Assembly: GCF_025144465.1 (NCBI RefSeq)
Contig: NZ_CP083553.1
Location: 1,672,001-1,736,000 of the forward strand
DNA from: Leisingera sp. S132
GTDB taxonomy: Bacteria; Pseudomonadota; Alphaproteobacteria; Rhodobacterales; Rhodobacteraceae
Direction: 5' to 3'
DNA length: 64,000 bases
The notes under the pieces are model-generated. The model searched no databases and was not told the DNA's origin. It was given only the letters and a program-made list of their open reading frames with translations. A program made the position numbers and the translations under genes. Numbering within the stretch: the first letter of the stretch is position 1; each line of letters starts with the position of its first letter. Positions 1 to 64,000 of this stretch are shown here, piece after piece.

Positions 1-542
<542 letters not shown>

Positions 543-593
543 TCAGCCATCAAGAGAACGACGGAAATTGGGGTTTGAGAGTTAGGTTTTCTA

Positions 594-1472
594 ATGTCTA
601 AGAAAGTGACCAAACAGGGCTTGCCGCCGCTTGATTGGCTCAAGGTTTTTGAGGCTGCCGGCCGCCATGGCAGTTTCACCGCTGCGGCTGAGGAATTCGG
701 GTCAACCCAGGCCGCCGTCAGTCAGCGGATTCGCAACCTGGAATCCTGGCTGGGGCGGCAACTCTTCATCCGGTCGGCTCGCGGCGTGACATTGACAGTA
801 GATGGCGAAAGCTACCTGCCGCTGGTCCATGATTCCCTTCGTGCCCTGGAGCAGGGTACCGAAAACCTGTTTGGGCACAGTGTTCGGGAGTTGCGGATCG
901 CCGCTCAGCCATCGCATCTGGAAATGCTTTTACTGCCGAGGCTTACAGCGTTTTCCGAAAGTCATCCTGAGCTTCGTCTAGTCACGGAAACCGTGCCGAA
1001 ACGGTTGGATTTCGAAGCGGCGGACGGTGCATTGCATATCAGATATGGGCGCGGCAACTGGCAGGGCCGCGACGGTGTCCTGCTGGCAAATGAGGTTCTT
1101 CAACCGATGGCGGCCCCAGGTCATAGAGCCAACTGGCGCCAACTGCCGGCGATTGAGTTGCGCGGAGAACGGCCAGGCTGGAGCGAGTGGGCACGGGTGA
1201 CCGGAGAGCCGGCGCCTGAGGCCGGCCCGGTTTCGGTGGATTCCATGGCGCATGCCCTCCGGGCCGCCCGGCTTGGAATGGGGGTGGTTTTAGGATCCAG
1301 GGCGCTGGCTGCCAATCTGTTGCTGACCGGGCAATTGATCTGTTTGCCTGCCGCCGAATTGGCCACGATTGACGGTTATTGGCTGACCTGGCCGCCGAGC
1401 CTCGGTAAATCTCCGCGGCAAAAAACCCTTCTTTCCGCGCTTTCAGACGCACTGACACACCATGTGCAGTAG
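594..1472 (+). CDS. LysR-family transcriptional regulator
   Basis: 292 residues, the normal LysR length. A winged helix-turn-helix occupies residues ~12-70 (WLKVFEAAGRHGSFTAAAEE, then QAAVSQRIRNLESWLG), followed by a substrate-binding-like domain with GcvA-type character. It starts at ATG 594. It is transcribed away from the dioxygenase gene at 494, the classic arrangement in which a LysR protein controls its neighbour, so it may respond to a carnitine-type compound (inference). The effector cannot be read from sequence. It is followed by tRNA-Arg on the other strand. Confidence 0.85.
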   Translation: MSKKVTKQGLPPLDWLKVFEAAGRHGSFTAAAEEFGSTQAAVSQRIRNLESWLGRQLFIRSARGVTLTVDGESYLPLVHDSLRALEQGTENLFGHSVRELRIAAQPSHLEMLLLPRLTAFSESHPELRLVTETVPKRLDFEAADGALHIRYGRGNWQGRDGVLLANEVLQPMAAPGHRANWRQLPAIELRGERPGWSEWARVTGEPAPEAGPVSVDSMAHALRAARLGMGVVLGSRALAANLLLTGQLICLPAAELATIDGYWLTWPPSLGKSPRQKTLLSALSDALTHHVQ

Positions 1473-1500
1473 AGGAAGGTTTCGCAGAATGGGGAAAAAG

Positions 1501-1577
<77 letters not shown>

Positions 1578-1696
1578 GTTGTTAAGCCGGGGTATACCCG
1601 CGCTTGATTGCCTCTGCAACGGGAAAAACCGCCTGTTTCCAATTTCCTGCCATTCAGCGGATCAGGCGTGAACGGCATGGCAGCGTGCAAAAGAAA

Positions 1697-1721
1697 AAGC
1701 CTGCACCGGGTGGGCAGGCTT
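1697..1721 (-). terminator. rho-independent terminator of the MepK-like gene
   Basis: An 8-bp perfect stem (AAGCCTGC/GCAGGCTT) with a 9-nt loop lies 25 bases past the stop codon at 1746. On the minus strand it is followed by TTTTCTTTT. Confidence 0.8.
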
Positions 1722-1745
1722 GCATTCTTGCAATGGCTGATGGCG

Positions 1746-2315
1746 TTATCCGCGCCATGAGCGGACAACGCCGCAATCCATATGCACAAAATTCGAACGT
1801 TGGTATTTACCAACACCGCCGGCGTGGCATGCCTCAGCCGCTTGCGCCATCTGTGAAACCGAGCGGGAGGCCAAGCGAAGATCGGCAGCCTGGCCGCGCA
1901 TATGCAGCGAGTTTTTCGCCACTCCGCGGGAACGGCTGCGCAGCATGGCATTGGTTTTGGGGCTGCGATAGCCGGACAACAGCATATAGGGCTCGTTCAC
2001 ATCCAGCAGATTGTGGGAAGCCGCCATGATGTCAATGGTCCGCAGGTCCATGTTCTTGACTTCATCGGTACGCCAGTCCCGCATGAAGTGATTGATTTCC
2101 TTGACGGCGTCTTTGATGTAGTCACCGTCGATCCAATACACCATGTCCAGGCGCTCGCCAGTGCGGCCCGAATACATGCGGATCCGGCGGATATCACCGC
2201 CGCCGCGAAGGAAGCCTGCTGCATTGGAGAAAGTCGGGGCTGCTGCCACTGCGGTTGCAGCAAATACACCCAAAAGAGAACGCCGGGAAATCCCCGTGCC
2301 CGTGGTTTTTGCCAT
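1746..2315 (-). CDS. DUF882 / YcbK (MepK)-family murein endopeptidase-like protein with Tat signal
   Basis: 189 residues from ATG 2315. A GTG two codons upstream is possible but too close to the GGACGG ribosome site. The N-terminus carries a twin-arginine signal (SRRSLLGVFAA) and Ala-rich core, so the protein is exported folded. The peptidase M15/DUF882 domain follows, with zinc-ligand type motifs SLHMRGQAADLR and NFVHMDCG and the LLSGYRSPKTN loop. E. coli MepK (YcbK) cleaves the 3-3 peptide cross-links made by L,D-transpeptidases (established). Here an LdtD-like gene lies immediately divergent, mirroring the E. coli ycbB-ycbK neighbourhood. The family is clear; 3-3 specificity is inference. 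Confidence 0.88.
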   Translation of the reverse strand: MAKTTGTGISRRSLLGVFAATAVAAAPTFSNAAGFLRGGGDIRRIRMYSGRTGERLDMVYWIDGDYIKDAVKEINHFMRDWRTDEVKNMDLRTIDIMAASHNLLDVNEPYMLLSGYRSPKTNAMLRSRSRGVAKNSLHMRGQAADLRLASRSVSQMAQAAEACHAGGVGKYQRSNFVHMDCGVVRSWRG

Positions 2316-2662
2316 TGTCACTGCGCCGTCCCGTACGCTTTTAGTCCTGCCTATTGCCCGATGTTACGGGCACGTTAACGATCTCAGTTAACGTGCGGCA
2401 TGTATGGCACACAGAGAATCCTGATCCAACATTTCTTTGCCGCGCTGTAACGGATAGCCCGTTTTTCGGCGAATTTTTGCGCATAAGGGGAGGGCGAGGG
2501 AACTTTTCCCCGCGACTGTTGCAACGGGGTTTCATAGACGCGGCATTGCTGCATCAAAGCTGACTTTTCGCAATTGTGAATGGACAACAGCGGCTGGCAT
2601 TTACCAGAATTTCAGTTAGGCACTGCCAGAATTGACAAAAATCGGCGCAAGGACCGGAAATT
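2316..2662. other. 347-base divergent promoter region between mepK-like and ldtD-like genes
   Basis: No convincing ORF was found. It holds a perfect 10-bp inverted repeat at 2370-2396 (separate entry). It must contain promoters for both divergent genes; no unambiguous -35/-10 pair stands out. Confidence 0.5.
2370..2396. promoter_or_regulatory. 10-bp perfect inverted repeat, candidate operator
   Basis: GCACGTTAAC (2370-2379), 7-base spacer, GTTAACGTGC (2387-2396). It lacks a T-run on either side, so it reads better as a protein-binding palindrome than a terminator. It sits 55 bases upstream of the MepK-like start and 266 bases upstream of the LdtD-like start. Confidence 0.45.
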
Positions 2663-4291
2663 ATGACTCGTGCGATTGCAGGAAGCGTCTTGCCAGGGAT
2701 CAAAGCAGGGCTGTTTGCCCTGGCACTGGGCGGTTTGGCCGCCGGGTCTGTTTCCGGGTCAGCACAGGCTGAAGTTTCGGCAGCTTTCCGCCAAGCGGTC
2801 GCCGAGGCGGCTTACGGCAGCGACGCCGTCGCGGAATTCTACCGGAAAAACGGGTACCAGGCGATCTGGACCGGCCAGGATGACGCCTCTCTTCAGCGCC
2901 GCAATGCCCTTTTGGCAGCCTTGGGCGACACCCAGGCCCATGGCTTGCCGGACCGCTCTGCCGAGGTCAGCGCGCTGATCGAGCAGATGCGCAATGTGCG
3001 CACGACGCGTGACATCGGCAACGTTGAGGCCGCGCTGAGCCGGGCACTGGTCCAATATGCCACAGATTTGCAGACCGGACTGCTGGTTCCTTCGCAGATC
3101 GACGACGGCATGGTGCGCAAGAAACATTCCGTTGACGGGGCAACATTCCTGGCGGGGATCCGCGACGCCCAGCCATATTCTTATTTGCGCAGCCTGGTTC
3201 CGGCATCGCCGCAATACCGCGGGCTTATGCGGGAAAAACTGCGTTTGGAGCAGGTCATGGCTGCTGGCGGCTGGGGTCCGGCTGTGAACGCCAAGAAATT
3301 GGAGCGCGGCGATCAGGGGCCGGCAGTGGTTGCATTGCGCAACCGCCTGATGCTGATGGGCTATCTGCCGCGCAGCGCTGCGCGGACCTATGACGGGGCA
3401 ATGGAGAAGGCCGTGCAAAGCTTCCAGTCCGATCATGGTCTGGAAACAGATGGTGTGGCAGGAGCTGGCACCATTGATGAGATCAACAAACCGGTCAGTG
3501 CCCGGCTGAAGTCCATCATCATCGCGATGGAGCGGGAGCGCTGGCTGACGCCGGAGCGCGGCGAACGCCATATTTTGGTCAATCAGACCGATTTCACCGC
3601 CAAGATCGTCGACAATGGTGACGTGACTTTTGAAACCCGCTCGGTGATCGGCAAGAACACCCACGACCGCCGCAGCCCGGAGTTCTCAGACGAGATGGAG
3701 CATATGGTGATCAATCCGAGCTGGTATGTGCCGCGCTCGATCATCACCAAGGAATACCTGCCGAAGCTGCAGAACAACCCGAATGCCGTTGGCCACATCC
3801 AGATCACCGACAGCCGCGGCCGGGTGGTGAACCGCGGTTCTGCAGACTTCTCGCAATATACGGCGCGGAATTTTCCGTTCTCCATGCGTCAGCCCCCCAG
3901 CCGCAGCAACGCGCTGGGTCTGGTCAAATTCATGTTCCCGAACAAATACAATATCTATCTGCACGACACCCCGCAGAAGAGCCTTTTTGCCCGTGAGGTG
4001 CGCGCCTTTTCGCACGGCTGTATCCGTCTGGCTCAGCCGTTCGAATTTGCCTATGCGCTGCTGGCCAAGCAGACCGAAAACCCCAAGGATTTCTTTCACC
4101 GCATTCTGAATTCCGGCAAGGAAACCAAGGTCGAGCTTGAGACGAAGGTGCCGGTGCACATCATTTACCGGACCGCTGTGGTGTCCGGCAAAGGCCGCGC
4201 CGAATTCCGCCGGGATGTCTATGGCCGCGACGCCAAGGTCTGGGCTGCGCTGGAACGGGCAGGGGTGGTGCTGCCCAGCGTTCAGGGGTAA
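2663..4291 (+). CDS. L,D-transpeptidase, YcbB/LdtD family
   Basis: 542 residues. A signal peptide covers residues ~1-36. A scaffold domain follows, with a peptidoglycan-binding fold at ~205-275 (LERGDQGPAVVALRNRLMLM) and a YkuD catalytic domain at ~300-490. The catalytic signature SHGCIRL places the nucleophile at Cys453, with an upstream HDTPQKSLF capping-loop motif. The enzyme forms 3-3 (mDAP-mDAP) cross-links in periplasmic peptidoglycan. It is somewhat shorter than E. coli LdtD (615 aa). It is divergent from the MepK-like hydrolase that would cleave the same bond, and is followed within 40 bases by lpxD, linking wall and outer-membrane synthesis. The start is ATG 2663; an in-frame alternative was not evident. 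Confidence 0.92.
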   Translation: MTRAIAGSVLPGIKAGLFALALGGLAAGSVSGSAQAEVSAAFRQAVAEAAYGSDAVAEFYRKNGYQAIWTGQDDASLQRRNALLAALGDTQAHGLPDRSAEVSALIEQMRNVRTTRDIGNVEAALSRALVQYATDLQTGLLVPSQIDDGMVRKKHSVDGATFLAGIRDAQPYSYLRSLVPASPQYRGLMREKLRLEQVMAAGGWGPAVNAKKLERGDQGPAVVALRNRLMLMGYLPRSAARTYDGAMEKAVQSFQSDHGLETDGVAGAGTIDEINKPVSARLKSIIIAMERERWLTPERGERHILVNQTDFTAKIVDNGDVTFETRSVIGKNTHDRRSPEFSDEMEHMVINPSWYVPRSIITKEYLPKLQNNPNAVGHIQITDSRGRVVNRGSADFSQYTARNFPFSMRQPPSRSNALGLVKFMFPNKYNIYLHDTPQKSLFAREVRAFSHGCIRLAQPFEFAYALLAKQTENPKDFFHRILNSGKETKVELETKVPVHIIYRTAVVSGKGRAEFRRDVYGRDAKVWAALERAGVVLPSVQG

Positions 4292-4292
4292 A

Positions 4293-4330
4293 TGTCAGGC
4301 CCATACAGGATATTCTGAGAGGGCCTGACA
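4293..4330 (+). promoter_or_regulatory. hairpin overlapping the lpxD ribosome binding site and start codon
   Basis: A perfect 10-bp stem, TGTCAGGCCC (4293-4302) and GGGCCTGACA (4321-4330), with an 18-base loop. The Shine-Dalgarno GAGAGGG spans the loop/3'-arm junction, and the last stem base is the A of the lpxD ATG. The geometry suggests translational control of lpxD, or alternatively an ldtD mRNA 3'-end structure. It is not followed by a T-run. Confidence 0.55.
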
Positions 4331-5403
4331 TGTTCACAATCCGCCAGATTGCCGAGTCTCTGGGCGCGGATGCCGAGGGCGACCTCGACCTGCAAGTTGC
4401 ACAGGCGGCAGAGCCTCAGGATGCGCAGGCCGGCCAGCTGGCCATGGCAATGGCGCCGAAGTATGCCGACGGCCTGAAGGAAGGCCAGGCGCTGGCAGCC
4501 ATTCTTTGGGAGGGCGCGGATTGGCAATCGTTCGGGCTGAAGGCGGCAATCTTTGCCCCGCGTCCGCGCATGGCCATGTCAGGTGTGACGGCAATGCTGG
4601 ACCGCGGTCAGGGTTTTCCGCCGGGCATCCACCCTTCTGCCGTTATCGATCCTTCAGCGGTATTGGGTGAAGATGTCTCTGTCGGGCCGCTGGCCGTGAT
4701 CGGGGCGGGCGCCAGAATCGGCGCTCGGTCCGTCATTGGCCCGCACTGCTATGTCGGTGCGGATGCTGTTATCGGCGACGGCGCATACCTGCGCGAAATG
4801 GTTTCCATCTCCGCCCGTGCAACCATCGGCGCCCGTTTCCGCGCTCAGCCGGGGGCGCGGATTGGCGGCGATGGGTTTTCCTATGTCACGCCCGAAGTGT
4901 CCGGCGCGGAAAACGTGCGCAAGACCCTGGGCGACCAGGGCGAGGCCAAGGCGCAATCCTGGATCCGTATTCATTCGCTGGGCGCGGTCACAATTGGTGA
5001 TGATGTGGAGGTTGGTTCCAATTGCACCATCGACAATGGCACCATCCGCGACACGGTGATTGGTGATGGCAGCAAGCTCGACAACCTCGTGCATGTGGGC
5101 CACAACACCCGCGTTGGCAATGACTGCCTGCTGTGCGGCCAGACCGGGATCTCCGGGTCGGTGGACATTGGCAACAACGTTGTTCTGGGCGGCCAGTGCG
5201 GCGTGGTCGACAATATCTTCATCGGTGACGGGGTGATTGCCGGGGGCGGCACCAAGATCCTGTCCAATGTGCCCGCTGGCCGGGTCATCATGGGCTACCC
5301 GGCTGTCAAGATGGAGACCAACACCGAGATGTATAAAGCACAGCGCCGCCTGCCGCGTCTGATGCGTGACATCGAATTGTTAAAAAAGGCTGTTTTCAAG
5401 TAA
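4330..5403 (+). CDS. lpxD: UDP-3-O-(3-hydroxyacyl)glucosamine N-acyltransferase
   Basis: 357 residues, typical LpxD length. An N-terminal UDP-binding domain occupies ~1-95, then left-handed beta-helix hexapeptide repeats run from ~105 to 320 (IGARSVIGPHCYVGADAVIG and similar), with the catalytic-His context LDNLVHVGHNTRVG and a C-terminal helix ending LLKKAVFK. It transfers the second 3-hydroxyacyl chain from acyl-ACP to UDP-acylglucosamine in lipid A synthesis, in the cytoplasm. It is followed 48 bases later by an acyl carrier protein and a ketoacyl synthase gene rather than the usual fabZ-lpxA-lpxB, which suggests a dedicated acyl supply. The start codon is covered by the hairpin at 4293-4330. 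Confidence 0.95.
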   Translation: MFTIRQIAESLGADAEGDLDLQVAQAAEPQDAQAGQLAMAMAPKYADGLKEGQALAAILWEGADWQSFGLKAAIFAPRPRMAMSGVTAMLDRGQGFPPGIHPSAVIDPSAVLGEDVSVGPLAVIGAGARIGARSVIGPHCYVGADAVIGDGAYLREMVSISARATIGARFRAQPGARIGGDGFSYVTPEVSGAENVRKTLGDQGEAKAQSWIRIHSLGAVTIGDDVEVGSNCTIDNGTIRDTVIGDGSKLDNLVHVGHNTRVGNDCLLCGQTGISGSVDIGNNVVLGGQCGVVDNIFIGDGVIAGGGTKILSNVPAGRVIMGYPAVKMETNTEMYKAQRRLPRLMRDIELLKKAVFK

Positions 5404-5451
5404 CCGTCGAATACCTACATCAGCCTCAGGCAGAACATCGGGGATCTTTAC

Positions 5452-5709
5452 ATGAGCACGCAGGATAAGGTCATTGCAATCATTGCCGAACAGGCGGTTC
5501 TGGAACCGTCGGATGTGACCCTCGACAGCACGCTAGCGGATCTGGGAATCGACAGCCTGGGCGTGGTCGAGAGCATCTTTGCGATCGAAGAGGAGTTCGA
5601 CATCTCGATCCCCTTCAATGCCAATGAGCCGGAGAAAAGCGACTTCGATATCTCCAATGTCGCGGCCATTGTTGCCGGGATCGACAAGCTGGTTCTGGAA
5701 AAAGCGTAA
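5452..5709 (+). CDS. acyl carrier protein (lpxD-associated, not the housekeeping AcpP)
   Basis: 85 residues. The phosphopantetheine site is LGIDSLGVVE with Ser35. The sequence around it (IDSLGVVESIFAIEEEFDI) resembles specialised carriers such as AcpXL more than AcpP. It lies between lpxD and a beta-ketoacyl-ACP synthase gene, 6 bases from the latter, so the two are cotranscribed. Likely role: carrying a hydroxyacyl or elongated chain for lipid A or another envelope lipid (inference). It is too divergent from AcpXL by eye to assign that name. Confidence 0.88.
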   Translation: MSTQDKVIAIIAEQAVLEPSDVTLDSTLADLGIDSLGVVESIFAIEEEFDISIPFNANEPEKSDFDISNVAAIVAGIDKLVLEKA

Positions 5710-5715
5710 AGCTTC

Positions 5716-6924
5716 ATGAAACGTGTCGTTATTACCGGGGCTGGAACCATCAATGCCCTGGGCCATTCGGTGCCCGACACGCTAGCTGCCATGCGCGAGG
5801 GCCGTTGCGGTATCGGTGAATTGGACTTCCGCGATGTAGAGCGGCTGGCCATCAGAATCGGCGGCCAGGTCCGCGGCTTTGAGGCCGAGGGCCGTTTCAA
5901 CCGCCAGCAGATGAGCCTCTATGACCGGTTCACCCAGTTCACCCTGACCGCTGCCAAGGAAGCCATTGAAAAGTCCGGATTGGAGTTCCATGGCGAGCTG
6001 TCAGCCAAGGCCGGTGTGGTTCTGGGCAATTCCGGCGGCGGCATGCAGACGCTGGATGAAAATTACCGCAGCGTTTACGAGGACGGCAAGAACCGGGTGC
6101 ATCCGTTTGTCGTGCCCAAACTGATGAACAATGCAGCGGCCGGCCATGTGTCGATGCAGTTTAATCTCAAGGGGCCGAGTTTCACCGTATCCACGGCCTG
6201 CGCGTCTTCCAATCATGCGATGGCGCAGGCGTTTCAAATGGTGCGCTCCGGAATGAGCCCGGTGATGATCACAGGCGGATCGGAATCCATGCTGTGCTTT
6301 GGCGGAGTGAAAGCCTGGGAAGGCCTGCGGGTGATGTCCAAGGACGCCTGCCGCCCGTTCAGCGCCAACCGCAACGGCATGGTGCAGGGTGAAGGCGCTG
6401 GCATTTTCGTGTTTGAAGAGTATGAGCACGCCAAGGCGAGGGACGCCGAAATCCTATGCGAGGTCATTGGCTTTGCCATGTCTTCGGATGCAGCGGATAT
6501 TGTTATGCCCAGCAAGCAGGGGGCAGCGCGGGCCATTGCGGGCGCGCTGCAGGATTCCCGCATCGACGCCTCAGAGGTCGGCTATATTAACGCTCACGGC
6601 ACCGGTACGGCGGCCAATGACAAGACGGAATGCGCTGCGGTCGCGGATGTGTTCGGGCCGCACGCTGACAGCCTGATGATATCCTCCACCAAGTCCATGC
6701 ACGGCCACCTGATCGGCGGCACCGGCGCGGTGGAGCTTCTGGCCTGCATCATGGCGCTGCGCGACGGGGTGATTGCACCGACCATCGGCTATGAGGAGCC
6801 CGATCCGGAGTGTGCGCTCGACGTCGTCCCGAACGAAGCACGTGAAGCCAGGGTTGAGGTGGCCTTGTCCAACGCCTTTGCCTTTGGGGGATTGAACGCG
6901 GTTCTGGCACTGCGCAAGGTCTGA
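5716..6924 (+). CDS. beta-ketoacyl-ACP synthase (FabF/KAS II family)
   Basis: 402 residues with the complete KAS Cys-His-His triad: nucleophile Cys162 in VSTACASSNHAM, His in NAHGTGTAAND, His in MHGHLIGGTGAVE. It condenses malonyl-ACP with an acyl chain, in the cytoplasm. The ATG at 5716 is 6 bases after the acp stop. In the gene set lpxD-acp-KAS it probably elongates a chain carried by the adjacent ACP for lipid A, analogous to the FabFXL enzymes of rhizobia (inference). A polyketide-like or capsule lipid role is the alternative. Confidence 0.9.
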   Translation: MKRVVITGAGTINALGHSVPDTLAAMREGRCGIGELDFRDVERLAIRIGGQVRGFEAEGRFNRQQMSLYDRFTQFTLTAAKEAIEKSGLEFHGELSAKAGVVLGNSGGGMQTLDENYRSVYEDGKNRVHPFVVPKLMNNAAAGHVSMQFNLKGPSFTVSTACASSNHAMAQAFQMVRSGMSPVMITGGSESMLCFGGVKAWEGLRVMSKDACRPFSANRNGMVQGEGAGIFVFEEYEHAKARDAEILCEVIGFAMSSDAADIVMPSKQGAARAIAGALQDSRIDASEVGYINAHGTGTAANDKTECAAVADVFGPHADSLMISSTKSMHGHLIGGTGAVELLACIMALRDGVIAPTIGYEEPDPECALDVVPNEAREARVEVALSNAFAFGGLNAVLALRKV

Positions 6925-6940
6925 TGAGCTTAAACAAAAA

Positions 6941-6967
6941 ACGCCGCGGCCCTTGGGCGCGCGGCGT
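6941..6967 (-). terminator. bidirectional terminator between KAS and ialB-like genes
   Basis: An 8-bp stem (ACGCCGCG/CGCGGCGT) with an 11-base loop. On the minus strand it is followed by TTTTTTGTTT, so it is mainly the terminator of the gene at 6990-7646, and it may also end the lpxD-acp-KAS transcript. Confidence 0.8.
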
Positions 6968-6989
6968 AATGTTTGGCTGATATCAGACG

Positions 6990-7646
6990 TTACTGTTTGA
7001 CGACGTCAACCACGTCATAGCCGGCGGTAAAGCCGCTCAGCGACAGTTTCATCTCGACAACCTGGTCCGGTGCCGGTGCCGGGCGCAGCGACAGAACGGC
7101 CTCTTTGCCTTTTTTGAAGGCATCGATGTCGCTCTGGGTCAGCCCGATCTGAGCGACGCAGCCCAGTGGGTTGCAGAAGGAATAGTTGTAGCGCTTGGCA
7201 GGCGCGCCATCGATGGAGATGGTCAGCGCTGCCGGCAGCAGGGTTTCCAGCGGTACGATCACAGTTGCGCCGGCAACCGCCTGGCCGCCTTGCTGTTCGA
7301 TACGGAACAGGGACACCTCAGCCATCGGGTTGCCCTGCGGCCCGGCCAGAACCTGCAACAGCGAGCAGGGGTCGTTTTCCTGTTCGGTCCGGATACAGGC
7401 AAGATCCCAGTCGCCGTGTTTTTCCTTGGAGTAGCGGTCGCCCAGTCTGGGGCCGTCATTTACCGGTTCGCCCAGGTCCAGCAGCTGATCTGCAGTCGAT
7501 CCCGATTGCTCTGCCTGCTCCGCGGTTTCCGCCTCTGCGGCCTGTTCCGTGGTGCTCGTGTCTTCTGTGGTCGCTTCCTGCGCCGCCAGCGGCGCGGTCA
7601 TGGCCAGCATCGCGGCAAGCGTGATCGGGGTCAGGGACTTCAACAT
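6990..7646 (-). CDS. invasion-associated locus B (IalB) family periplasmic protein
   Basis: 218 residues. A signal peptide covers ~1-22 (ending APLAAQ), followed by an acidic Thr/Glu/Ala-rich linker of ~40 residues and then the IalB domain (HGDWDLACIRTEQENDPCSL, later YNYSFCNPLGCVAQIGL) with four cysteines that probably pair. Named after Bartonella IalB, the family is widespread in free-living alphaproteobacteria, where its function is unknown; the name does not imply virulence. It is monocistronic, with its own terminator at 6941-6967. Confidence 0.85.
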   Translation of the reverse strand: MLKSLTPITLAAMLAMTAPLAAQEATTEDTSTTEQAAEAETAEQAEQSGSTADQLLDLGEPVNDGPRLGDRYSKEKHGDWDLACIRTEQENDPCSLLQVLAGPQGNPMAEVSLFRIEQQGGQAVAGATVIVPLETLLPAALTISIDGAPAKRYNYSFCNPLGCVAQIGLTQSDIDAFKKGKEAVLSLRPAPAPDQVVEMKLSLSGFTAGYDVVDVVKQ

Positions 7647-7781
7647 GAATGCCTCATTTTTTTAAAGACGCTGCCAACGCATGTAGCACGCCGCCCAGAC
7701 GGTGTCAGGCCCATTACGCGGGATTGGCGGGGAATTCCGCGCACCGCAACTCAGTTGCAGAAGTCTCTGAAAAAATGCAAA

Positions 7782-7805
7782 AAAGGGAACCGGCTGGTCC
7801 CCTTT
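7782..7805 (-). terminator. orphan minus-strand terminator-like hairpin
   Basis: AAAGGGAACC / GGTCCCCTTT with tetraloop GGCT and one mismatch; A-run on one side, T-run on the other. It lies 136 bases upstream of the IalB-like start, so it would stop transcription arriving from the right before that gene. Confidence 0.6.
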
Positions 7806-7997
7806 CTCGCGTTTGCATCTCCCCGTCGGACTGGCCGACTTAGTTATTGCGTAGGACGTTACGAAAGGGCTGGCCATCGGTCAACATCCAAGTTCAAAAA
7901 AAAACCAGGCTGGCCGCATTTCATGAAAATTGAAGACTTTGGGCTGAGTGGACAGGGGAATATGCCCGTTTTACAGGCAGTCATTGCCCAAAAAGAA

Positions 7998-8018
7998 GGC
8001 CGTGCACGAGGCACGGCC
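7998..8018 (-). terminator. orphan minus-strand terminator-like hairpin
   Basis: A perfect 8-bp GC-rich stem with a 5-base loop, followed on the minus strand by TTCTTTTT. No minus-strand gene precedes it. Confidence 0.55.
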
Positions 8019-8142
8019 AGTCTGACAGGGAGGAAATGTCCGCCACGGCAACCGCTTTTGCAGGGGCGGGCAAGATTAACTATCGCATCCAAAAGTTAAC
8101 TTTGTATTGTTATCCACAGGAAAAAGAACAGGCAGGGCGAGC

Positions 8143-9687
8143 ATGTCAGACAGAATATTTCTCGGCGGCGGTGGAGAAGGATACGGCGAGCAGCAGGGGC
8201 TGGACCTGAAATACGCCAACCGCCATGGCCTGATCGCGGGCGCCACCGGAACAGGCAAGACAGTGACCCTGCAGATCCTGGCTGAGGGGTTTTCCAATTC
8301 CGGCGTGCCGGTGATCCTTGCGGATGTGAAGGGCGATTTGTCGGGGCTGGCTAAGGCGGGCTCGGCACGCCACAAACTGCACGAGGCTTTCACCTCCCGC
8401 GCCGCCAAAATCGGCTTTGCGGAGTATTCCTATCATGCCTGCCCGGTCACTTTCTGGGATCTCTATGGCGAACAGGGCCATCCGGTGCGCACCACAGTTG
8501 CGGAGATGGGCCCGCTGCTGCTGGCGCGTTTGCTGGAGCTGAGCGAGGCGCAGGAGGGTATATTGAACATTGCCTTCCGGCTCGCCGATGAAGAGGGGCT
8601 GCCGCTGCTGGACCTGAAGGACCTGCAGGCGCTGCTGGTCTGGATCGGAGAGAACCGCAGCCAGCTGTCTTTGCGCTATGGGAATGTGTCAACGGCCTCG
8701 ATCGGTGCCATTCAGCGCCGCCTTCTGGTACTGGAGAACCAGGGCGGCGCCGGGCTGTTCGGCGAACCAGCCCTGGCTCTAAGCGATTTGATGCGTTGCG
8801 ATGCGGCTGGCAAAGGCATGGTCAATATTCTGGCCGCGGACAAGCTGATGGCGGCACCGGGACTGTACTCAACCTTTCTTCTGTGGCTCCTCAGCGAATT
8901 GTTCGAAGAACTGCCGGAAGTTGGCGACCCCGACAAACCGCGGCTGGTGTTCTTCTTTGACGAAGCGCATTTGCTTTTCGAAGACGCACCCAAGGCGCTG
9001 GTCGACAAGGTGGAGCAGGTGGCCCGCCTGATCCGTTCCAAGGGTGTCGGAGTTTATTTCGTCAGCCAGAATCCCGCCGATGTGCCAGAGGACATTCTGG
9101 GCCAGCTTGGCAACCGCATCCAGCATGCGCTGCGCGCGTTCACCGCCAAGGACCGTAAAAATCTGCGGCTGGCGGCCGAAACCTATCGGGAGAACCCGCG
9201 GTTTTCGACGGAAGATGCCATTCGCGAGGTTGGCGTGGGGGAAGCGGTCACGTCGATGCTCCAGAAGAAGGGCGTGCCTGGCGTGGTCGAACGGACACTA
9301 ATCCGTCCGCCTAGCACGCAGCTGGGGCCGATCACGGCAGAGGAGCGCAAGAAGATGCTGAAAACCTCTGACATGGCTGGGAAATACGACACTCCGATGG
9401 ACCGCAGGTCGGCCTTTGAAATCCTGGCCCAGCGGGCGCAGGCCGCAGCGCAGGCGGCTGAAGCCGCCGAGGAAACTGCTGAGGCTGCGCCAGAACCGAT
9501 GGCGCGGGAGTTCAATGCCGCACGCCGCTACTCAGGATCACGGGTCAGCCGTTCGTCTTCACGCTCTTACAAGCAGAAGGACAGTTTTACCTCTGCAATG
9601 TCAGAAGCAGTCATCAAGGAACTGAAGGGCACAACCGGCCGCCGGATCGTCCGCGGCATTCTGGGAAGCCTGTTCAAGGGCCGCTGA
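8143..9687 (+). CDS. HerA/DUF853-type ATPase (YjgR-like)
   Basis: 514 residues from ATG 8143 (MSDRIFLGG); an upstream in-frame TTG is less likely. It has Walker A GATGTGKT (~residues 32-39), Walker [10 protein letters not shown] (~270) and an arginine-finger-like region near [20 protein letters not shown]. The C-terminus is low-complexity and Ala/Glu- then Ser/Arg-rich. The family is DUF853 (E. coli YjgR), related to HerA/FtsK hexameric DNA-translocating ATPases, with no settled cellular role. No NurA-like nuclease or Sir2 partner lies nearby, so it is not evidently a defence HerA. Monocistronic. Confidence 0.88.
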
Positions 9688-9719
9688 GCAGAAACCGGCA
9701 TTGGGGATCAGGGCTCGCG

Positions 9720-9983
9720 TCAGCCCTCGATCTTCTGCCTGTAACCTTCGCGTTTGCAGATGTCATCAGCTTCCTGGACCGTCATCGACGCGGGCCGGTC
9801 GATCGAGCGGTCCCACAGGACCCGTTCCTTGGTATAAAGCTGGCATGTGACAATGCCCTTGCTGGTCCTCAGCTGGACCGGAGCGGTTTCGAATTGTTCA
9901 GGGGAAACACAGCCGGTCAAAGCCGCAAGTGTGCCGATGGCGGCAAAGGATTTCAAAACGATGTGCATGGCTTCCGGCCTCAT
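9720..9983 (-). CDS. small predicted lipoprotein
   Basis: 87 residues from ATG 9983, chosen because AGAAG sits about 6 bases upstream; ATG 9968 (MHIVLKSF) is an alternative with poorer spacing. A lipobox LTGC follows a short hydrophobic stretch, so the mature protein would start at Cys of CVSPEQFE and be membrane-anchored. Two further cysteines (VTCQLY, DDICKREG) could form a disulfide. I do not recognise a family beyond small alphaproteobacterial lipoproteins. It is downstream of and convergent with the HerA-like gene. Confidence 0.6.
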   Translation of the reverse strand: MRPEAMHIVLKSFAAIGTLAALTGCVSPEQFETAPVQLRTSKGIVTCQLYTKERVLWDRSIDRPASMTVQEADDICKREGYRQKIEG

Positions 9984-10123
9984 TGCGCTCTTCTGAGCAG
10001 TATCAGCCACACAAAAACAAATAATTAAGGCGCCACTTTCGCCGTTCTGGGGCAATGCTGAGGCGTTTTTGGGTGCCGGTATTCCGGCGCTCAGGAAGGC
10101 AAGGAAGGGCGGAGCCGGTAGCC

Positions 10124-10154
10124 GGGCCCGGACCGGGGGTGCTGGTCCGGGCCC
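10124..10154 (-). terminator. GC-rich hairpin downstream of livM
   Basis: A perfect 11-bp stem (GGGCCCGGACC/GGTCCGGGCCC) with a 9-base loop begins 9 bases after the livM stop. There is no T-run, so it may be a 3'-end stabiliser or a weak terminator. Confidence 0.6.
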
Positions 10155-10162
10155 ATGCTGCA

Positions 10163-11485
10163 TTATTTTTCGGGTATCAGCCCGCGGGGACTGAACCGAA
10201 GCACAAGAAGCAGGATCAGCCCCATGGTGAACAGCCGCATGTGCGAGGCGCTTTCGAGAAGATGCGCCTTCAGTGCGCTGCCTTCTGCCATGCCAGCCGT
10301 CACCAGCTCCATCAGCAGGATGCCCATCGGCTCCACCTTGATCCAGAAGAACCAGATCAGCATGCCGCCCAGCACCGCGCCGAAGTTGTTGCCGGATCCG
10401 CCGACAATCACCATCACCCAGATCAGGAAGGTGAAGCGCAGCGGGTTGTAGGTACCCGGGGTCATCTGGCTGTCCAGCGTGGTCATCATCGCCCCGGCAA
10501 TGCCGCAGATGGCGGACCCCAGCACAAAGATCTGCAGGTGGCGGCGGGTCACATCCTTGCCCATCGCCTCTGCCGCAACCTCGTTATCGCGGATCGCGCG
10601 CATCATCCGGCCCCAGGGGCTTTTCAGTGCCATCTGCGCCATCCACAGAAGCGCCAGCAGCACTACGGTGAACATCAGCGCATAGCCCGCCTTCACATAG
10701 ATGGTTGAGGCGGTGACCGGGTCCAAGCCCCAGCTGGCCGCGCGCTCCACAAAGGACGGATCGGCTTGCAGATCCACTTCATAAGGCAGCGGGCGGGGCA
10801 GACCGACCACGTTCTTCACGCCGCGCGACAGCCAGTCCTCGTTCTTCAGGACGGCAATGATGATCTCTGCAATCCCCAGCGTGGCAATCGCCAGGTAATC
10901 GGAGCGCAGGCCCAACGCGGTCTTGCCGATCAGCCATGCCGCGCCTGCGGCAAGCAGGCCGCCAGCGGGCCAGGCCAGCAGCACCGGCAGGCCCAGGCCG
11001 CCGATGTTGCCCTGAAGGGCGGGGTTGATTGCCTCAACCGAACCCACCGCCGGATCGAAGATTGCCCTGTAGACGATGAAGCCCACGATCATGACTGCCG
11101 ACAGCACCAGCATGCGCAGCTTGCCTGCGGGCAGGAACTTGGTGATCATCACGGCAGTCACCACCGTCAGCGCCCCCATCACCAGCGCCATCACGATGCT
11201 GACACCGCCTGACGACCAGGCCTCGGGGATCACCGGGGTCGACACCAGCACCACAGCCAGACCGCCAAGCGCGGTAAAGCCCATGATGCCGACGTTGAAC
11301 AGTCCGGCAAAGCCCCATTGGATGTTCACTCCGATCGCCATGATGGCCGAGATCAGCCCCATGTTCAGGATCACCAGAGCCGAGTTCCAGGAGCCGGAGA
11401 AGAACAGGAAGTCGGTCGCGCCCTCAGCCAGGATCATTACGCCCACAAAGGCGAAAAGAAGGGTATGTTTCATGGTCTCGGTCAT
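10163..11485 (-). CDS. livM: branched-chain amino acid ABC transporter permease, LivM-like
   Basis: 440 residues, with about ten hydrophobic segments typical of LivM-type inner-membrane permeases. The family signature is visible in SDYLAIATLGIAEIIIAVLKN and MRAIRDNEVAAEAMGKDVTR. It forms the translocation channel with LivH and works with the LivG/LivF ATPases and the periplasmic binding protein of the same operon. It overlaps livH by 4 bases (11482-11485). Longer than E. coli LivM, with an insertion around residues 110-160 and 230-260. It is the last gene of the six-gene operon. The actual substrate (Leu/Ile/Val, urea, amides) cannot be settled from sequence. Confidence 0.92.
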   Translation of the reverse strand: MTETMKHTLLFAFVGVMILAEGATDFLFFSGSWNSALVILNMGLISAIMAIGVNIQWGFAGLFNVGIMGFTALGGLAVVLVSTPVIPEAWSSGGVSIVMALVMGALTVVTAVMITKFLPAGKLRMLVLSAVMIVGFIVYRAIFDPAVGSVEAINPALQGNIGGLGLPVLLAWPAGGLLAAGAAWLIGKTALGLRSDYLAIATLGIAEIIIAVLKNEDWLSRGVKNVVGLPRPLPYEVDLQADPSFVERAASWGLDPVTASTIYVKAGYALMFTVVLLALLWMAQMALKSPWGRMMRAIRDNEVAAEAMGKDVTRRHLQIFVLGSAICGIAGAMMTTLDSQMTPGTYNPLRFTFLIWVMVIVGGSGNNFGAVLGGMLIWFFWIKVEPMGILLMELVTAGMAEGSALKAHLLESASHMRLFTMGLILLLVLRFSPRGLIPEK

Positions 11486-12492
11486 ACCGCTTTCCCTTTG
11501 AAAAGGCCGGTAGGCTTGAACAGGAGGACGACAATCAGGATCGCGAAGGAGACCGCGAACTTGTAGTCGGTGCTGAGGAGCTGAACCAGCCCGTCAGGCG
11601 CGAGGGCTTCTGGCAGGCCGTAGGTCAGCACCTTCTTCCAGGCATAGGTGATCGTCACCTCGGAGAAGGCGATGATGAACCCGCCGGCAATGGCACCAAT
11701 CGGATTGCCAAGGCCGCCCACGATGGCAGAGGCAAAGATCGGCAGCAGCAGCTGGAAATAGGTGAAGGGTTTGAACGATTTGTCGAGGCCATAGAGAACC
11801 CCGGCAATGGTCGCCAGCGCCGCGACGATCATCCAGGTGTACATCACCACGCGCTCCGGGTTGATGCCGGACAGCAGCGCCAGATCCTCGTTATCCGAAT
11901 AGGCCCGCATGGATTTGCCGGTGCGGGTCTTGTTCAGGAACCAGAACAGCACCGCCACCACGATGATCGCGGTGATCACGGTGATGCCTTGGGTGGTCTT
12001 GATTGCCAGGCCTTCGTCAAGCCCGGTCATCTGCTTGAAGGTGCGTGCCTTGATGATGAACCGCTCGCCATCGGCAAACCGCTGGTCGCCGGGGCCGATG
12101 ATGAAACGCACGATGCCGTTCATCATGAACATCACACCCAGCGAGACCATTACGAAGATCACAGGCTTTGCCTTCTGCTCGCGGTAGAACCGGTAAACGG
12201 TCCGGTCGGTCAGCAGCACCAGCGAGATGGCGCCCAAAATGCCAAAGGGCAGGGCCAGCAGCGCCGTCGGAAGCGGGCCAAAGCTGATCCCGGCCGCCTG
12301 AAAGGCCCAGGTGATCAGGATCGTGACCATCGCGCCGAACGCCATGGTGTCGCCATGGGCAAAATTCGAGAACCGAAGGATCCCGTAGATCAGCGTCACC
12401 CCCAGCGCGCCAAGCGCCAGCTGGCTGCCATAGGCCAGCCCGGGGACAAGTACAAAGTTGGTTAGCGCCACAAGGGCGTTGAGAAGATCCAT
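11482..12492 (-). CDS. livH: branched-chain amino acid ABC transporter permease, LivH-like
   Basis: 336 residues, eight or so membrane segments. LivH hallmarks are GVTLIYGILRFSNFAHGDTM near the N-terminus and FASAIVGGLGNPIGAIAGGF near the C-terminus. It is the partner permease of LivM. The ATG at 12492 overlaps the TAA of the upstream small gene by one base (TAATG), so translation is coupled to that unrelated gene rather than to livF as is usual. Confidence 0.93.
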   Translation of the reverse strand: MDLLNALVALTNFVLVPGLAYGSQLALGALGVTLIYGILRFSNFAHGDTMAFGAMVTILITWAFQAAGISFGPLPTALLALPFGILGAISLVLLTDRTVYRFYREQKAKPVIFVMVSLGVMFMMNGIVRFIIGPGDQRFADGERFIIKARTFKQMTGLDEGLAIKTTQGITVITAIIVVAVLFWFLNKTRTGKSMRAYSDNEDLALLSGINPERVVMYTWMIVAALATIAGVLYGLDKSFKPFTYFQLLLPIFASAIVGGLGNPIGAIAGGFIIAFSEVTITYAWKKVLTYGLPEALAPDGLVQLLSTDYKFAVSFAILIVVLLFKPTGLFKGKAV

Positions 12493-12920
12493 TACGACCT
12501 CACCATTTCACAGGTGCCAAGCACGGAAGCAGCAAGCCCCATGTACTGACCAGTTTCTGGGTTTGTTTTGACTGAGACATGGCCCGAATAGACAAACGTG
12601 AGATCATCAAACAACGTTAGTGAACTTACGCCTTGGCCTTCGATCGGCTGTCCATAGGCACGCAAAATAGCGCCATCTGCCGACTTAAGCGCCCTCAGGT
12701 CAAAACTGCTGTCAACCGATGCAAAATGAACGGTCTCACCGATGCGGCTAATCGAATAGTTGAAGCGCTTCTCAGCGCATGGGGTCGTCGCTACACAGCC
12801 ATGCGAGGAAACGCAGGTCCATTCGTTAGTCGCTGCGAAGCTGGGCAACGGAAGTACGAGCAGAGCCGCCAATTTGGCCCCTGCTACCACCTCAAATACG
12901 GAGCGGGATAGAGTTTTCAT
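12492..12920 (-). CDS. secreted 142-residue protein of unknown function embedded in the liv operon
   Basis: 142 residues. A signal peptide covers ~1-30 (VAGAKLAALLVLPLPSFAA), and the mature part has cysteines in WTCVSSHGC, TTPC and GTCEMV, suggesting disulfides. Many beta-strand-like segments are visible. It lies between livF (gap 3 bases) and livH (1-base overlap), so it is fully integrated into the operon. Its base composition is visibly lower in GC, with more A/T third positions than the genes on both sides, which suggests later acquisition. I recognise no family. Possible roles: an accessory periplasmic factor of the transporter, or an unrelated passenger. Confidence 0.75.
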   Translation of the reverse strand: MKTLSRSVFEVVAGAKLAALLVLPLPSFAATNEWTCVSSHGCVATTPCAEKRFNYSISRIGETVHFASVDSSFDLRALKSADGAILRAYGQPIEGQGVSSLTLFDDLTFVYSGHVSVKTNPETGQYMGLAASVLGTCEMVRS

Positions 12921-12923
12921 TCT

Positions 12924-13754
12924 TTACCCCCCCAGGAAAGATTTACGCACTTCGGGATCGGCCAGCAGCTCCTTGCCGGTGCCGGTATAGGCATTGCGCC
13001 CCTGCACCAGAACATAGCCTTTGTCCGCGATCTCAAGCGCTTGCTTGGCGTTCTGCTCCACCATCAGGATCGGCAGCCCGGTGCGGGCGACCTCGATGAT
13101 GCGGTCGAACAGCTCATCCATCACGATGGGGGAGACGCCGGCCGTCGGTTCGTCCAGCATCAGAACCTTGGGCTTGGTCATCAGCGCGCGGCCCACAGCC
13201 ACCTGCTGGCGCTGGCCGCCGGACAGCTCGCCCGCCGGCTGGTTGCGCTTGTCGCGCAGGATCGGGAACAGATCATAGACCTGCTCCATCGTGTCCCGGA
13301 AATCATCGGTGCGGATGAAGGCGCCCATCTCCAGGTTCTCCTCCACCGTCATCGAGGTGAAGATGTTGCTGGTCTGGGGCACAAAGCCCATGCCCTTGAT
13401 CACCCGGTCCTGCGGAGTGAGCTGGGTGATGTCCTCGCCGTCCAGACGCACGGCGCCGGAGCGCACGTTCAGCATCCCGAACACCGCCTTCATCGCGGTT
13501 GATTTGCCGGCGCCGTTGGGGCCGACGATCACCGCGATCTCGCCCTTGTCGACGGCGATGGTGCAGTCGTGCAGAATGTCCGGCCCCTTGCCGTAGCCGC
13601 CGGTCATGGTGTCGCCGATCAGGAACGGGCCGCCCTCGACCTTGTGCGTGGGGCCGCTTTTCAGATGAGCGGGCTGCATCGTGCCGATGCCTTTCGTGTT
13701 GGTGATCGAGGCATCCTTGTTGCCGTGATCGTCCTGGTAGGGGTTGTCGCTCAT
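12924..13754 (-). CDS. livF: branched-chain amino acid ABC transporter ATPase, LivF-like
   Basis: 276 residues. Walker A is GPNGAGKST, signature LSGGQRQQVAVGRAL, Walker B VLMLDEPTAG. The usual LivF is ~235 residues; here about 40 extra polar N-terminal residues precede the first core strand, and the run GGPFLIGDTMTGGYGKGP leads into the nucleotide-binding domain. It couples ATP hydrolysis to import through LivHM. The start overlaps livG by 4 bases (13751-13754). A shorter start (the Met in GIGTMQPAHL) is possible. Confidence 0.92.
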   Translation of the reverse strand: MSDNPYQDDHGNKDASITNTKGIGTMQPAHLKSGPTHKVEGGPFLIGDTMTGGYGKGPDILHDCTIAVDKGEIAVIVGPNGAGKSTAMKAVFGMLNVRSGAVRLDGEDITQLTPQDRVIKGMGFVPQTSNIFTSMTVEENLEMGAFIRTDDFRDTMEQVYDLFPILRDKRNQPAGELSGGQRQQVAVGRALMTKPKVLMLDEPTAGVSPIVMDELFDRIIEVARTGLPILMVEQNAKQALEIADKGYVLVQGRNAYTGTGKELLADPEVRKSFLGG

Positions 13755-14539
13755 GCGTCCGCCTCCAGTTTGTCTTTGTTCTTCAGTCCGGTGCCCAGAT
13801 AGGCCTCGATCACATGCTCATTGGCTTTGATCTCGTCCAGGGTGCCTTCGGCCAGCTTCTTGCCCTCGGCCATGCAGATTACCGGATCGCAGAGGCGGCC
13901 GATGAACTCCATGTCGTGTTCGATGACGACGAAGGTATAGCCGCGCTCCTCGTTGAGGCGCTTGATCGCATCGGCGATGGTATAAAGCAGGGTGCGGTTC
14001 ACGCCGGCGCCAACCTCGTCGAGAAAGACGATCTTGGCGTCCACCATCATGGTGCGGCCCAGCTCCAGCAGCTTTTTCTGGCCGCCGGACACTTGGCCTG
14101 CCTTCAGGTCTGCGATGTGGCTGATGGTCAGGAACTCCAGCACCTCATCGGCCTTGGCCCGCAGTGCGCGTTCCTCGTCAGCGATCCGCTTGCGGCCGAA
14201 CCAGGTGTTCCACAGCGTCTCGCCTGATTGCGCGCCCGGCACCATCATCAGGTTTTCCCGGCACGTCATCGAAGAGAACTCATGCGCGATCTGGAAGGTG
14301 CGCAAGAGCCCCTTGTGGAAAAGCTCGTGCGGCGGCAGGCCGGTGATGTCCTCACCGTCCATGGTGACCCGGCCGGAGGTCGGTTCCAGAACACCTGCGA
14401 TAACGTTGAAAAGAGTGGTTTTTCCAGCCCCGTTCGGGCCGATCAAACCGGTTATGGACCCCTTGGCGATTTCCAGCGAGGCGCCGTCAACCGCGTGGAA
14501 CCCGCCGAAGTGCTTGTGCAAGTCCTCGACGACGATCAT
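13751..14539 (-). CDS. livG: branched-chain amino acid ABC transporter ATPase, LivG-like
   Basis: 262 residues. Walker A GPNGAGKTT, signature VSGGQKKLLELGRTM, Walker B IVFLDEVGAGVN and the H-loop in FVVIEHDMEFI. LivG-type C-terminal extension present. It forms the ATPase heterodimer with LivF. It lies 99 bases downstream of the binding-protein gene, separated by a hairpin that would lower its expression relative to that gene. Confidence 0.94.
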   Translation of the reverse strand: MIVVEDLHKHFGGFHAVDGASLEIAKGSITGLIGPNGAGKTTLFNVIAGVLEPTSGRVTMDGEDITGLPPHELFHKGLLRTFQIAHEFSSMTCRENLMMVPGAQSGETLWNTWFGRKRIADEERALRAKADEVLEFLTISHIADLKAGQVSGGQKKLLELGRTMMVDAKIVFLDEVGAGVNRTLLYTIADAIKRLNEERGYTFVVIEHDMEFIGRLCDPVICMAEGKKLAEGTLDEIKANEHVIEAYLGTGLKNKDKLEADA

Positions 14540-14587
14540 GTCATTTCATCCCCTAGCGCCGTTATGGCGGCGCTTTTAATTCAGAAC

Positions 14588-14608
14588 AGCCCGGGCGGAA
14601 CCCGGGCT
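14588..14608 (-). terminator. intercistronic hairpin after the binding-protein gene
   Basis: A perfect 8-bp stem (AGCCCGGG/CCCGGGCT) with a 5-base loop, 31 bases after the binding-protein stop and 49 bases before livG, with no strong T-run. This is a typical 3'-stabilising or attenuating element that gives excess binding protein over the membrane components (inference). Confidence 0.6.
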
Positions 14609-14638
14609 GGCCTTTCTTGGTTGCTTTTCAGATGCTTA

Positions 14639-15832
14639 TCAGCGGAAGCGGAGGGTTTCGTTTTTGCCGTCCTTCACTTCGATCTCGCGGTAGGAGCCTG
14701 CGCTCTCACCCGGGCCGATCAGCTCAACGCCGGTTGCGCCCTGATAGTCGATCTCACCGCCGGCGGCGAGGATTTCCAGCGCCTTGCCCAGCTCACCCGG
14801 GTTGATCGGCTCGCCCGGGGCGTTTGCCACGTCCAGGATCTTGCCGACATAATCCGCCGGGTTGGTGGAGTTGGCGGCCTGCATTGCCAGCAGGAACAGC
14901 GCTGCTGCGTCATAGGATTCAGACGCATAGGCCGAAGTGCCGTCAAAGCCGCGCTCTTTTGCCATTTCAGCAAAGATTTCCGCGCCTTTGCTGTCGGAAC
15001 CCGCGATCTGGCCAAAGGAGCCGTCGAGGTCAGCGCCAACGTTTGCAGGCAGGCTGTCGCCGATCATGCCGCCGGGCAGGCCGAAGGTGTCAAACGCACC
15101 GGAGTCCAGCGAACCCTGAATGATGCCCAGGCCGCCCTGATCCAGGTAGCCCGCAACCACCAGGATGTCGCCGCCAGCGGATGCCAGCGCGCCGACTTCG
15201 GCGGAATAGTCGCCCTTGCCGTCTTCATGCGCGGTCACGATGGTGACTTCGCCGCCAACGGCTTCGAACGAGGACTGGATCGCGTCCGCCAGGCCCTTGC
15301 CGTAGTCATTGTTGGTGTAGGTCAGGGCGATCGAGTTGATGCCGCGGTCCTTCAGGATGTCTGCCATCACCTGGCCTTCGCGTGCGTCTGACGGCGAGGT
15401 GCGGAAGAACAGGCCGTTGTCTTCCATGGTCGACAGGCCGGGCGAGGTTGCGGAGGGCGAAATCATTACCATGCCGTTCGGGATCGCCACGTTCTGCAGG
15501 ATCGCGCCGGTCACGCCGGAGCAGTCGCCGCCGATGATGCCGTTCACGCCTTCAGCAACCAGTTTTTCGCCGTTTGCCACGGCCAGGCCGTTGTCGATGC
15601 AGCCGGTGTCTGCGCGGACCGGGGTCACGGTGGCGCTGTCCAAGAGCTTGCCGGATTTGGTGACTTCTTCCATGGCCAGCTCGGCGCCGTCGCCCATGGC
15701 CGGAGCCAGCGATTCAATCGGGCCGGTAAAGCCGAACAGCACGCCCAGTTTCACTTCCTTGGCGTGGCCGCCGGCATAAGCGGTGCCAGCAGTCAGCGCA
15801 GCGGCCGCGGTGGCCATCAGCAGTTTCTTCAT
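14639..15832 (-). CDS. periplasmic branched-chain amino acid-type binding protein
   Basis: 397 residues from ATG 15832 (MKKLLMATAAAALTAG), preceded by GGGAG at 7 bases. A longer open frame reaches 15883 but lacks a good start. The signal peptide ends near TAYAGG. The mature protein is a type I periplasmic binding fold (Peripla_BP_6), with an acidic ligand-pocket style sequence (ADTGCIDNGLAVANGEKLVA, GGDCSGVTGAILQN). It is first gene of the operon binding protein-livG-livF-small gene-livH-livM. Ligand not determinable by eye; LIV or related amides are the usual choices. Confidence 0.92.
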   Translation of the reverse strand: MKKLLMATAAAALTAGTAYAGGHAKEVKLGVLFGFTGPIESLAPAMGDGAELAMEEVTKSGKLLDSATVTPVRADTGCIDNGLAVANGEKLVAEGVNGIIGGDCSGVTGAILQNVAIPNGMVMISPSATSPGLSTMEDNGLFFRTSPSDAREGQVMADILKDRGINSIALTYTNNDYGKGLADAIQSSFEAVGGEVTIVTAHEDGKGDYSAEVGALASAGGDILVVAGYLDQGGLGIIQGSLDSGAFDTFGLPGGMIGDSLPANVGADLDGSFGQIAGSDSKGAEIFAEMAKERGFDGTSAYASESYDAAALFLLAMQAANSTNPADYVGKILDVANAPGEPINPGELGKALEILAAGGEIDYQGATGVELIGPGESAGSYREIEVKDGKNETLRFR

Positions 15833-16018
15833 TTGAGAACTCCCATTGTTGGAACAAAAATGTTCACATCGGACCCTAGGCAAGCCGTTTGGAAAAGAAA
15901 AGTCCCGTTGAGGCGTGAGATAGCAAAGAGTCCGTCCCGTTTTTCTCCGCTATTTTCAGTTTATGTTCTGCGGAGCTGAATTTAGTTTAAGCTTAAAGTA
16001 ACAAAGGGGGAAGCAAAA

Positions 16019-17122
16019 ATGTTGCACCGGTTACTCATTTTGTCGGCTGCGCTTCTGCTGTTGCCGTTTTCCACGTCAGTTCAGGCAGATAGGATGAACA
16101 GCAGCCTGGGCCAGCTTCGCGTGACGAGGATGGCAGGCAGCTTCGATGTGCCTTGGGCCTTTGCTTTTCTGCCGGACGGCAGTTTTTTGGTGACGGAACG
16201 GGAGGGCGCGCTTTTCCATGTGCGGGACGGAAAAAAGAATCGCATCAGCGGCACGCCCGCGGTGGCGGCCGAGGGGCAGGGCGGCTTGCTGGACGTGATG
16301 GTGCCGCGCGATTTCGTAACCAGCCGGGAGATCTTCCTGACCTTTGCCAAGCGTCAGGGGCGCGGTGCAGGAACTGCCCTGGCCGCAGGCCGCCTCAGCG
16401 CGGATAACAGCGCTTTGACAGATTTGCATGTACTGTTCGAAGCGGTACCCGGTGCCACCGGCGGACGCCATTTCGGCTCTCGCGTTGTGGAAGCAGGGGA
16501 TGGCAGCTTGTTCGTTTCATTAGGGGAGCGCGGAGACCGGCCCAGCGCCCAGAACCTGAGGCTGCATCAGGGGTCTGTGGTGCGGATTAACAGGGACGGC
16601 TCCGTGCCTGCCAGCAATCCCTTTGCCCGCCGCAAGGATGCGCAGCCGGAAATCTGGTCCTACGGCCACCGCAATCCGCAGGGCATGGCGCTTGATCTGC
16701 AGGGCAATCTCTGGGTGGCGGAACATGGCGCCAAAGGCGGCGATGAGGTGAACCTGGTCCGCAAGGGGGCGAACTACGGTTGGCCGGTGATTTCCTATGG
16801 GCGTCATTATTCTGGCGCAAAGATCGGCGAGGGAACTGCCAGAGAAGGCATGGAGCAACCAGAGTGGTATTGGGACCCCTCTATCGCGCCGTCAGGCATG
16901 ATGATCTATTCCGGGCGGATGTGGCCTGAGTGGCGCGGGGATATTTTCGTCGGCTCGCTCAAGTTCGACTATATCTCACGGCTTTCCGGTGCGCCGCTGA
17001 AGGAGGCCGAGCAGCTGCGCGGCAGAGCAACCGGGCGCATCCGCGATGTGCAAGAAGCGCCCGATGGCAGCATTTGGTTCGCGTCAGAGAGCGAAGGGGC
17101 GGTTTTCAGGATTTCGAGATAG
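16019..17122 (+). CDS. PQQ-dependent sugar dehydrogenase-like (soluble aldose dehydrogenase family)
   Basis: 367 residues. The signal peptide ends near STSVQA, followed by a six-bladed beta-propeller of the GSDH family (PF07995) with motifs FLPDGSFLVTEREG, GGRHFGSRVVEAGDGSLFVS, YGHRNPQGMALD and WVAEHGAKGGDEVN. E. coli YliI-type enzymes oxidise aldoses in the periplasm with PQQ. A strong ribosome site (GGGGGAAG) lies 5 bases before ATG 16019. No PQQ synthesis genes are in the window, so cofactor supply would come from elsewhere. Divergent from the liv operon. Confidence 0.88.
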   Translation: MLHRLLILSAALLLLPFSTSVQADRMNSSLGQLRVTRMAGSFDVPWAFAFLPDGSFLVTEREGALFHVRDGKKNRISGTPAVAAEGQGGLLDVMVPRDFVTSREIFLTFAKRQGRGAGTALAAGRLSADNSALTDLHVLFEAVPGATGGRHFGSRVVEAGDGSLFVSLGERGDRPSAQNLRLHQGSVVRINRDGSVPASNPFARRKDAQPEIWSYGHRNPQGMALDLQGNLWVAEHGAKGGDEVNLVRKGANYGWPVISYGRHYSGAKIGEGTAREGMEQPEWYWDPSIAPSGMMIYSGRMWPEWRGDIFVGSLKFDYISRLSGAPLKEAEQLRGRATGRIRDVQEAPDGSIWFASESEGAVFRISR

Positions 17123-17142
17123 CCAACCGCCAGGGCCGGAGC

Positions 17143-18147
17143 TCAGGCCTTATACGCCGCCGCCTTGCTGCCGCGCTCGCGGTAGGGGGTGGTGTCGTAA
17201 TGGGCCCGGTAGCATTTGGAGAAATGTGACGGCGAGGCAAAGCCGCAGGCCAGCGCCACGTTAATCACGCTCATGTCGGTCTGCATCAAGAGGTTTCGCG
17301 CCTTCTGAAGCCGCAGTTCCATGTAATAGCGCTTGGGCGAGCGGTTCAGGTAGCGGCGGAACAGACGCTCCAGCTGGCGGGTGGACATGCCCACATCCTG
17401 CGCCAGGATCGACGGGCTGATCGGCTCTTCGATATTGGCTTCCATCATCTGGATTACCATCGACAGCTTGGGATGGCGCACCCCGATACGGGTCGGGATC
17501 GACAGACGCTGGGTGTCCTGGTCGGTGCGGATCGAGGAATAGATCAGCTGATCCGCCACCGCATTGGCCAGATCCTCACCATGGTCATTGGCAATCAGTT
17601 TGAGCATCAGGTCGATGGAGGAGGTGCCGCCAGCCGTCGACAACCGGTTCCCGTCGATGACAAAGACTGATTTCGCCAGCTCAACCTCGTCGAATTCCTC
17701 GTTGAAGCTGTCGGCGTTTTCCCAGTGAATCGTCGCACGCTTGCCGTCCAGCAGCCCGGCCTTGGCCAGTGTGTAGGACGCCGTGCACAACCCGCCGACC
17801 ATCAGCCCCTTGCGGGCCTCGCGGCGCAGCCAGGACAGGATCTTCTTGCTGGAGGCGTCCTGAACATCAATACCGCCGCACAGCATGATGGTGTCGTCAC
17901 GCTGCAGCTCGTCCAGATCCGAATCGAGTTGGAAGACAGTTCCTGCCGAGCAGGTAACCGTCTCGCCGCCTTCGCCGACCACGGACCAAGTGTACAACTC
18001 CTTGCCTGCCATCCGGTTTGCGATCCGGAGCGACTCCATCGCGGCCGAGAAGCAAAGCAGGGTGAATTTGTCGAGGAGTACGAATACAAACCTCTTCGGC
18101 TGGCCGGCGGCGGTTCCAGAAACAGCAGGCTTGCGTGGCGTCTGCAT
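17143..18147 (-). CDS. GlxA-family AraC transcriptional regulator
   Basis: 334 residues from ATG 18147 (MQTPRKPAVSG), with AAGGA about 7 bases upstream; a longer open frame to 18198 is less likely. N-terminal DJ-1/PfpI-like domain (~25-190) with nucleophile-elbow sequence GGLCTASYTLAKAG. C-terminal AraC double helix-turn-helix (~225-325: ILAQDVGMSTRQLERLFRRY, NVALACGFASPSHFSKCYRA). Related proteins control glycine betaine, carnitine or arginine catabolism (GbdR, CdhR, ArgR in Pseudomonas). The ligand is not identifiable here. Divergent from DAHP synthase, probably unrelated in function. Confidence 0.9.
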   Translation of the reverse strand: MQTPRKPAVSGTAAGQPKRFVFVLLDKFTLLCFSAAMESLRIANRMAGKELYTWSVVGEGGETVTCSAGTVFQLDSDLDELQRDDTIMLCGGIDVQDASSKKILSWLRREARKGLMVGGLCTASYTLAKAGLLDGKRATIHWENADSFNEEFDEVELAKSVFVIDGNRLSTAGGTSSIDLMLKLIANDHGEDLANAVADQLIYSSIRTDQDTQRLSIPTRIGVRHPKLSMVIQMMEANIEEPISPSILAQDVGMSTRQLERLFRRYLNRSPKRYYMELRLQKARNLLMQTDMSVINVALACGFASPSHFSKCYRAHYDTTPYRERGSKAAAYKA

Positions 18148-18326
18148 GGCGGGTCCTTCACGAAACAAGTCGGGCCGCGAGAGCACGCTCCGCGGCAAGT
18201 CGGAAAACCGTGCTCACAGCTTGGACCCCGGGTCAAGTGGCCGCAATTCTAAACTGGCCTCTCCCGGGCGGATTTTGTATAGAGCACCCAACATATTCTA
18301 AAGACCTCTGATGCGGAGATAAAGTC

Positions 18327-19697
18327 ATGAACGAATGGCAAAAATCGGACTGGCGCAACAAGCCGCGGGTGCAGATGCCGGACTACACCGATGCCGCAGC
18401 GCTGAACGCTGTCGAGGCCCAGCTCTCCAAGTACCCGCCGCTGGTCTTCGCCGGTGAGGTGCGCCGTCTGAAGCAGCATCTGGGTGCAGCCGGCCGGGGT
18501 GAGGCGTTCCTGCTGCAGGGCGGCGATTGCGCCGAAAGCTTTGACCAGTTCAGCGCCGACGCGATCCGCGACACCTTCAAGGTTATGCTGCAGATGGCGA
18601 TGGTGTTGACCTATGGCGCCAAGGTGCCGGTGGTGAAGGTTGGCCGCATGGCGGGCCAGTTTGCCAAGCCGCGCAGCGCGCCGACCGAGACCATCGACGG
18701 CGTCGAGCTGCCCAGCTACCGCGGCGACATCATCAATGAACTGGACTTCACCGCCGCGGCCCGCATCCCGAACCCGCAGAAGATGCTGCAGGCCTATACC
18801 CAGGCGGCTGCAACCCTGAACCTGCTGCGCGCGTTCTCCACCGGCGGCTTTGCCGACATGAGCCGGGTGCACTCCTGGACCCTGGGCTTCACTGATGAAC
18901 AGGAAGTCCAGAAGTATAGCGAGATCGCAAACCGAATTCAGGACTCTATCGATTTCATGGCCGCGGCCGGCATCACTGCCGACTCCACTCACGAATTCTC
19001 CACCGTCGATTTTTACACCAGCCACGAAGGCCTGCTGCTGGAATACGAGGAGGCGCTGACCCGTCTTGATTCCACTTCCGGAAAATGGCTGGCAGGCTCC
19101 GGCCACATGATCTGGATCGGCGATCGCACCCGCCAGCCGGACGGTGCCCATGTGGAATTCTGCAGCGGCGTGCTGAACCCGATCGGCCTGAAATGCGGCC
19201 CGACCACCACAGCCGAGGACCTCAAGGTGCTGATGTCCCGCCTGAATCCGGACAACGAAGAGGGCAAACTGACCCTGATCGCCCGCTTCGGCGCGGGCAA
19301 AGCGGGCGAGCATCTGCCGCGCCTGGTCAAGGCGGTGAAGGAAGAAGGTGCCAATGTCACCTGGGTCTGCGACCCGATGCACGGCAACACCATCAAATCT
19401 TCCACCGGCTACAAGACCCGGCCCTTCGACAGCGTGCTGCGCGAGGTGCGTGACTTCTTCGGAGTGCACAAGGCTGAAGGCACCATCCCCGGCGGCGTGC
19501 ATTTCGAGATGACCGGCCAGGACGTGACCGAATGCACCGGCGGCGTGCGTGCGGTGACCGAAGAAGACCTGAGCGACCGCTACCACACTGCCTGCGACCC
19601 GCGCCTGAATGCGAGCCAGTCGCTGGAACTGGCCTTCCTGGTGGCGGAAGAGCTGTCTGCCCTGCGCGCGGAGCAAAGCGCCCGCCAGGCTGGCTGA
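18327..19697 (+). CDS. 3-deoxy-7-phosphoheptulonate synthase, class II
   Basis: 456 residues, plant/actinobacterial-type class II DAHP synthase (DAHP_synth_2). Visible family blocks are PPLVFAGEVRRLKQHL, FLLQGGDCAESFDQF (with the metal-ligand Cys), WVCDPMHGNT and GGVHFEMTGQDVTECTGG. It condenses phosphoenolpyruvate with erythrose 4-phosphate, the first step of aromatic amino acid synthesis, in the cytoplasm. It appears monocistronic, followed by a strong terminator. Confidence 0.96.
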   Translation: MNEWQKSDWRNKPRVQMPDYTDAAALNAVEAQLSKYPPLVFAGEVRRLKQHLGAAGRGEAFLLQGGDCAESFDQFSADAIRDTFKVMLQMAMVLTYGAKVPVVKVGRMAGQFAKPRSAPTETIDGVELPSYRGDIINELDFTAAARIPNPQKMLQAYTQAAATLNLLRAFSTGGFADMSRVHSWTLGFTDEQEVQKYSEIANRIQDSIDFMAAAGITADSTHEFSTVDFYTSHEGLLLEYEEALTRLDSTSGKWLAGSGHMIWIGDRTRQPDGAHVEFCSGVLNPIGLKCGPTTTAEDLKVLMSRLNPDNEEGKLTLIARFGAGKAGEHLPRLVKAVKEEGANVTWVCDPMHGNTIKSSTGYKTRPFDSVLREVRDFFGVHKAEGTIPGGVHFEMTGQDVTECTGGVRAVTEEDLSDRYHTACDPRLNASQSLELAFLVAEELSALRAEQSARQAG

Positions 19698-19731
19698 GGC
19701 CAGCTTTAAGAGCCATTGGCGAATAAAAAAG

Positions 19732-19757
19732 CGCCCCGGAGGTTCTCCTCCGGGGCG
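19732..19757. terminator. bidirectional terminator between DAHP synthase and PAS genes
   Basis: A perfect 11-bp stem (CGCCCCGGAGG/CCTCCGGGGCG) with a TTCT loop, between convergent genes. On the minus strand it is followed by CTTTTTTATT. Confidence 0.88.
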
Positions 19758-19821
19758 TAGTCAATTCAAGCAGCTATGACCTTGTACTTGAACTTTGAAT
19801 TTGCTTGATGCCGGTCCCGGA

Positions 19822-20673
19822 TCAGTCGCGGCTGACCACTAGGCGCAAATGCGGCGCACCCTTGCGCTTGGCAGGGGCTGGATCGGTCGGCTCTTCGGTC
19901 TTGCCGGCCCGGCTGCGCTCAAGCATAGCCTTGGCTTCGTCCAGCAGCGAGCGTTCCGGCTTGAAGCGCGCCTGGGTCTCGGCAAAGCCCGGATTGGGCT
20001 GGTTCACGTCTACAGGGGCCTCCTTGGCCTCGGCGGCCTCTGCACGCGGTTTGGCTTTGAATTCGGCGGAGGCCTCGGCTTTGCCAACGGCGCGCATCTC
20101 GATCGAGGAGATCGAGAACCGCTGGGATGTGACTGACGTTACCTCATCCGCCACCAGTACCCCCAGCACCCGGCTGATATCGCCCAGATCGCTGCGCAGC
20201 GGCAGCAGCAGCATGCGGGCTTCGCGCGGAGTGCTGAGACGCGGCGCCAGGATTTGCAGCTCCAGCTCAACGACCGCGGGCGTGTCGAACATGTGCTCCA
20301 TCGCGTTGCTCAGCTGCTTGCGCGCATCCGCGGTGAAAAATGCCGTCACCGGCATGCCGCGCACTTCCATGCCCGCCATTTCATTGACCTGGGAACCCGC
20401 CAGCCGGAAACGGGCGATGCCCGGTGCAATCCGTTCCAGAATGAAGGTGTTGCTCAGAATGTTTTCCAGCCCGCGCGGATCGATCTGCGAACGGCTCGGC
20501 ACATCGTCGCCGCGGCGCAGCGCCGTCCAGTAGGCCTCAGCCTGGCGCAGCGGCGACAGCGCCCCGCCTTTGCGGAAACGGTTCATAGATACTACGTTGC
20601 CCGGTCCGTCAGACTGGCCTTCTCCGCTGCGGCTGCCAAAAATCATCTCGTAATCCCCTGCAACACCAGACAT
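19822..20673 (-). CDS. PAS domain protein (PAS_5 family)
   Basis: 283 residues. A PAS_5-type domain (PF07310) spans ~40-175 (AYWTALRRGDDVPSRSQIDP, RFRLAGSQVNEMAGMEVRGM, LPLRSDLGDISRVLGVLV). It is followed by a charged, Ala/Glu/Lys-rich low-complexity tail without an output domain. The family is common in alphaproteobacteria, with no defined function; it could be a stand-alone ligand or protein-interaction sensor. It is soluble, without signal peptide. A divergent yicC gene lies on the other side. Confidence 0.8.
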   Translation of the reverse strand: MSGVAGDYEMIFGSRSGEGQSDGPGNVVSMNRFRKGGALSPLRQAEAYWTALRRGDDVPSRSQIDPRGLENILSNTFILERIAPGIARFRLAGSQVNEMAGMEVRGMPVTAFFTADARKQLSNAMEHMFDTPAVVELELQILAPRLSTPREARMLLLPLRSDLGDISRVLGVLVADEVTSVTSQRFSISSIEMRAVGKAEASAEFKAKPRAEAAEAKEAPVDVNQPNPGFAETQARFKPERSLLDEAKAMLERSRAGKTEEPTDPAPAKRKGAPHLRLVVSRD

Positions 20674-20884
20674 CCTGAGGTCCTGCGCAGTTCCTTGCTG
20701 CCTTAAGACTTAGGGCCGGTTTGGTTACCCTGAAGTTAAGATGACACAATCTAATTCAAATTTGGACTACTTCTTTAAACAATGGTTAACGCCTTCGCCT
20801 GCGCCTGTTTTTGCAATTGCGCTTGCACCTTGTAGTTTCATGACAGTAGAGCAGTCCAATCACCAGCGTTCAGGGGGCTTTTCA

Positions 20885-21781
20885 ATGACAATCCGCAGCA
20901 TGACCGCTTTTGCCTCGGCACAGGGCAGCTCTGATCAGCACAGCTGGAGCTGGGAGCTCAGGTCGGTCAATGCCAAGGGGCTGGATATACGGCTTAGGGT
21001 TCCGGATTGGCTGGAAGGCCTTGAAAACCTGACCCGTTCCGCCCTGTCCAAAGCGCTGGCGCGGGGCAATGTCTCGCTGACACTCCGGATCACCAGGACT
21101 GAGGAGGGCGCCGGACTGGTGCAGGTAAACGCCGCGGTTCTGAAGTCTGTGGTCAAGGCGCTGGGAGAGGCACAGTCGCTTGCCAAGCAGAACCGGGTGG
21201 AGGTCCGCCCGGCCTCCGCAGCGGAGCTTTTGTCCTTCAAGGGGGTGCTGGAACAATCCGCGGGCGACGACGACCCGGCGCCGCTGGTTGCCGCGCTTGG
21301 TAAGGAGTTGGAAAACCTTGTGGCAGACTTCGTGCAGATGCGCGAGGCCGAAGGCGCCGCGCTTGCCGTAATCCTTAACGCCCAGCTGGAGCAGGTCGCA
21401 GCCCTGACCGCCCAGGCCGCGGAGCGCGCCGAAGAACGTAAGGCCAAGATGGCTGAAACGCTGACCGCCAATCTGGCGCGGGTGATGGACAACGCCGATG
21501 GGGCCGACCCCGACCGGGTGGCACAGGAACTGGCGCTGATTGCGGTCAAGGCCGACGTGACCGAGGAATTGGACCGCCTTGGCGCCCATGTCGCGGCGGC
21601 CCGCGATCTGCTGGTCAAGGGCGGCGCCGTGGGACGCAAGCTCGATTTCCTGATGCAGGAGTTCAACCGCGAGGCCAACACGCTGTGCTCAAAGGCGCAG
21701 CATGCCGGCTTGACGGCAGTGGGGCTTGAGCTGAAAACCGTGATCGACCAGATGCGCGAGCAGGTGCAAAACATAGAATAA
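20885..21781 (+). CDS. yicC: YicC/YloC-family endoribonuclease
   Basis: 298 residues from ATG 20885 (MTIRSMTAFAS), with GGGGG at 7 bases; a longer frame opens from 20741 but the family always begins MTxSMTAF. Domains: YicC-like N (~1-155) and DUF1732 C-terminal (~205-298), containing VDVTEELDRLGAHV-type and GRKLDFLMQEFNREANTLCSK sequences. YicC proteins are ribonucleases implicated in sRNA turnover (established in E. coli). It is followed by gmk at 15 bases, the conserved yicC-gmk pair. Confidence 0.93.
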   Translation: MTIRSMTAFASAQGSSDQHSWSWELRSVNAKGLDIRLRVPDWLEGLENLTRSALSKALARGNVSLTLRITRTEEGAGLVQVNAAVLKSVVKALGEAQSLAKQNRVEVRPASAAELLSFKGVLEQSAGDDDPAPLVAALGKELENLVADFVQMREAEGAALAVILNAQLEQVAALTAQAAERAEERKAKMAETLTANLARVMDNADGADPDRVAQELALIAVKADVTEELDRLGAHVAAARDLLVKGGAVGRKLDFLMQEFNREANTLCSKAQHAGLTAVGLELKTVIDQMREQVQNIE

Positions 21782-21796
21782 ATAAGGAGTGCTTTG

Positions 21797-22438
21797 ATGG
21801 CGGACCGCCGCGGCCTTTTGATCATCCTCTCTTCGCCTTCGGGCGCAGGCAAATCCACGCTGGCCCGCCGCCTGATGGCCTGGGACCCGGGGCTTGCGTT
21901 CTCGGTCTCTGCCACCACCCGCGCCCCGCGCCCCGGCGAGGAGCACGGCCGTGAGTATTACTTCCTGTCCGAAGACGAGTTCAAACAGAAGGTGGCCGAG
22001 GGCGGCATGCTGGAGCACGCCCATGTCTTCGGCAACTTCTACGGCTCGCCTGCAGGCCCGGTAAAGGACACCATCGAGGCCGGCCAGGACGTGCTGTTCG
22101 ACGTTGACTGGCAGGGCGAGATCCAGATCCGCAACTCCGACCTGGGCAAGCACGCGCTGTCGATCTTCATCCTGCCGCCCTCGATCACCGAACTGCGCCG
22201 CCGTCTGGAAACCCGGGCGCAGGACAGCGCTGACGTGATCTCCAAGCGGATGATGAAAAGCTGGGACGAGATCAGCCACTGGGGCTATTATGACTACGTG
22301 CTGGTCAACGACGACCTGGACGAGACCGAGGCCAAGCTGAAGACCATCGTCGAGGCGGAGCGCATGCGCCGGATCCAGCAGCCCAAACTGCAGGATCACG
22401 TCCGCGCCCTGCAAACCCAGTTTGAGGAACAGTCATGA
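21797..22438 (+). CDS. gmk: guanylate kinase
   Basis: 213 residues from ATG 21797 with AAGGAG upstream. The P-loop is SPSGAGKST (Lys19), followed by the GMP-binding segment [20 protein letters not shown] and the DWQGEIQIR stretch. It phosphorylates GMP to GDP in the cytoplasm. It is second in the yicC-gmk-carbonic anhydrase-like operon and overlaps the next gene by 4 bases (22435-22438). Confidence 0.97.
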
Positions 22439-22956
22439 CCCTATACGCTCTTGGCGCTGACCAGCCGCAGATCCATGAAGACACATGGGTGGCCCCCGAT
22501 GCCAACCTGATCGGCAAGGTGGTGATGGAGGTGGGGTCCTCTGTCTGGTTCGGCGTTACCATCCGCGCCGATCACGAGGAAATCCGCATCTGCGAAGGCA
22601 CCAACGTGCAGGAAAACGTGATCATGCATATTGATGCAGGCTATCCGCTGACCATCGGCAGGAACTGCACCATCGGCCATAAGGCGATGCTGCACGGCTG
22701 TACCATAGGCGAGAACTCCCTTGTCGGCATGGGGGCCACCATCCTGAACGGCGCCAAGATCGGCAAGAACTGCCTGATCGGGGCCGGGGCCTTGATCACG
22801 GAGAACAAGGAAATCCCCGACAACTCCCTGGTGATGGGCAGCCCCGGCAAGGTGGTGCGTGAGGTGGATGCGGCGCTGGCTGAAAAGCTGACGCAAAGCG
22901 CGCTCCTTTACCAGGACAACATGCGCCGTTTCCGGGCGGAGCTGAAACCGCTGTAA
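22435..22956 (+). CDS. gamma-type carbonic anhydrase family protein (hexapeptide-repeat)
   Basis: 173 residues with left-handed beta-helix hexapeptide repeats. The zinc-ligand histidines of the gamma-CA family are recognisable in [25 protein letters not shown]. The fold matches the YrdA/PaaY/Cam class: reversible CO2 hydration or an uncharacterised thioesterase-like role. It is translationally coupled to gmk through an ATGA overlap. Activity is unproven because many family members are inactive as anhydrases. Confidence 0.88.
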
Positions 22957-23058
22957 CCGGCGGCAGCCGGGCGGTTTTGCGCTGCTTGAACGGTTGCTGC
23001 CACACCAGGTTTACACTGCGGCATTAGGCAGGCCGGACTGGTCAACAGCGGGGAACAG

Positions 23059-24099
23059 ATGACGACCGATCTGACAGAAGGATTTCTGGCGGCCATTCCG
23101 CTGCCGGCGGTGATGGTGGACCAGACCGAGCGTTTCATTGCCGCGAACAGCGGTGCTGAGGCGCTGTTGGGGCAGGGCATCAAGGGCCGCCATTTCGCCA
23201 CCATCCTGCGCCAGCCCAGCGTTGCCACCGCGATCGAGGCTTGCCTGCACGACAAGGACGCGCGCACCGCCCGGCACCTGTCCAATGATGGCGCGCAGGA
23301 CACCACTTACACGGTTACACTGCGCTATGTGCCCGGCATCGGGGCGGTGGGCGGCGGCGCAGTGCTGGCCTGTTTTGACGACATCACGGAACGCGAGCAG
23401 GCCAGCCAGATGCGCCGCGATTTCGTCGGCAATGTCAGCCATGAGCTTCGCACACCGCTGACGGCGCTGATCGGGTTCATCGAAACCCTGCGCGGCCCGG
23501 CCAAGGATGATGCCGCTGCGCGTGACCGCTTCCTCACGATCATGGAGGGCGAGGCAAGCCGGATGAACCGCCTGGTCGGGGATCTTCTGTCGCTGAACCG
23601 GGTGGAAAGCGAAGAACGGGTCCGTCCCAAGCAGCAGGTGGATTTGACCGCGCATCTGGCCTCCACCCTCAAGACACTGGCACCGGTGGCTGAGGCGCGC
23701 GGCGCCGCAATGGTGCTGGAGGCGCCGGAAAACCCGGTCTGTGTCACCGGCGACCCGGATCAGCTGCAGCAGGTGTTCACCAACCTGGTGGAGAACGCGG
23801 TGAAATACGGCGGCGATCAGGTGCGGGTTGTGCTGACGCATACTGAGCGCGACCCGTCGGTGCGGGCGCCTGCCGCGCGTGTCGCTGTGATCGACAATGG
23901 CCCGGGAATCGATCCCGTTCACCTGCCGCGGCTGACGGAACGCTTTTACCGCGCCGACAGCCACCGCTCCCGCGAACTGGGCGGCACCGGTCTGGGTCTG
24001 GCAATCGTCAAACACATTATCAACCGCCACCGCGGACGGCTTCGTGTTGAAAGCGATCTGGGGCAAGGGGCTGTTTTCACAGTTATTCTTCCTGAATAG
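23059..24099 (+). CDS. phoR: phosphate-regulon sensor histidine kinase, soluble PhoR type
   Basis: 346 residues. An N-terminal PAS-like domain spans ~8-110. The H-box NVSHELRTPL carries the phospho-acceptor His128. The N, G1 and G2 boxes are VFTNLVENAVKYGG, DNGPGIDP and GGTGLGLAIVKHI. There is no membrane segment, unlike E. coli PhoR, so signalling probably passes through PhoU and the Pst complex. It phosphorylates PhoB under phosphate starvation. It is separated from pstS by a strong terminator, and I see no Pho box before it. Confidence 0.92.
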   Translation: MTTDLTEGFLAAIPLPAVMVDQTERFIAANSGAEALLGQGIKGRHFATILRQPSVATAIEACLHDKDARTARHLSNDGAQDTTYTVTLRYVPGIGAVGGGAVLACFDDITEREQASQMRRDFVGNVSHELRTPLTALIGFIETLRGPAKDDAAARDRFLTIMEGEASRMNRLVGDLLSLNRVESEERVRPKQQVDLTAHLASTLKTLAPVAEARGAAMVLEAPENPVCVTGDPDQLQQVFTNLVENAVKYGGDQVRVVLTHTERDPSVRAPAARVAVIDNGPGIDPVHLPRLTERFYRADSHRSRELGGTGLGLAIVKHIINRHRGRLRVESDLGQGAVFTVILPE

Positions 24100-24132
24100 G
24101 CTGCTGCGCCAACTATCAGGCTGTTCAAAACC

Positions 24133-24160
24133 GCTGCCGGTCGCATGACCGGCAGCTTTT
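24133..24160 (+). terminator. rho-independent terminator of phoR
   Basis: A perfect 10-bp stem (GCTGCCGGTC/GACCGGCAGC) with a GCAT loop followed by TTTT, 34 bases after the phoR stop. It isolates phoR from the pst promoter. Confidence 0.9.
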
Positions 24161-24195
24161 CGTTTGTGACGGAAATTTTTCGCCACAAACCGGCT

Positions 24196-24224
24196 TTGTC
24201 ATACGGCTGTTACACACCTGTCAC
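24196..24224 (+). promoter_or_regulatory. triple-repeat Pho box (PhoB binding site) upstream of pstS
   Basis: Three 7-mers in 11-base phase: TTGTCAT (24196), CTGTTAC (24207), CTGTCAC (24218), each separated by 4 bases, as in the E. coli CTGTCAT-N4-CTGTCAT consensus. The site is 82 bases before the pstS start. It predicts induction of pstSCAB-phoU-phoB by phosphorylated PhoB. Confidence 0.9.
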
Positions 24225-24305
24225 AAAAGCCTCATCACCACCCCATAGGAGAGGCGGCAAGATCATCGAGGGGGTGATCGACCTTTGAAACTCTTGGAGA
24301 CACAA

Positions 24306-25361
24306 ATGTCCTTTGTGAAACTGACCGCATCCACCCTGGCAATCGCCGCCGTTTCCGCAACAGCTGCTGCTGCGCGCGACCAGGTGCAGGTTGCCGGTTC
24401 GTCCACCGTTCTGCCCTACGCCTCCATCGTGGCAGAAGCCTTTGGCGAGAACTTCGACTTCCCGACCCCGGTTGTGGAATCCGGCGGCTCCTCCGCGGGC
24501 CTCAAGCGTTTCTGCGAGGGCGTGGGTGAAAACACCATCGACGTTGCCAACGCGTCGCGCCGTATCAAGGACAAGGAAGTTGCAGCCTGCGCCGAAAACG
24601 GCGTGACCGACATCATCGAAGTGCGCATCGGCTACGACGGCATCGTGTTTGCCTCCGACATCAACGCGAACGCCTTTGAATTCACGCCGACCGACTGGTT
24701 CCTGGCCTTGTCCGACAAAGTGATGGTTGACGGTGAGCTGGTCGACAACCCGAACCAGACCTGGGCCGACGTGAACGCAGACTTCCCGGCGGTCGACATC
24801 CAGGCCTTCGTTCCGGGCACCAAGCATGGTACCCGCGAAGTGTTCGAAGACAAGGTGATCCTGGCTGGCTGCGAAGCCACCGGCGCGTTTGAGCACCTGC
24901 TGGCCCACGCCGAAGGCGACAGCGACAAAGCCAAGAAAAAAGCGGCTGAGAAAGCCTGTATCGCGCTCCGCACAGATGGCAAATCGGTCGACATCGACGG
25001 CGACTACACCGAGACCCTGGCCCGCATCGAAAGCAACAAGGACGGCATCGGCGTCTTTGGCCTGGCTTTCTACGAGAACAACACCGACAAGCTGCAGGTT
25101 GCCACCATGTCTGGCGTTGTGCCCTCGACCGCGAGCATCGCAACCGGCGAATACCCGGTCTCCCGCCCGCTGTTCTTCTACGTGAAGAAAGCCCACATCG
25201 GCGTGATCCCGGGCCTGAAAGAATATGCTGAATTCTTTGTCGCGGACGAAGTTGCAGGCCCCGACGGCCCGCTGGCCGAGTATGGCCTGGTGGCTGACCC
25301 GGAGCTGTCCGACACTCAGGAAGCCGTTTCCAACGAAGCCGTGATGGGTGGCAACTCCTGA
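24306..25361 (+). CDS. pstS: phosphate ABC transporter, periplasmic phosphate-binding protein
   Basis: 351 residues from ATG 24306 (MSFVKLTASTLAIAAVSATA), with GGAG upstream. The signal peptide ends near AAAA-RD. Mature N-terminal VQVAGSSTVLPY and ESGGSSAGLKRFCEG form phosphate-binding loops, and PGTKHGTREVF is another ligand segment. Two cysteines near 'AGCEATG' and 'KACIALR' may pair. It delivers phosphate to PstCAB. Pho box upstream, hairpin downstream. Family PstS-like of alphaproteobacteria (HXXEE-free). Confidence 0.95.
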   Translation: MSFVKLTASTLAIAAVSATAAAARDQVQVAGSSTVLPYASIVAEAFGENFDFPTPVVESGGSSAGLKRFCEGVGENTIDVANASRRIKDKEVAACAENGVTDIIEVRIGYDGIVFASDINANAFEFTPTDWFLALSDKVMVDGELVDNPNQTWADVNADFPAVDIQAFVPGTKHGTREVFEDKVILAGCEATGAFEHLLAHAEGDSDKAKKKAAEKACIALRTDGKSVDIDGDYTETLARIESNKDGIGVFGLAFYENNTDKLQVATMSGVVPSTASIATGEYPVSRPLFFYVKKAHIGVIPGLKEYAEFFVADEVAGPDGPLAEYGLVADPELSDTQEAVSNEAVMGGNS

Positions 25362-25386
25362 TCGCCCCGCGTTCGAAATGATCCTG

Positions 25387-25412
25387 GCCGGGGCGGAGAC
25401 ATCCGCCCCGGC
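25387..25412 (+). terminator. intercistronic hairpin between pstS and pstC
   Basis: A perfect 11-bp stem (GCCGGGGCGGA/TCCGCCCCGGC) with a GACA loop and no T-run, 26 bases after the pstS stop. It is likely a 3' protective or partial-termination element raising PstS over PstCAB. Confidence 0.7.
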
Positions 25413-25473
25413 ACAGTCTTTCCGCGGCAGGGCTGCCGCAGCTGATACGCCACCGCCAAAACCGGAGCTTTTC

Positions 25474-26946
25474 ATGCCCACTTTCTGGCTTGTTGCCCTC
25501 CTGCTTGCGCTTTCTGCCGCGGGCTTCTACGGCGGCCGCCGCCGCGCGATCGCCACCGCTGCAGGCAACGTCAAAGATCTTCATTCGCTTCCGTCATATT
25601 ATGGCTACCACGTGGCGCTTGCGGCCTTTGTGCCGGCCATCGGCGCGCTGGCGATCTGGCTGCTGGCCCAGCCCATGTTTGTCGAGACCCGCGTCTCCGG
25701 CATGATCCCGGCGGAGGCGGTCCCGGAAAGCTCTACCATCGGGCTGGTGATGAGCGACGTGCGCCGCGTGGCCGAAGGCCTGGATTTGGCGGTGGAGCAG
25801 GGGCTGCTGACCACCCGCGAGGCCCGCAATGTCGCTGACAGCGGCCAGGACGTCCGCGCGCTGATGGGCGAAGTGGGCGTGGCCCTGGGCGACGACGTGC
25901 GCCCTGAAGTGCTGGAGGCCGCGCAGGCCTACCGCAACCTCTCGAACACCGGCCGCACCACAATGACTGTGGTTGTCGCGCTGCTGGCGCTTGGCGGCCT
26001 TGGCTGGGCTTGCAGCCGCACCCACAAGGATTTCCGCGCCCGCAACGTGGTGGAGCGCGCGGTGCTGGCGCTGCTGATCCTGGCCGCCTCACTGGCGATC
26101 CTGACCACCATCGGCATCGTTCTGTCGATGCTGTTCGAAACCAGAAACTTCTTCGGCCTGCATTCCTGGACCGACTTTTTCTTCGGCTCTACCTGGGCGC
26201 CCAACTTCCGCGGCGGCAGTGAACTGTCGATCCTGCCGCTCCTGTGGGGCACGCTCTATATCTCTTTCATCGCCTTGCTGGTCGCAGTGCCGGTTGGCCT
26301 GTTTGCTGCCATCTACCTGTCGGAATACGCCAGCGGCGCGGTGCGCGCCTTTGCCAAGCCGCTGCTGGAAATCCTCGCAGGCATCCCCACCATCGTCTAC
26401 GGCCTGTTTGCGCTGCTGACCGTCGGCCCCGCGCTGGCGGATCTCTTTGGCAAGGGCGGCCTCCTGGGTGTCGAATGGATGGCTGGCGCCACCTCGGTCC
26501 TGACCGCGGGCCTCGTGATGGGTATCATGCTGATCCCCTTCGTCTCGTCGCTGTCCGATGACATCATCAACGCGGTGCCGCAAGCGATGCGCGACGGCTC
26601 GCTGGGCCTGGGCGCCACCAAGTCCGAAACCGTGCGCCAGGTGGTGATGCCGGCCGCGCTGCCGGGCATCGTCGGCGCGGTGCTGCTGGCCGCGTCGCGC
26701 GCCATCGGCGAGACCATGATCGTGGTCATGGGGGCAGGGGCGATTGCCAAGTTCTCCGCCAACCCGCTGGAGTCGATGACCACCATCACCACCCGCATCG
26801 TCAGCCAGCTGACCGGCGACACCGATTTTGCCAGCCCGGAAACGCTGGTTGCCTTTGCCCTGGGCCTGACCCTGTTTGTCCTGACCCTCGGCCTGAATGT
26901 CCTGGCGCTCTACATCGTGCGCAAATACCGGGAGCAGTACGAATAA
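25474..26946 (+). CDS. pstC: phosphate ABC transporter permease PstC
   Basis: 490 residues from ATG 25474 (MPTFWLVALL), with GGAG at 7 bases; the frame is open further upstream but without a supported start. This is the long alphaproteobacterial PstC: ~200 N-terminal residues with two or three membrane spans and a periplasmic loop, then the binding-protein-dependent permease core (~275-485) with the EAA-like motif DGSLGLGATKSETVRQVVMP. It forms the channel with PstA. A 1-base overlap (TAATG) with pstA indicates coupled translation. Confidence 0.94.
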   Translation: MPTFWLVALLLALSAAGFYGGRRRAIATAAGNVKDLHSLPSYYGYHVALAAFVPAIGALAIWLLAQPMFVETRVSGMIPAEAVPESSTIGLVMSDVRRVAEGLDLAVEQGLLTTREARNVADSGQDVRALMGEVGVALGDDVRPEVLEAAQAYRNLSNTGRTTMTVVVALLALGGLGWACSRTHKDFRARNVVERAVLALLILAASLAILTTIGIVLSMLFETRNFFGLHSWTDFFFGSTWAPNFRGGSELSILPLLWGTLYISFIALLVAVPVGLFAAIYLSEYASGAVRAFAKPLLEILAGIPTIVYGLFALLTVGPALADLFGKGGLLGVEWMAGATSVLTAGLVMGIMLIPFVSSLSDDIINAVPQAMRDGSLGLGATKSETVRQVVMPAALPGIVGAVLLAASRAIGETMIVVMGAGAIAKFSANPLESMTTITTRIVSQLTGDTDFASPETLVAFALGLTLFVLTLGLNVLALYIVRKYREQYE

Positions 26947-28304
26947 TGACTGACCTCAGCCAAAATCCCGCAGGTGCTGCGCCCCGTAAACACGGCGGCT
27001 CGCTGCTGGAGAAATCCGCGCAAACCCGCAAACGCAATGCCGCTGAGACCCGGTTCAAGGCATACGGCATCGCCGCCATCACCGCCGGCCTGATCATGCT
27101 GCTGGTGCTGGTGACAACTATCGTCGGCAAGGGCACCGGTGCCTTTCAGCAGACCTTTGTCACGCTGAATGTGGAGTTGCTCGAAGCCAAGCTCGACAAG
27201 AAGGGCGAGCGCAACATCGAGGACATCAAGAAGGTCACCACCTTCGGTTACGCCCCGATCATCAAGGGCGCGATGGAAGCTGCAATTGAGGAGCTGGGCA
27301 TCGAGACCAGCCTCAAACCCAAGGAACTGGCCGGCATCCTGTCCAAGGACGTCGCGGCCCAGCTGCGCGACTATGTGATCGCAAACCCGGACCAGATTGG
27401 CCAGACGGTGGAGTTCCGCTTCCTCGCCTCCAGCCGTGTCGATGGCTACCTGAAGGGCCGCGTCACCCGGGAAAGCATCCTCAACGACAAGAACATCTCT
27501 GCCGAACAGCTTGACCTTGTTGACGCTTTGGCGGCTGCCGGAGTTCTGGAGAAGACCTTCAACCTCGACTTCATCTTTGGCGCGGATGCCTCCGACGCCC
27601 GCCCGGAGGCGGCCGGTATTGGCGTCTCCATGCTGGGCTCGCTGTTCATGATGCTGGTGGTTCTGGCGCTGGCGCTGCCGATCGGCGTGGCCGCCTCGAT
27701 CTACCTAGAGGAGTTTGCACCGCAGAACTGGCTGACGGACATGATCGAGGTGAACATCTCCAATCTCGCAGCCGTTCCCTCCATCGTCTTCGGCATCCTG
27801 GGCCTGGCGGTCTTCATCAACTACATGCACCTGCCGACCTCGGCGCCGCTGGTGGGCGGTCTGGTGCTGACGCTGATGACGCTCCCGACCATCATCATCT
27901 CCACCCGCGCCTCGCTGAAATCGGTGCCGCCGTCGATCCGCGACGCAGCATTGGGCGTCGGTGCGTCGAAAATGCAGGCGGTATTCCACCACGTGCTGCC
28001 GCTGGCCGCCCCCGGCATCCTGACCGGCACCATCATCGGGCTGGCGCAGGCGCTGGGGGAAACCGCGCCGCTGCTGCTGATCGGCATGGTTGGCTTCATC
28101 GCGTCCAACGCGCCGGAAACTCTGGCAGACGGGCTGCTGGCGCCGAACTCCGCCATGCCCGCCCAGATCTACGAATGGGCCAAACGTGCCGACCCTGCAT
28201 TCTACGAACGCGCCTGGGGCGGCATCATCATCCTTCTTATCTTCCTGGTGACCATGAACACGCTGGCCGTGATCCTGCGCCGCCGCTTTGAACGCCGCTG
28301 GTAA
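26946..28304 (+). CDS. pstA: phosphate ABC transporter permease PstA
   Basis: 452 residues, the long alphaproteobacterial form. N-terminal cytoplasmic segment, one membrane span (~35-60), a ~130-residue periplasmic domain, then a five-helix permease core from ~205. The coupling motif IRDAALGVGASKMQAVFHHV is near residue 330. It pairs with PstC in phosphate import. It sits 15 bases before pstB. Confidence 0.94.
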   Translation: MTDLSQNPAGAAPRKHGGSLLEKSAQTRKRNAAETRFKAYGIAAITAGLIMLLVLVTTIVGKGTGAFQQTFVTLNVELLEAKLDKKGERNIEDIKKVTTFGYAPIIKGAMEAAIEELGIETSLKPKELAGILSKDVAAQLRDYVIANPDQIGQTVEFRFLASSRVDGYLKGRVTRESILNDKNISAEQLDLVDALAAAGVLEKTFNLDFIFGADASDARPEAAGIGVSMLGSLFMMLVVLALALPIGVAASIYLEEFAPQNWLTDMIEVNISNLAAVPSIVFGILGLAVFINYMHLPTSAPLVGGLVLTLMTLPTIIISTRASLKSVPPSIRDAALGVGASKMQAVFHHVLPLAAPGILTGTIIGLAQALGETAPLLLIGMVGFIASNAPETLADGLLAPNSAMPAQIYEWAKRADPAFYERAWGGIIILLIFLVTMNTLAVILRRRFERRW

Positions 28305-28319
28305 AAGGGGCATAGTGCA

Positions 28320-29117
28320 ATGAACGACATGACCGTGATGGATAAGACCGTGGAAACCCAGAACATCAAAATCGCTGCCAAGGATGTGAACGTCTTCTAC
28401 GGCGACAGCCACGCGATCAAAGACGTGAACGTCGAGATCGAGGACAAGACCGTCACCGCCTTCATCGGCCCCTCCGGCTGCGGCAAGTCAACCTTCCTGC
28501 GCTGCCTGAACCGGATGAACGACACCATCGACATCTGCCGCGTAAAGGGTGACATCCTGCTGGACGGTGAGGACATATATGACAAGCGCGTCGATCCGGT
28601 GCAGCTGCGTGCCAAGGTCGGTATGGTGTTCCAGAAACCGAACCCGTTCCCCAAGTCGATCTACGACAACGTGGCCTATGGCCCGCGCATCCACGGTCTT
28701 GCCAGAAACAAGGCGGAACTCGATGAAATCGTGGAAAAATCCCTGCGCCGTGGTGCCATCTGGGATGAGGTGAAGGACCGCCTGGATGCCCCCGGCACCG
28801 GCCTTTCAGGCGGTCAGCAGCAGCGCCTGTGCATCGCCCGCGCTGTTGCGACCGAACCCGAGGTGCTGCTGATGGACGAACCCTGTTCGGCGCTTGACCC
28901 GATCGCCACCGCGCAGGTCGAGGAACTGATCGACGAGCTGCGCAGCCAGTATTCCGTGGTGATCGTCACCCACTCGATGCAGCAGGCCGCCCGCGTCAGC
29001 CAGAAGACCGCCTTCTTCCACCTCGGCAACCTGGTGGAATTCGGCCCCACCGGCCAGATATTCACCAATCCCAACGACCCGCGCACCGAAAGCTACATCA
29101 CCGGCCGGATCGGCTGA
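28320..29117 (+). CDS. pstB: phosphate ABC transporter ATPase PstB
   Basis: 265 residues. Walker [10 protein letters not shown], signature [15 protein letters not shown], Walker [15 protein letters not shown]. PstB-specific features are the DGEDIYD segment and the C-terminal [16 protein letters not shown]. It powers PstCA. It is followed 16 bases later by phoU. The start at 28320 gives ~15 residues before the core; a Met at residue 7 is an alternative. Confidence 0.96.
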
Positions 29118-29133
29118 TTTCAAGGAAAATCAA

Positions 29134-29844
29134 ATGACTGCACAGCATATTGCATCTGCTTTCGACCGCGATCTGGAGGCAATTCAGGCCCGTATCATGA
29201 AAATGGGCGGCCTGGTCGAGGACGCCATCCGCGAAGCCGCCCAGGCACTGGAAACCCGCGACGAGGAACTGGCACTGACAGTGCGCCAGGGCGACAAGGC
29301 CATCGACGGGCTGGAAGAGCTGATCAACGAGGAAACCGCCCGGCTGATCGCTCTGCGTGCGCCGGCGGCCTCCGACCTGCGGCTGGTGCTGTCGGTGATG
29401 AAGATTGCCGGCAACCTGGAACGCATTGGCGATTATGCGAAAAACATGGCCAAGCGCACCGGCGTTCTGGCCCAGGGGCCGAACATCAGCGAAGGCACCT
29501 CTGCCCTGCGCCGCATGGCCCGCGAGGTGGAGCGGATGCTGAAGGACGCGCTTGATTCCTACATCCAGCGCGACGTGGAACTTGCCCGCGATGTGATCGA
29601 GCGCGACCGCGACGTGGACCAGATGTACAACGCCCTGTTCCGCGAGTTCCTGACCCACATGATGGAGGATCCGCGCAACATTTCGGCCTGTATGCATTTG
29701 CATTTCATCGCAAAAAATACCGAGCGCATGGGTGATCATGTGACTGCGATTGCCGAACAGGTGATCTATCTGGTCACCGGCGAAAAGCCGGAAGAAGACC
29801 GCAAGAAAGCCGACACGACCTCGACCACACCGCAGGAGATCTGA
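29134..29844 (+). CDS. phoU: phosphate signalling regulator PhoU
   Basis: 236 residues, all-helical with two PhoU repeats, each bearing the metal-binding E/DxxxD-type motif (RIGDYAKNMAKR and ERMGDHVTAIAEQ). It mediates inhibition of PhoR by the Pst transporter when phosphate is plentiful. It is cotranscribed with pstB and phoB, 3 bases before phoB. Since the PhoR here has no membrane segment, PhoU is the likely physical bridge (inference). Confidence 0.95.
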   Translation: MTAQHIASAFDRDLEAIQARIMKMGGLVEDAIREAAQALETRDEELALTVRQGDKAIDGLEELINEETARLIALRAPAASDLRLVLSVMKIAGNLERIGDYAKNMAKRTGVLAQGPNISEGTSALRRMAREVERMLKDALDSYIQRDVELARDVIERDRDVDQMYNALFREFLTHMMEDPRNISACMHLHFIAKNTERMGDHVTAIAEQVIYLVTGEKPEEDRKKADTTSTTPQEI

Positions 29845-29847
29845 CCG

Positions 29848-30537
29848 ATGGCTGCCGACCAGCCCACCGTTCTGGTTGTAGAAGACGAAATGGCGCAGCG
29901 GGAAGTGCTGGCCTATAATCTCGAAGCTGACGGCTTCCGCGTGCTCAAGGCCAAGGATGGCGAGGAAGCGCTGCTGGTGGTCGAGGAGGACATGCCCGAT
30001 ATCATCATCCTCGACTGGATGATGCCCAACCTCAGCGGCATCGAAGTGTGCCGCCGCCTCAAGACCCGGGCCGAAACCCGGAATATCCCCGTGATCATGC
30101 TGTCCGCCCGGTCCGAGGAAGTGGACAAGGTGCGCGGCCTGGAAACCGGCGCCGATGATTACGTGGTGAAACCCTATTCGGTGGTGGAGCTGATGGCCCG
30201 GGTGCGGAGCCAGCTGCGCCGGGTGCGGCCCTCCACCGTCGGCGTGCGTCTGGAATACGAAGACATCGTGCTGGACGCTGAAACCCACAAGGTCAGCCGG
30301 GCGGGCAATCAGCTCAAGCTCGGTCCGACCGAATTCCGTCTTCTTTCCACCTTCATCGAGAAGCCGGGCCGTGTCTGGAGCCGCGAGCAGCTTCTGGACC
30401 GGGTCTGGGGCCGCGACATCTATGTCGATACCCGCACCGTCGACGTTCACATCGGCCGGTTGCGCAAGGCGCTGACTCAGCACGGCGGCGAAGATCCCGT
30501 CCGCACCGTGCGCGGCGCCGGCTACGCCCTGGGCTGA
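29848..30537 (+). CDS. phoB: phosphate-regulon response regulator PhoB
   Basis: 229 residues. Receiver domain ~5-120 with acidic pocket VEDE (12-14) and phospho-acceptor Asp56 in IIILDWMMP, and Lys in VVKPYSV. OmpR/PhoB winged helix ~132-227 (GPTEFRLLSTFIEKPGRVWS, VDVHIGRLRKAL). It binds Pho boxes such as those at 24196 and 44947. It is the last gene of the pst operon, so it is autoinduced. The 3' end abuts a hairpin between convergent genes. Confidence 0.97.
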   Translation: MAADQPTVLVVEDEMAQREVLAYNLEADGFRVLKAKDGEEALLVVEEDMPDIIILDWMMPNLSGIEVCRRLKTRAETRNIPVIMLSARSEEVDKVRGLETGADDYVVKPYSVVELMARVRSQLRRVRPSTVGVRLEYEDIVLDAETHKVSRAGNQLKLGPTEFRLLSTFIEKPGRVWSREQLLDRVWGRDIYVDTRTVDVHIGRLRKALTQHGGEDPVRTVRGAGYALG

Positions 30538-30580
30538 AACCTGGCAGAAACGGCACCGGGGGGTGCACAAAAGGGTGTAC

Positions 30581-30605
30581 AGGGGGTGCACGCATGTCAC
30601 CCCCT
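30581..30605. terminator. hairpin between convergent phoB and LysR genes
   Basis: A perfect 8-bp stem (AGGGGGTG/CACCCCCT) with a 9-base loop and no T-run. The stretch before it has three near-repeats, GGGGTGCAC, AGGGTGTAC, GGGGTGCAC, at 30560-30591. Confidence 0.55.
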
Positions 30606-30610
30606 GACTT

Positions 30611-31522
30611 TCATCGCGGCAGCGGATCCTCCGGCTGCGCCTTGCCGGCCAGCCAGCCGCGGAATTTCATCAGAGCCGGCGCGTCTGATTTCCGCTCTGG
30701 CCAGACCAGGTAATAGGCACCTGCGGTCTCCACCGGCTCCGGATGCAGCGCAACCAGGCGGCTGGTGGCCAGGTCTTGCTCCACCAGGTAATCCGGCATC
30801 AGCGCGACCCCCAATCCATGCAGTGCGGCTTGGGTGATGGTTGCGAATTGGTCATAGATCGTGCCGCTCAGATCCGCGCCAGCCTCAATACCATGCTTTT
30901 CGAACCAATCCTTCCAGGCCGTTGTCCGGGTCTGGATGTGCAGCAAAGGCAGCTTCAAGATATCCGTCGGCTCATCAACCCTGCGCCCGTTCAGCAGTTC
31001 CGGAGCGCAGACGGGCAGCAGCTGCTCGTGCTTCAGTAGCAGAGATTGCGTGCCCGGCCAGGACGCATCGCCAAAATGTATTGCAGCATCAAAGGGTTCT
31101 GTGGCGAAATTGAAAGGCTCCAGCCGGGTGGCCATGTTGATGGTCACATCCGGGTGCAACCGGGCGAATTCCGGCAGCCGTGGCATCAGCCAGCGCATGC
31201 CGAAGGCTGGCAGAATGGCCAGATTGAGCGTTCCGGCCAGCGGCGCGGCCTGCAAACGAAGGGTGGACTGCACGATCTGGTTCAGGGCCTGGCGGATCTC
31301 GGCGGCGTAATCCTGCGCCTCGGTGGTCAGGGACAGCCGTTTCTGATCGCGCTGCACCAACTCCATGCCCAGCTGCCGCTCCAGAGTTTGCAGCTGACGG
31401 CTGACTGCGCCCTGCGTCAGCGCCAGTTCATCTGCCGCGGCTGAGGCACTTCCAAGCCGGTCCAGGGCCTCCAGGGCGCGCAAGGAGGAGATGGACGGCA
31501 GGAATTTGCGTGGAACAATCAT
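30611..31522 (-). CDS. LysR-family regulator next to glutaryl-CoA dehydrogenase
   Basis: 303 residues if started at ATG 31522 (MIVPRKFLPSISSLRALEAL), the standard LysR length. The frame extends to a GTG at 31576, whose ribosome site would be too close. Helix-turn-helix ~10-65 (GSASAAADELALTQGAVSRQ), then an effector domain of GcvA/GcdR type. It is divergent from gcdH, with 99 bases between starts. In Pseudomonas and other bacteria a LysR (GcdR) next to gcdH activates it with glutarate; the same role is inferred here. Confidence 0.88.
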   Translation of the reverse strand: MIVPRKFLPSISSLRALEALDRLGSASAAADELALTQGAVSRQLQTLERQLGMELVQRDQKRLSLTTEAQDYAAEIRQALNQIVQSTLRLQAAPLAGTLNLAILPAFGMRWLMPRLPEFARLHPDVTINMATRLEPFNFATEPFDAAIHFGDASWPGTQSLLLKHEQLLPVCAPELLNGRRVDEPTDILKLPLLHIQTRTTAWKDWFEKHGIEAGADLSGTIYDQFATITQAALHGLGVALMPDYLVEQDLATSRLVALHPEPVETAGAYYLVWPERKSDAPALMKFRGWLAGKAQPEDPLPR

Positions 31523-31621
31523 GCATGAGTTATTGTCATGCTTTGTTGCCAAAGTCTCGCTATTTTTTTCGTTCACCTCCCGTTAGGGTTTGGCCAAATA
31601 GCGAACCACTGAGGTGACAAG

Positions 31622-32842
31622 ATGACCGATAAACCCGCCCTGCGCGCCAAGGATGCCCCGGATCTGGGCCGTTTCAACTGGGAAGACGCTTTGCGGCTTG
31701 AGGATCAGCTGACAGAGGACGAGCGCATGATCTCCGCCTCAGCCCGCGCCTATGCGCAGGAGAAGCTTCAGCCCCGCGTTCTAAGTGCCTATGAAAACGA
31801 GGAAACGGACCCGGAAATCTTCCGCGAAATGGGTGAGATGGGTCTCCTTGGCACCACAATTCCCGAAGAATACGGCGGGCTTGGCGGCGGCTATGTGTCC
31901 TATGGCCTGGTGGCCCGCGAGGTGGAGCGGGTCGACAGCGGCTACCGCTCGATGATGTCGGTGCAAAGCTCTTTGGTGATGTATCCCATCTATGCTTATG
32001 GCACTGAGGAGCAGCGTCAGAAATATCTGCCGAAACTGGCTTCCGGCGAGTGGATCGGCTGCTTTGGCCTGACCGAACCTGATGCCGGGTCAGACCCCGC
32101 CAGCATGAAAACCCGCGCGGAAAAAATTGAAGGCGGATATCGGCTTAAGGGGTCCAAGATGTGGATCTCCAACGCCCCGATCGCCGATGTTTTTGTGGTC
32201 TGGGCAAAGTCCGAGGCGCATGGCGGCAAGATCCGCGGCTTTGTGCTGGAGAAGGGCTTGAAGGGCCTGAGTGCGCCGAAGATCGAAAACAAAGCCTCGC
32301 TGCGGGCCTCCATTACCGGCGAGATCGTGATGGACGGCGTTGAAGTCGGCGAGGAAGCGCTGCTGCCGCATGTTGAAGGGCTGAAAGGGCCGTTCGGCTG
32401 CCTTAACCGTGCGCGCTATGGCATCAGCTGGGGCGCCATGGGCGCAGCGGAAGCCTGCTGGCACGCGGCACGCCAATACGGCCTGGACCGCACTCAGTTC
32501 GGCCGGCCGTTGGCCAACACCCAGTTGTTTCAGCTGAAACTGGCGAACATGCAGACCGAAATCACCCTGGGCCTGCAGGCGTCCCTGCGTGTTGGCCGGC
32601 TGATGGATGAAGCAAACGCCGCGCCTGAGATGATTTCCATCATCAAGCGCAATAACTGCGGCAAGGCGCTGGAGATTGCCCGGATTGCCCGTGACATGCA
32701 CGGCGGCAATGGCATCAGCCTGGAATTCAACGTGATCCGCCACATGGTGAACCTGGAGACCGTGAACACCTATGAGGGGACACACGACGTGCATGCACTG
32801 ATCCTGGGGCGCGCGCAGACCGGTTTGCAGGCCTTCTTCTGA
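31622..32842 (+). CDS. gcdH: glutaryl-CoA dehydrogenase
   Basis: 406 residues, acyl-CoA dehydrogenase fold. FAD-binding sequences are [16 protein letters not shown] and [16 protein letters not shown]. The catalytic glutamate lies in [10 protein letters not shown], and the [16 protein letters not shown] stretch is characteristic of GCDH. It oxidises and decarboxylates glutaryl-CoA to crotonyl-CoA in lysine, tryptophan and benzoate-type catabolism, passing electrons to ETF. GAGGTGA lies just before ATG 31622. The rest of the pathway is not in the window. Confidence 0.94.
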
Positions 32843-33425
32843 TAGCCGGGTCGCAGCGCGGAGACCGTTCCGCGCTGCATTTTTGCAGGATGGATTAGCG
32901 TTTTTGCAACCCTCGTTCTTGCTGGGAATTTTGCAAAGAGTTCCGGGCTATCCGCTTCGCCCGAAGTGGTTTTGAGGCGCAGGGCTCCTGTTAATGATTT
33001 GACAACCTGATGCCGCAGTTTTCGCAGCGGACATCGCGGTACAAGCGGGCTTTGAGTCAACGCGCGTTTCGGGCCTTGCAAAAAGTGGTGGTTGTTTACG
33101 ACAAGCAAGGAGATTGCCTTGCAGAAATGCAGATCACAAGTTTCGGATCAGTTTCCACAATGTGTCCTGCAATTTTGCAATGCAAATGAACACCAGTCCC
33201 ATCGAAGTTGGCGCATATTGCAATTATGCATTTTAGTTTTGCGTTTCTGACGTCGCTTTTTTTGCAGGGTATTTTACGCCATGCATCATTTCGTTTTGCA
33301 TTTCCTGGCGTCTTTACAACAGGTTAAGTGCTAGCCCAGGGAACCTCAAGGTTGAAGTTAAGAAAAATTTAGGAAATGGAAATCGAGGTGCATATGCGGT
33401 GCCGAAGCCGCTGGCCAAAGAAAAA
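32843..33425. other. 583-base non-coding gap with a dense TGCA motif array
   Basis: No credible ORF; the longest candidates are ~20 codons without a ribosome site. The DNA is much more A/T-rich than its flanks. TGCA occurs 15 times between 32876 and 33300. Four pairs are TGCA-N4-TGCA with A/T-rich spacers, starting at 32876, 33120, 33168 and 33219. Both flanking genes converge on this gap, so it is not an obvious promoter region for either. Confidence 0.6.
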
Positions 33426-33446
33426 CGGGCCGGAAAACCCGGCCCG
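33426..33446 (-). terminator. rho-independent terminator of the MttB-like gene
   Basis: An 8-bp stem (CGGGCCGG with CCGGCCCG) and 5-base loop, followed on the minus strand by TTTTTCTTT, 24 bases past the stop at 33470. Confidence 0.85.
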
Positions 33447-33469
33447 CTCCAAGATCATACAGGTCCGCG

Positions 33470-35020
33470 TCAGGCGGGCAGATGAATGTTGAATTCCTGA
33501 CGGATTGCCATGTCGGTTTCAGCGTCAAACCGGGCAGCAGCGCGTTCCGACAGGATCTTTTCCTTTTTGGCGATCGCTTTCTCGATCAGGTCGGGCTTGT
33601 CGCGCTCAGCCCATTCCTTGGGGGAGGTGCGGTCGCCAAGATCCGGGTACACGTAATCCACCTGCATCCGGCCTAGCGTCTGATCGGTGCCCAGGTAATG
33701 ACCCGGCCCGCCCAGGCAGGTGGCGCGCATCTGGTCGAGCGCGAGGGTTTCGTCGTTAACCTCAATACCGCGGACGCAGCGCTGCGCCTGGCCCAGCAGG
33801 TCATTGTCCAGGATCAGCGATTCCAGGCAGAAGCCAAGCAGAGAGGCGTGCATGCCAGCGGCCTCATAGACCATGTTGAGGCCCGAAAGACCCGCCATGA
33901 CGGCGGAACACATCTGCTCCCAGCCGGCCTGCATGTCCGGAAGTTTGGAATCGGAGGCCCCGGCTGCGGCACCACCCGGCAGATTGTAGAACTTGTGCAT
34001 CTGGGCGCAGCCGGCGGTCAGCAGGGCTTGCTCGCCTGAGCCAACGGTCATGGCGCCGGTGCGCAGGTCGAGGCCAAAGGGCCAGGTGCCAAAAATTGCG
34101 GGAGCGCCAGGCTTTACGGCATTTACATAAACCAGTCCAGCCAGGCATTCGGCAACCGCTTGGGTGATGGCCCCGGCAATGGTCGAAGGGGCCGTGGCGC
34201 CAGCCATGCCTGCGGACAGAAGAAGCACAGGCATGCCGCCTTTGATGCATTCTTCCATCACTTCACAGGACTCTGTGGCAAACTTCATGGGCGGAACCAC
34301 GAAGCAGTTGGAGTTGGAAACAAACGGGCGCTCTCGCCATTTGTCTTCGCCGCCTGCAATCATGTGCAGCAGTTCCAGACCGGGTTTCACAAATCCGGGT
34401 TCCGTGAAAGACACGCCAACGTGCTTGGTGGTGCCGGAAGTGCAGGCGTAGATGGAATTCAGGTCCATCTCGCAATTGTCGGGGATGTCGCGGCAAACCA
34501 TCGGGCGCTGAACAAAATGGATGTTGTCCAGCTGGTCGCAGATGCGGGCTGCGTCATGCAGATCCTGCACGGTGGAATCGCGGTAGTTCCTGCCTTGCAC
34601 ATCGACAACGCTGACCGCGGCGCCAGCGGTGCCATAGTGCACGCGGCCGCCTGACAGCTGCAGATCGTTTTTGCCATCGCGGCTGAAAAGGGTGACGGAG
34701 CGGTTTGCCCTGGCGATTGTGTCTTCCACAAGTGCGCGAGGGAAGCGGATTCGGCCGTCGTCGCCAAGTGAGCAGCCCGCGGCCGTCAGATAGTCGATCC
34801 CGCTCTGCGGAGCGTCGGCAAGGCCGATCTCTTCCAGCGCGGTGAGGGCGGCTTCATGGATCTTTTCCATGTCTGCTTGGCTTAGTATTTTGAGCGCGGT
34901 GGATTCCATGCCGGGGCGGACCGGACGCAGATGATCTGGCAGGGCGGCAGCACGGGCTGCACGGCGCGCATTACGCCCGCCGCTGCGGGTGGCGCGGGCA
35001 GGGGAGGCTTGGTCGTTCAT
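33470..35020 (-). CDS. trimethylamine methyltransferase (MttB) family protein, pyrrolysine-free
   Basis: 516 residues, full-length MttB family TIM barrel. Recognisable blocks are AGMAGATAPSTIAGAITQAV, YVNAVKPGAPAIFGTWPFGL and GCAQMHKFYNLPGGAAAGAS. No in-frame amber codon interrupts the frame, so it belongs to the non-pyrrolysine MttB superfamily, whose studied members (MtgB, MtpB, MtcB) demethylate glycine betaine, proline betaine or carnitine to a corrinoid protein. Roseobacters carry many paralogues with uncertain roles. The corrinoid protein partner is not adjacent. A small ORF and a palindrome lie upstream. The N-terminus is Arg/Ala-rich. Confidence 0.88.
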   Translation of the reverse strand: MNDQASPARATRSGGRNARRAARAAALPDHLRPVRPGMESTALKILSQADMEKIHEAALTALEEIGLADAPQSGIDYLTAAGCSLGDDGRIRFPRALVEDTIARANRSVTLFSRDGKNDLQLSGGRVHYGTAGAAVSVVDVQGRNYRDSTVQDLHDAARICDQLDNIHFVQRPMVCRDIPDNCEMDLNSIYACTSGTTKHVGVSFTEPGFVKPGLELLHMIAGGEDKWRERPFVSNSNCFVVPPMKFATESCEVMEECIKGGMPVLLLSAGMAGATAPSTIAGAITQAVAECLAGLVYVNAVKPGAPAIFGTWPFGLDLRTGAMTVGSGEQALLTAGCAQMHKFYNLPGGAAAGASDSKLPDMQAGWEQMCSAVMAGLSGLNMVYEAAGMHASLLGFCLESLILDNDLLGQAQRCVRGIEVNDETLALDQMRATCLGGPGHYLGTDQTLGRMQVDYVYPDLGDRTSPKEWAERDKPDLIEKAIAKKEKILSERAAARFDAETDMAIRQEFNIHLPA

Positions 35021-35042
35021 ATTGGGAGCCTTTCAGGGGTGA

Positions 35043-35069
35043 GAGTTGAAATGTGTTTTATTTCAACTC
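35043..35069 (-). promoter_or_regulatory. 10-bp inverted repeat in the leader of the MttB-like gene
   Basis: GAGTTGAAAT (35043-35052) and ATTTCAACTC (35060-35069), 7-base spacer. It lies 23 bases before the methyltransferase start and touches the stop codon of the small upstream ORF. It could be an operator or a leader RNA hairpin (attenuator-like). Confidence 0.5.
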
Positions 35070-35154
35070 AGTACGGCCGGCCTCTGGCGGCGCGTCCCCG
35101 TGCCGCGCCAATGGTGCGGCTGATGAGGTTAAGAAGGCTGCGTTCTTCCTGCAT
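35068..35154 (-). CDS. putative 28-residue leader ORF upstream of the MttB-like gene
   Basis: ATG 35154 is preceded by AGGAG at a spacing of about 5-6 bases, the best ribosome site in this region. The peptide begins MQEERSLLNLISRTIGAARG and ends in an Arg-rich tail (RAARGRPY). Its TGA stop merges with the 10-bp hairpin at 35043-35069, and the methyltransferase starts 47 bases later. It resembles a leader peptide, or a very small regulatory protein, in layout. Arg codons are frequent. Homology was not recognisable; it could be spurious. Confidence 0.4.
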   Translation of the reverse strand: MQEERSLLNLISRTIGAARGRAARGRPY

Positions 35155-35447
35155 GCGGTCTCCTGTTATCTTCGCGGCAGTTTGGCATGCATTTGCGAAG
35201 TTTCTAGCACGATAACGACCTTGGTGAAAAATGCGACATTTTTTTCATCACCCCCTTCGGAGGGCGGAGGTGAGCGTGAATAGTTGAAAAATTTCAGTGC
35301 TTTTTATGGTTAAACTGCATCTTTTAACGCTTCTTGCGAAGGCGGATTTCGGGCAGTCTTGGAACGAAATATTAAGCATTAATGCGTATAAATGGGGTCC
35401 TGGGGGGATGACGCGCTGAACGGCGCACTGCAAAAAGGCAAAACCAC
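35155..35447. other. 293-base divergent promoter region
   Basis: Between the minus-strand leader ORF and the plus-strand barrel gene. It contains an imperfect A/T-rich palindrome around 35223-35252 (GGTGAAAAATG ... CATTTTTTTCATCACC) and a small CCTTCGG hairpin just after it. No other gene seen. Confidence 0.4.
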
Positions 35448-35963
35448 ATGCCGATGGTTAGGATAACCAAACTCTGCCAAACGTTCGCTGCGGTTTTTTC
35501 CATTGCCGTTCTGCATGGGCAATCGGGTTCGGCTGAGGATCACGGACGCTCTGCTAATAACGGTTCAGATCCGTTTGCTTACAGCATTCCAGGGGGGCAA
35601 GGGCCTTCATTTGCTTTCGGGTATGGTGATGGATCTGAAGGGCTGATCTTGGGGGGCAGTGTGGCAACCGGGCAGACCGGGCCGCTCACACGGGTTCTGC
35701 AGGCGGATGAAACCCACCAGCTGCGCTTGCATGCCGGATACGGCTTTGGGTCCGCCACCGGCTTTGTAACTGTTGGCGGCCTTCAGGCCGAAGACTCGGG
35801 CCGCAGGCGCCACGGAACGCTGTTCGGGTTCGGCATGAGGGTTTCCTTGAACCGTGCGCTTCAGCTGACCGGGGAGTTGCTGCATCATGAGGCGGGCCCA
35901 AGGGATGGCAGTGGAAGCCCGCGCGGCGAAACCCTGGCTGTTGGTGCTGCGTTCCGGTTTTAG
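35448..35963 (+). CDS. predicted small outer-membrane beta-barrel-like protein
   Basis: 171 residues. A signal peptide covers ~1-30 (FAAVFSIAVLHGQSGSAE). Alternating Gly/aromatic strands follow (FAFGYGDGSEGLILGGSVAT, LRLHAGYGFGSATGFVTVGG), ending in AAFRF with a terminal Phe, the outer-membrane barrel insertion signature. It may be half of a larger barrel or an eight-strand type. The ribosome site is weak; ATG 35454 is an alternative. The next gene is of the same general type, suggesting an old pair. Family not identified. Confidence 0.6.
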   Translation: MPMVRITKLCQTFAAVFSIAVLHGQSGSAEDHGRSANNGSDPFAYSIPGGQGPSFAFGYGDGSEGLILGGSVATGQTGPLTRVLQADETHQLRLHAGYGFGSATGFVTVGGLQAEDSGRRRHGTLFGFGMRVSLNRALQLTGELLHHEAGPRDGSGSPRGETLAVGAAFRF

Positions 35964-36200
35964 ACGCACGGCGGCAGGCGCTTTCCCCGGCTCTAGGAAA
36001 AGCTTTTCTTTCTTTCAATAGTTTGGCGGATTTCCGCTTGCGGATTCCGGCGGAAAAGCGCGGCTGAATCCTGGATTTCGGCCACTCACCGCCAAGTCAA
36101 AGCTTGTGAACCGGGCGGCACTGGAAACTGCCAGGCAAAGACCTTTTGTAAGCGTCAACGGCGCACAGCCTGCGCCGGGACTGCAAAAGGAGAAGTCTGA

Positions 36201-36779
36201 ATGACTCGTTTCGTAGCTATGACAGCCATCGCAACCGTAATGGGCAGTGCGGCCTTTGCCGGCAACCTGGTTGAGCCGGTGGTCGAAGCCGCGCCGGCTC
36301 CGGCGCCGGTTGTGGTCAATGAGGGCGGCGATTGGACCGGGTTCTATCTGGGTGGCCAGGTGGGCCAGCTGGACGCGGATGCCAGCAATGGTGCCTCGGG
36401 TGATGATACCGCATACGGTATCCACGGCGGCTACAATCACGATTTTGGCCGTTTCGTGCTGGGCGGTGAACTTGACTATGACTCCACCGACCTGGATCTG
36501 GGCGGTGGCGCAACTGTTGACTCCGTGGCGCGCGCCAAGCTGAAAGCCGGCTATGACTTTGGCCGGGTGCTGGCCTATGTGACTGGCGGTGTGGCCGAGG
36601 CTGACAGCTCGCTGGGCAGCGAAACCGGCGACTTTTACGGTGTTGGCCTGGCTTATCAGGTGACCGACCAGTGGCAGGTCGGCGGCGAAGTGCTGGAACA
36701 TGACTTCGACCAGTTCGGCACCTCGGGCGTCGGCGCTGATGCGACATCCGTGTCGCTGCGCGCGTCCTTCAAGTTCTAA
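36201..36779 (+). CDS. outer-membrane beta-barrel protein (Omp25/OmpA-barrel-like)
   Basis: 192 residues. The signal peptide ends near AAFA-GN. A short Pro/Ala linker (APAPAPVVV) precedes the barrel, which begins WTGFYLGGQVGQL, with YGIHGGYNHDFGRFVLGGEL and further strands, and ends RASFKF with C-terminal Phe. WTGFYLGG is typical of the alphaproteobacterial Omp25/Omp31 barrel group. A strong AAAGGAG lies upstream. The stop codon region is duplicated (36770-36799), and a terminator follows. Confidence 0.85.
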   Translation: MTRFVAMTAIATVMGSAAFAGNLVEPVVEAAPAPAPVVVNEGGDWTGFYLGGQVGQLDADASNGASGDDTAYGIHGGYNHDFGRFVLGGELDYDSTDLDLGGGATVDSVARAKLKAGYDFGRVLAYVTGGVAEADSSLGSETGDFYGVGLAYQVTDQWQVGGEVLEHDFDQFGTSGVGADATSVSLRASFKF

Positions 36780-36799
36780 ACTGACAAGTTCTAAACTGA
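36770..36799 (+). repeat. 15-bp tandem duplication spanning the stop codon
   Basis: CAAGTTCTAAACTGA occurs twice head to tail (36770-36784 and 36785-36799). The first copy contains the last codons and TAA of the barrel gene; the second copy is untranslated. Confidence 0.9.
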
Positions 36800-37097
36800 T
36801 ATGAGTACCAGCGCGGCCCGCCTGTTCCGCCGCGCTGCTGGCCGCCCGGTCTGCACCCAAGGCAAACCGGGCGGCTTTTGCTGTTTGCAGCCGCCAAAAT
36901 GCTTGGCGGACCAGCATCTGCGTGCTAAGCAGCCTGCATGAACCAAAAATGCGCCACCATTATCTGCTGCATTACCTGCTGACATATCAGCGGGCTGGTT
37001 TCTGTCGTTTTCATTTTCCTGACAAGTTGCTAAGCCCGCGCTGCGCGCAAAGGGTAGTGCCTGCCGCTGTTGGCTGGGCATGCGAAAGGAACCGGGC
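36780..37097. other. 318-base intergenic region before cysS
   Basis: Contains the second copy of the 15-bp tandem repeat, the terminator at 36841-36879, and presumably the cysS promoter. No additional gene is supported. Confidence 0.4.
36841..36879 (+). terminator. rho-independent terminator of the barrel gene
   Basis: A perfect 10-bp stem (GCCGCCCGGT/ACCGGGCGGC) with a 15-base loop, followed by TTTT. Confidence 0.85.
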
Positions 37098-38662
37098 ATG
37101 GGAACCATGGACAGAGTGATCAAGCTGCAGAACACGAAGACCCGCAAGAAAGAGGTCTTTAAGCCGATCGACGCCGAAAACGTGCGGATGTATGTCTGCG
37201 GCCCCACGGTTTACGACCGGGCGCATCTGGGCAATGCACGCCCTGTGGTGGTGTTTGATGTTCTCTACAGGCTTCTGCGCGAGGTTTATGGCGCAGATAA
37301 AGTGACTTACGCCCGGAACTTCACCGACGTAGATGACAAGATCAACGCCCGCGCGGCGGAGAGCGGCCGGCCGATTGGCGATATTACCGCTGAGACGACG
37401 CAATGGTTCCTGGATGACATGGGCGAGCTTGGCGCGCTGGAGCCCAACCACATGCCGCGCGCGACCCAGTACATCCCGCAGATGGTGGCGATGATCGAGG
37501 AGCTGATTGCCAAGGGCCACGCCTATGCCGCCGAAGGCCACGTGCTGTTTGCGGTCGACAGCTGGAAAGAGCTGTATGGCAAGCTGTCGGGCCGGTCGGT
37601 TGATGACATGATTGCAGGCGCCCGGGTCGAGGTTGCGCCTTATAAGAAGAACCCGATGGATTTTGTGCTGTGGAAGCCCTCCAGCGATGATCTGCCGGGC
37701 TGGGACAGCCCCTGGGGCCGCGGGCGGCCGGGCTGGCATATCGAATGCTCGGCGATGTCTTACGAATTGCTGGGCGAGACCTTCGATATCCACGGCGGCG
37801 GCAACGACCTGATGTTCCCGCACCATGAAAACGAAATTGCGCAAAGCTGCTGCGCCAATGGCGATGATACTTTTGCGCGTTTCTGGCTGCACAATGAGAT
37901 GCTGCAGGTGGAGGGCAAGAAGATGTCCAAGTCCCTGGGCAACTTCTTTACTGTCCGCGATCTGCTCGATCAGGGCTATCCGGGTGAGGTGATCCGGTTG
38001 GTGTTCCTGCAGACCCATTACCGCAAGCCGATGGATTGGACCGACAAGAAGGCCAAGGAAGCCGAAGCCACGCTGCGCAAGTGGCGGGCGCTGACCGCGG
38101 GCATCGAACCCGCGCCCAGCGCTGCTGCCGCGGTCCTGGACGCGCTGGCGGATGACCTGAATTCTGCCGGAGCGATTTCTGAGCTGCACAAGCTGGCGGC
38201 ATCCGGCGATGCTGCCGGGCTGCTGTCCTCGGCCCAGATGATGGGCCTGCTAAGGGAAGAGATGGGTGCATGGGCAACTCAACCTGAAGCCGACGAGGAA
38301 TTCGAGGAACGTATCAACAGCCTCGTCTCTGCCAGAATGACTGCACGTGCACAGAAAGAATGGGCAAAAGCCGATGCTATTCGCGGGTTTTTGAATATGG
38401 CCGGCGTTGTGGTGGAAGATGGGCAAGGAACTGATTGGCGTGTAAGTTTTGAGCATGAAGCTCTCGGCTGGCTGGCCTTATCCCGTCCAGTTCTGGATGG
38501 AAAGCTAACCATGAGCGTAGCTGAGTTGAACAGCGAAGCCGATGCTCGCAACCTAGAATTTGAGCTAGACGCGAAGGGGTACTGGCGCAACGTGATTTGT
38601 TCCGGGGAACCTTCTGGAATTCAAGAACGATTTCTGTCCTATGCAGAAAGAGAGCTAGCCTG

Positions 38663-38663
<1 letters not shown>
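37098..38663 (+). CDS. cysS: cysteinyl-tRNA synthetase with C-terminal extension
   Basis: 521 residues from ATG 37098 ([11 protein letters not shown]), with AAAGGA at 8 bases. The class I signatures are RAHLGNAR (HIGH equivalent) and KMSKSLGNF, and zinc ligands occur near [11 protein letters not shown] and [10 protein letters not shown]. It charges tRNA-Cys. The usual protein ends soon after the anticodon-binding domain (~460 aa, at [14 protein letters not shown] here). About 60-65 further residues follow, ending in SYAERELA, and from ~38270 on the DNA is visibly more A/T-rich with different codon choice. The stop overlaps cimA by one base. Confidence 0.95.
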
Positions 38664-40286
<1,623 letters not shown>

Positions 40287-40297
<11 letters not shown>

Positions 40298-41063
40298 CGC
40301 CGACCTGACGGCCTGCGCGGAGCTGGTTCAGAAGAGCGACCCGGACCGTTTTCTGTCGACCATGGCGGCGCCGGTCCAGGCGCGGCCGCTGCTGTTTGCG
40401 CTTTATGCCTTCAATGTCGAGCTGGCGCGGGCGCCGTGGGCCAGCCAGGAAAGCATGATTGCCGAAATGCGGGTGCAATGGTGGCGCGACGTGGGGGCGG
40501 AGATCGCCGAGGTCAAGCCGGTCCGCCGCCACTATGTTGCGACGCCGCTTTCCAAGCTGCTGAAGCCTGAACTGGCGGCCTGTATCGACGGTATGGCCGA
40601 GGCGCGGCGTTGGGATATTTACAAGGATCCCTTTGAGGATCAGGCGGAGTTTGACGGCTATATCGACCGGACCAGCGGATCGCTGATGTGGATGGCAGCA
40701 AGGTCTTTGGGGGAGGCGGATGAGTCTGTGGTCCGGGACTTCGGCTATGGCGCAGGTATTGCCAGCTGGCTGCGCGCAATCCCTGAACTGGAAGCGCAGA
40801 AACGGATCCCGCTGCTCGACGGCACCTTGGAAGGTGTGCAAGCTTTGGCGCGCAAGGGGCTGGAAAAGCTGAGTAAAGCGAGAGTGCGAAGAGCCGATGT
40901 TTCGAAAGCTGCAGGAGTTGCTTTGCTGGCGGGATGGCAGGCTGAGGCGGTTCTGAAACAGGCCATCCGGCAGCCTGACCGGGTGGCGCAGGGTGCTCTT
41001 GGTCAAAGTGAGTTCCGGCGCCGGATGGGGCTGATGCGGCGTGCAGTCACCGGGCGCTGGTAA
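40287..41063 (+). CDS. squalene/phytoene synthase family protein (NDUFAF6-like)
   Basis: 258 residues from ATG 40287 (MQFDADLTACAELVQ); ATG 40263 is an alternative giving 266. The all-helical trans-IPPS fold is recognisable from LLFALYAFNVELARA, MRVQWWRDV and YIDRTSGSLMWMAARSLG. The Asp-rich DxxxD motifs of true phytoene/squalene synthases are not evident, which matches the NDUFAF6 group, linked to complex I assembly in mitochondria. A role in respiratory complex assembly is inference. It overlaps cimA by 11 bases. Confidence 0.78.
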
Positions 41064-41080
41064 AGTACTTCGATGAAACA

Positions 41081-41108
41081 ACAAAGGCGCCCGTTTGGGC
41101 GCCTTTGT
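41081..41108. terminator. bidirectional terminator between convergent genes
   Basis: A perfect 12-bp stem (ACAAAGGCGCCC/GGGCGCCTTTGT) with a GTTT loop. It serves the cysS-cimA operon and the MFS gene. Confidence 0.88.
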
Positions 41109-41133
41109 TACTCTAGCTTTCAAGCAGAAACGG

Positions 41134-42351
41134 TCAGGCTTCCTTGGGCCGCATCACCAGCCACATCAGCGCTCCGCCTGCCAGCACCAGGAACGGCGCC
41201 ATCGCCATGTTGACCGCGTTCCAGCCGTCCACCGGATTGCCGCCGGAGCAGTTCATCAACCCGCCGGAGGCCAGTGACGCCATGGTGACGCCGCCAAATA
41301 CCAGCAGGTCGTTCAATCCCTGCATCCGGCCTTTTTCGTGGCTGTCATGGGCGCCGGCCAGCATGGTGGTTGCACCAATGAAACCGAAGTTCCAACCAAG
41401 GCCGAGCAATACAAGCGCGATGAAGAAGTTTTCCAGATCAACGCCTTGCAGCGCAACGGCGCCGGCGCCGGCAAGAATGACCAGACCTGCGGCGACGATC
41501 TTTTCCACGCCGAAGCGGGCAATCAGGTGCCCGGTAAAAAAGGACGGCACATACATCGCTAAAACGTGGAACATCACCACATCGGAGGCATTGCCCTGAG
41601 TGAAACCGCACCCTACCACGGCCAGCGGGGTCGATGTCATGACTAGGTTCATCAATGCGTAGGAAACCATTGCACAGATTACCGAGACGGCAATAACTGG
41701 CGTTTTCAGCAGTTCGAGACGGCTGCGCCCTTTGGGGCTGTCATGACTGGGCGCTGGTGGTTTGGGAATATCCAAAAGCAGAAACAGCGCTGCGCCGAAC
41801 ACATTGACGGCAATCACGGTCAGATAAGTGCCAAGAAACGGAATAACAAAAGCTTGGCTGGTCAGCTTGACCAGTTGCGGGCCGATCAGCGCAGCTGCAA
41901 GGCCTCCGGCCATCACATAGGAAATCGCCTTGGGGCGGAATGCTTCAGAGGCGGTGTCCGCGGCTGCGAAACGATAGAAGCCATGTGCGCTCATGTAGAC
42001 GCCGGTCATCAGGCTGCCGAGCAGGAAGACCGGGAAGGAGCCGAGATAGAGCCCGTAGGCGCCGACCAGGCCCCCCATTGCGCCAAAGGCGGCGCCGGTG
42101 AAGAAACCGGCGCGGCGGCCCCAGCGCTGCATGATGGCTGAGATAGGCGTGGCCGCCAGCATCGAGCCGCCCACGATCAGCGAGATGGGCAGCGTTGCAA
42201 AGCAGGGGTTGGAGGCCAGCGATTGGCCGGCAAGACCGCCAATGATGAAGATCATCGGCATCTGCGCACCGAGGATTGCCTGGGCCAGCACCAGGATGGC
42301 AACGTTTTTCTTGGCGACCGTGTCGCTGGGGGTGGTCATGGTCATGCTCAT
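41134..42351 (-). CDS. MFS transporter
   Basis: 405 residues with about twelve hydrophobic segments. The motif after TM2 is ISAIMQRWGRRAGFFTG (MFS motif A-like). A cytoplasmic loop between halves (PKPPAPSHDSPKGRSRLELL) and a second A-like motif (LIARFGVEKIV) follow. It is an inner-membrane secondary transporter; substrate unknown. Several Met codons lie at the start (MSMTMTT), so the exact start is uncertain. Divergent from the glycosylase gene. Confidence 0.88.
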   Translation of the reverse strand: MSMTMTTPSDTVAKKNVAILVLAQAILGAQMPMIFIIGGLAGQSLASNPCFATLPISLIVGGSMLAATPISAIMQRWGRRAGFFTGAAFGAMGGLVGAYGLYLGSFPVFLLGSLMTGVYMSAHGFYRFAAADTASEAFRPKAISYVMAGGLAAALIGPQLVKLTSQAFVIPFLGTYLTVIAVNVFGAALFLLLDIPKPPAPSHDSPKGRSRLELLKTPVIAVSVICAMVSYALMNLVMTSTPLAVVGCGFTQGNASDVVMFHVLAMYVPSFFTGHLIARFGVEKIVAAGLVILAGAGAVALQGVDLENFFIALVLLGLGWNFGFIGATTMLAGAHDSHEKGRMQGLNDLLVFGGVTMASLASGGLMNCSGGNPVDGWNAVNMAMAPFLVLAGGALMWLVMRPKEA

Positions 42352-42438
42352 ATGGGATGCGTAGCGGTGAACCGCATGCGGGGCAAGACGCTTGCCGCGC
42401 TGGAGGGCCGCCCATTTGCCGCGGCCAAGGGGGGTGAC

Positions 42439-43098
42439 GTGGCGTCAGAACAGCCGAAGTTTCTGCCGGGTGCGGGCCGGATCATTCAATGCGGCGACTG
42501 CGTCTCCGAGGGTGCTGAATGGCTGGCGGCACAGGACCTCCGGTTTGCCGACGCGCTGGAACTGACCGGTCCGCTGCCCTTGCGGCGCAAGCCCGAAGGG
42601 TTCGCTGAACTGCTGAGCGCTATTGTCAGCCAGCAGGTGAGCGTTGCTTCTGCAAATGCGATCTGGAAACGGATGAAGGACGCCAAGCTGACAGGGCCGC
42701 GCAAGATCCTGCGGGCAACGGACGATGATCTGCGTGCAGCCGGTCTCAGCCGTCAGAAGATACGCTATGCCCGGGCACTTTCTGAGGCGCGTATTGATTT
42801 CAACGCGTTGCGCAATGCTCCTGATGCGGAGGTAATCGCTACGCTGGTGCAGGTGCCAGGGATCGGCGTCTGGACGGCGGAGATTTACGCGATGTTTTCG
42901 CTGGGCCGCGCAGACGTGTTTGCCCATGGCGACCTGGCCCTGCAGGAGGCGGCGCGGGTCCTGTTCAGTCTGCCTGAACGCCCCAAGGAGCGGGAGATGC
43001 GGCAAATCGCGGAAGCCTGGTCACCGTGGCGGTCGGTTGCGGCGCGCATTCTGTGGGCCTATTACCGGGTGGCGAAGGACAGGGAAGGAATCCGATGA
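42439..43098 (+). CDS. DNA-3-methyladenine glycosylase II-like (AlkA, HhH-GPD)
   Basis: 219 residues if started at GTG 42439, which has AAGGGGGG just upstream; a longer ATG frame from 42376 lacks a ribosome site and homologous sequence. HhH-GPD fold: LLSAIVSQQVSVASANAIWK, helix-hairpin-helix VQVPGIGVWTAEIYAMF and catalytic Asp in VFAHGDLALQEA. It excises alkylated purines. It overlaps the downstream esterase gene by 4 bases. Confidence 0.9.
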   Translation: MASEQPKFLPGAGRIIQCGDCVSEGAEWLAAQDLRFADALELTGPLPLRRKPEGFAELLSAIVSQQVSVASANAIWKRMKDAKLTGPRKILRATDDDLRAAGLSRQKIRYARALSEARIDFNALRNAPDAEVIATLVQVPGIGVWTAEIYAMFSLGRADVFAHGDLALQEAARVLFSLPERPKEREMRQIAEAWSPWRSVAARILWAYYRVAKDREGIR

Positions 43099-43760
43099 CT
43101 CGTGTACTGAATGCCGGCCGCAAGGAGCCGCTCTCCGGCGAAACCCGCTCCGTTGTGGTGTTCCTGCATGGCTATGGCGCCAATGGCGCGGACCTGCTGG
43201 GGCTGGCCGATCCGCTGGGCGAACATCTGCCGGATACGCTGTTTGTCGCACCCGATGCGCCAGAGGCCTGCGCCGGTGCGCCGTTCGGCTTCCAGTGGTT
43301 CCCTATTCCATGGATCGACGGTTCCTCGGAAGAGGAAAGCATGCGCGGGATGCAGGCCGCGGTCGAGGACCTGAATGCTTTCCTGGATGCGCTTATGGTC
43401 GACGAGGACGTGCTGCCAGAGCAGGTGGTTCTCTTCGGGTTCAGCCAGGGCACGATGATGAGCCTGCACGTGGCACCTCGGCGAGAGGACGCAATATCCG
43501 GGATTGTCGCATTTTCCGGCCGTCTGCTGGCGCCGGAGCTGCTGAAGGATGAGGCGGTGTCCAAAATGCCGGTTCTACTGGTGCATGGCGATCAGGACGA
43601 CGTGGTGCCGGTGCAGTCACTGCCTGAGGCCGCCGAAGCGCTGCAAGAGGCGGGTTTTCAGGATGTCTTTGCACACATCCAGAAGGGCACTGCCCATGGA
43701 ATCGCGCCGGATGGCCTGAGCGTTGCCTTGGCCTTCATGCGGGACAAGCTGAGCCTGTAA
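43095..43760 (+). CDS. alpha/beta hydrolase, phospholipase/carboxylesterase family
   Basis: 221 residues from ATG 43095 with GGAAGGA upstream. Abhydrolase_2 family: oxyanion region VVFLHGYGANG, nucleophile elbow GFSQG, Asp in HGDQDDVVP and His in GTAHGIAP. Likely a cytosolic esterase or acyl-protein thioesterase-like enzyme; substrate unknown. Translationally coupled to the alkA-like gene (ATGA), though the pairing has no obvious pathway logic. Confidence 0.9.
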   Translation: MTRVLNAGRKEPLSGETRSVVVFLHGYGANGADLLGLADPLGEHLPDTLFVAPDAPEACAGAPFGFQWFPIPWIDGSSEEESMRGMQAAVEDLNAFLDALMVDEDVLPEQVVLFGFSQGTMMSLHVAPRREDAISGIVAFSGRLLAPELLKDEAVSKMPVLLVHGDQDDVVPVQSLPEAAEALQEAGFQDVFAHIQKGTAHGIAPDGLSVALAFMRDKLSL

Positions 43761-43792
43761 GCCGCTGAATTGAAGCTGGATTGTTCTGTGGG

Positions 43793-44215
43793 TCAATAGG
43801 CCCACAGATGCGGCTCGGCAATCTCGAGCGAGTTTCCGGCGGGATCGCGGAAATAGACCGACCGCGCGCCGCTGGGCCAGTCAAATTCGGATTCGATCTC
43901 CACGCCGGCCGCCAGCAGCCGGGCGCGCATCAGGAGCAGCGCTTCCCTCGGCTGGGAGAAACACAGATGCCCCGGCCCGCGGGCGCCATGCGGCGGCACC
44001 GGCAATCGCGGATTTCCGGGCGGCTTCACGGTCTCGGCAGCATTGAAAAGCAGCACGACGGCACTGCCGCAGCGGAAAAACACATGCCGGTTGCCGACCC
44101 GCTGGATGCATTCGAGCCCCAGCAGGCTGCCGTAGAACTCTTCAGCCGCGTCCAGATTGTCGACATAAAGCGACGCTTCCAGAATGGCATCGGGGGCAGG
44201 GGCTTGAGGCAGCAT
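43793..44215 (-). CDS. VOC-superfamily (glyoxalase/dioxygenase-fold) protein
   Basis: 140 residues, one full VOC module: ILEASLYVDNLDAAEEFYGS at the start and SVYFRDPAGNSLEIAEPHLW at the end, with the terminal Glu of a metal site. Catalytic function (glyoxalase, fosfomycin or ring-cleavage type) cannot be set by eye. It lies downstream of the pseudouridine synthase gene with a 12-base gap, so likely cotranscribed. Confidence 0.85.
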   Translation of the reverse strand: MLPQAPAPDAILEASLYVDNLDAAEEFYGSLLGLECIQRVGNRHVFFRCGSAVVLLFNAAETVKPPGNPRLPVPPHGARGPGHLCFSQPREALLLMRARLLAAGVEIESEFDWPSGARSVYFRDPAGNSLEIAEPHLWAY

Positions 44216-44227
44216 GAAGACAGGCTA

Positions 44228-44881
44228 TCAGCGGCGCCGGGGCCTGTCACCTTTTGCCGGGCGCGGTGATGCCGCCTTGGGCCTGCGCGGCGGCTTTTGC
44301 GAGGGTTTGGGCGGGCCGGGCACACGCGGTGGCTCCAGGTCCTCCCAGGCGCCCTGCGCCAGCCCGTCCAGTGTCCAGGCGCCAATGCTGTAGCGGATCA
44401 GCCTCAAGGTTGGATGCCCGACAGCGGCAGTCATGCGCCGCACCTGCCGGTTGCGGCCTTCGCGGATGGTGAGCGCGATCCAGCTATCTGGAACGGTCTT
44501 GCGCACCCGGACGGGCGGTGTACGCGCCCAGAGCCCGGGCGGTTCCGGGATCACCTGCACCTTGGCGGGCCGGGTCTTGCCGTCCTTCAGATCAACGCCT
44601 TCCGCCAGCAGCCTGAGTGCATCGGCGCTGGGAATGCCCTCTACCTGGACCCAATAGGTCTTGTCCATCTTGTGCTTGGGGTCGGTGATCCAGGATTGCA
44701 GGCGGCCATCGTCCGTCAGCAGCATCAAGCCTTCGCTGTCGCGGTCAAGGCGGCCTGCCGCATAGACGCCGGGGCAATCAATATACCGGCTGAGCGTCGG
44801 CCGCGGGCTGTCCTGGCTGCCGCTGTCGGTGAATTGCGGCAGAACGTCAAAAGGTTTGTTGAAGCGGATCAGGCGGGTCAT
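44228..44881 (-). CDS. pseudouridine synthase, RluE/RsuA family
   Basis: 217 residues. Catalytic Asp in AAGRLDRDSEGLMLLTDDG (RLDxxxxG motif) and the basic C-terminal block IREGRNRQVRRMTAAVGHPT. It has no N-terminal S4 domain, as in RluE, which modifies U2457 of 23S rRNA in E. coli. The C-terminal ~35 residues are Pro/Lys/Arg-rich and disordered. The start lies 66 bases from the Pho-box array at 44927-44964, in the opposite orientation. Confidence 0.9.
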   Translation of the reverse strand: MTRLIRFNKPFDVLPQFTDSGSQDSPRPTLSRYIDCPGVYAAGRLDRDSEGLMLLTDDGRLQSWITDPKHKMDKTYWVQVEGIPSADALRLLAEGVDLKDGKTRPAKVQVIPEPPGLWARTPPVRVRKTVPDSWIALTIREGRNRQVRRMTAAVGHPTLRLIRYSIGAWTLDGLAQGAWEDLEPPRVPGPPKPSQKPPRRPKAASPRPAKGDRPRRR

Positions 44882-44926
44882 GGCTGCGCAATAGGCGGAC
44901 TGGGGCGGCAGGGCAAGAGGCTGTCC

Positions 44927-44964
44927 CTGTTACAGCCTGTGGATAACTGTCATGGGCCTGTCAT
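44927..44964 (+). promoter_or_regulatory. Pho-box array upstream of the HNH nuclease gene
   Basis: CTGTCAT at 44947 and 44958 with 4 bases between is a perfect PhoB box. Two further related 7-mers, CTGTTAC (44927) and CTGTGGA (44937), continue the repeat at 10-base steps upstream. It lies between the divergent rluE-like and HNH genes; the repeat direction points toward the HNH gene at 45112. This predicts PhoB control. Confidence 0.75.
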
Positions 44965-45111
44965 GGAATCAGCGCAGCTTGCTCCCGACATATTGTGGGT
45001 CATTGGGGCTTGTCAGGTGCCAACCACGATATATAGTCAAATCTAGGCTGGGGCGGGTTCCCCGCTCTGGTTCCGGGAAACGGAAGATCAGGGCGAGGAA
45101 GACGTTCAAAG

Positions 45112-45696
45112 ATGGATGGCGATTTCAGAGCAGAGTTTGTCAGATCTCCGGGGGCGCTAAAACAGCACCCGGCACTGGTTTTGAATGCGGATTACCGGCC
45201 GCTTTCCTATTATCCGCTGTCTCTTTGGTCGTGGCAGGACGCGGTCAAGGCAGCCTGGCTCGACCGGGTGGCCATCGTGGCGGAATATGACGAAGTGGTG
45301 CACAGTCCGAGTACAGAGATCCGAATACCGTCTGTGGTGGTTCTGAAAGATTATGTGAAACCTCAAAAGCGCGTGGCCTTCACGCGCTTTAATTTGTTTT
45401 TGCGGGATGAATTCTGCTGCCAGTATTGCGGCAGCAAAGGGGAGCTGACGTTTGACCACGTGGTGCCGCGGGCGGCCGGCGGTGTGACCAGCTGGGAAAA
45501 TGTCGTTGCCGCCTGCAGCCCCTGCAACCTCAAGAAAGGGTCAAAGTCGCTGCACCGGGCTGGGATGTCGCTGCGCAAGCCGCCGCGCCGGCCCGGAGCT
45601 GAGGAATTGCGGAATACCGGGCGCAAGTTCCCTCCGAACCACCTGCATGAAAGCTGGATGGATTTCCTGTACTGGGATACGGAGCTGGATGCCTGA
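45112..45696 (+). CDS. HNH endonuclease family protein
   Basis: 194 residues. The HNH core lies at ~100-145: zinc knuckle CCQYCG, catalytic HVVPRAAGG (DHxxPR type), ENVVAACSPCN as the second CxxC plus Asn. The N-terminal ~95 residues (PALVLNADYRPLSYYPLSLW, SVVVLKDYVKPQKRVAFTR) are those of a widespread bacterial HNH family of unknown role. It has no signal peptide, so it is cytoplasmic. The Pho-box array 148 bases upstream suggests phosphate-starvation control, which would be unusual for this family. Confidence 0.88.
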   Translation: MDGDFRAEFVRSPGALKQHPALVLNADYRPLSYYPLSLWSWQDAVKAAWLDRVAIVAEYDEVVHSPSTEIRIPSVVVLKDYVKPQKRVAFTRFNLFLRDEFCCQYCGSKGELTFDHVVPRAAGGVTSWENVVAACSPCNLKKGSKSLHRAGMSLRKPPRRPGAEELRNTGRKFPPNHLHESWMDFLYWDTELDA

Positions 45697-45770
45697 AGGC
45701 CGAAGACAAAGCCCTTTCGTTTCTGAAAAGACCGCCAGAGCAAGTCGCCCTGCACTCTGGAAGCGAAGTG

Positions 45771-45794
45771 AGAAAGGGCCATCAGGCCCTTTCT
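45771..45794. terminator. bidirectional terminator between HNH and receiver-like genes
   Basis: A perfect 10-bp stem (AGAAAGGGCC/GGCCCTTTCT) with an ATCA loop between convergent genes. Confidence 0.85.
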
Positions 45795-45829
45795 GCTTCC
45801 GGCGACGTGCTTGACGGGTTCCGCAGTGG

Positions 45830-46195
45830 CTACTCCCCGATTTGGTCCATGACTGCGTCCAGATGGGAGGTCGCAAATGGCCGGGTCAGCATTGGCAGGT
45901 CTTTCACATCCGGGTCTGTGGTTTTCCCGTTGACCAGAATGATACGCCAGCCCCTGTCACGCGCGGCAAGAAGCCAGTTCCGCGCGGCAGGAACACTGAG
46001 GGAGAACGCAAAGAACACCAGCCGCGGAGGCGTCGCGCTGTCGTCCAGGAATGTATCGCAGTGCTCGATCTTGGTTTCGCTGACAACGCTCCCCAGTCCC
46101 CGGCGCACCAAGTAGTCGCTGATGTCGAGGGCTTCGAACGCGTTTTCCGTCAGAATAAGAATTGGTGCGTCTGCACCACATGGTTCAGTGCCCAT
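45830..46195 (-). CDS. degenerate receiver-like (CheY-fold) protein
   Basis: 121 residues. The length and pattern ILILTENAFEALDISDYLVR ... RLVFFAF ... IILVNGK ... LTRPFATSHLDAVM match a CheY-fold receiver. The phospho-acceptor Asp position is hydrophobic (VFFAF), the acidic pair is reduced to Glu, and the Lys before the final Pro is Arg. It would therefore not be phosphorylated, and may act as a pseudoreceiver or interaction domain. Strong AAGGAG ribosome site before ATG 46195. Monocistronic. Confidence 0.65.
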   Translation of the reverse strand: MGTEPCGADAPILILTENAFEALDISDYLVRRGLGSVVSETKIEHCDTFLDDSATPPRLVFFAFSLSVPAARNWLLAARDRGWRIILVNGKTTDPDVKDLPMLTRPFATSHLDAVMDQIGE

Positions 46196-46694
46196 AAAGT
46201 CTCCTTAGTTTTAAAAGGAGCCATGCCACTTGGCCAGCCAAACTGCATTTAACTATGACATACCAGCTTGCAGTTTCCGGAAATAAATCTTGCCCTGTCA
46301 GGGCCGGTTCGCGGAACCGAGATGGTCCTTGTTAAGTTGCTGTTTTTTAAAGCATTACAGATGGTCAAATGTTGTGACCTGCCGAGGGCAGAAGCTGAGC
46401 AAGTGCCGTTTTCGTACTGTTTCGCTGACCTCATGATTTGGCTGGTGAGTTGTCACAGATTAAATGTCCCTGCCGAGGCACGCTGAAATTCTTGACCAGA
46501 ACCAGTGAAACGGTCAGGGCGGACAGTCATTGTGATCCCTCCGCGAACGGTTTCAATGGAGCAGAGATGTGTCACCCTGCATATTCAACCCCGCTATTCT
46601 GCTTTAAGGAATGTTCAGCCGCGTTAACCGGGGTATTGGTTGCACTACAGGCCGCGTGTTTTGACGCCGCTATTGCTCTGAGGAGGAAGTTGAG
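46196..46694. other. 499-base intergenic region before the MscS-like gene
   Basis: No credible ORF. It contains a 6-bp palindrome CGGTTC-GCG-GAACCG at 46305-46319 and the palindromic run CCCTGTCAGGG just before it. It is more A/T-rich than the surrounding genes. The promoter of the MscS-like gene should lie here; no exact GGAAC-N16/17-CGTT match was found. Confidence 0.4.
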
Positions 46695-48098
46695 TTGGGG
46701 CAGGAACGGGGAACAGAGAGAACTGCAAGCCTAAGCCGCGTTCTGTTGCGTTCGGTTCTAGCTGTGATGGCAGCCGCGGTGCTTTCTTTCACTGCTGCCG
46801 GCAGTCTGGCGCAATCCGCAGACGGTCCGGTTCAGACAGACGGCCAGATCGAAGTGGGCGCCGAGGCCGTGCGCGATAGTGAGATCCTCAACCGGATCGA
46901 AAAGCTTCTGGCGCAGATTGATGGTTTCGCCGCCGTGAACGTGTCGGTTTCTGAAGGTGTTGTCAGGATTACCGGGCACGTGATCGACAATGCAGCGCAG
47001 GACAGGCTGAACCAGATCATCAACCGGGTAGAGGGCGTGGTTGCGATCGAAAATGAGACTGAGATCAGCGGATCCCTGGAGGAACGGCTGGCCCCGGCGA
47101 TGGAACGGATCGCAGCAAGGACACGTAACCTGCTGGCAAACGGACCGATTTTTCTTGTGGCGCTGACGGCTTTTCTTGTGGTCGCGGCGGGGGGCTGGCT
47201 ACTGACCACGCGGATCGGTATTTGGACCCGGCTGGCTCCCAACGCCTTTATCGCTGATGTCTACCGGGCCGTGGCGCGCATCCTGTTCATCCTGACGGGG
47301 CTGGTGCTGGCTCTGGATATTCTCAACGCAACCGCGCTGATCGGCGCTGTTTTGGGCGCTGCTGGTGTTGTTGGGCTGGCACTTGGCTTTGCGGTGCGCG
47401 ACACGGTGGAGAACTTCATTGCGTCCATCCTGCTTAGCCTGCGCCAGCCGTTCAGGCCCAATGACTTTGTGGACATCCAGGGGGACCAGGGGACAGTCGC
47501 CCGGCTGACGTCGCGTGCGACCATCCTGATCTCGCCCGAGGGCAACCACATCCGCATTCCGAATGCCACCGTGTACAAGGGCCGTATCGTGAATTTCACC
47601 CGTGATCCCCGGCGCCGTTTCGGATTTAACCTGGGGGTCGACGCGGATGCGGATCTGGCGGCGGCGCTGGCCACGGCCGTTGCCGCGCTGGAGGCGCAGC
47701 CCTTTGTGCTGAAGGAGCCGGAAGTCGGTGCCTGGATCAGCGAGGTCGGGGATTCCAACGTGGTCCTGACCTTCACCGGCTGGGTGGATCAGACCAAGGT
47801 GGATTTTGCCAAGGCGCGGGGCGAAGCGATCCGGTCCGCCAAGCTGGCGCTGGAGGCTGCTGGCTTCGGTCTGCCGGAGCCGATCTACCGTGTGCGTCTT
47901 GATGGTGCTCAGGCGGCTGTACCGTCCTCCGAGGAGCCGGTTGACACAAGACGCCCGGCCAAACCCGAACCCGCCGATTTGCCAGAGGCCGCGGATCCCG
48001 CAAGGTCAGAACCTGCCGGTGCAGAGGCTGCGGAACGGGAACGCAAGGGGCTCGATGGCGGAGAGAACCTGCTGGACGATCAGCAGCAGGTGGAGTGA
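46695..48098 (+). CDS. MscS-family mechanosensitive channel with N-terminal BON domain
   Basis: 467 residues. The start is TTG 46695 with a strong GAGGAGGAAG about 5 bases upstream; ATG 46767 would truncate the signal peptide. Signal peptide ~1-40, periplasmic BON domain ~50-120 (INRIEKLLAQIDGFAAVNVS, VRITGHVIDNAAQDRLNQII), membrane helices ~145-240, then MscS core with the pore helix LGAAGVVGLALGFAVRDTVENFIASILL and beta domain VDIQGDQGTVARL. Acidic C-terminal tail. It releases osmolytes on hypo-osmotic shock. BON likely binds phospholipid or the wall. Confidence 0.92.
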   Translation: MGQERGTERTASLSRVLLRSVLAVMAAAVLSFTAAGSLAQSADGPVQTDGQIEVGAEAVRDSEILNRIEKLLAQIDGFAAVNVSVSEGVVRITGHVIDNAAQDRLNQIINRVEGVVAIENETEISGSLEERLAPAMERIAARTRNLLANGPIFLVALTAFLVVAAGGWLLTTRIGIWTRLAPNAFIADVYRAVARILFILTGLVLALDILNATALIGAVLGAAGVVGLALGFAVRDTVENFIASILLSLRQPFRPNDFVDIQGDQGTVARLTSRATILISPEGNHIRIPNATVYKGRIVNFTRDPRRRFGFNLGVDADADLAAALATAVAALEAQPFVLKEPEVGAWISEVGDSNVVLTFTGWVDQTKVDFAKARGEAIRSAKLALEAAGFGLPEPIYRVRLDGAQAAVPSSEEPVDTRRPAKPEPADLPEAADPARSEPAGAEAAERERKGLDGGENLLDDQQQVE

Positions 48099-48134
48099 CA
48101 GCAGACACGCAAACTGCGCGGGCAATGTATGGTT

Positions 48135-49166
48135 TTACAGGACTTCGCGGAGCGGATCTTCTTCGGCGCGTCCTTTCTCCTCCGGCTGCGGTTCCAGCAG
48201 AACGCCAAGCCAAAGAAGCAGCGGCAAAGTCACGAAGGCGCCAACCGGCCCCCACAGCCACAAGCCGAAGACAATTGCCACGAAGATCAGCAGGGGATTG
48301 ATCGCCATGCGCTGGCCCACGACCAAGGGCGTCACAATATTGGCCTCTGCCAGATTGATCAGCAAGAAAGCTGCCGGCGGCAGGATGGCATAGATGCCAT
48401 GGAACTGGAGCATCCCGGCAATGGCCAGGCTCACAGTTATCAGCAGCGGGCCCAGGTACAGAACATAGTTCAGCAGCCCTGCCGCCAAACCCCACAGAAG
48501 AGCATATTCAACACCAAGAGCCATCATTGCGGCTGCCGTGACCGCCCCCAGTCCAGTGTTCACCAGCGTGATTGCGGCAAAGTAGCGTGCAACAACGGTA
48601 TCCGCGTGCTTCAGCCGGGGCGCCATCGATCCTGTCAGCCGGTAGAGATCGTTGCGGGTCAGCGTGAAGAAAAACAACGTGCCCACAAAGATGAACACCT
48701 GGGAGACAAAGCTCGGTGCCAGCCACAGCGCATCGCCGACCGAAGGGATCGCAGTTTGCGGTTCCACAGCTTCGGCGCCAACGCTTTCTTCGATTTCCTG
48801 GCTGATTGTTTCAATGCCCCGCAGCAGAGAAGAGGCGCGGTCGATCAACCCGGCCATAACCGACTTTATGCGGGGCAATTCGTCGATCAGCACGTTGATC
48901 AAAGGTTCGATCAAAAGAAGGATGACCGCCACAAACAGCGTGCACAGCAGAAGCAGCGTCAAAGCAATGGCCAGCCGCGGCACACCGGCGCGCGCCAGCT
49001 TGTCCGCAAGCGGTGACACCACTACACCCAGCACAAGCGCAAAGCTCATCGGTGCGAGGATCTGCTGTGCCAGTTGCAAGGCAGCGGTGATGCTGATGAC
49101 CGTCAGGATCATCAGCATCACGCGGACCCCCCGGCCGCTTAGGGCAGTTTTCAGGAACCCGGGCAT
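48135..49166 (-). CDS. AI-2E family permease
   Basis: 343 residues, about eight membrane segments with a central soluble loop (~85-150), the AI-2E/PerM/YdiK pattern (PF01594: LAQQILAPMSFALVLGVVVS, GPLLITVSLAIAGMLQF, PLVVGQRMAINPLLIFVAIV). Members include a Na+/H+ antiporter-like group active in salt stress; autoinducer export is documented only for TqsA. It lies last in a minus-strand operon of envelope stress genes, 5 bases after the DUF3618 gene. Confidence 0.9.
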   Translation of the reverse strand: MPGFLKTALSGRGVRVMLMILTVISITAALQLAQQILAPMSFALVLGVVVSPLADKLARAGVPRLAIALTLLLLCTLFVAVILLLIEPLINVLIDELPRIKSVMAGLIDRASSLLRGIETISQEIEESVGAEAVEPQTAIPSVGDALWLAPSFVSQVFIFVGTLFFFTLTRNDLYRLTGSMAPRLKHADTVVARYFAAITLVNTGLGAVTAAAMMALGVEYALLWGLAAGLLNYVLYLGPLLITVSLAIAGMLQFHGIYAILPPAAFLLINLAEANIVTPLVVGQRMAINPLLIFVAIVFGLWLWGPVGAFVTLPLLLWLGVLLEPQPEEKGRAEEDPLREVL

Positions 49167-49171
49167 GACCG

Positions 49172-49933
49172 TCAGCGTGCAGCGGTCTGCCGCGGTAGCC
49201 CGCTGTCTTCTCCATCCAGCTTGGCGCTAGCTTTGTGATACAATTTGTCCATCTCCTCCCGCAGGGCCGCTTCTGCCTTGGCTGCCAGGGCATCCCGGTG
49301 TGACCCCAGCAGTTCGTCTTCGCGGCGGGTCGGCGGCAGGAGCGAACCGATCAGCGCACCCAGGCCAAGCGCAATGGCACCGGCGGCCAGCGGGTTCCGG
49401 TCATAGAAGGTCCGGCCCTGAGCAGCTGCGCGGGCGGCCTGTGCTTCGATCTTTTCCTGGGCGTGCAATGCGGCGGTGCGCGCCTTGAGAACGCGTTTGC
49501 GGGCGGCATCGGGCAGGGCATCCAGCCCAGCATGCAAAGTCTCACGCATCTTGCTGCTGCGGACGTTTTCGTCGCTCATCCCTGTCATCTCCTGTTTCAT
49601 GGCGGCATCCGCCGCGGCAACACGGTCATCGAAGCCGGTGAACGCTTTTTCCGGCGGAACCGCAGAGGTTTCTGAGGCCGCCGCCTGCGGGCGGCTGCCC
49701 GTGCCCGTGAACATCAGCGCAAGTCCAGCGCCGGTAAGCAGCAGCGCGGCCGGGTTGCGTTTGGCGGCAGACATTGCCTCCTGACCCAGCTGGCCGCCAT
49801 ACCCATGGGCCGTTGCTGCTAGCTGGTCTGTGACATGGCGAGGCGACAAGGCGCCGGTCAGCCCGGACAGAGAAGCTGCCAAGCGGCGCCTGTTTTCTTC
49901 GGCCTGCTGTTCGAGCCTGTCAGTGCCGGTCAT
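49172..49933 (-). CDS. DUF3618 domain protein
   Basis: 253 residues from ATG 49933 (MTGTDRLEQQAEENRRRLAA). DUF3618 block near the N-terminus (RLEQQAEENRRRLAASLSGL). One hydrophobic segment ~65-85 (NPAALLLTGAGLALMFTG) and a second ~190-210 (NPLAAGAIALGLGALIGSLL), each following an 'RNP' turn as in YqjD proteins. The linker is helical, charged and Ala-rich. A membrane-anchored helical protein of unknown function, associated with envelope stress genes. Its start lies inside the upstream holin-like gene (14-base overlap). Confidence 0.85.
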   Translation of the reverse strand: MTGTDRLEQQAEENRRRLAASLSGLTGALSPRHVTDQLAATAHGYGGQLGQEAMSAAKRNPAALLLTGAGLALMFTGTGSRPQAAASETSAVPPEKAFTGFDDRVAAADAAMKQEMTGMSDENVRSSKMRETLHAGLDALPDAARKRVLKARTAALHAQEKIEAQAARAAAQGRTFYDRNPLAAGAIALGLGALIGSLLPPTRREDELLGSHRDALAAKAEAALREEMDKLYHKASAKLDGEDSGLPRQTAAR

Positions 49934-50321
49934 GAGTGGCCTCCTTAATGCTGGCTGCATCCCGTTGGACGCTGCGGATGGTGCGCGTGGGCAGAAGCGC
50001 CTTGCCATTCAGACGTGCTCTGGCCGCAGCCAGCAGGCACGCGGCTGCCGCAATCAGCACGCCGCCGACAAGCAAGGCAGCAAGACCCGGTGACAAACCT
50101 GCGGTTGCAATCCAGGCAACCAGTGCGGCCGCGAGCACATGCAAACCGGCCAGAGCAAGTATTGCTGCGGCTGCCAGACAGGCCAGGCCGGTTCCGGCGC
50201 TGGCAGCCTTCTCCTTCAGCTCACCCTTGGCCAGTTCAGCTTCGCTGCGCAGCAAGGCTGCAAAGTGGCGGAGCACCTCAGAGACCAATTGAGGCGACTC
50301 GCGCAAATTACGATACGCCAT
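49920..50321 (-). CDS. YqjE-like putative holin-superfamily membrane protein
   Basis: 133 residues from ATG 50321 with AGGGG upstream. Soluble helical start (VSEVLRHFAALLRSEAELAK), then two hydrophobic helices (LACLAAAAILALAGLHVLAA and ALLVGGVLIAAAACLLAA), the Phage_holin_3_6/YqjE pattern. The name comes from the Pfam clan; there is no phage context. In E. coli yqjD-yqjE are cotranscribed under stress control, and YqjD-type neighbours occur here too. Confidence 0.82.
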   Translation of the reverse strand: MAYRNLRESPQLVSEVLRHFAALLRSEAELAKGELKEKAASAGTGLACLAAAAILALAGLHVLAAALVAWIATAGLSPGLAALLVGGVLIAAAACLLAAARARLNGKALLPTRTIRSVQRDAASIKEATHDRH

Positions 50322-50760
50322 GACCGGTCCCCTCATGTTCCGAAGTGTTATTGCGGAAAGCGCCGCCGGACGTTTCAGGTTCGCGGTCGTGTGCCTTCAG
50401 AAACCTGGTTGCTGCAAAACCAGCCAAAGCAGCCGCGCTCAAGAACAGGAGCGGGTTGCGGCGGGCAAAGGCGCTGACATCCTCAACAGTTTGCTCAACG
50501 TCAAGCGTCCGGACGCGGTGGGCGGCGTCCTCCAAATGACCGGCAACCATGTTTGCGGCCTGGGCCTGCACTGTTCCGGGTGCAAAGGCACCGGCGGCGG
50601 CATCTGCCGCACTTGCCGCGGCCTCTACCTCCTGTGCGGCCTGGGACTGGGCGGCGTCCGCTGCTTCACGGAGTTTTCCTGCCACCGCGGCCTTGGTTTG
50701 GCGGCCCAAACCAGCAGCCTGACTGCGCGCCTTTTGTTCCAATTCGGAAGTGTCCGTCAT
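50308..50760 (-). CDS. Ala-rich helical membrane-associated stress protein
   Basis: 150 residues from ATG 50760 (MTDTSELEQKARSQAAGLGR), with GAGAGG at 8 bases. Long amphipathic Ala/Glu/Gln-rich helices (~1-110) are followed by an 'RNP' turn and one hydrophobic helix (LLFLSAAALAGFAATRFLKA), like YqjD/ElaB or nutrient-deprivation-induced proteins. Its end overlaps the holin-like gene by 14 bases, so it probably heads the four-gene operon to the AI-2E gene. Family not named with certainty. Confidence 0.78.
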   Translation of the reverse strand: MTDTSELEQKARSQAAGLGRQTKAAVAGKLREAADAAQSQAAQEVEAAASAADAAAGAFAPGTVQAQAANMVAGHLEDAAHRVRTLDVEQTVEDVSAFARRNPLLFLSAAALAGFAATRFLKAHDREPETSGGAFRNNTSEHEGTGHGVS

Positions 50761-50884
50761 TTTCAAAGCCTCTCGGGTGTCCGTGCGCCGAAGTGCAGCG
50801 CGTTCTGCAGGATTTGACTGCGCAAGGGGGCGCCGCGGCTTGACCGTGTTATAGCCGGGCCGACGGCTGGAGCCCTTGCGGCGA

Positions 50885-51070
50885 TCAGATATGGGCGGCA
50901 GAGGATTTGGGACCGGCAATCAGCCAGATGATGAAGCCCACGACCGGCAGCAGCAGGATCAGCAGAACCCAGAGAATCTTTGCAGCGGTAGAGGCGCTGG
51001 AGGAGACAATTTTGATGATCGCATAGATGTCTGCCGCCAGCACGAGCAGGCCGATAAGTCCATATTCCAT
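50885..51070 (-). CDS. PLDc_N domain small membrane protein
   Basis: 61 residues with two hydrophobic helices (GLIGLLVLAADIYAIIKI and ILWVLLILLLPVVGFIIWLI), the phospholipase D/cardiolipin-synthase N-terminal membrane module (PF13396) without the catalytic HKD part. Stand-alone versions are common and usually stress-related. An exact EcfG-type promoter lies 36-61 bases upstream. Function unknown. Confidence 0.85.
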   Translation of the reverse strand: MEYGLIGLLVLAADIYAIIKIVSSSASTAAKILWVLLILLLPVVGFIIWLIAGPKSSAAHI

Positions 51071-51105
51071 GATCTTCTCCCTTAGGAAATTGCTTCTGCA
51101 GGATA

Positions 51106-51131
51106 AACGCAGGCCGGAGGGCTAAGGTTCC
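51106..51131 (-). promoter_or_regulatory. EcfG-type (general stress sigma) promoter for the PLDc_N gene
   Basis: On the minus strand: -35 GGAAC (51131-51127), 17-base spacer, -10 CGTT (51109-51106). It matches the alphaproteobacterial EcfG consensus GGAAC-N16/17-CGTT exactly. The -10 is 35 bases from the start codon at 51070. Confidence 0.72.
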
Positions 51132-51195
51132 CTGCTGAGAGTTTTTCCGGGCTGGAAAAGGCCGAATCCTGCCGGGCATAGGAAACTGAAAAGAA

Positions 51196-51220
51196 AAAGC
51201 TGCGCGTCCTGCGCAGCTTT
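51196..51220 (-). terminator. terminator of the YqjD-like gene
   Basis: A perfect 10-bp stem (AAAGCTGCGC/GCGCAGCTTT) with a 5-base loop, followed on the minus strand by TTCTTTTC, 28 bases after the stop. Confidence 0.88.
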
Positions 51221-51247
51221 CTGATTCAAGTGGGGATGGCTAGCTGA

Positions 51248-51526
51248 TCAGTACCGTCTGCGCAGCGCCAGACCAAGCAGCACTCCAGCCCCCAGCGCAC
51301 CGGCAACGGCCAGGCCTGGGTTCTTCCTGATGAAGTCCTGAGACTGGCTAGTCAGCCGGTCGATCTCGCTCTTGCCATAGCTGAGGCCGGCCTGCAGCTG
51401 TTCCTGTGCCTGCTCAACGGCCTCTTGGGCCTGCTCTTTGGCCCGGTCAGCCAGCCGCTCGCCCGCGGGCTCTTCAGATGCGGAGTCGGCGTTGGCAAAC
51501 TGCTTTGTTGCGGCTGTCTCTGTCAT
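51248..51526 (-). CDS. YqjD/ElaB-family (DUF883) protein
   Basis: 92 residues from ATG 51526 (MTETAATKQFANADS), with AAGGA upstream. A helical Glu/Gln/Ala-rich region (~25-65), then the DUF883 signature FIRKNPGLAVAGALGAGVLLGLALRRRY, a C-terminal tail-anchor helix with positive end. E. coli YqjD binds ribosomes and sits in the inner membrane in stationary phase. Exact EcfG-type promoter upstream, own terminator downstream; monocistronic. Confidence 0.88.
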   Translation of the reverse strand: MTETAATKQFANADSASEEPAGERLADRAKEQAQEAVEQAQEQLQAGLSYGKSEIDRLTSQSQDFIRKNPGLAVAGALGAGVLLGLALRRRY

Positions 51527-51588
51527 ACTTTCTTTCCTTTGCATCTGGTTCCCGTTGCAGCGCATCGATCAGCGCCTTGTGAAGGGAC

Positions 51589-51613
51589 AACGGTTGTGCA
51601 GGCAAAAGGTTCC
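51589..51613 (-). promoter_or_regulatory. EcfG-type (general stress sigma) promoter for the YqjD-like gene
   Basis: On the minus strand: -35 GGAAC (51613-51609), 16-base spacer, -10 CGTT (51592-51589). Exact match to the EcfG consensus; the -10 is 62 bases from ATG 51526. Confidence 0.72.
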
Positions 51614-51651
51614 GCGGCCATTGGATGCCAAAGATTCCAGGCCAAGAAAAA

Positions 51652-51676
51652 GCCCCCGCCTGCAAAGGGCGGGGGC
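51652..51676 (-). terminator. terminator downstream of the rocF-ctlX-ocd operon
   Basis: A perfect 9-bp stem (GCCCCCGCC/GGCGGGGGC) with a 7-base loop, followed on the minus strand by CTTTTTCTTGG-like T-rich sequence, ~150 bases after the ocd stop. Confidence 0.82.
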
Positions 51677-51827
51677 GAGTTGTCGGACAATTTGGGGACG
51701 TGTCCAATAGCAGCGGCAGGCTGCTTACCTGAGCAAGACGCGCGAGGCGCAGATTGGTTCCCCAACGAATGCATTTTTTGTCATCAGCACTGCGTTTGCC
51801 GCCCAGGTAGCAAACGCCGGACCGGGA

Positions 51828-52874
51828 TTACGCCTTTGCGCGCTGCAGCATGCCGAACAGGTCGCGCGGATCATCCGGATCTGCCAGCATATCCAGGTCA
51901 ATGAAATAGTCTGTGCCCTTGATGCGGTCACGGATGTAGCGCAATGCCGAGAAATCCTCGATCGCAAAGCCGACGCTGTCGAACAGCGTAATCTGGCGGT
52001 CGCCGGTGCGTCCCTGTTTCTTGCCGGAAATCACTTCCCACAGCTCCGTCACGGCAAAATCTTCCGGCATCTGCTGGATTTCGCCCTCAATCCGGGTTTG
52101 AGGCGGGTATTCGACGAAGACGTCTGAGCGGCTGAGAATACCCGCAGCCAGTTCGGTCTTGCCCGGGCAGTCGCCGCCGATGGCATTGATATGCACACCG
52201 CTGCCGACCATGTTGTCGGTCAGGATGGTCGCATACTGTTTGTCGGCGGTGCAGGTGGTGAGAATCTGAGCGCCTTCAATGGCTTCTTCCGGTGTCTTGC
52301 AGCTGACAACCTCGATCCCGAGCCCTTGCAGATTGCGGGCGCACTTTTCGGTTGCCGCCGCGTCCTTGTCAAAAAGCCGCACGGACTTCAGGCCGATGAT
52401 CGCTTTCATAGCCAGGGTCTGGAATTCGGACTGGGCGCCGTTGCCGATCATTGCCATGGTGGTTGCGCCCTTGGGTGCCAGATACTTGGCGGCCATGGCA
52501 GATGTTGCGGCAGTGCGCAGCGCTGTCAGCATGGTCATCTCGGTCAGCAGCACCGGGTAGCCAGTGTATACATCCGCCAGCAGTCCGAAGGCGGTGACGG
52601 TCTGCAGCCCCTCGGAGGTGTTTTTGGGATGCCCGTTTACGTATTTGAAGCCATAGGCCTCGCCATCGGAAGTCGGCATCAGTTCAATCACGCCGACGTC
52701 TGAGTGGCTGGCAACGCGCGGGGTCTTGTCGAACAGCTCCCAGCGTTTGAAGTCCTCTTCGACATAGTCCGCCAGATCCCGCAGCATCTGTTCGATGCCG
52801 ACGTGATGAATGAGGCGCATCATGTTGTCGACGCTGACAAAAGGCACCAGGGCCTTCTCTGAGGGCTGTGTCAT
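51828..52874 (-). CDS. ocd: ornithine cyclodeaminase
   Basis: 348 residues, mu-crystallin/OCD family. A Rossmann NAD-binding loop MIGNGAQSEFQTLA and OCD-type substrate residues in the region MTMLTALRTAATSAMAAKYL and INAIGGDCPGKTEL are visible; the C-terminal extension is OCD-like. It converts ornithine to proline and ammonia in one step. The start overlaps ctlX by 4 bases (52871-52874); last gene of the arginine operon, followed by the terminator at 51652. Confidence 0.93.
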   Translation of the reverse strand: MTQPSEKALVPFVSVDNMMRLIHHVGIEQMLRDLADYVEEDFKRWELFDKTPRVASHSDVGVIELMPTSDGEAYGFKYVNGHPKNTSEGLQTVTAFGLLADVYTGYPVLLTEMTMLTALRTAATSAMAAKYLAPKGATTMAMIGNGAQSEFQTLAMKAIIGLKSVRLFDKDAAATEKCARNLQGLGIEVVSCKTPEEAIEGAQILTTCTADKQYATILTDNMVGSGVHINAIGGDCPGKTELAAGILSRSDVFVEYPPQTRIEGEIQQMPEDFAVTELWEVISGKKQGRTGDRQITLFDSVGFAIEDFSALRYIRDRIKGTDYFIDLDMLADPDDPRDLFGMLQRAKA

Positions 52875-53800
52875 GCGGTTTTCCTTTCACGGGGGCTGAG
52901 GTGGATGCCTGCCAGCATGCAACGCACCGACCCGCCTGCGGTTTCGATGGTTGGAATGGTCAAGGGGAGCAGCTCAGCGCTCTGCTCAATGATGGCGGTC
53001 TGATCCGGTCGCAGCGCCTGCAGTGCCTTTGCGGAGAGCGCCAGGAGGCGTCTGCGGCCTGTCAGTTCCAGCGCGTTGCCGGCGAAACTGGCGATCTGTT
53101 CCGGTGTCAGGTCAATGACTTGGCGGCCGGTTTCCTCCAGCCTCGCCGCAACTTCCGCTCGGCGGGCGGGATCAACGATCATGTCCAGGCAGATCAGCGC
53201 GTATTCGGTGCCGATTCCCATCAGGACATTGGTGTGGTAAACGTCGCGGCCTGCATCATCTTTGGCTTCGAACACCATGGGTTCAAAATTGAAATGGGTG
53301 CAGAAGCGTTCCAGCAGCACCGGATCGGCGCGGTTGGATTTCACCGTGTAGGCAATGCGCCCGATATGGTCGAGGACCATGGCGCCGGTACCTTCCAGCG
53401 ACAGGCCGTCCTGTTCAAGGCCGGAATAGTCGATCACGTCCTGCACCCGATAGTCACGCTTAAGAAGCTCAATAACATCCCAGCGGCGTTCTTTGCGGCG
53501 GTTTTCGGCATACATTGGGTACACCGCAACATGACCGCCGGCATGGGTGGAAAACCAATTGTTCGGGAACACGCTGTCCGGTGTTTCGGTGGTGGTGTCG
53601 TCGAACACATGCACCGTGACACCAGCGCCACGCAGAGTTTCCACGGCACCGTCAAACTCAGCCAGTGCCTGGGCTGAGGTTGCTTCAGCCGAGGTGTTTG
53701 CCAGCGTTTGAAAGGCGTTATCACCCTTTGTTTCCGGGTTCGAGCAGAAGTGGTGGGGCCGGATCATCACCACTGCTGAGGGGGCTTGAAGGCTGCTCAC
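52871..53800 (-). CDS. ctlX: amidinotransferase-fold hydrolase, CtlX family
   Basis: 309 residues, guanidino-group modifying (pentein) fold: MIRPHHFCSNPETKGDNAFQ at the start, DSVFPNNWFSTHAGGHVAVY with the Asn/His elements, and the terminal catalytic-Cys segment AGGSVRCMLAGIHLS. CtlX (citrulline utilisation hydrolase) was described in Francisella. In this operon between arginase and OCD it may recover citrulline or a related guanidino/ureido compound into ornithine (inference). 4-base overlaps on both sides give full translational coupling. Confidence 0.85.
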   Translation of the reverse strand: MSSLQAPSAVVMIRPHHFCSNPETKGDNAFQTLANTSAEATSAQALAEFDGAVETLRGAGVTVHVFDDTTTETPDSVFPNNWFSTHAGGHVAVYPMYAENRRKERRWDVIELLKRDYRVQDVIDYSGLEQDGLSLEGTGAMVLDHIGRIAYTVKSNRADPVLLERFCTHFNFEPMVFEAKDDAGRDVYHTNVLMGIGTEYALICLDMIVDPARRAEVAARLEETGRQVIDLTPEQIASFAGNALELTGRRRLLALSAKALQALRPDQTAIIEQSAELLPLTIPTIETAGGSVRCMLAGIHLSPRERKTA

Positions 53801-54723
53801 TGATAGCTCCGTGTCGGGCGGTCAAAGACGCGGCGGCCAAGCGCAGAGGCGCAGAGGTCCACCATCAGATGCGCGGTGCGACCGCGCTCATCTAGGAAGG
53901 GGTTAAGTTCAACCAGGTCCAGCGAGGTCATCAGTCCGGAATCATGCAGGATCTCGCAGACCAGATGCGCCTCCCGTACTGTGGCGCCGCCGGGAACAGT
54001 GGTGCCGACCGCTGGGGCAACCGAGGGGTCCAGAAAATCGACGTCCAGTGAGACATGCAGCATGCCATTGGCCTGCGCAACCCGCTCCAGGAAACGGTTC
54101 AGCGGCCCGGCAATGCCGTTTTCGTCAATGTGGCGCATGTCGTGGGTGAGAATGCTGCTGCCTTCCAGCGCCAGCCGTTCCTGCGTATCGACAGAACGCA
54201 AGCCGATCATGCAGACGTTTTCTTGCGGCACTGGATTGACCACCTCAGGAAAGCCGTCAAAGCCTTTGCGGCCAGTAAAATATCCTACCGGTGTGCCATG
54301 CAAGTTTCCGCTGTCGGTCGTCTGCGGTGTGTGAAAATCCGTGTGCGCATCAAGCCACAGGACAAACAGCGGACGGCCCGCCTTTGCGGCATGATTGGCG
54401 GCACCGGCCACAGACCCAAGCGACAGTGAGTGGTCGCCGCCAAGAAATACCGGCATGCCACGTTCCAGCGCGTTCTCGGCAGCCTTGGCCAGGCGGGAGG
54501 TCCAGCCAATGGTCTCGTTGCGGGCAAAAATGACGCCTTCGTTGGTATCTTCGACGTGGTCGTCCGGGATCTGGTTTCCGAGGTCTTCTACGGTGTGGCC
54601 CAGGCTTTGCAGGGCTTCGGTGATGCCCGCGGTGCGGTAGGCGTCGGGGCCCATCAGGCAGCCCGCCCGGCGTTTGCCGCTGTCTACCGGGGCGCCAATC
54701 AGGATGCAGTGTTGCGAAGTCAC
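53797..54723 (-). CDS. rocF: arginase
   Basis: 308 residues with GTG start 54723, supported by GGGAG nine bases upstream; the frame opens further but with no ribosome site. The Mn ligand motifs GGDHSLSLGS, WLDAHTDFHTP and SLDVDFLDPSVAP are intact. It hydrolyses arginine to ornithine and urea. First gene of rocF-ctlX-ocd, divergent from an Lrp-type regulator 112 bases away, which probably activates it with arginine or ornithine. Confidence 0.94.
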   Translation of the reverse strand: MTSQHCILIGAPVDSGKRRAGCLMGPDAYRTAGITEALQSLGHTVEDLGNQIPDDHVEDTNEGVIFARNETIGWTSRLAKAAENALERGMPVFLGGDHSLSLGSVAGAANHAAKAGRPLFVLWLDAHTDFHTPQTTDSGNLHGTPVGYFTGRKGFDGFPEVVNPVPQENVCMIGLRSVDTQERLALEGSSILTHDMRHIDENGIAGPLNRFLERVAQANGMLHVSLDVDFLDPSVAPAVGTTVPGGATVREAHLVCEILHDSGLMTSLDLVELNPFLDERGRTAHLMVDLCASALGRRVFDRPTRSYQ

Positions 54724-54835
54724 TGTTTTGATCTCCCAAAATCTCAGGTTTAATACTAGAAACTTCCGAAACGTGATGGAATCCAGCAATCATTTTGCCC
54801 ATGATGAGGGGTAATTGATCAAAACGGGGTAAGGT

Positions 54836-55261
54836 ATGGACAATACGGATGAGCGGCTGGTGTCAGCCCTGCGGCACAATGCACGGGCGTCGCTTTCGGA
54901 TCTGGCGCTGGAGCTGAACCTGTCGCGGACCACCGTTCGGGCAAGGATTGAACGTCTGCAGGCGCGGGGGGATATCCTGGGGTTTACCGTAGTGCTGAAG
55001 GAGGATGTTCTGCGGGATCCGGTGCGCGGGCTGATGATGATTGGAATTGAGGGCCGCGGCACCAGCCGGATCACCCGGCAACTTCAGGGACTGCCGGAAG
55101 TGCGGGCTATTCATACCACCAACGGGCGCTGGGATCTGATTATCGAACTCGGCACCGAAACGCTGGAAACGCTCGATGCTGCACTCGCCAAAATACGGAC
55201 GTTCGAAGGGGTCGTGAGCAGCGAAACCAACCTGCTGCTGGCGACCAAGAAAGATACCTGA
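54836..55261 (+). CDS. Lrp/AsnC-family regulator of the arginine operon
   Basis: 141 residues, slightly short of Lrp. HTH ~5-50 (RLVSALRHNARASLSDLALE, LNLSRTTVRARIERLQARGD), RAM ligand-binding domain after residue 65 (RGLMMIGIEGRGTSRITRQL, TNGRWDLIIELGT). Divergent from rocF, the usual arrangement for arginine/ornithine catabolic control. The ligand is inferred, not seen. Confidence 0.9.
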   Translation: MDNTDERLVSALRHNARASLSDLALELNLSRTTVRARIERLQARGDILGFTVVLKEDVLRDPVRGLMMIGIEGRGTSRITRQLQGLPEVRAIHTTNGRWDLIIELGTETLETLDAALAKIRTFEGVVSSETNLLLATKKDT

Positions 55262-55277
55262 TCCCAGCAAGGTTTTT

Positions 55278-55308
55278 CAATGCGGCCAGCACTTTGGCGG
55301 CCGCATTG
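55278..55308. terminator. hairpin between convergent lrp-like and dsbB genes
   Basis: A perfect 10-bp stem (CAATGCGGCC/GGCCGCATTG) with an 11-base loop; no clear T-run either way. Confidence 0.6.
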
Positions 55309-55323
55309 CAGCTTGCTAAAAAG

Positions 55324-55791
55324 TTAATTCTGCTTGCGGATGTGGTTTGCCGCTGAAATCCACAGCAGAGCCAGCCCAAAGGACGCGATGGCGTTCCAGC
55401 TGGCCATGGAGAGCGACAGCATCTCCCAGGGAACCTCATCACAGCGCACCAGCGGCGCGGCCATGATCTGCTCCATCAACTGATCAGGAGACAGGCCGCC
55501 GATGGGTCCGGATGTGCAAGTGCTGGGGCCTTCCCACCAGCCGCGCTCAACCCCGGTGTGATAAGCGCCGACCCCAGCCGTTGTCAGCGCGGCAAGTGCA
55601 CCCAAATAGGGCAGTGCGGCGCCGGGGATAATCAGCGCAAGAAGGCCGATGCCGGCGGCTGCCGCGTGCGGGTAGCGTTGCCAGTAGCACAGCTTGCAGG
55701 GGGCCATTTCGCCTATGTACTGAAAGCCAAGGGCGCCAAGAAGCAGCGCAGCTGAGCCACCAGCTGCCAGAATGATCAGAAGCCTGTGCAT
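55324..55791 (-). CDS. dsbB: disulfide bond formation protein B (DsbB-like)
   Basis: 155 residues, four membrane helices. Quinone-side cysteine pair in CKLCYWQRYPH, and periplasmic cysteines in GPSTCTSGP and LVRCDEVPW, the full DsbB set. It reoxidises DsbA using quinone in the inner membrane. It is 2 bases from the YqaA-like gene and is second in that pair; no dsbA in the window. Confidence 0.92.
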   Translation of the reverse strand: MHRLLIILAAGGSAALLLGALGFQYIGEMAPCKLCYWQRYPHAAAAGIGLLALIIPGAALPYLGALAALTTAGVGAYHTGVERGWWEGPSTCTSGPIGGLSPDQLMEQIMAAPLVRCDEVPWEMLSLSMASWNAIASFGLALLWISAANHIRKQN

Positions 55792-55793
55792 TT

Positions 55794-56372
55794 TCAGATG
55801 AACCTCACCATCAGGAAGCCGCCGAACAAAATCACCATGAAAGCGGTGAAAACCAGCCCCAGGCGGCGTTCAATGAAATCACGGACCGGGGCGCCGAACT
55901 GCCACAGAAGGCCCGCTACGATGAAAAAACGCAATGCCCGTGCGAGGATAGAGGTGGCAATGAAAGTTCCAAGCGGCATCCCGGTCCAGCCCGACATGAT
56001 GGTAATCACCTTGTAGGGGAATGGTGTAATGCCTGCGCCCAGAACAGCCCAGAAACCGAAATCGTTGAAACGGGTGTTGAACTCCGCGATGGCATCACCC
56101 TTGCCCATGGCCTCCAGAACCGGCTGGCCGATGCCTTCATAAAAGAAGGCGCCAATGGCGTATCCCAGAACGCCCCCGGCCACGGACGCAATCAGCGCCA
56201 CCAGTGCGATCAGCCAGGCCCGCGAGGGACGGGCGAGGATCATCGGGATCATAAGAACATCCGGCGGGATCGGAAAAACCGAGCTTTCAACAAAAGCGAC
56301 CGCCGCCAGGCACCACAGCGCCTTGGGATGATCCGCCAAGGCCATTGTCCGGTCATATAATGGTTTCAGCAT
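55794..56372 (-). CDS. YqaA-family membrane protein (DedA/VTT-related)
   Basis: 192 residues, about five hydrophobic segments. Hallmarks are FVESSVFPIPPDVLMIPMIL near the N-terminus and AGITPFPYKVITIMSG in the middle, the DedA/SNARE-associated (VTT) pattern of the YqaA branch. DedA relatives move lipid carriers or maintain membrane potential; the YqaA branch is uncharacterised. Upstream partner of dsbB; probably one transcript. Confidence 0.88.
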   Translation of the reverse strand: MLKPLYDRTMALADHPKALWCLAAVAFVESSVFPIPPDVLMIPMILARPSRAWLIALVALIASVAGGVLGYAIGAFFYEGIGQPVLEAMGKGDAIAEFNTRFNDFGFWAVLGAGITPFPYKVITIMSGWTGMPLGTFIATSILARALRFFIVAGLLWQFGAPVRDFIERRLGLVFTAFMVILFGGFLMVRFI

Positions 56373-56536
56373 GCTGGGTCCTGCGTCCTTAACGGCGTTT
56401 TCCTAGGGAGGTGGCACGCGCGCGGCGTTCCGTCAAGCTGGGCAGAGGCCGATTTTCCGGACCGGTGGATTTTCAGCGGCTGCCTGCCGTTTTGCCTCTG
56501 GACCTTAGCCGATTGCTTAGCTAGGAACAGGGCGTG

Positions 56537-56622
56537 GCCCAAGTGGCGGAATGGTAGACGCAGGGGATTCAAAATCCCCCGCTGGTGACAGCGTGCCGGT
56601 TCGAGTCCGGCCTTGGGTACCA
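56537..56622 (+). tRNA. tRNA-Leu (anticodon CAA)
   Basis: An 86-nt class II tRNA. The acceptor is GCCCAAG/CTTGGGT with a G-T first pair, the anticodon stem GGGGA/TCCCC holds loop TTCAAAA (anticodon CAA), the long variable arm is CGCTGGTGACAGCG, the T-loop is GTTCGAGTC, and CCA is encoded. It reads UUG. Confidence 0.95.
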
Positions 56623-56625
56623 ATA

Positions 56626-56669
56626 AAAACAAAGGCCTGCAGTGTGTTCTTGCTGCAGGCCTTTGTTTT
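56626..56669 (+). terminator. terminator of tRNA-Leu
   Basis: A 17-bp perfect stem, from AAAACAAAGG to the matching CCTTTGTTTT, with a 10-base loop, right after the tRNA CCA end. Confidence 0.93.
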
Positions 56670-56767
56670 CTTCACCACCTGAGCCTCTATGGCAGCGGCT
56701 CCTTCCGGTTGGCGCCAGCCGTGCTCCGTTCCGCTGATCGGCGCGGCTGGAGGCATGCAGGGCACTG

Positions 56768-57814
56768 CTATGACCAACTCTTTTCCAGCACCCGAAGCCA
56801 GTTTCCATGGCAGAGCTTTGCCATTAATCTATCGCCGAAACCGTGCGCCTTCATTTCTTCGCGCAGCATCGGCAGCCCTGAAACATCCCTGATTGCGGCG
56901 GGGACGGTTGCTCCGTCAAAATCCGATCCCAGTCCAACCCTGTCCTCGCCAAGCGTACTGATAAGGTAGTCGAGGTGTTCAATCATTTTTGCAATTGGCG
57001 TGTCCGCGTCCATGCGCCCGTCTTGGCGCAGGAAAGCAACGGCGAAGTTCACCCCGACCATGCCGTCGCTGTCGCGGATCGCATGCAGTTGCCGGTCCGT
57101 CAGGTTGCGGCTGTGCGGGCACAGGGCATGGGCATTGGAATGGGTTGCGACCAAAGGTTTGCTGCTGTGGCCCGCCACGTCCCAGAACCCCGCTTCGTTC
57201 AGATGAGAAAGGTCGATCATGATATTAAGGTCATTGCATTTCTTAACCAGCCGTACGCCTTCTGCGGTCAAGCCGGGGCCGGTGTCCGGGCCGGAGGGAA
57301 AGCGGAACGGCACGCCGTGGCCGTAAATTGTGGGGCGGCTCCAAACCAGGCCGAGCGATCGAAGGCCTGCGGAATGCAGAACCTCGAGCGTATGGAAATC
57401 CGGGTCGATTGCTTCGGCGCCTTCCAAATGCATGACAGCTGCTATGGTTCCGCTTTGCATCGACTTTCGGATGTCTGCAGCAGTGCGGCAGATCCTGAGA
57501 GCGCCTTGGCGCTCAAGACGTTTCAAGATTGCAGCCTGAGCCAGCGCGATTTGAGCTGACCGCGGCCAATCCAGGGCCGGCGGCAAGGGCAGGTCATAGC
57601 TTTCGGCCATCATTTCTTCCATGAAGCTTGCGTCGGCTTCGTCCGGAACAAAGATCGCAAACAGGCCGCCTGCAAAGCCGCCTTTCCGGGCTTTGGACAA
57701 GTCGATGTGATGGCCGCCGGAGCCCATGAAACCATTTTCGTCAGCTGCGACATTGCCGGACTGGATCTGCAGCAGCAGGTCGTTATGCCCGTCGAAGATC
57801 AGGGGATGTTCCAT
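56768..57814 (-). CDS. membrane dipeptidase family (renal dipeptidase-like) peptidase
   Basis: 348 residues from ATG 57814 (MEHPLIFDGHNDLLLQI), with GGAG at 5 bases. Zn site motifs: DGHNDLL at the N-terminus, MHLEGAEAID for the bridging Glu, DLSHLNEAGFWDV and VATHSNAH. Peptidase family M19; it splits dipeptides, sometimes D-amino-acid containing. There is no signal peptide. It follows the aldolase gene by 29 bases, so it appears part of the mtnA operon, though a link to salvage chemistry is unclear. Confidence 0.9.
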   Translation of the reverse strand: MEHPLIFDGHNDLLLQIQSGNVAADENGFMGSGGHHIDLSKARKGGFAGGLFAIFVPDEADASFMEEMMAESYDLPLPPALDWPRSAQIALAQAAILKRLERQGALRICRTAADIRKSMQSGTIAAVMHLEGAEAIDPDFHTLEVLHSAGLRSLGLVWSRPTIYGHGVPFRFPSGPDTGPGLTAEGVRLVKKCNDLNIMIDLSHLNEAGFWDVAGHSSKPLVATHSNAHALCPHSRNLTDRQLHAIRDSDGMVGVNFAVAFLRQDGRMDADTPIAKMIEHLDYLISTLGEDRVGLGSDFDGATVPAAIRDVSGLPMLREEMKAHGFGDRLMAKLCHGNWLRVLEKSWS

Positions 57815-57843
57815 ACCGGCTCCAGTTTGCGTTTTTTGCAAGA

Positions 57844-58509
57844 TCAGCGGCTGTCTTTCAGGCCGTAGTCCGAGAAAGCTGTCACAACGTCGGCAATCTC
57901 GTCCTCACTCAGGATGTGGGGCGTGCCGATGGTTAGGCTTGTCACGTATCCCTTTGCCAGTGTTTCTAATTCCACCATACGCCACAGGGCGCGCGGAAGG
58001 CTGTCCCCGGTGGTCACTGCGCCATGGTTGGCCATCAGGCACGCACTGCGGTGCTGCAAAGCGTGCACGATTTTGTTTGAAAGTGTTCGGCTTCCGAACA
58101 GAGCGTATTCCGCCACTGGAACGTCGCGGCCGCCAAAGGCTGCAACCATGTAGTGGCAGGCGGGGATTGCCTGACGGTTCATAGCCAGCGCGCTGCAAAA
58201 GACGGGATGGGAATGGATCACGGCATGCACGCCGGGTTTGGCCTGCAGGATTGCGAGGTGAAAGGGCCATTCGGTCGAGGGTTTCAGCTGACCTTCCGGT
58301 GCGGGGCTGCCGTCCAGCGGCATCAGAACAAGATCCTCAGGCGCCAGTTTCCCATAAGGAATTCCCGACGGGGTGATCAGCATGTGATCTCCCGCGCGAA
58401 CTGAAATATTGCCGGAGGTGCCTTGGTTGACGCCGGCTTCGTTCATTTCCAGGCAGGCATCAATCATCGCCTGCCGGAGTTCGGTGCCGTCCCGGTACGG
58501 TGGTTTCAT
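57844..58509 (-). CDS. class II aldolase (fuculose-phosphate aldolase-like, probable DHAP-shunt aldolase)
   Basis: 221 residues. Motifs NQGTSGNISVR, LITPSGIPYGKLAPEDLV, the zinc His pair in VIHSHPVFCSA, and MANHGAVT are those of FucA-type aldolases. The same superfamily includes MtnB dehydratase, but the FucA-like GIPY loop favours an aldolase. With mtnA 16 bases upstream it fits Ald2 of the DHAP shunt: 5-methylthioribulose- or 5-deoxyribulose-1-phosphate to DHAP plus (methylthio)acetaldehyde (inference). Confidence 0.85.
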   Translation of the reverse strand: MKPPYRDGTELRQAMIDACLEMNEAGVNQGTSGNISVRAGDHMLITPSGIPYGKLAPEDLVLMPLDGSPAPEGQLKPSTEWPFHLAILQAKPGVHAVIHSHPVFCSALAMNRQAIPACHYMVAAFGGRDVPVAEYALFGSRTLSNKIVHALQHRSACLMANHGAVTTGDSLPRALWRMVELETLAKGYVTSLTIGTPHILSEDEIADVVTAFSDYGLKDSR

Positions 58510-58525
58510 TGGCCGGCCCTTGGCA

Positions 58526-59632
58526 TCACGCGCTCCTGGCGGCGGCCATTTCGGGGAACAGGCCTGCCAGACCCTCCTCGGATGCTTCGCAAATGCCGCG
58601 CTCAGTTATCAGCCCGGTCACCAGCCTGTTCGGCGTCACGTCAAAAGCCGGGTTGCCGCCAGGGGTTCCGTCCGGAGTCACCTGTACAGTGCCGATTGTT
58701 CCGCCTTCCGTTTTGCCCTGAACATGGGTGATCTCTCGTTCGCGGCGCTCTTCGATCGGGATTTCAGCAACGCCGTCGGAGACCGTCCAGTCGATTGTCG
58801 GCGAGGGCAGGGCGACGTAGAACGGCACCCCGTTGTCATGGGCGGCCAATGCTTTCAGGTAGGTGCCGATCTTGTTGCAGACATCGCCGCGTCGGGTGGT
58901 GCGGTCGGTGCCGGTGATGACGAGGTCAACCTGCCCGTGCTGCATCAGGTGGCCGCCTGCGTTGTCTGTGATGTAGCTGTGGCTGATCCCGTGGCTGCCG
59001 AGCTCCCAGGCGGTGAGCGCGCCCTGGTTGCGGGGGCGGGTTTCATCCACCCAGACATGGATCGGAATGCCGGTCTCATGCGCCTGATACATCGGGCTGG
59101 TGGCAGTGCCCCAGTCGACGGTCGCCAGCCAGCCTGCGTTGCAGTGGGTCAGCAGCCGGACCGGTTCACCCGCGGTTTTGCTGGCCGCAATTTGCCGGAT
59201 CAGTTCCAGCCCATGCGAACCTATGCTGCGGTTGATTTCGACGTCCTCATCCGAAATCGCATGTGCCAGAGCCAGCGCGGCTTCGGCCCGCTCTGCCATA
59301 TCCAGCGGCCGCAGATGTGCACGGCAGCGGTTCAGTGCCCAGCGCAGGTTGATTGCAGTGGGACGGGTTGCGTTGAGAAAGCTCCAAGCCTGATCCATGG
59401 CAGCATCGGACGGGTCCAGCCGCATTGCGAGCGCCATGCCATAGGCAGCCGTCGCCCCGATCAGTGGCGCACCGCGGACCCGCATCTCAACAATGGCATC
59501 GGCATAGTCCTGCAGCGTATCCACCTGCTGGATGCGGAACGCTTGCGGCAGCCAGCGCTGGTCGATGATCTGCAGCGCGTCCCGTTCGTGGTCCCACCAC
59601 AGGGAGCGGTAATGTGTCCCGTCAACTTTCAT
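58526..59632 (-). CDS. mtnA: S-methyl-5-thioribose-1-phosphate isomerase
   Basis: 368 residues from ATG 59632 ([18 protein letters not shown]), eIF-2B-related isomerase. Family blocks [54 protein letters not shown] and [11 protein letters not shown] contain the catalytic Cys and Asp. It isomerises MTR-1-P to MTRu-1-P in methionine or deoxynucleoside salvage. mtnB/C/D genes are absent here and an aldolase follows instead, which points to the DHAP shunt rather than the full Met salvage cycle. Confidence 0.93.
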
Positions 59633-59770
59633 TCTGCTGCTTCCCCTGGTTTGCCGTGGCACCGTGAAAGCGGCTGAAATTATTCAGTCACGTGTGTCCA
59701 GTGCGGTGCGTCAATGCTGCTACACAAGCATCAGCAACAAAGGATTTCAATGGCCTGAACACTCAAAGTG

Positions 59771-60616
59771 TCACAAGGCGCTGGCGGAGAAAGTGTCGCA
59801 GGCCTTTATTTCACCTGTTTGGAAACCGCGGGCAAACCATTCTTGCCGCTGTGCGCTGGTGCCATGGGAAAAGGTATGCGGCTGGGGCACGCGGCCGGCA
59901 TTCCTTTGCAATGTGTCATCACCGATCTGCTTGGCGGCATTCATCGCCTCTTCGACGTCTCCGGGGTCCAGCGTGCCCAGCGCGTCCTGCGCGTAGCGCG
60001 CCCAGATCCCGGAGAAACAGTCCGCCTGCAGCTCTGTCCGGACAGAAATTGCATTAGACTCGACTTCGCTCACGCGGGCCCTGACGCGCTGGGTCTCGCC
60101 TAGTATGCCCAGTTCGTTCTGGACGTGATGGGCCACTTCATGGGCAACGACATAAGCGGCGGCGAAATCACCCCGCGCGCCCAGCCGCTGGCTGAGAGTG
60201 GTGAAAAAGGAAGTGTCGAGATAGACCTTTTCATCCAGCGGGCAATAAAAAGGGCCGGTTGCGCCGTTTGCGCCGCCGCAAGGTGACTGTGTCACCCCCT
60301 TGTACAGAACAAGCACAGCCGGGCTGTACCGCCGGCCAAGCTGCTGCTCGAAAATGGAGGCCCAGACAACTTCGGTATCGGCGAGGGCGACGCTGACAAA
60401 CTCTGCAGCCTCCTGATCGGCTGCGGAGACTGCAGCGGGGGCGCTGGTCTGCGGTGCCGGACCCTGTAGCAAAGGTGTCAGATCCACACCGAAAAAGGCC
60501 CCTGCGACAACGATGAGCAGAAGGCCGGCCCCGCCGATCCCGGCGCCTTTGCCGGGCATCCGGCGGCCTCGCCTGTCTTCTATGTTCCGGCTTTGACGCC
60601 GCCCTCTCCAACGCAT
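59771..60616 (-). CDS. YpfJ-family neutral zinc metallopeptidase
   Basis: 281 residues (PF04228). A charged cytoplasmic N-terminus (~1-25) precedes one membrane helix (IGGAGLLLIVVAGAFFGVD). The peptidase domain has HEVAHHVQ (zinc His/Glu) and the distal ligand near ELQADCFSGIWA. Anchored in the inner membrane with a periplasmic catalytic part. An EcfG-type promoter is ~110 bases upstream, suggesting a stress role. Substrate unknown. Monocistronic. Confidence 0.92.
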   Translation of the reverse strand: MRWRGRRQSRNIEDRRGRRMPGKGAGIGGAGLLLIVVAGAFFGVDLTPLLQGPAPQTSAPAAVSAADQEAAEFVSVALADTEVVWASIFEQQLGRRYSPAVLVLYKGVTQSPCGGANGATGPFYCPLDEKVYLDTSFFTTLSQRLGARGDFAAAYVVAHEVAHHVQNELGILGETQRVRARVSEVESNAISVRTELQADCFSGIWARYAQDALGTLDPGDVEEAMNAAKQIGDDTLQRNAGRVPQPHTFSHGTSAQRQEWFARGFQTGEIKACDTFSASAL

Positions 60617-60921
60617 GTCATGCTCCTTGCTCTCAGGACTGGCACCCTTGCCGGGTCAAGGTAATTGCCTCGACGCCGTAATCAAACTCCGCCAAGTGCG
60701 GCGGGAGGTGCCCGCCGAATATGAAACGCCTGGCAAAGGGCGGCAGTTCCTATGGACGCGCCGGGTTTAGACCGTCCGGCATCGACGGAATGAACTTCAA
60801 GATGCGTGTGCTGCTTGCAGACGTGTGCGTAGAAAGTATTCAATGGGGTAACGATTTGGATACAGAGCGGCAGTCGGGTTTGGTGGCTGTTCAAAATTTT
60901 GTTTAATTGAGGGGCTCAAGA
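60617..60921. other. 305-base divergent promoter region of ypfJ and RND genes
   Basis: Contains the EcfG-type promoter for the metallopeptidase (60725-60750). On the plus strand the last ~80 bases are A/T-rich and precede GAGGGG before the adaptor start; no operator palindrome and no regulator gene stands out. Confidence 0.45.
60725..60750 (-). promoter_or_regulatory. EcfG-type (general stress sigma) promoter for the metallopeptidase
   Basis: On the minus strand: -35 GGAAC (60750-60746), 17-base spacer, -10 CGTT (60728-60725), an exact match to the consensus. It lies 108 bases from ATG 60616. Confidence 0.65.
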
Positions 60922-62073
60922 ATGACGTGTTTCTGGAAAAGGGGCCTGACTGGCCGGACTGGGCTGGCAGTGGTTGCAGCTGTTAGCCTGGCATCTGCCG
61001 GCGCAGGATGGGCGCAGCAGCAGGGTGCCGCTCCCAAAGTGTCGGTTTCCGAGGCGGTGATCAAACCGATAAAGGATACGGCGACGTTCATTGGCCGGGG
61101 TGAGGCGATTGACAAGGCCGACATCATGGCCCGGGTGAGCGGATATCTGGAGGACGTGCTGGTCCGGGATGGTGCCGAAGTTGAGAAAGGCGACATTCTG
61201 TTCCGCATCGAGCGCAGCGCTTATGAGGCTGTGCTGGAAAGCCGGCGGGCCGAACTGGCGCAGGCTGAAGCCAACCTGGAATTGGCATCATTGGAACTGG
61301 CCCGGAAGCAGGAATTGTTCGAGCGCGGATCGGTTCCGGAAGCCGACCGTGACACCGCCCGCGCAAGTGAACTTGTGGCCGAGGCACAAGTGCGCGCCGC
61401 TGCCGCCGCGATCCAGCAAGCGGAACTGGATCTGAGCTATACCGAGGTCCATGCGCCGTTTTCCGGCCGCGTCGGGCGCGTAAAGGTCAGTATCGGCGAT
61501 GTTGTCAGCCCCAGCGGATCAGCGCTGGTGAATATCGTGCGTGAAGCCCCCGTCTATGTGTCCTTCTCGCTCAACGAAAAACAATTTGTCGAAATCCTGC
61601 AGGAACTCCAAACAGAGGGTATAGACCGCGGCAATACCGAAACCGCTCCAGAGGTGTTCGTGGTGCTCCCCAATGGGGCAGAGCTGGAGGAGAAGGGACG
61701 GATTGCCTTTGCTGGCAACAGGGTGGACCCGGCGACAGGCGCCGTCACAGTGCGGGCTGAGTTCAAAAACGATGACCGGCTGATCCTGGACGGAGCATTT
61801 CTGACTGTCGGCCTCCAGTCGCAAGAGGCCGTTGACCGGATCGTTATCAGCCAGGCGGCTATCCAGCGGGACCAGCAGGGGCCGTTTGTTCTGGTGGTCA
61901 ATGATCAGAACCAGGTTCAGCAGCGCTATATCGTCACCGGTGATGTTCAGGGAACCGGGATCATCGTTCTGGACGGGCTGACCAAAGGCGAAGCCGTTGT
62001 GGTCGAAGGCCTTCAGAAAATCCGTCCCGGTGTCGAGGTGGATCCGGTCATGGCAGCACAGGCAGGAGAGTAA
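60922..62073 (+). CDS. RND efflux periplasmic adaptor subunit
   Basis: 383 residues from ATG 60922, with GAGGGG upstream. Signal peptide to ~36 (ASAGAGWAQ), no lipobox. Lipoyl halves DKADIMARVSGYLEDVLVRD and DLSYTEVHAPFSGRVGRVKV flank a ~60-residue hairpin (ESRRAELAQAEANLELASLE). A membrane-proximal domain follows. AcrA/MexE-type adaptor linking the RND pump to an outer-membrane channel. 3 bases before the pump gene. Confidence 0.93.
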   Translation: MTCFWKRGLTGRTGLAVVAAVSLASAGAGWAQQQGAAPKVSVSEAVIKPIKDTATFIGRGEAIDKADIMARVSGYLEDVLVRDGAEVEKGDILFRIERSAYEAVLESRRAELAQAEANLELASLELARKQELFERGSVPEADRDTARASELVAEAQVRAAAAAIQQAELDLSYTEVHAPFSGRVGRVKVSIGDVVSPSGSALVNIVREAPVYVSFSLNEKQFVEILQELQTEGIDRGNTETAPEVFVVLPNGAELEEKGRIAFAGNRVDPATGAVTVRAEFKNDDRLILDGAFLTVGLQSQEAVDRIVISQAAIQRDQQGPFVLVVNDQNQVQQRYIVTGDVQGTGIIVLDGLTKGEAVVVEGLQKIRPGVEVDPVMAAQAGE

Positions 62074-62076
62074 CCG

Positions 62077-64000
62077 ATGTTCTCCTCCACATTTATTTCA
62101 AGGCCGAAATTCGCGATCGTCATCTCCCTGGTTCTGACGGTTATGGGGGTGATCGGCTATTTCGCGCTGCCAGTCGCGCAGTTCCCTGAAATCACGCCAC
62201 CGGTTGTAAATGTCACAGCCAGCTACCCGGGGGCCAATGCCGAAACCGTTGAGAAGAGCGTCGCAGCGCCGATTGAGGCCCAGGTCAACGGTGTGGACGG
62301 GATGCTGTATATGTCGTCTACCTCCGCGGATAACGGCAGCTACTCGCTGGCGGTAACATTTGAGGTGGGCACCGATCCTGATATCGCCTCGGTCAACGTT
62401 CAGAACCGGGTCGCACAGGCGGTGGCGGCCCTGCCGGCAGAAGTTACGGCAAACGGCGTTGTGACCCAGAAAAGCTCTTCCAACATGCTGCTTGTGGCGG
62501 CGCTCACTTCCCCCAATGGATCTTACGACAGTGTGTTCTTGTCGAACTATGCAGCGATTAACATCAAGGACGCTCTGGCGCGCGTCAATGGAGTCGGCAA
62601 GGCGGATATTCTGACAAACTTTGAATACGCCATGCGGGTCTGGCTGGACCCCAACAAGATGGCTGGCTTGGGCATCTCACCAGGCGATGTGATCAATGCC
62701 GTCCGTGAACAAAACATCGAGGTGTCAGCAGGGCAGGTGGGCGCACCGCCGGTTCCGGGTGATCAGGTGTTTCAATACACGATCAAGTCCAAGGGCCGCC
62801 TGACCGAGGTCAGCGAATTTGAGGAAATCGTGATCCGCACCGGCGACGGCGGCAGCACAGTGCGCCTGCGCGACATTGCCAAAGTGGAACTGGGCGCCTC
62901 CAATTACAGTTCCTCCGGCTACTATGATGGCGTTCCAGCGACCATTCTGGCGGTTTATCAGGCTCCGGGGGCCAATGCGCTATCGGTGTCTGAGAACGTA
63001 CTGGCGGAGATGGAGCGCCTGGCTCAGGTCTTCCCAGACGACGTCTCCTATTCTGTTCCATTCAACACCACTGATTTTGTCGAGCAGTCGCTGAATGATG
63101 TGATCTCCACCCTGATGATGACCTTCGCTCTGGTAATCTCGGTGGTGTTCATCTTCCTGGGATCCTTCCGCGCGACCATCATCCCGGCCGTGGCGATTCC
63201 AGTCTCGCTGATCGGCACCTTTGCGTTCCTGCTGGTGCTTGGCATGTCGCTCAATACAATTTCGCTCTTTGCACTGGTTCTGGCGATCGGCATCGTGGTC
63301 GATGACGCTATTGTGGTTGTGGAAAACGTCGAGCGCATAATCGCCGAGGAGGGGCTGTCACCGCCGGAGGCAACCCGCAAGGCGATGGGGCAGATCACCG
63401 GGCCGGTCATTGCTACCACGCTGGTGCTGCTGGCGGTGTTTGTGCCGGTTACCTTCATGCCGGGCATTACAGGCAAGCTGTATTCTCAGTTCGCAGTGAC
63501 CATCTCTGTTGCGGTGGTGATCTCTTCGGTCAACGCTCTGACGCTGTCACCGGCGCTCTGCGCCATTGTGCTCAAAGCCCGCTCCGGCCCGCCCAGAGGG
63601 CTGCTGGCGATGTTCGAAAACATGATTGGCGGGGTTCGCAGCGGCTACCTTAGCATTGTGACCCGGCTTTTGCGGCTGCCGGTGATTGGTCTTGCGATCA
63701 TCGCTGCGGTGGCCTTTGGAACCGGTGCGGTTTTCAACTCCACATCCAAGGGGTTCCTGCCGTCGGAGGACAATGGCTATCTGTTTGTTGATGTCCAGCT
63801 TCCGGACGCGGCAGCTCTGGGGCGGACAGAGGCAGTGACGCGCAGGATAGACGAGCAGATCCGCCAGATCCCGGGTGTGCAGGGAACCGTTCTGGTCAAC
63901 GGTTTCAGCTTGCTGAACGGCGCCAGCGCAAACGGTGCGATGATTATTGCAAACCTGGCCCCGTGGGATGAGCGGCAGGACGCGGCACTGCAGCCGAACG
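62077..64000 (+). CDS. RND multidrug efflux permease, AcrB/HAE1 family (cut by window end)
   Basis: ATG 62077 with GGAGAG at 6 bases; 641 codons are visible and the frame runs off the window. It begins MFSSTFISRPKFAIVISLVL. Features: TM1, porter domain with GISPGDVINAVREQNIEVSA, TM2-6 with the proton-relay pair in GIVVDDAIVVVENVERII (Asp-Asp of TM4), and the start of the second porter repeat (SEDNGYLFVDVQLPDAAALG). About 400 residues are missing. No outer-membrane channel or regulator gene is in view. Confidence 0.95.
   Translation, partial: MFSSTFISRPKFAIVISLVLTVMGVIGYFALPVAQFPEITPPVVNVTASYPGANAETVEKSVAAPIEAQVNGVDGMLYMSSTSADNGSYSLAVTFEVGTDPDIASVNVQNRVAQAVAALPAEVTANGVVTQKSSSNMLLVAALTSPNGSYDSVFLSNYAAINIKDALARVNGVGKADILTNFEYAMRVWLDPNKMAGLGISPGDVINAVREQNIEVSAGQVGAPPVPGDQVFQYTIKSKGRLTEVSEFEEIVIRTGDGGSTVRLRDIAKVELGASNYSSSGYYDGVPATILAVYQAPGANALSVSENVLAEMERLAQVFPDDVSYSVPFNTTDFVEQSLNDVISTLMMTFALVISVVFIFLGSFRATIIPAVAIPVSLIGTFAFLLVLGMSLNTISLFALVLAIGIVVDDAIVVVENVERIIAEEGLSPPEATRKAMGQITGPVIATTLVLLAVFVPVTFMPGITGKLYSQFAVTISVAVVISSVNALTLSPALCAIVLKARSGPPRGLLAMFENMIGGVRSGYLSIVTRLLRLPVIGLAIIAAVAFGTGAVFNSTSKGFLPSEDNGYLFVDVQLPDAAALGRTEAVTRRIDEQIRQIPGVQGTVLVNGFSLLNGASANGAMIIANLAPWDERQDAALQPN

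Follow-up and report, generated by a model that had tools for sequence, protein, structure and literature searches.

The gap between two convergent genes of Leisingera sp. S132, at positions 32843-33469 (627 bp) of the window (the whole stretch of 64,000 nucleotides analysed here), contains a dense array of TGCA-based dyad sites that recurs across the genus, and, judging from sequence comparison, it is a real, conserved element that probably serves as a protein-binding platform. The best-supported single account, which is well short of certain and which we tentatively hold at somewhat less than even probability, is that this gap might act in cis as a double-stranded-DNA platform for a predicted protein at the ancestral locus of the chromosome terminus. 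Its left neighbour (31622-32842, plus strand) is an acyl-CoA dehydrogenase gene with Pfam Acyl-CoA_dh domains that is present in 21 of 21 genomes of the genus and is called gcdH here by resemblance, and its right neighbour (33470-35020, minus strand) encodes an MttB-family, trimethylamine methyltransferase-like protein (Pfam MTTB, 6.8e-114). Both genes end in the gap, as a previous reading made from the sequence only had stated, and each has a conserved intrinsic terminator there. The one of gcdH (32853-32878, plus strand) overlaps the first TGCA with its 3' arm and forms a conserved fold (alifold, -17 kcal/mol over 32843-32890), and the one of the MttB-like gene (33426-33441, minus strand) is a conserved fold as well.

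Sixteen copies of TGCA were counted in the gap (starting at 32876, 32884, 32905, 32932, 33077, 33120, 33128, 33168, 33176, 33181, 33219, 33227, 33263, 33282, 33297, and 33389), 15 of which fall within 425 bp, and four exact TGCA-N4-TGCA pairs start at 32876, 33120, 33168, and 33219. These numbers agree with the sequence-only reading, whose expectation of fewer than two copies was slightly low (2.2 per 425 bp from the TGCA density of the window itself) although the excess it claimed is real, and whose description of most single copies as TTTTGCA or TTGCAA holds only loosely. When the 627-bp gap was shuffled 2000 times with its dinucleotides kept, TGCA occurred 4.8 +/- 1.9 times (maximum 12) and the pair 0.03 times (maximum 2). 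Over the whole window the pairs were less striking (6 vs 2.35 expected, with 6 reached in 5 of 100 shuffles). The array stretch is the TGCA density peak for its size in the window and the surrounding 464 kb, and the gap holds 25.5 TGCA per kb against 5.3-5.7 in 159 other gaps sampled from the same genome (160 gaps of at least 100 bp, from the window and 20 stretches of 20 kb, delimited with a simple home-made gene caller), so the motif is far from equally frequent in all A/T-rich gaps. By gap type, the values were 5.4 for convergent (n=34), 5.7 for divergent (n=46), and 5.3 for tandem gaps (n=79), and coding DNA had 4.6. Second in density among sampled gaps of at least 200 bp was another convergent gap of the window (1473-1745), with five TGCA in 273 bp including one TGCA-N4-TGCA pair.

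The form with an A/T-only centre, TGCA-WWWW-TGCA, occurs three times in the 4.69-Mb genome, and every copy lies inside this gap. All three are among the seven genome-wide copies of TGCRWWWWYGCA; TGCANNNNTGCA has 86 copies, and a looser pattern of three TGCA has 518 matches. Among the matches listed, which stop short of the genome's end, TGCA-N4-TGCA also clusters near 2.86 and near 2.96 Mb; these two clusters were set aside, as none of their pairs has an A/T centre throughout.

The gap was extracted and aligned in 20 of the 21 Leisingera genomes. The remaining genome (G007, locus L065) was left out because a several-hundred-base insertion, after about position 3200 of that locus, lies to the right of a CtrA-box-like element, between it and mttB; its array is undisturbed, with 8 TGCA in 650 bp. 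Pooled over the 20 gaps, TGCA occurs 227 times (103 +/- 9 in shuffles) and TGCA-N4-TGCA 33 times (0.9 in shuffles), individual gaps having 8 to 16 TGCA and 0 to 4 exact pairs. The paired TGCA is one class within a broader, partly degenerate group of YGCR-N4-YGCR sites, which occupy nine aligned positions, S1 to S9. Counting as full any YGCR-N4-YGCR within 6 bases of the aligned position, site S1 (TGCATTTTTGCA, 32876-32887) is full in 18 of 20 gaps, and S2 (32897-32908), 21 bp past S1 and degenerate in S132 (AGCG-N4-TGCA), in 11. S3 (TTTTGCAAAG, 32929-32938) is a single site that is a full pair in none of the 20, its GCAA columns being at least 95% alike. At S4, represented by the single TGCA at 33077-33080 (CTTGCAAAAA), a full pair lies nearby in 1 of 20 gaps, and a loose test finds a half site in 15. 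S5 (TGCAGAAATGCA, 33120-33131), S6 (TGCAATTTTGCA, 33168-33179), and S7 (TGCAATTATGCA, 33219-33230) are full in 7, 9, and 13 gaps, respectively. S8 (33240-33251), 21 bp past S7 and with a degenerate right half in S132, is full in 5, with TTGC columns (33239-33242) at least 95% alike; S9 (TTTTTTGCAGG, 33263-33266) has a full pair nearby in 5, and its TGCA columns reach the same level, as do the TG columns of a further single TGCA (TTTTGCAT, 33297-33300). By the loose test, a half site is found in 15 to 20 of the 20 gaps at all nine positions. Many sites are thus kept at the same positions in relatives although the sequence between them has diverged strongly, which runs against the earlier concern that the pairs might not be conserved.

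The whole array (about 455 bp, 32876-33330) combines near-constant length with diverged sequence in the 20 genomes. Its successive segments measure 69-70, 102-106, 71-72, and 208-214 bp at pairwise differences of 0.43-0.62 per site, and nearly all of the 50 columns (of 455) that are at least 95% alike belong to site cores, a GTTAA block, or the CtrA-like box. Among start-to-start spacings of TGCA up to 60 bp, 8 is the most frequent (33 times), followed by 21 (18), 35 (17), 48 (16), and 13 (13). The adjoining segment 33331-33425, in contrast, varies from 63 to 205 bp. The ratio of indels to substitutions in the array (0.026) is not clearly below the values upstream of mttB in a nine-genome control (0.044 and 0.020), and the argument from constant length therefore mainly rests on the contrast with 33331-33425. 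From these alignments, we consider a real constraint on length to be suggested, not proven.

A second motif is interspersed with the dyads. GTTAAC occurs 31 times in the 20 Leisingera gaps against 1.6 in shuffles. In S132, GTTAAT stands at 32990-32995 (plus strand), where several relatives have GTTAAC, and GTCAA at 33056-33060 (plus strand), where 18 of 20 genomes have GTTAA. The right edge of the near-constant-length segment is formed by a CtrA-box-like element (TTTACAACAGGTTAAG, 33313-33328, plus strand), TTAA-N7-TTAA with one mismatch in S132 and in 19 of 20 genomes overall and perfect in the remaining one. The consensus TTAA-N7-TTAAC is quoted for CtrA in a study of D. shibae, whose predicted CtrA sites lie in promoter regions (PMC4046655, in part). 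The TTWA-N7-TTAA-like element and the GTTAA motifs resemble such boxes, whereas the array differs from the D. shibae sites in lying in a convergent gap at a probable ancestral dif locus. The GTTAA motifs may be read by CtrA.

Several observations concern whether duplex DNA, RNA, or a protein product is the functional form. Sites with mixed arms occur 13 times as TGCG..TGCA and 14 times as TGCA..CGCA in the 20 gaps. In RNA, the first form would keep a G-U pair and the second would break the pair, whereas in duplex DNA the two are equivalent. Their equal frequency is as expected for symmetric duplex DNA, and a hairpin reading of TGCA-N4-TGCA was rejected on these counts. A coding reading was likewise dropped, as no ORF is common in position to the 20 gaps. 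No match to Rfam at gathering score and no sigma-70-like promoter were found in the gap. When sliding windows on both strands were folded with alifold, the only strong conserved folds were the two terminators (-12 to -17 kcal/mol), windows outside them giving 0 to -2.9 kcal/mol. The whole array gave -6.5 (plus strand) and -2.6 kcal/mol (minus strand), against about 0 in column shuffles (plus strand 0.0, n=20); this energy, weak but not zero, probably stems from the palindromes themselves. A single-sequence fold of the whole gap including the terminators had a z score of -4.4. In sum, the sites are symmetric and neither a conserved ORF nor a strong RNA fold accompanies them, which points to double-stranded DNA as the form that a protein binds. 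Two origin readings were rejected: for iterons of plasmids or phages, there was no plasmid match and a single phage match at chance level (E 0.5), and for a chromosome origin, dnaA lies at the contig start and GC skew places the terminus, not the origin, nearby.

A related array is present in the nearest genus, where 600 bp after gcdH in seven genomes contain 19 YGCR-N4-YGCR sites (3.7 in shuffles), 8 TGCA-N4-TGCA pairs (0.2), 54 TGCA (33), and 19 GGTTAA (0.8), with one copy of the latter on the other strand. This suggests that the array predates both its adjacency to mttB and an inversion described below. Paired sites 21 bp apart were found in 2 of the 7 genomes (L220 and L222), and the layout is unlike that of Leisingera, indicating that spacing is conserved within but not between genera. 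No comparable array was seen at the other 28 sampled loci, which have 0 to 7 TGCA in the first 650 bp, these counts being wrong for L038 and L048, where the gcdH stop was set inside the gene. TGCA-rich flanks at L031 (7), L040 (7), and L041 (6 TGCA, 650 bp after gcdH) were rejected, the copies being mostly in long ORFs and 700 bp being free of GTTAA.

The sequence-only reading made no connection between the array and dif, and it is the position of dif that suggests a terminus locus. In S132 (G000), the array lies at 1.705 Mb, cumulative GC skew has its maximum at about 1.768 Mb, and the 464 kb scanned have their best dif candidate at 1,769,433 (minus strand), about 64 kb from the array; no dif was found within the gap. 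In 9 of 28 loci from other genera (the best-scoring 30 gcdH loci minus that of S132 and one from the nearest genus; for L038 and L048, the search started inside the gene), a dif-like site in the same orientation follows 61-545 bp past the gcdH stop (L026, L027, L029, L030, L033, L034, L036, L045, and L049, nine sampled genera of the family). Five of the seven genomes of the nearest genus have one after the array, 648-660 bp past the stop in four and 766 bp in the fifth. Positive loci scored 15-18 of 19, the remaining 19 loci scored 12 or less, the other two genomes from the nearest genus scored 11 and 12, and the maximum in 300 random 1.5-kb stretches of the S132 genome was 14. It is possible that dif directly after gcdH is a synteny marker of the terminus.

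Genes that follow dif in other genera map, for 4 of 6 queried loci (L026, L030, L036, and L045; not L029 and L034), to 1.764-1.769 Mb in S132, inverted and beside its dif, and in the nearest genus the same holds for 1 of 4 genomes queried (L224, but not L220, L222, and L223). This layout is best explained by an inversion with its breakpoint between array and dif, which in Leisingera probably carried dif about 60 kb off while the array remained. Of 21 Leisingera genomes, 17 gave a dif-like match, on the contig of gcdH in 14 and on another contig in 3, and 4 gave none. The distance between gcdH and dif is 57-65 kb in 12 of these 14 genomes, about 107 kb in G009, and 12 kb in G017 (by subtraction); dif is inverted relative to gcdH in the 12 and in G009 and in the same orientation in G017. 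The locus of the array is therefore a probable ancestral dif locus on the flank of the chromosome terminus that is still terminus-proximal. Weaker dif-like matches with 1-2 mismatches, mostly on other contigs, were also observed (G001:C20, G004:C6, G005:C2 and C3, G011:C21, G016:C390, and G019:C7), and these perhaps belong to chromids or plasmids.

The proposed mechanism starts from the dyad YGCR-N4-YGCR sites with A/T-rich centres, some pairs of which lie 21 bp (about two helical turns) apart, with GTTAA(C) interspersed and a CtrA-box-like element at the end. A dimeric DNA-binding protein would occupy the dyads, cooperatively where two sites are 21 bp apart, and the filled array might form a single ordered complex by which the terminus is marked, paired, or tethered in segregation or division, in the way of terminus-binding proteins. 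The suggestion in the sequence-only reading of a cooperative platform for a regulator or nucleoid protein gains from the conserved dyads, the 21-bp repeats, the near-constant spacing, and the duplex symmetry as far as a platform is concerned, cooperative binding being a putative part of it. A more specific form of the proposal, which we find possible but rather unlikely as a whole, is a compact terminus platform of Rhodobacterales, centromere- or matS-like, at the dif locus, to which a dedicated protein, perhaps a ZapT/MerR one, would bind together with CtrA and which would couple the terminus to the cell cycle and the divisome. Several facts weigh against the terminus reading. A comparable array is missing from the 28 loci of other genera, and for three of four queried nearest-genus genomes the gene past dif has no counterpart position beside dif of S132. 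Full sites are absent at several positions in many genomes (present at S5 in 7, S6 in 9, and S8 and S9 in 5 of 20). The array, moreover, did not follow dif but remained beside gcdH, and 12 of the 14 genomes that could be measured have kept it about 60 kb from dif; close coupling of the two is therefore no requirement, and a role on the gcdH side is possible.

To our knowledge, the marking of the chromosome terminus in alphaproteobacteria is poorly known, and a short, genus-wide array with defined sites, lying at a probable ancestral dif locus, offers a direct bait for a terminus protein in roseobacters. Should the array instead regulate a metabolic gene or a hidden transcript, this bait would serve to find the regulator. 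Among the papers listed for ter, dif, or MatP in either alphaproteobacteria or roseobacters, none described the array in its title or in the abstract shown, and searches with the written motif forms gave matches for the TGC-N6-GCA form only. The matS sites of Enterobacteria and Vibrio are scattered over a large region, and their motif is unrelated to that of the array. In this system, specific sites at the terminus serve a protein of their own, with MatP bound to matS inside ter (PMC7394560, in part), and the array, about 64 kb from both the dif candidate and the GC-skew maximum, likewise lies in the terminus region. However, its sites are packed in 455 bp, and TGCA-WWWW-TGCA is confined to this gap rather than spread over the terminus domain. 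MatP itself is conserved only in Enterobacteriaceae and Vibrionaceae according to the part of PMC7188993 available to us. DNA in vesicles of D. shibae is enriched at dif (PMC7901474, in part).

MerR operators have the form GTAC-N4-GTAC, with the same spacing of half sites as in the array, which is a lead and not a test. A ZapT-type MerR protein is one candidate binder, ZapT of the Caulobacter crescentus ZapT-ZauP-ZapA system being an alphaproteobacterial terminus-binding protein of the MerR family. Others have taken the ihfA-merR arrangement as the mark of ZapT homologues (PMC7188993, in part), and such a gene pair is present in S132, where a himA match (E 1.3e-48) adjoins a MerR-family frame on the same strand (L226). 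This frame, with at least 578 codons, greatly exceeds Caulobacter ZapT in length, Gly113 to Gly141 being the C terminus of the latter according to the part of PMC7858052 available to us. Caulobacter ZapT sites were reported to be mostly in ORFs, and a consensus was not found, as stated in the available part of PMC7188993.

Among other explanations, a metabolic regulator of the LysR, ScfR/RamB, CRP/FNR, or TetR type could act on gcdH or mttB from downstream, or be titrated by the array, an explanation that we regard as unlikely although several observations favour it. After the inversion the array remained beside gcdH, and doublets of TGCA-N4-TGCA occur near regulator genes elsewhere (18 positive genomes among 295, S132 excepted; nine loci scanned for ORFs, five read). 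Two lie between divergent LysR and aldehyde dehydrogenase (mmsA-like by reading) genes in each of two genera (L201 and L213, about 1501-1554), where they are likely LysR operators given this setting, and in a third genus two lie upstream of the gene for ScfR, a short-chain fatty acyl-CoA regulator (L218, 1501-1534). For the LysR protein HpdR, from Pseudomonas putida, the site proposed is GTGC-N6-GCAC, an inverted repeat with a TGC-N6-GCA core (PMC5431877, in part). Together with this site, the three doublet loci indicate that other regulator families can have sites of such form. The TGC-N6-GCA repeat is found 76 times in the 20 gaps, the next best spacing 32 times. However, the HpdR operator is one site at the promoter of one catabolic gene, flanked as TGTGC-N6-GCACA and without an array (PMC5431877, in part), and at the locus studied here the LysR gene lies on the other side of gcdH. 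The conserved gcdH/LysR promoter region contains no TGCA-N4-TGCA pairs, for which reason GcdR/LysR was rejected as the owner of the array. Conserved terminators end both flanking genes, and, with TGCA-WWWW-TGCA nowhere else in the genome, no regulon with exactly that site is visible.

For the ScfR/RamB family, the half sites are TTGCAAA-like, with TTTGCAAA as core. This core has 9 copies in the 20 gaps against the 227 of TGCA, which leaves the earlier mention of RamB/ScfR as a possible owner unsupported, while the different spacing it suspected in that family was confirmed. Apart from the N4 doublet upstream of the ScfR gene, the likeness ends there: RamB class 2 operators have two boxes with an 18-bp spacer at a promoter (PMC10370305, in part), whereas the array has N4 spacing, many sites, and no promoter. 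The corresponding start-to-start distance of 26 (an 8-bp box plus 18) occurs only twice in the 20 gaps, and the gap is convergent with terminators on both sides.

It is also conceivable, at a probability that we again put low, that the gap serves as operator region for a small RNA or a very small gene, unannotated and transcribed from inside it, under the control of a many-site regulator and of CtrA at TTWA-N7-TTAA. Dyad operators next to a conserved CtrA-like box are typical of a promoter region, and the weak alifold energy on the plus strand fits such a product. The negative results described above for Rfam, sigma-70-like promoters, conserved ORFs, and strong folds beyond the two terminators argue against it, as does the loss of constant length beyond the CtrA-like box, and the small-RNA control region proposed in the sequence-only reading has thus received little positive support.

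Less probable by far is an origin of the array in accessory sequences of Xer/dif recombination, of which the Leisingera array would be a relic. ArgR/PepA sites play the accessory part at plasmid cer, the dif-like site of the nearest genus sits after the array, and near-constant spacing would fit an ordered synapse; against a relic, many sites are still kept genus-wide though dif of Leisingera is usually about 60 kb away. A compositional accident can practically be dismissed, for even if the gap is A/T-rich for this genome (GC 50% vs 61%), the dinucleotide shuffles, the 159 other gaps, and the positional conservation in 20 genomes refute it.

Two further observations were made at this locus. 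An Rfam match to PYLIS_3, the pyrrolysine insertion element of mttB, was found at 33859-33958 of the window (minus strand; score 40.1 vs gathering 38). The MttB-family ORF around it has no in-frame stop, suggesting that it is probably a homologous but non-pyrrolysine gene. In addition, a record titled Nocardioides marinus strain DP1N28-1 (JAHVJD010000001.1, L081) carries a Leisingera-type gcdH-array-mttB locus, with GcdH 97% and MttB 87% identical, so that its title looks wrong.
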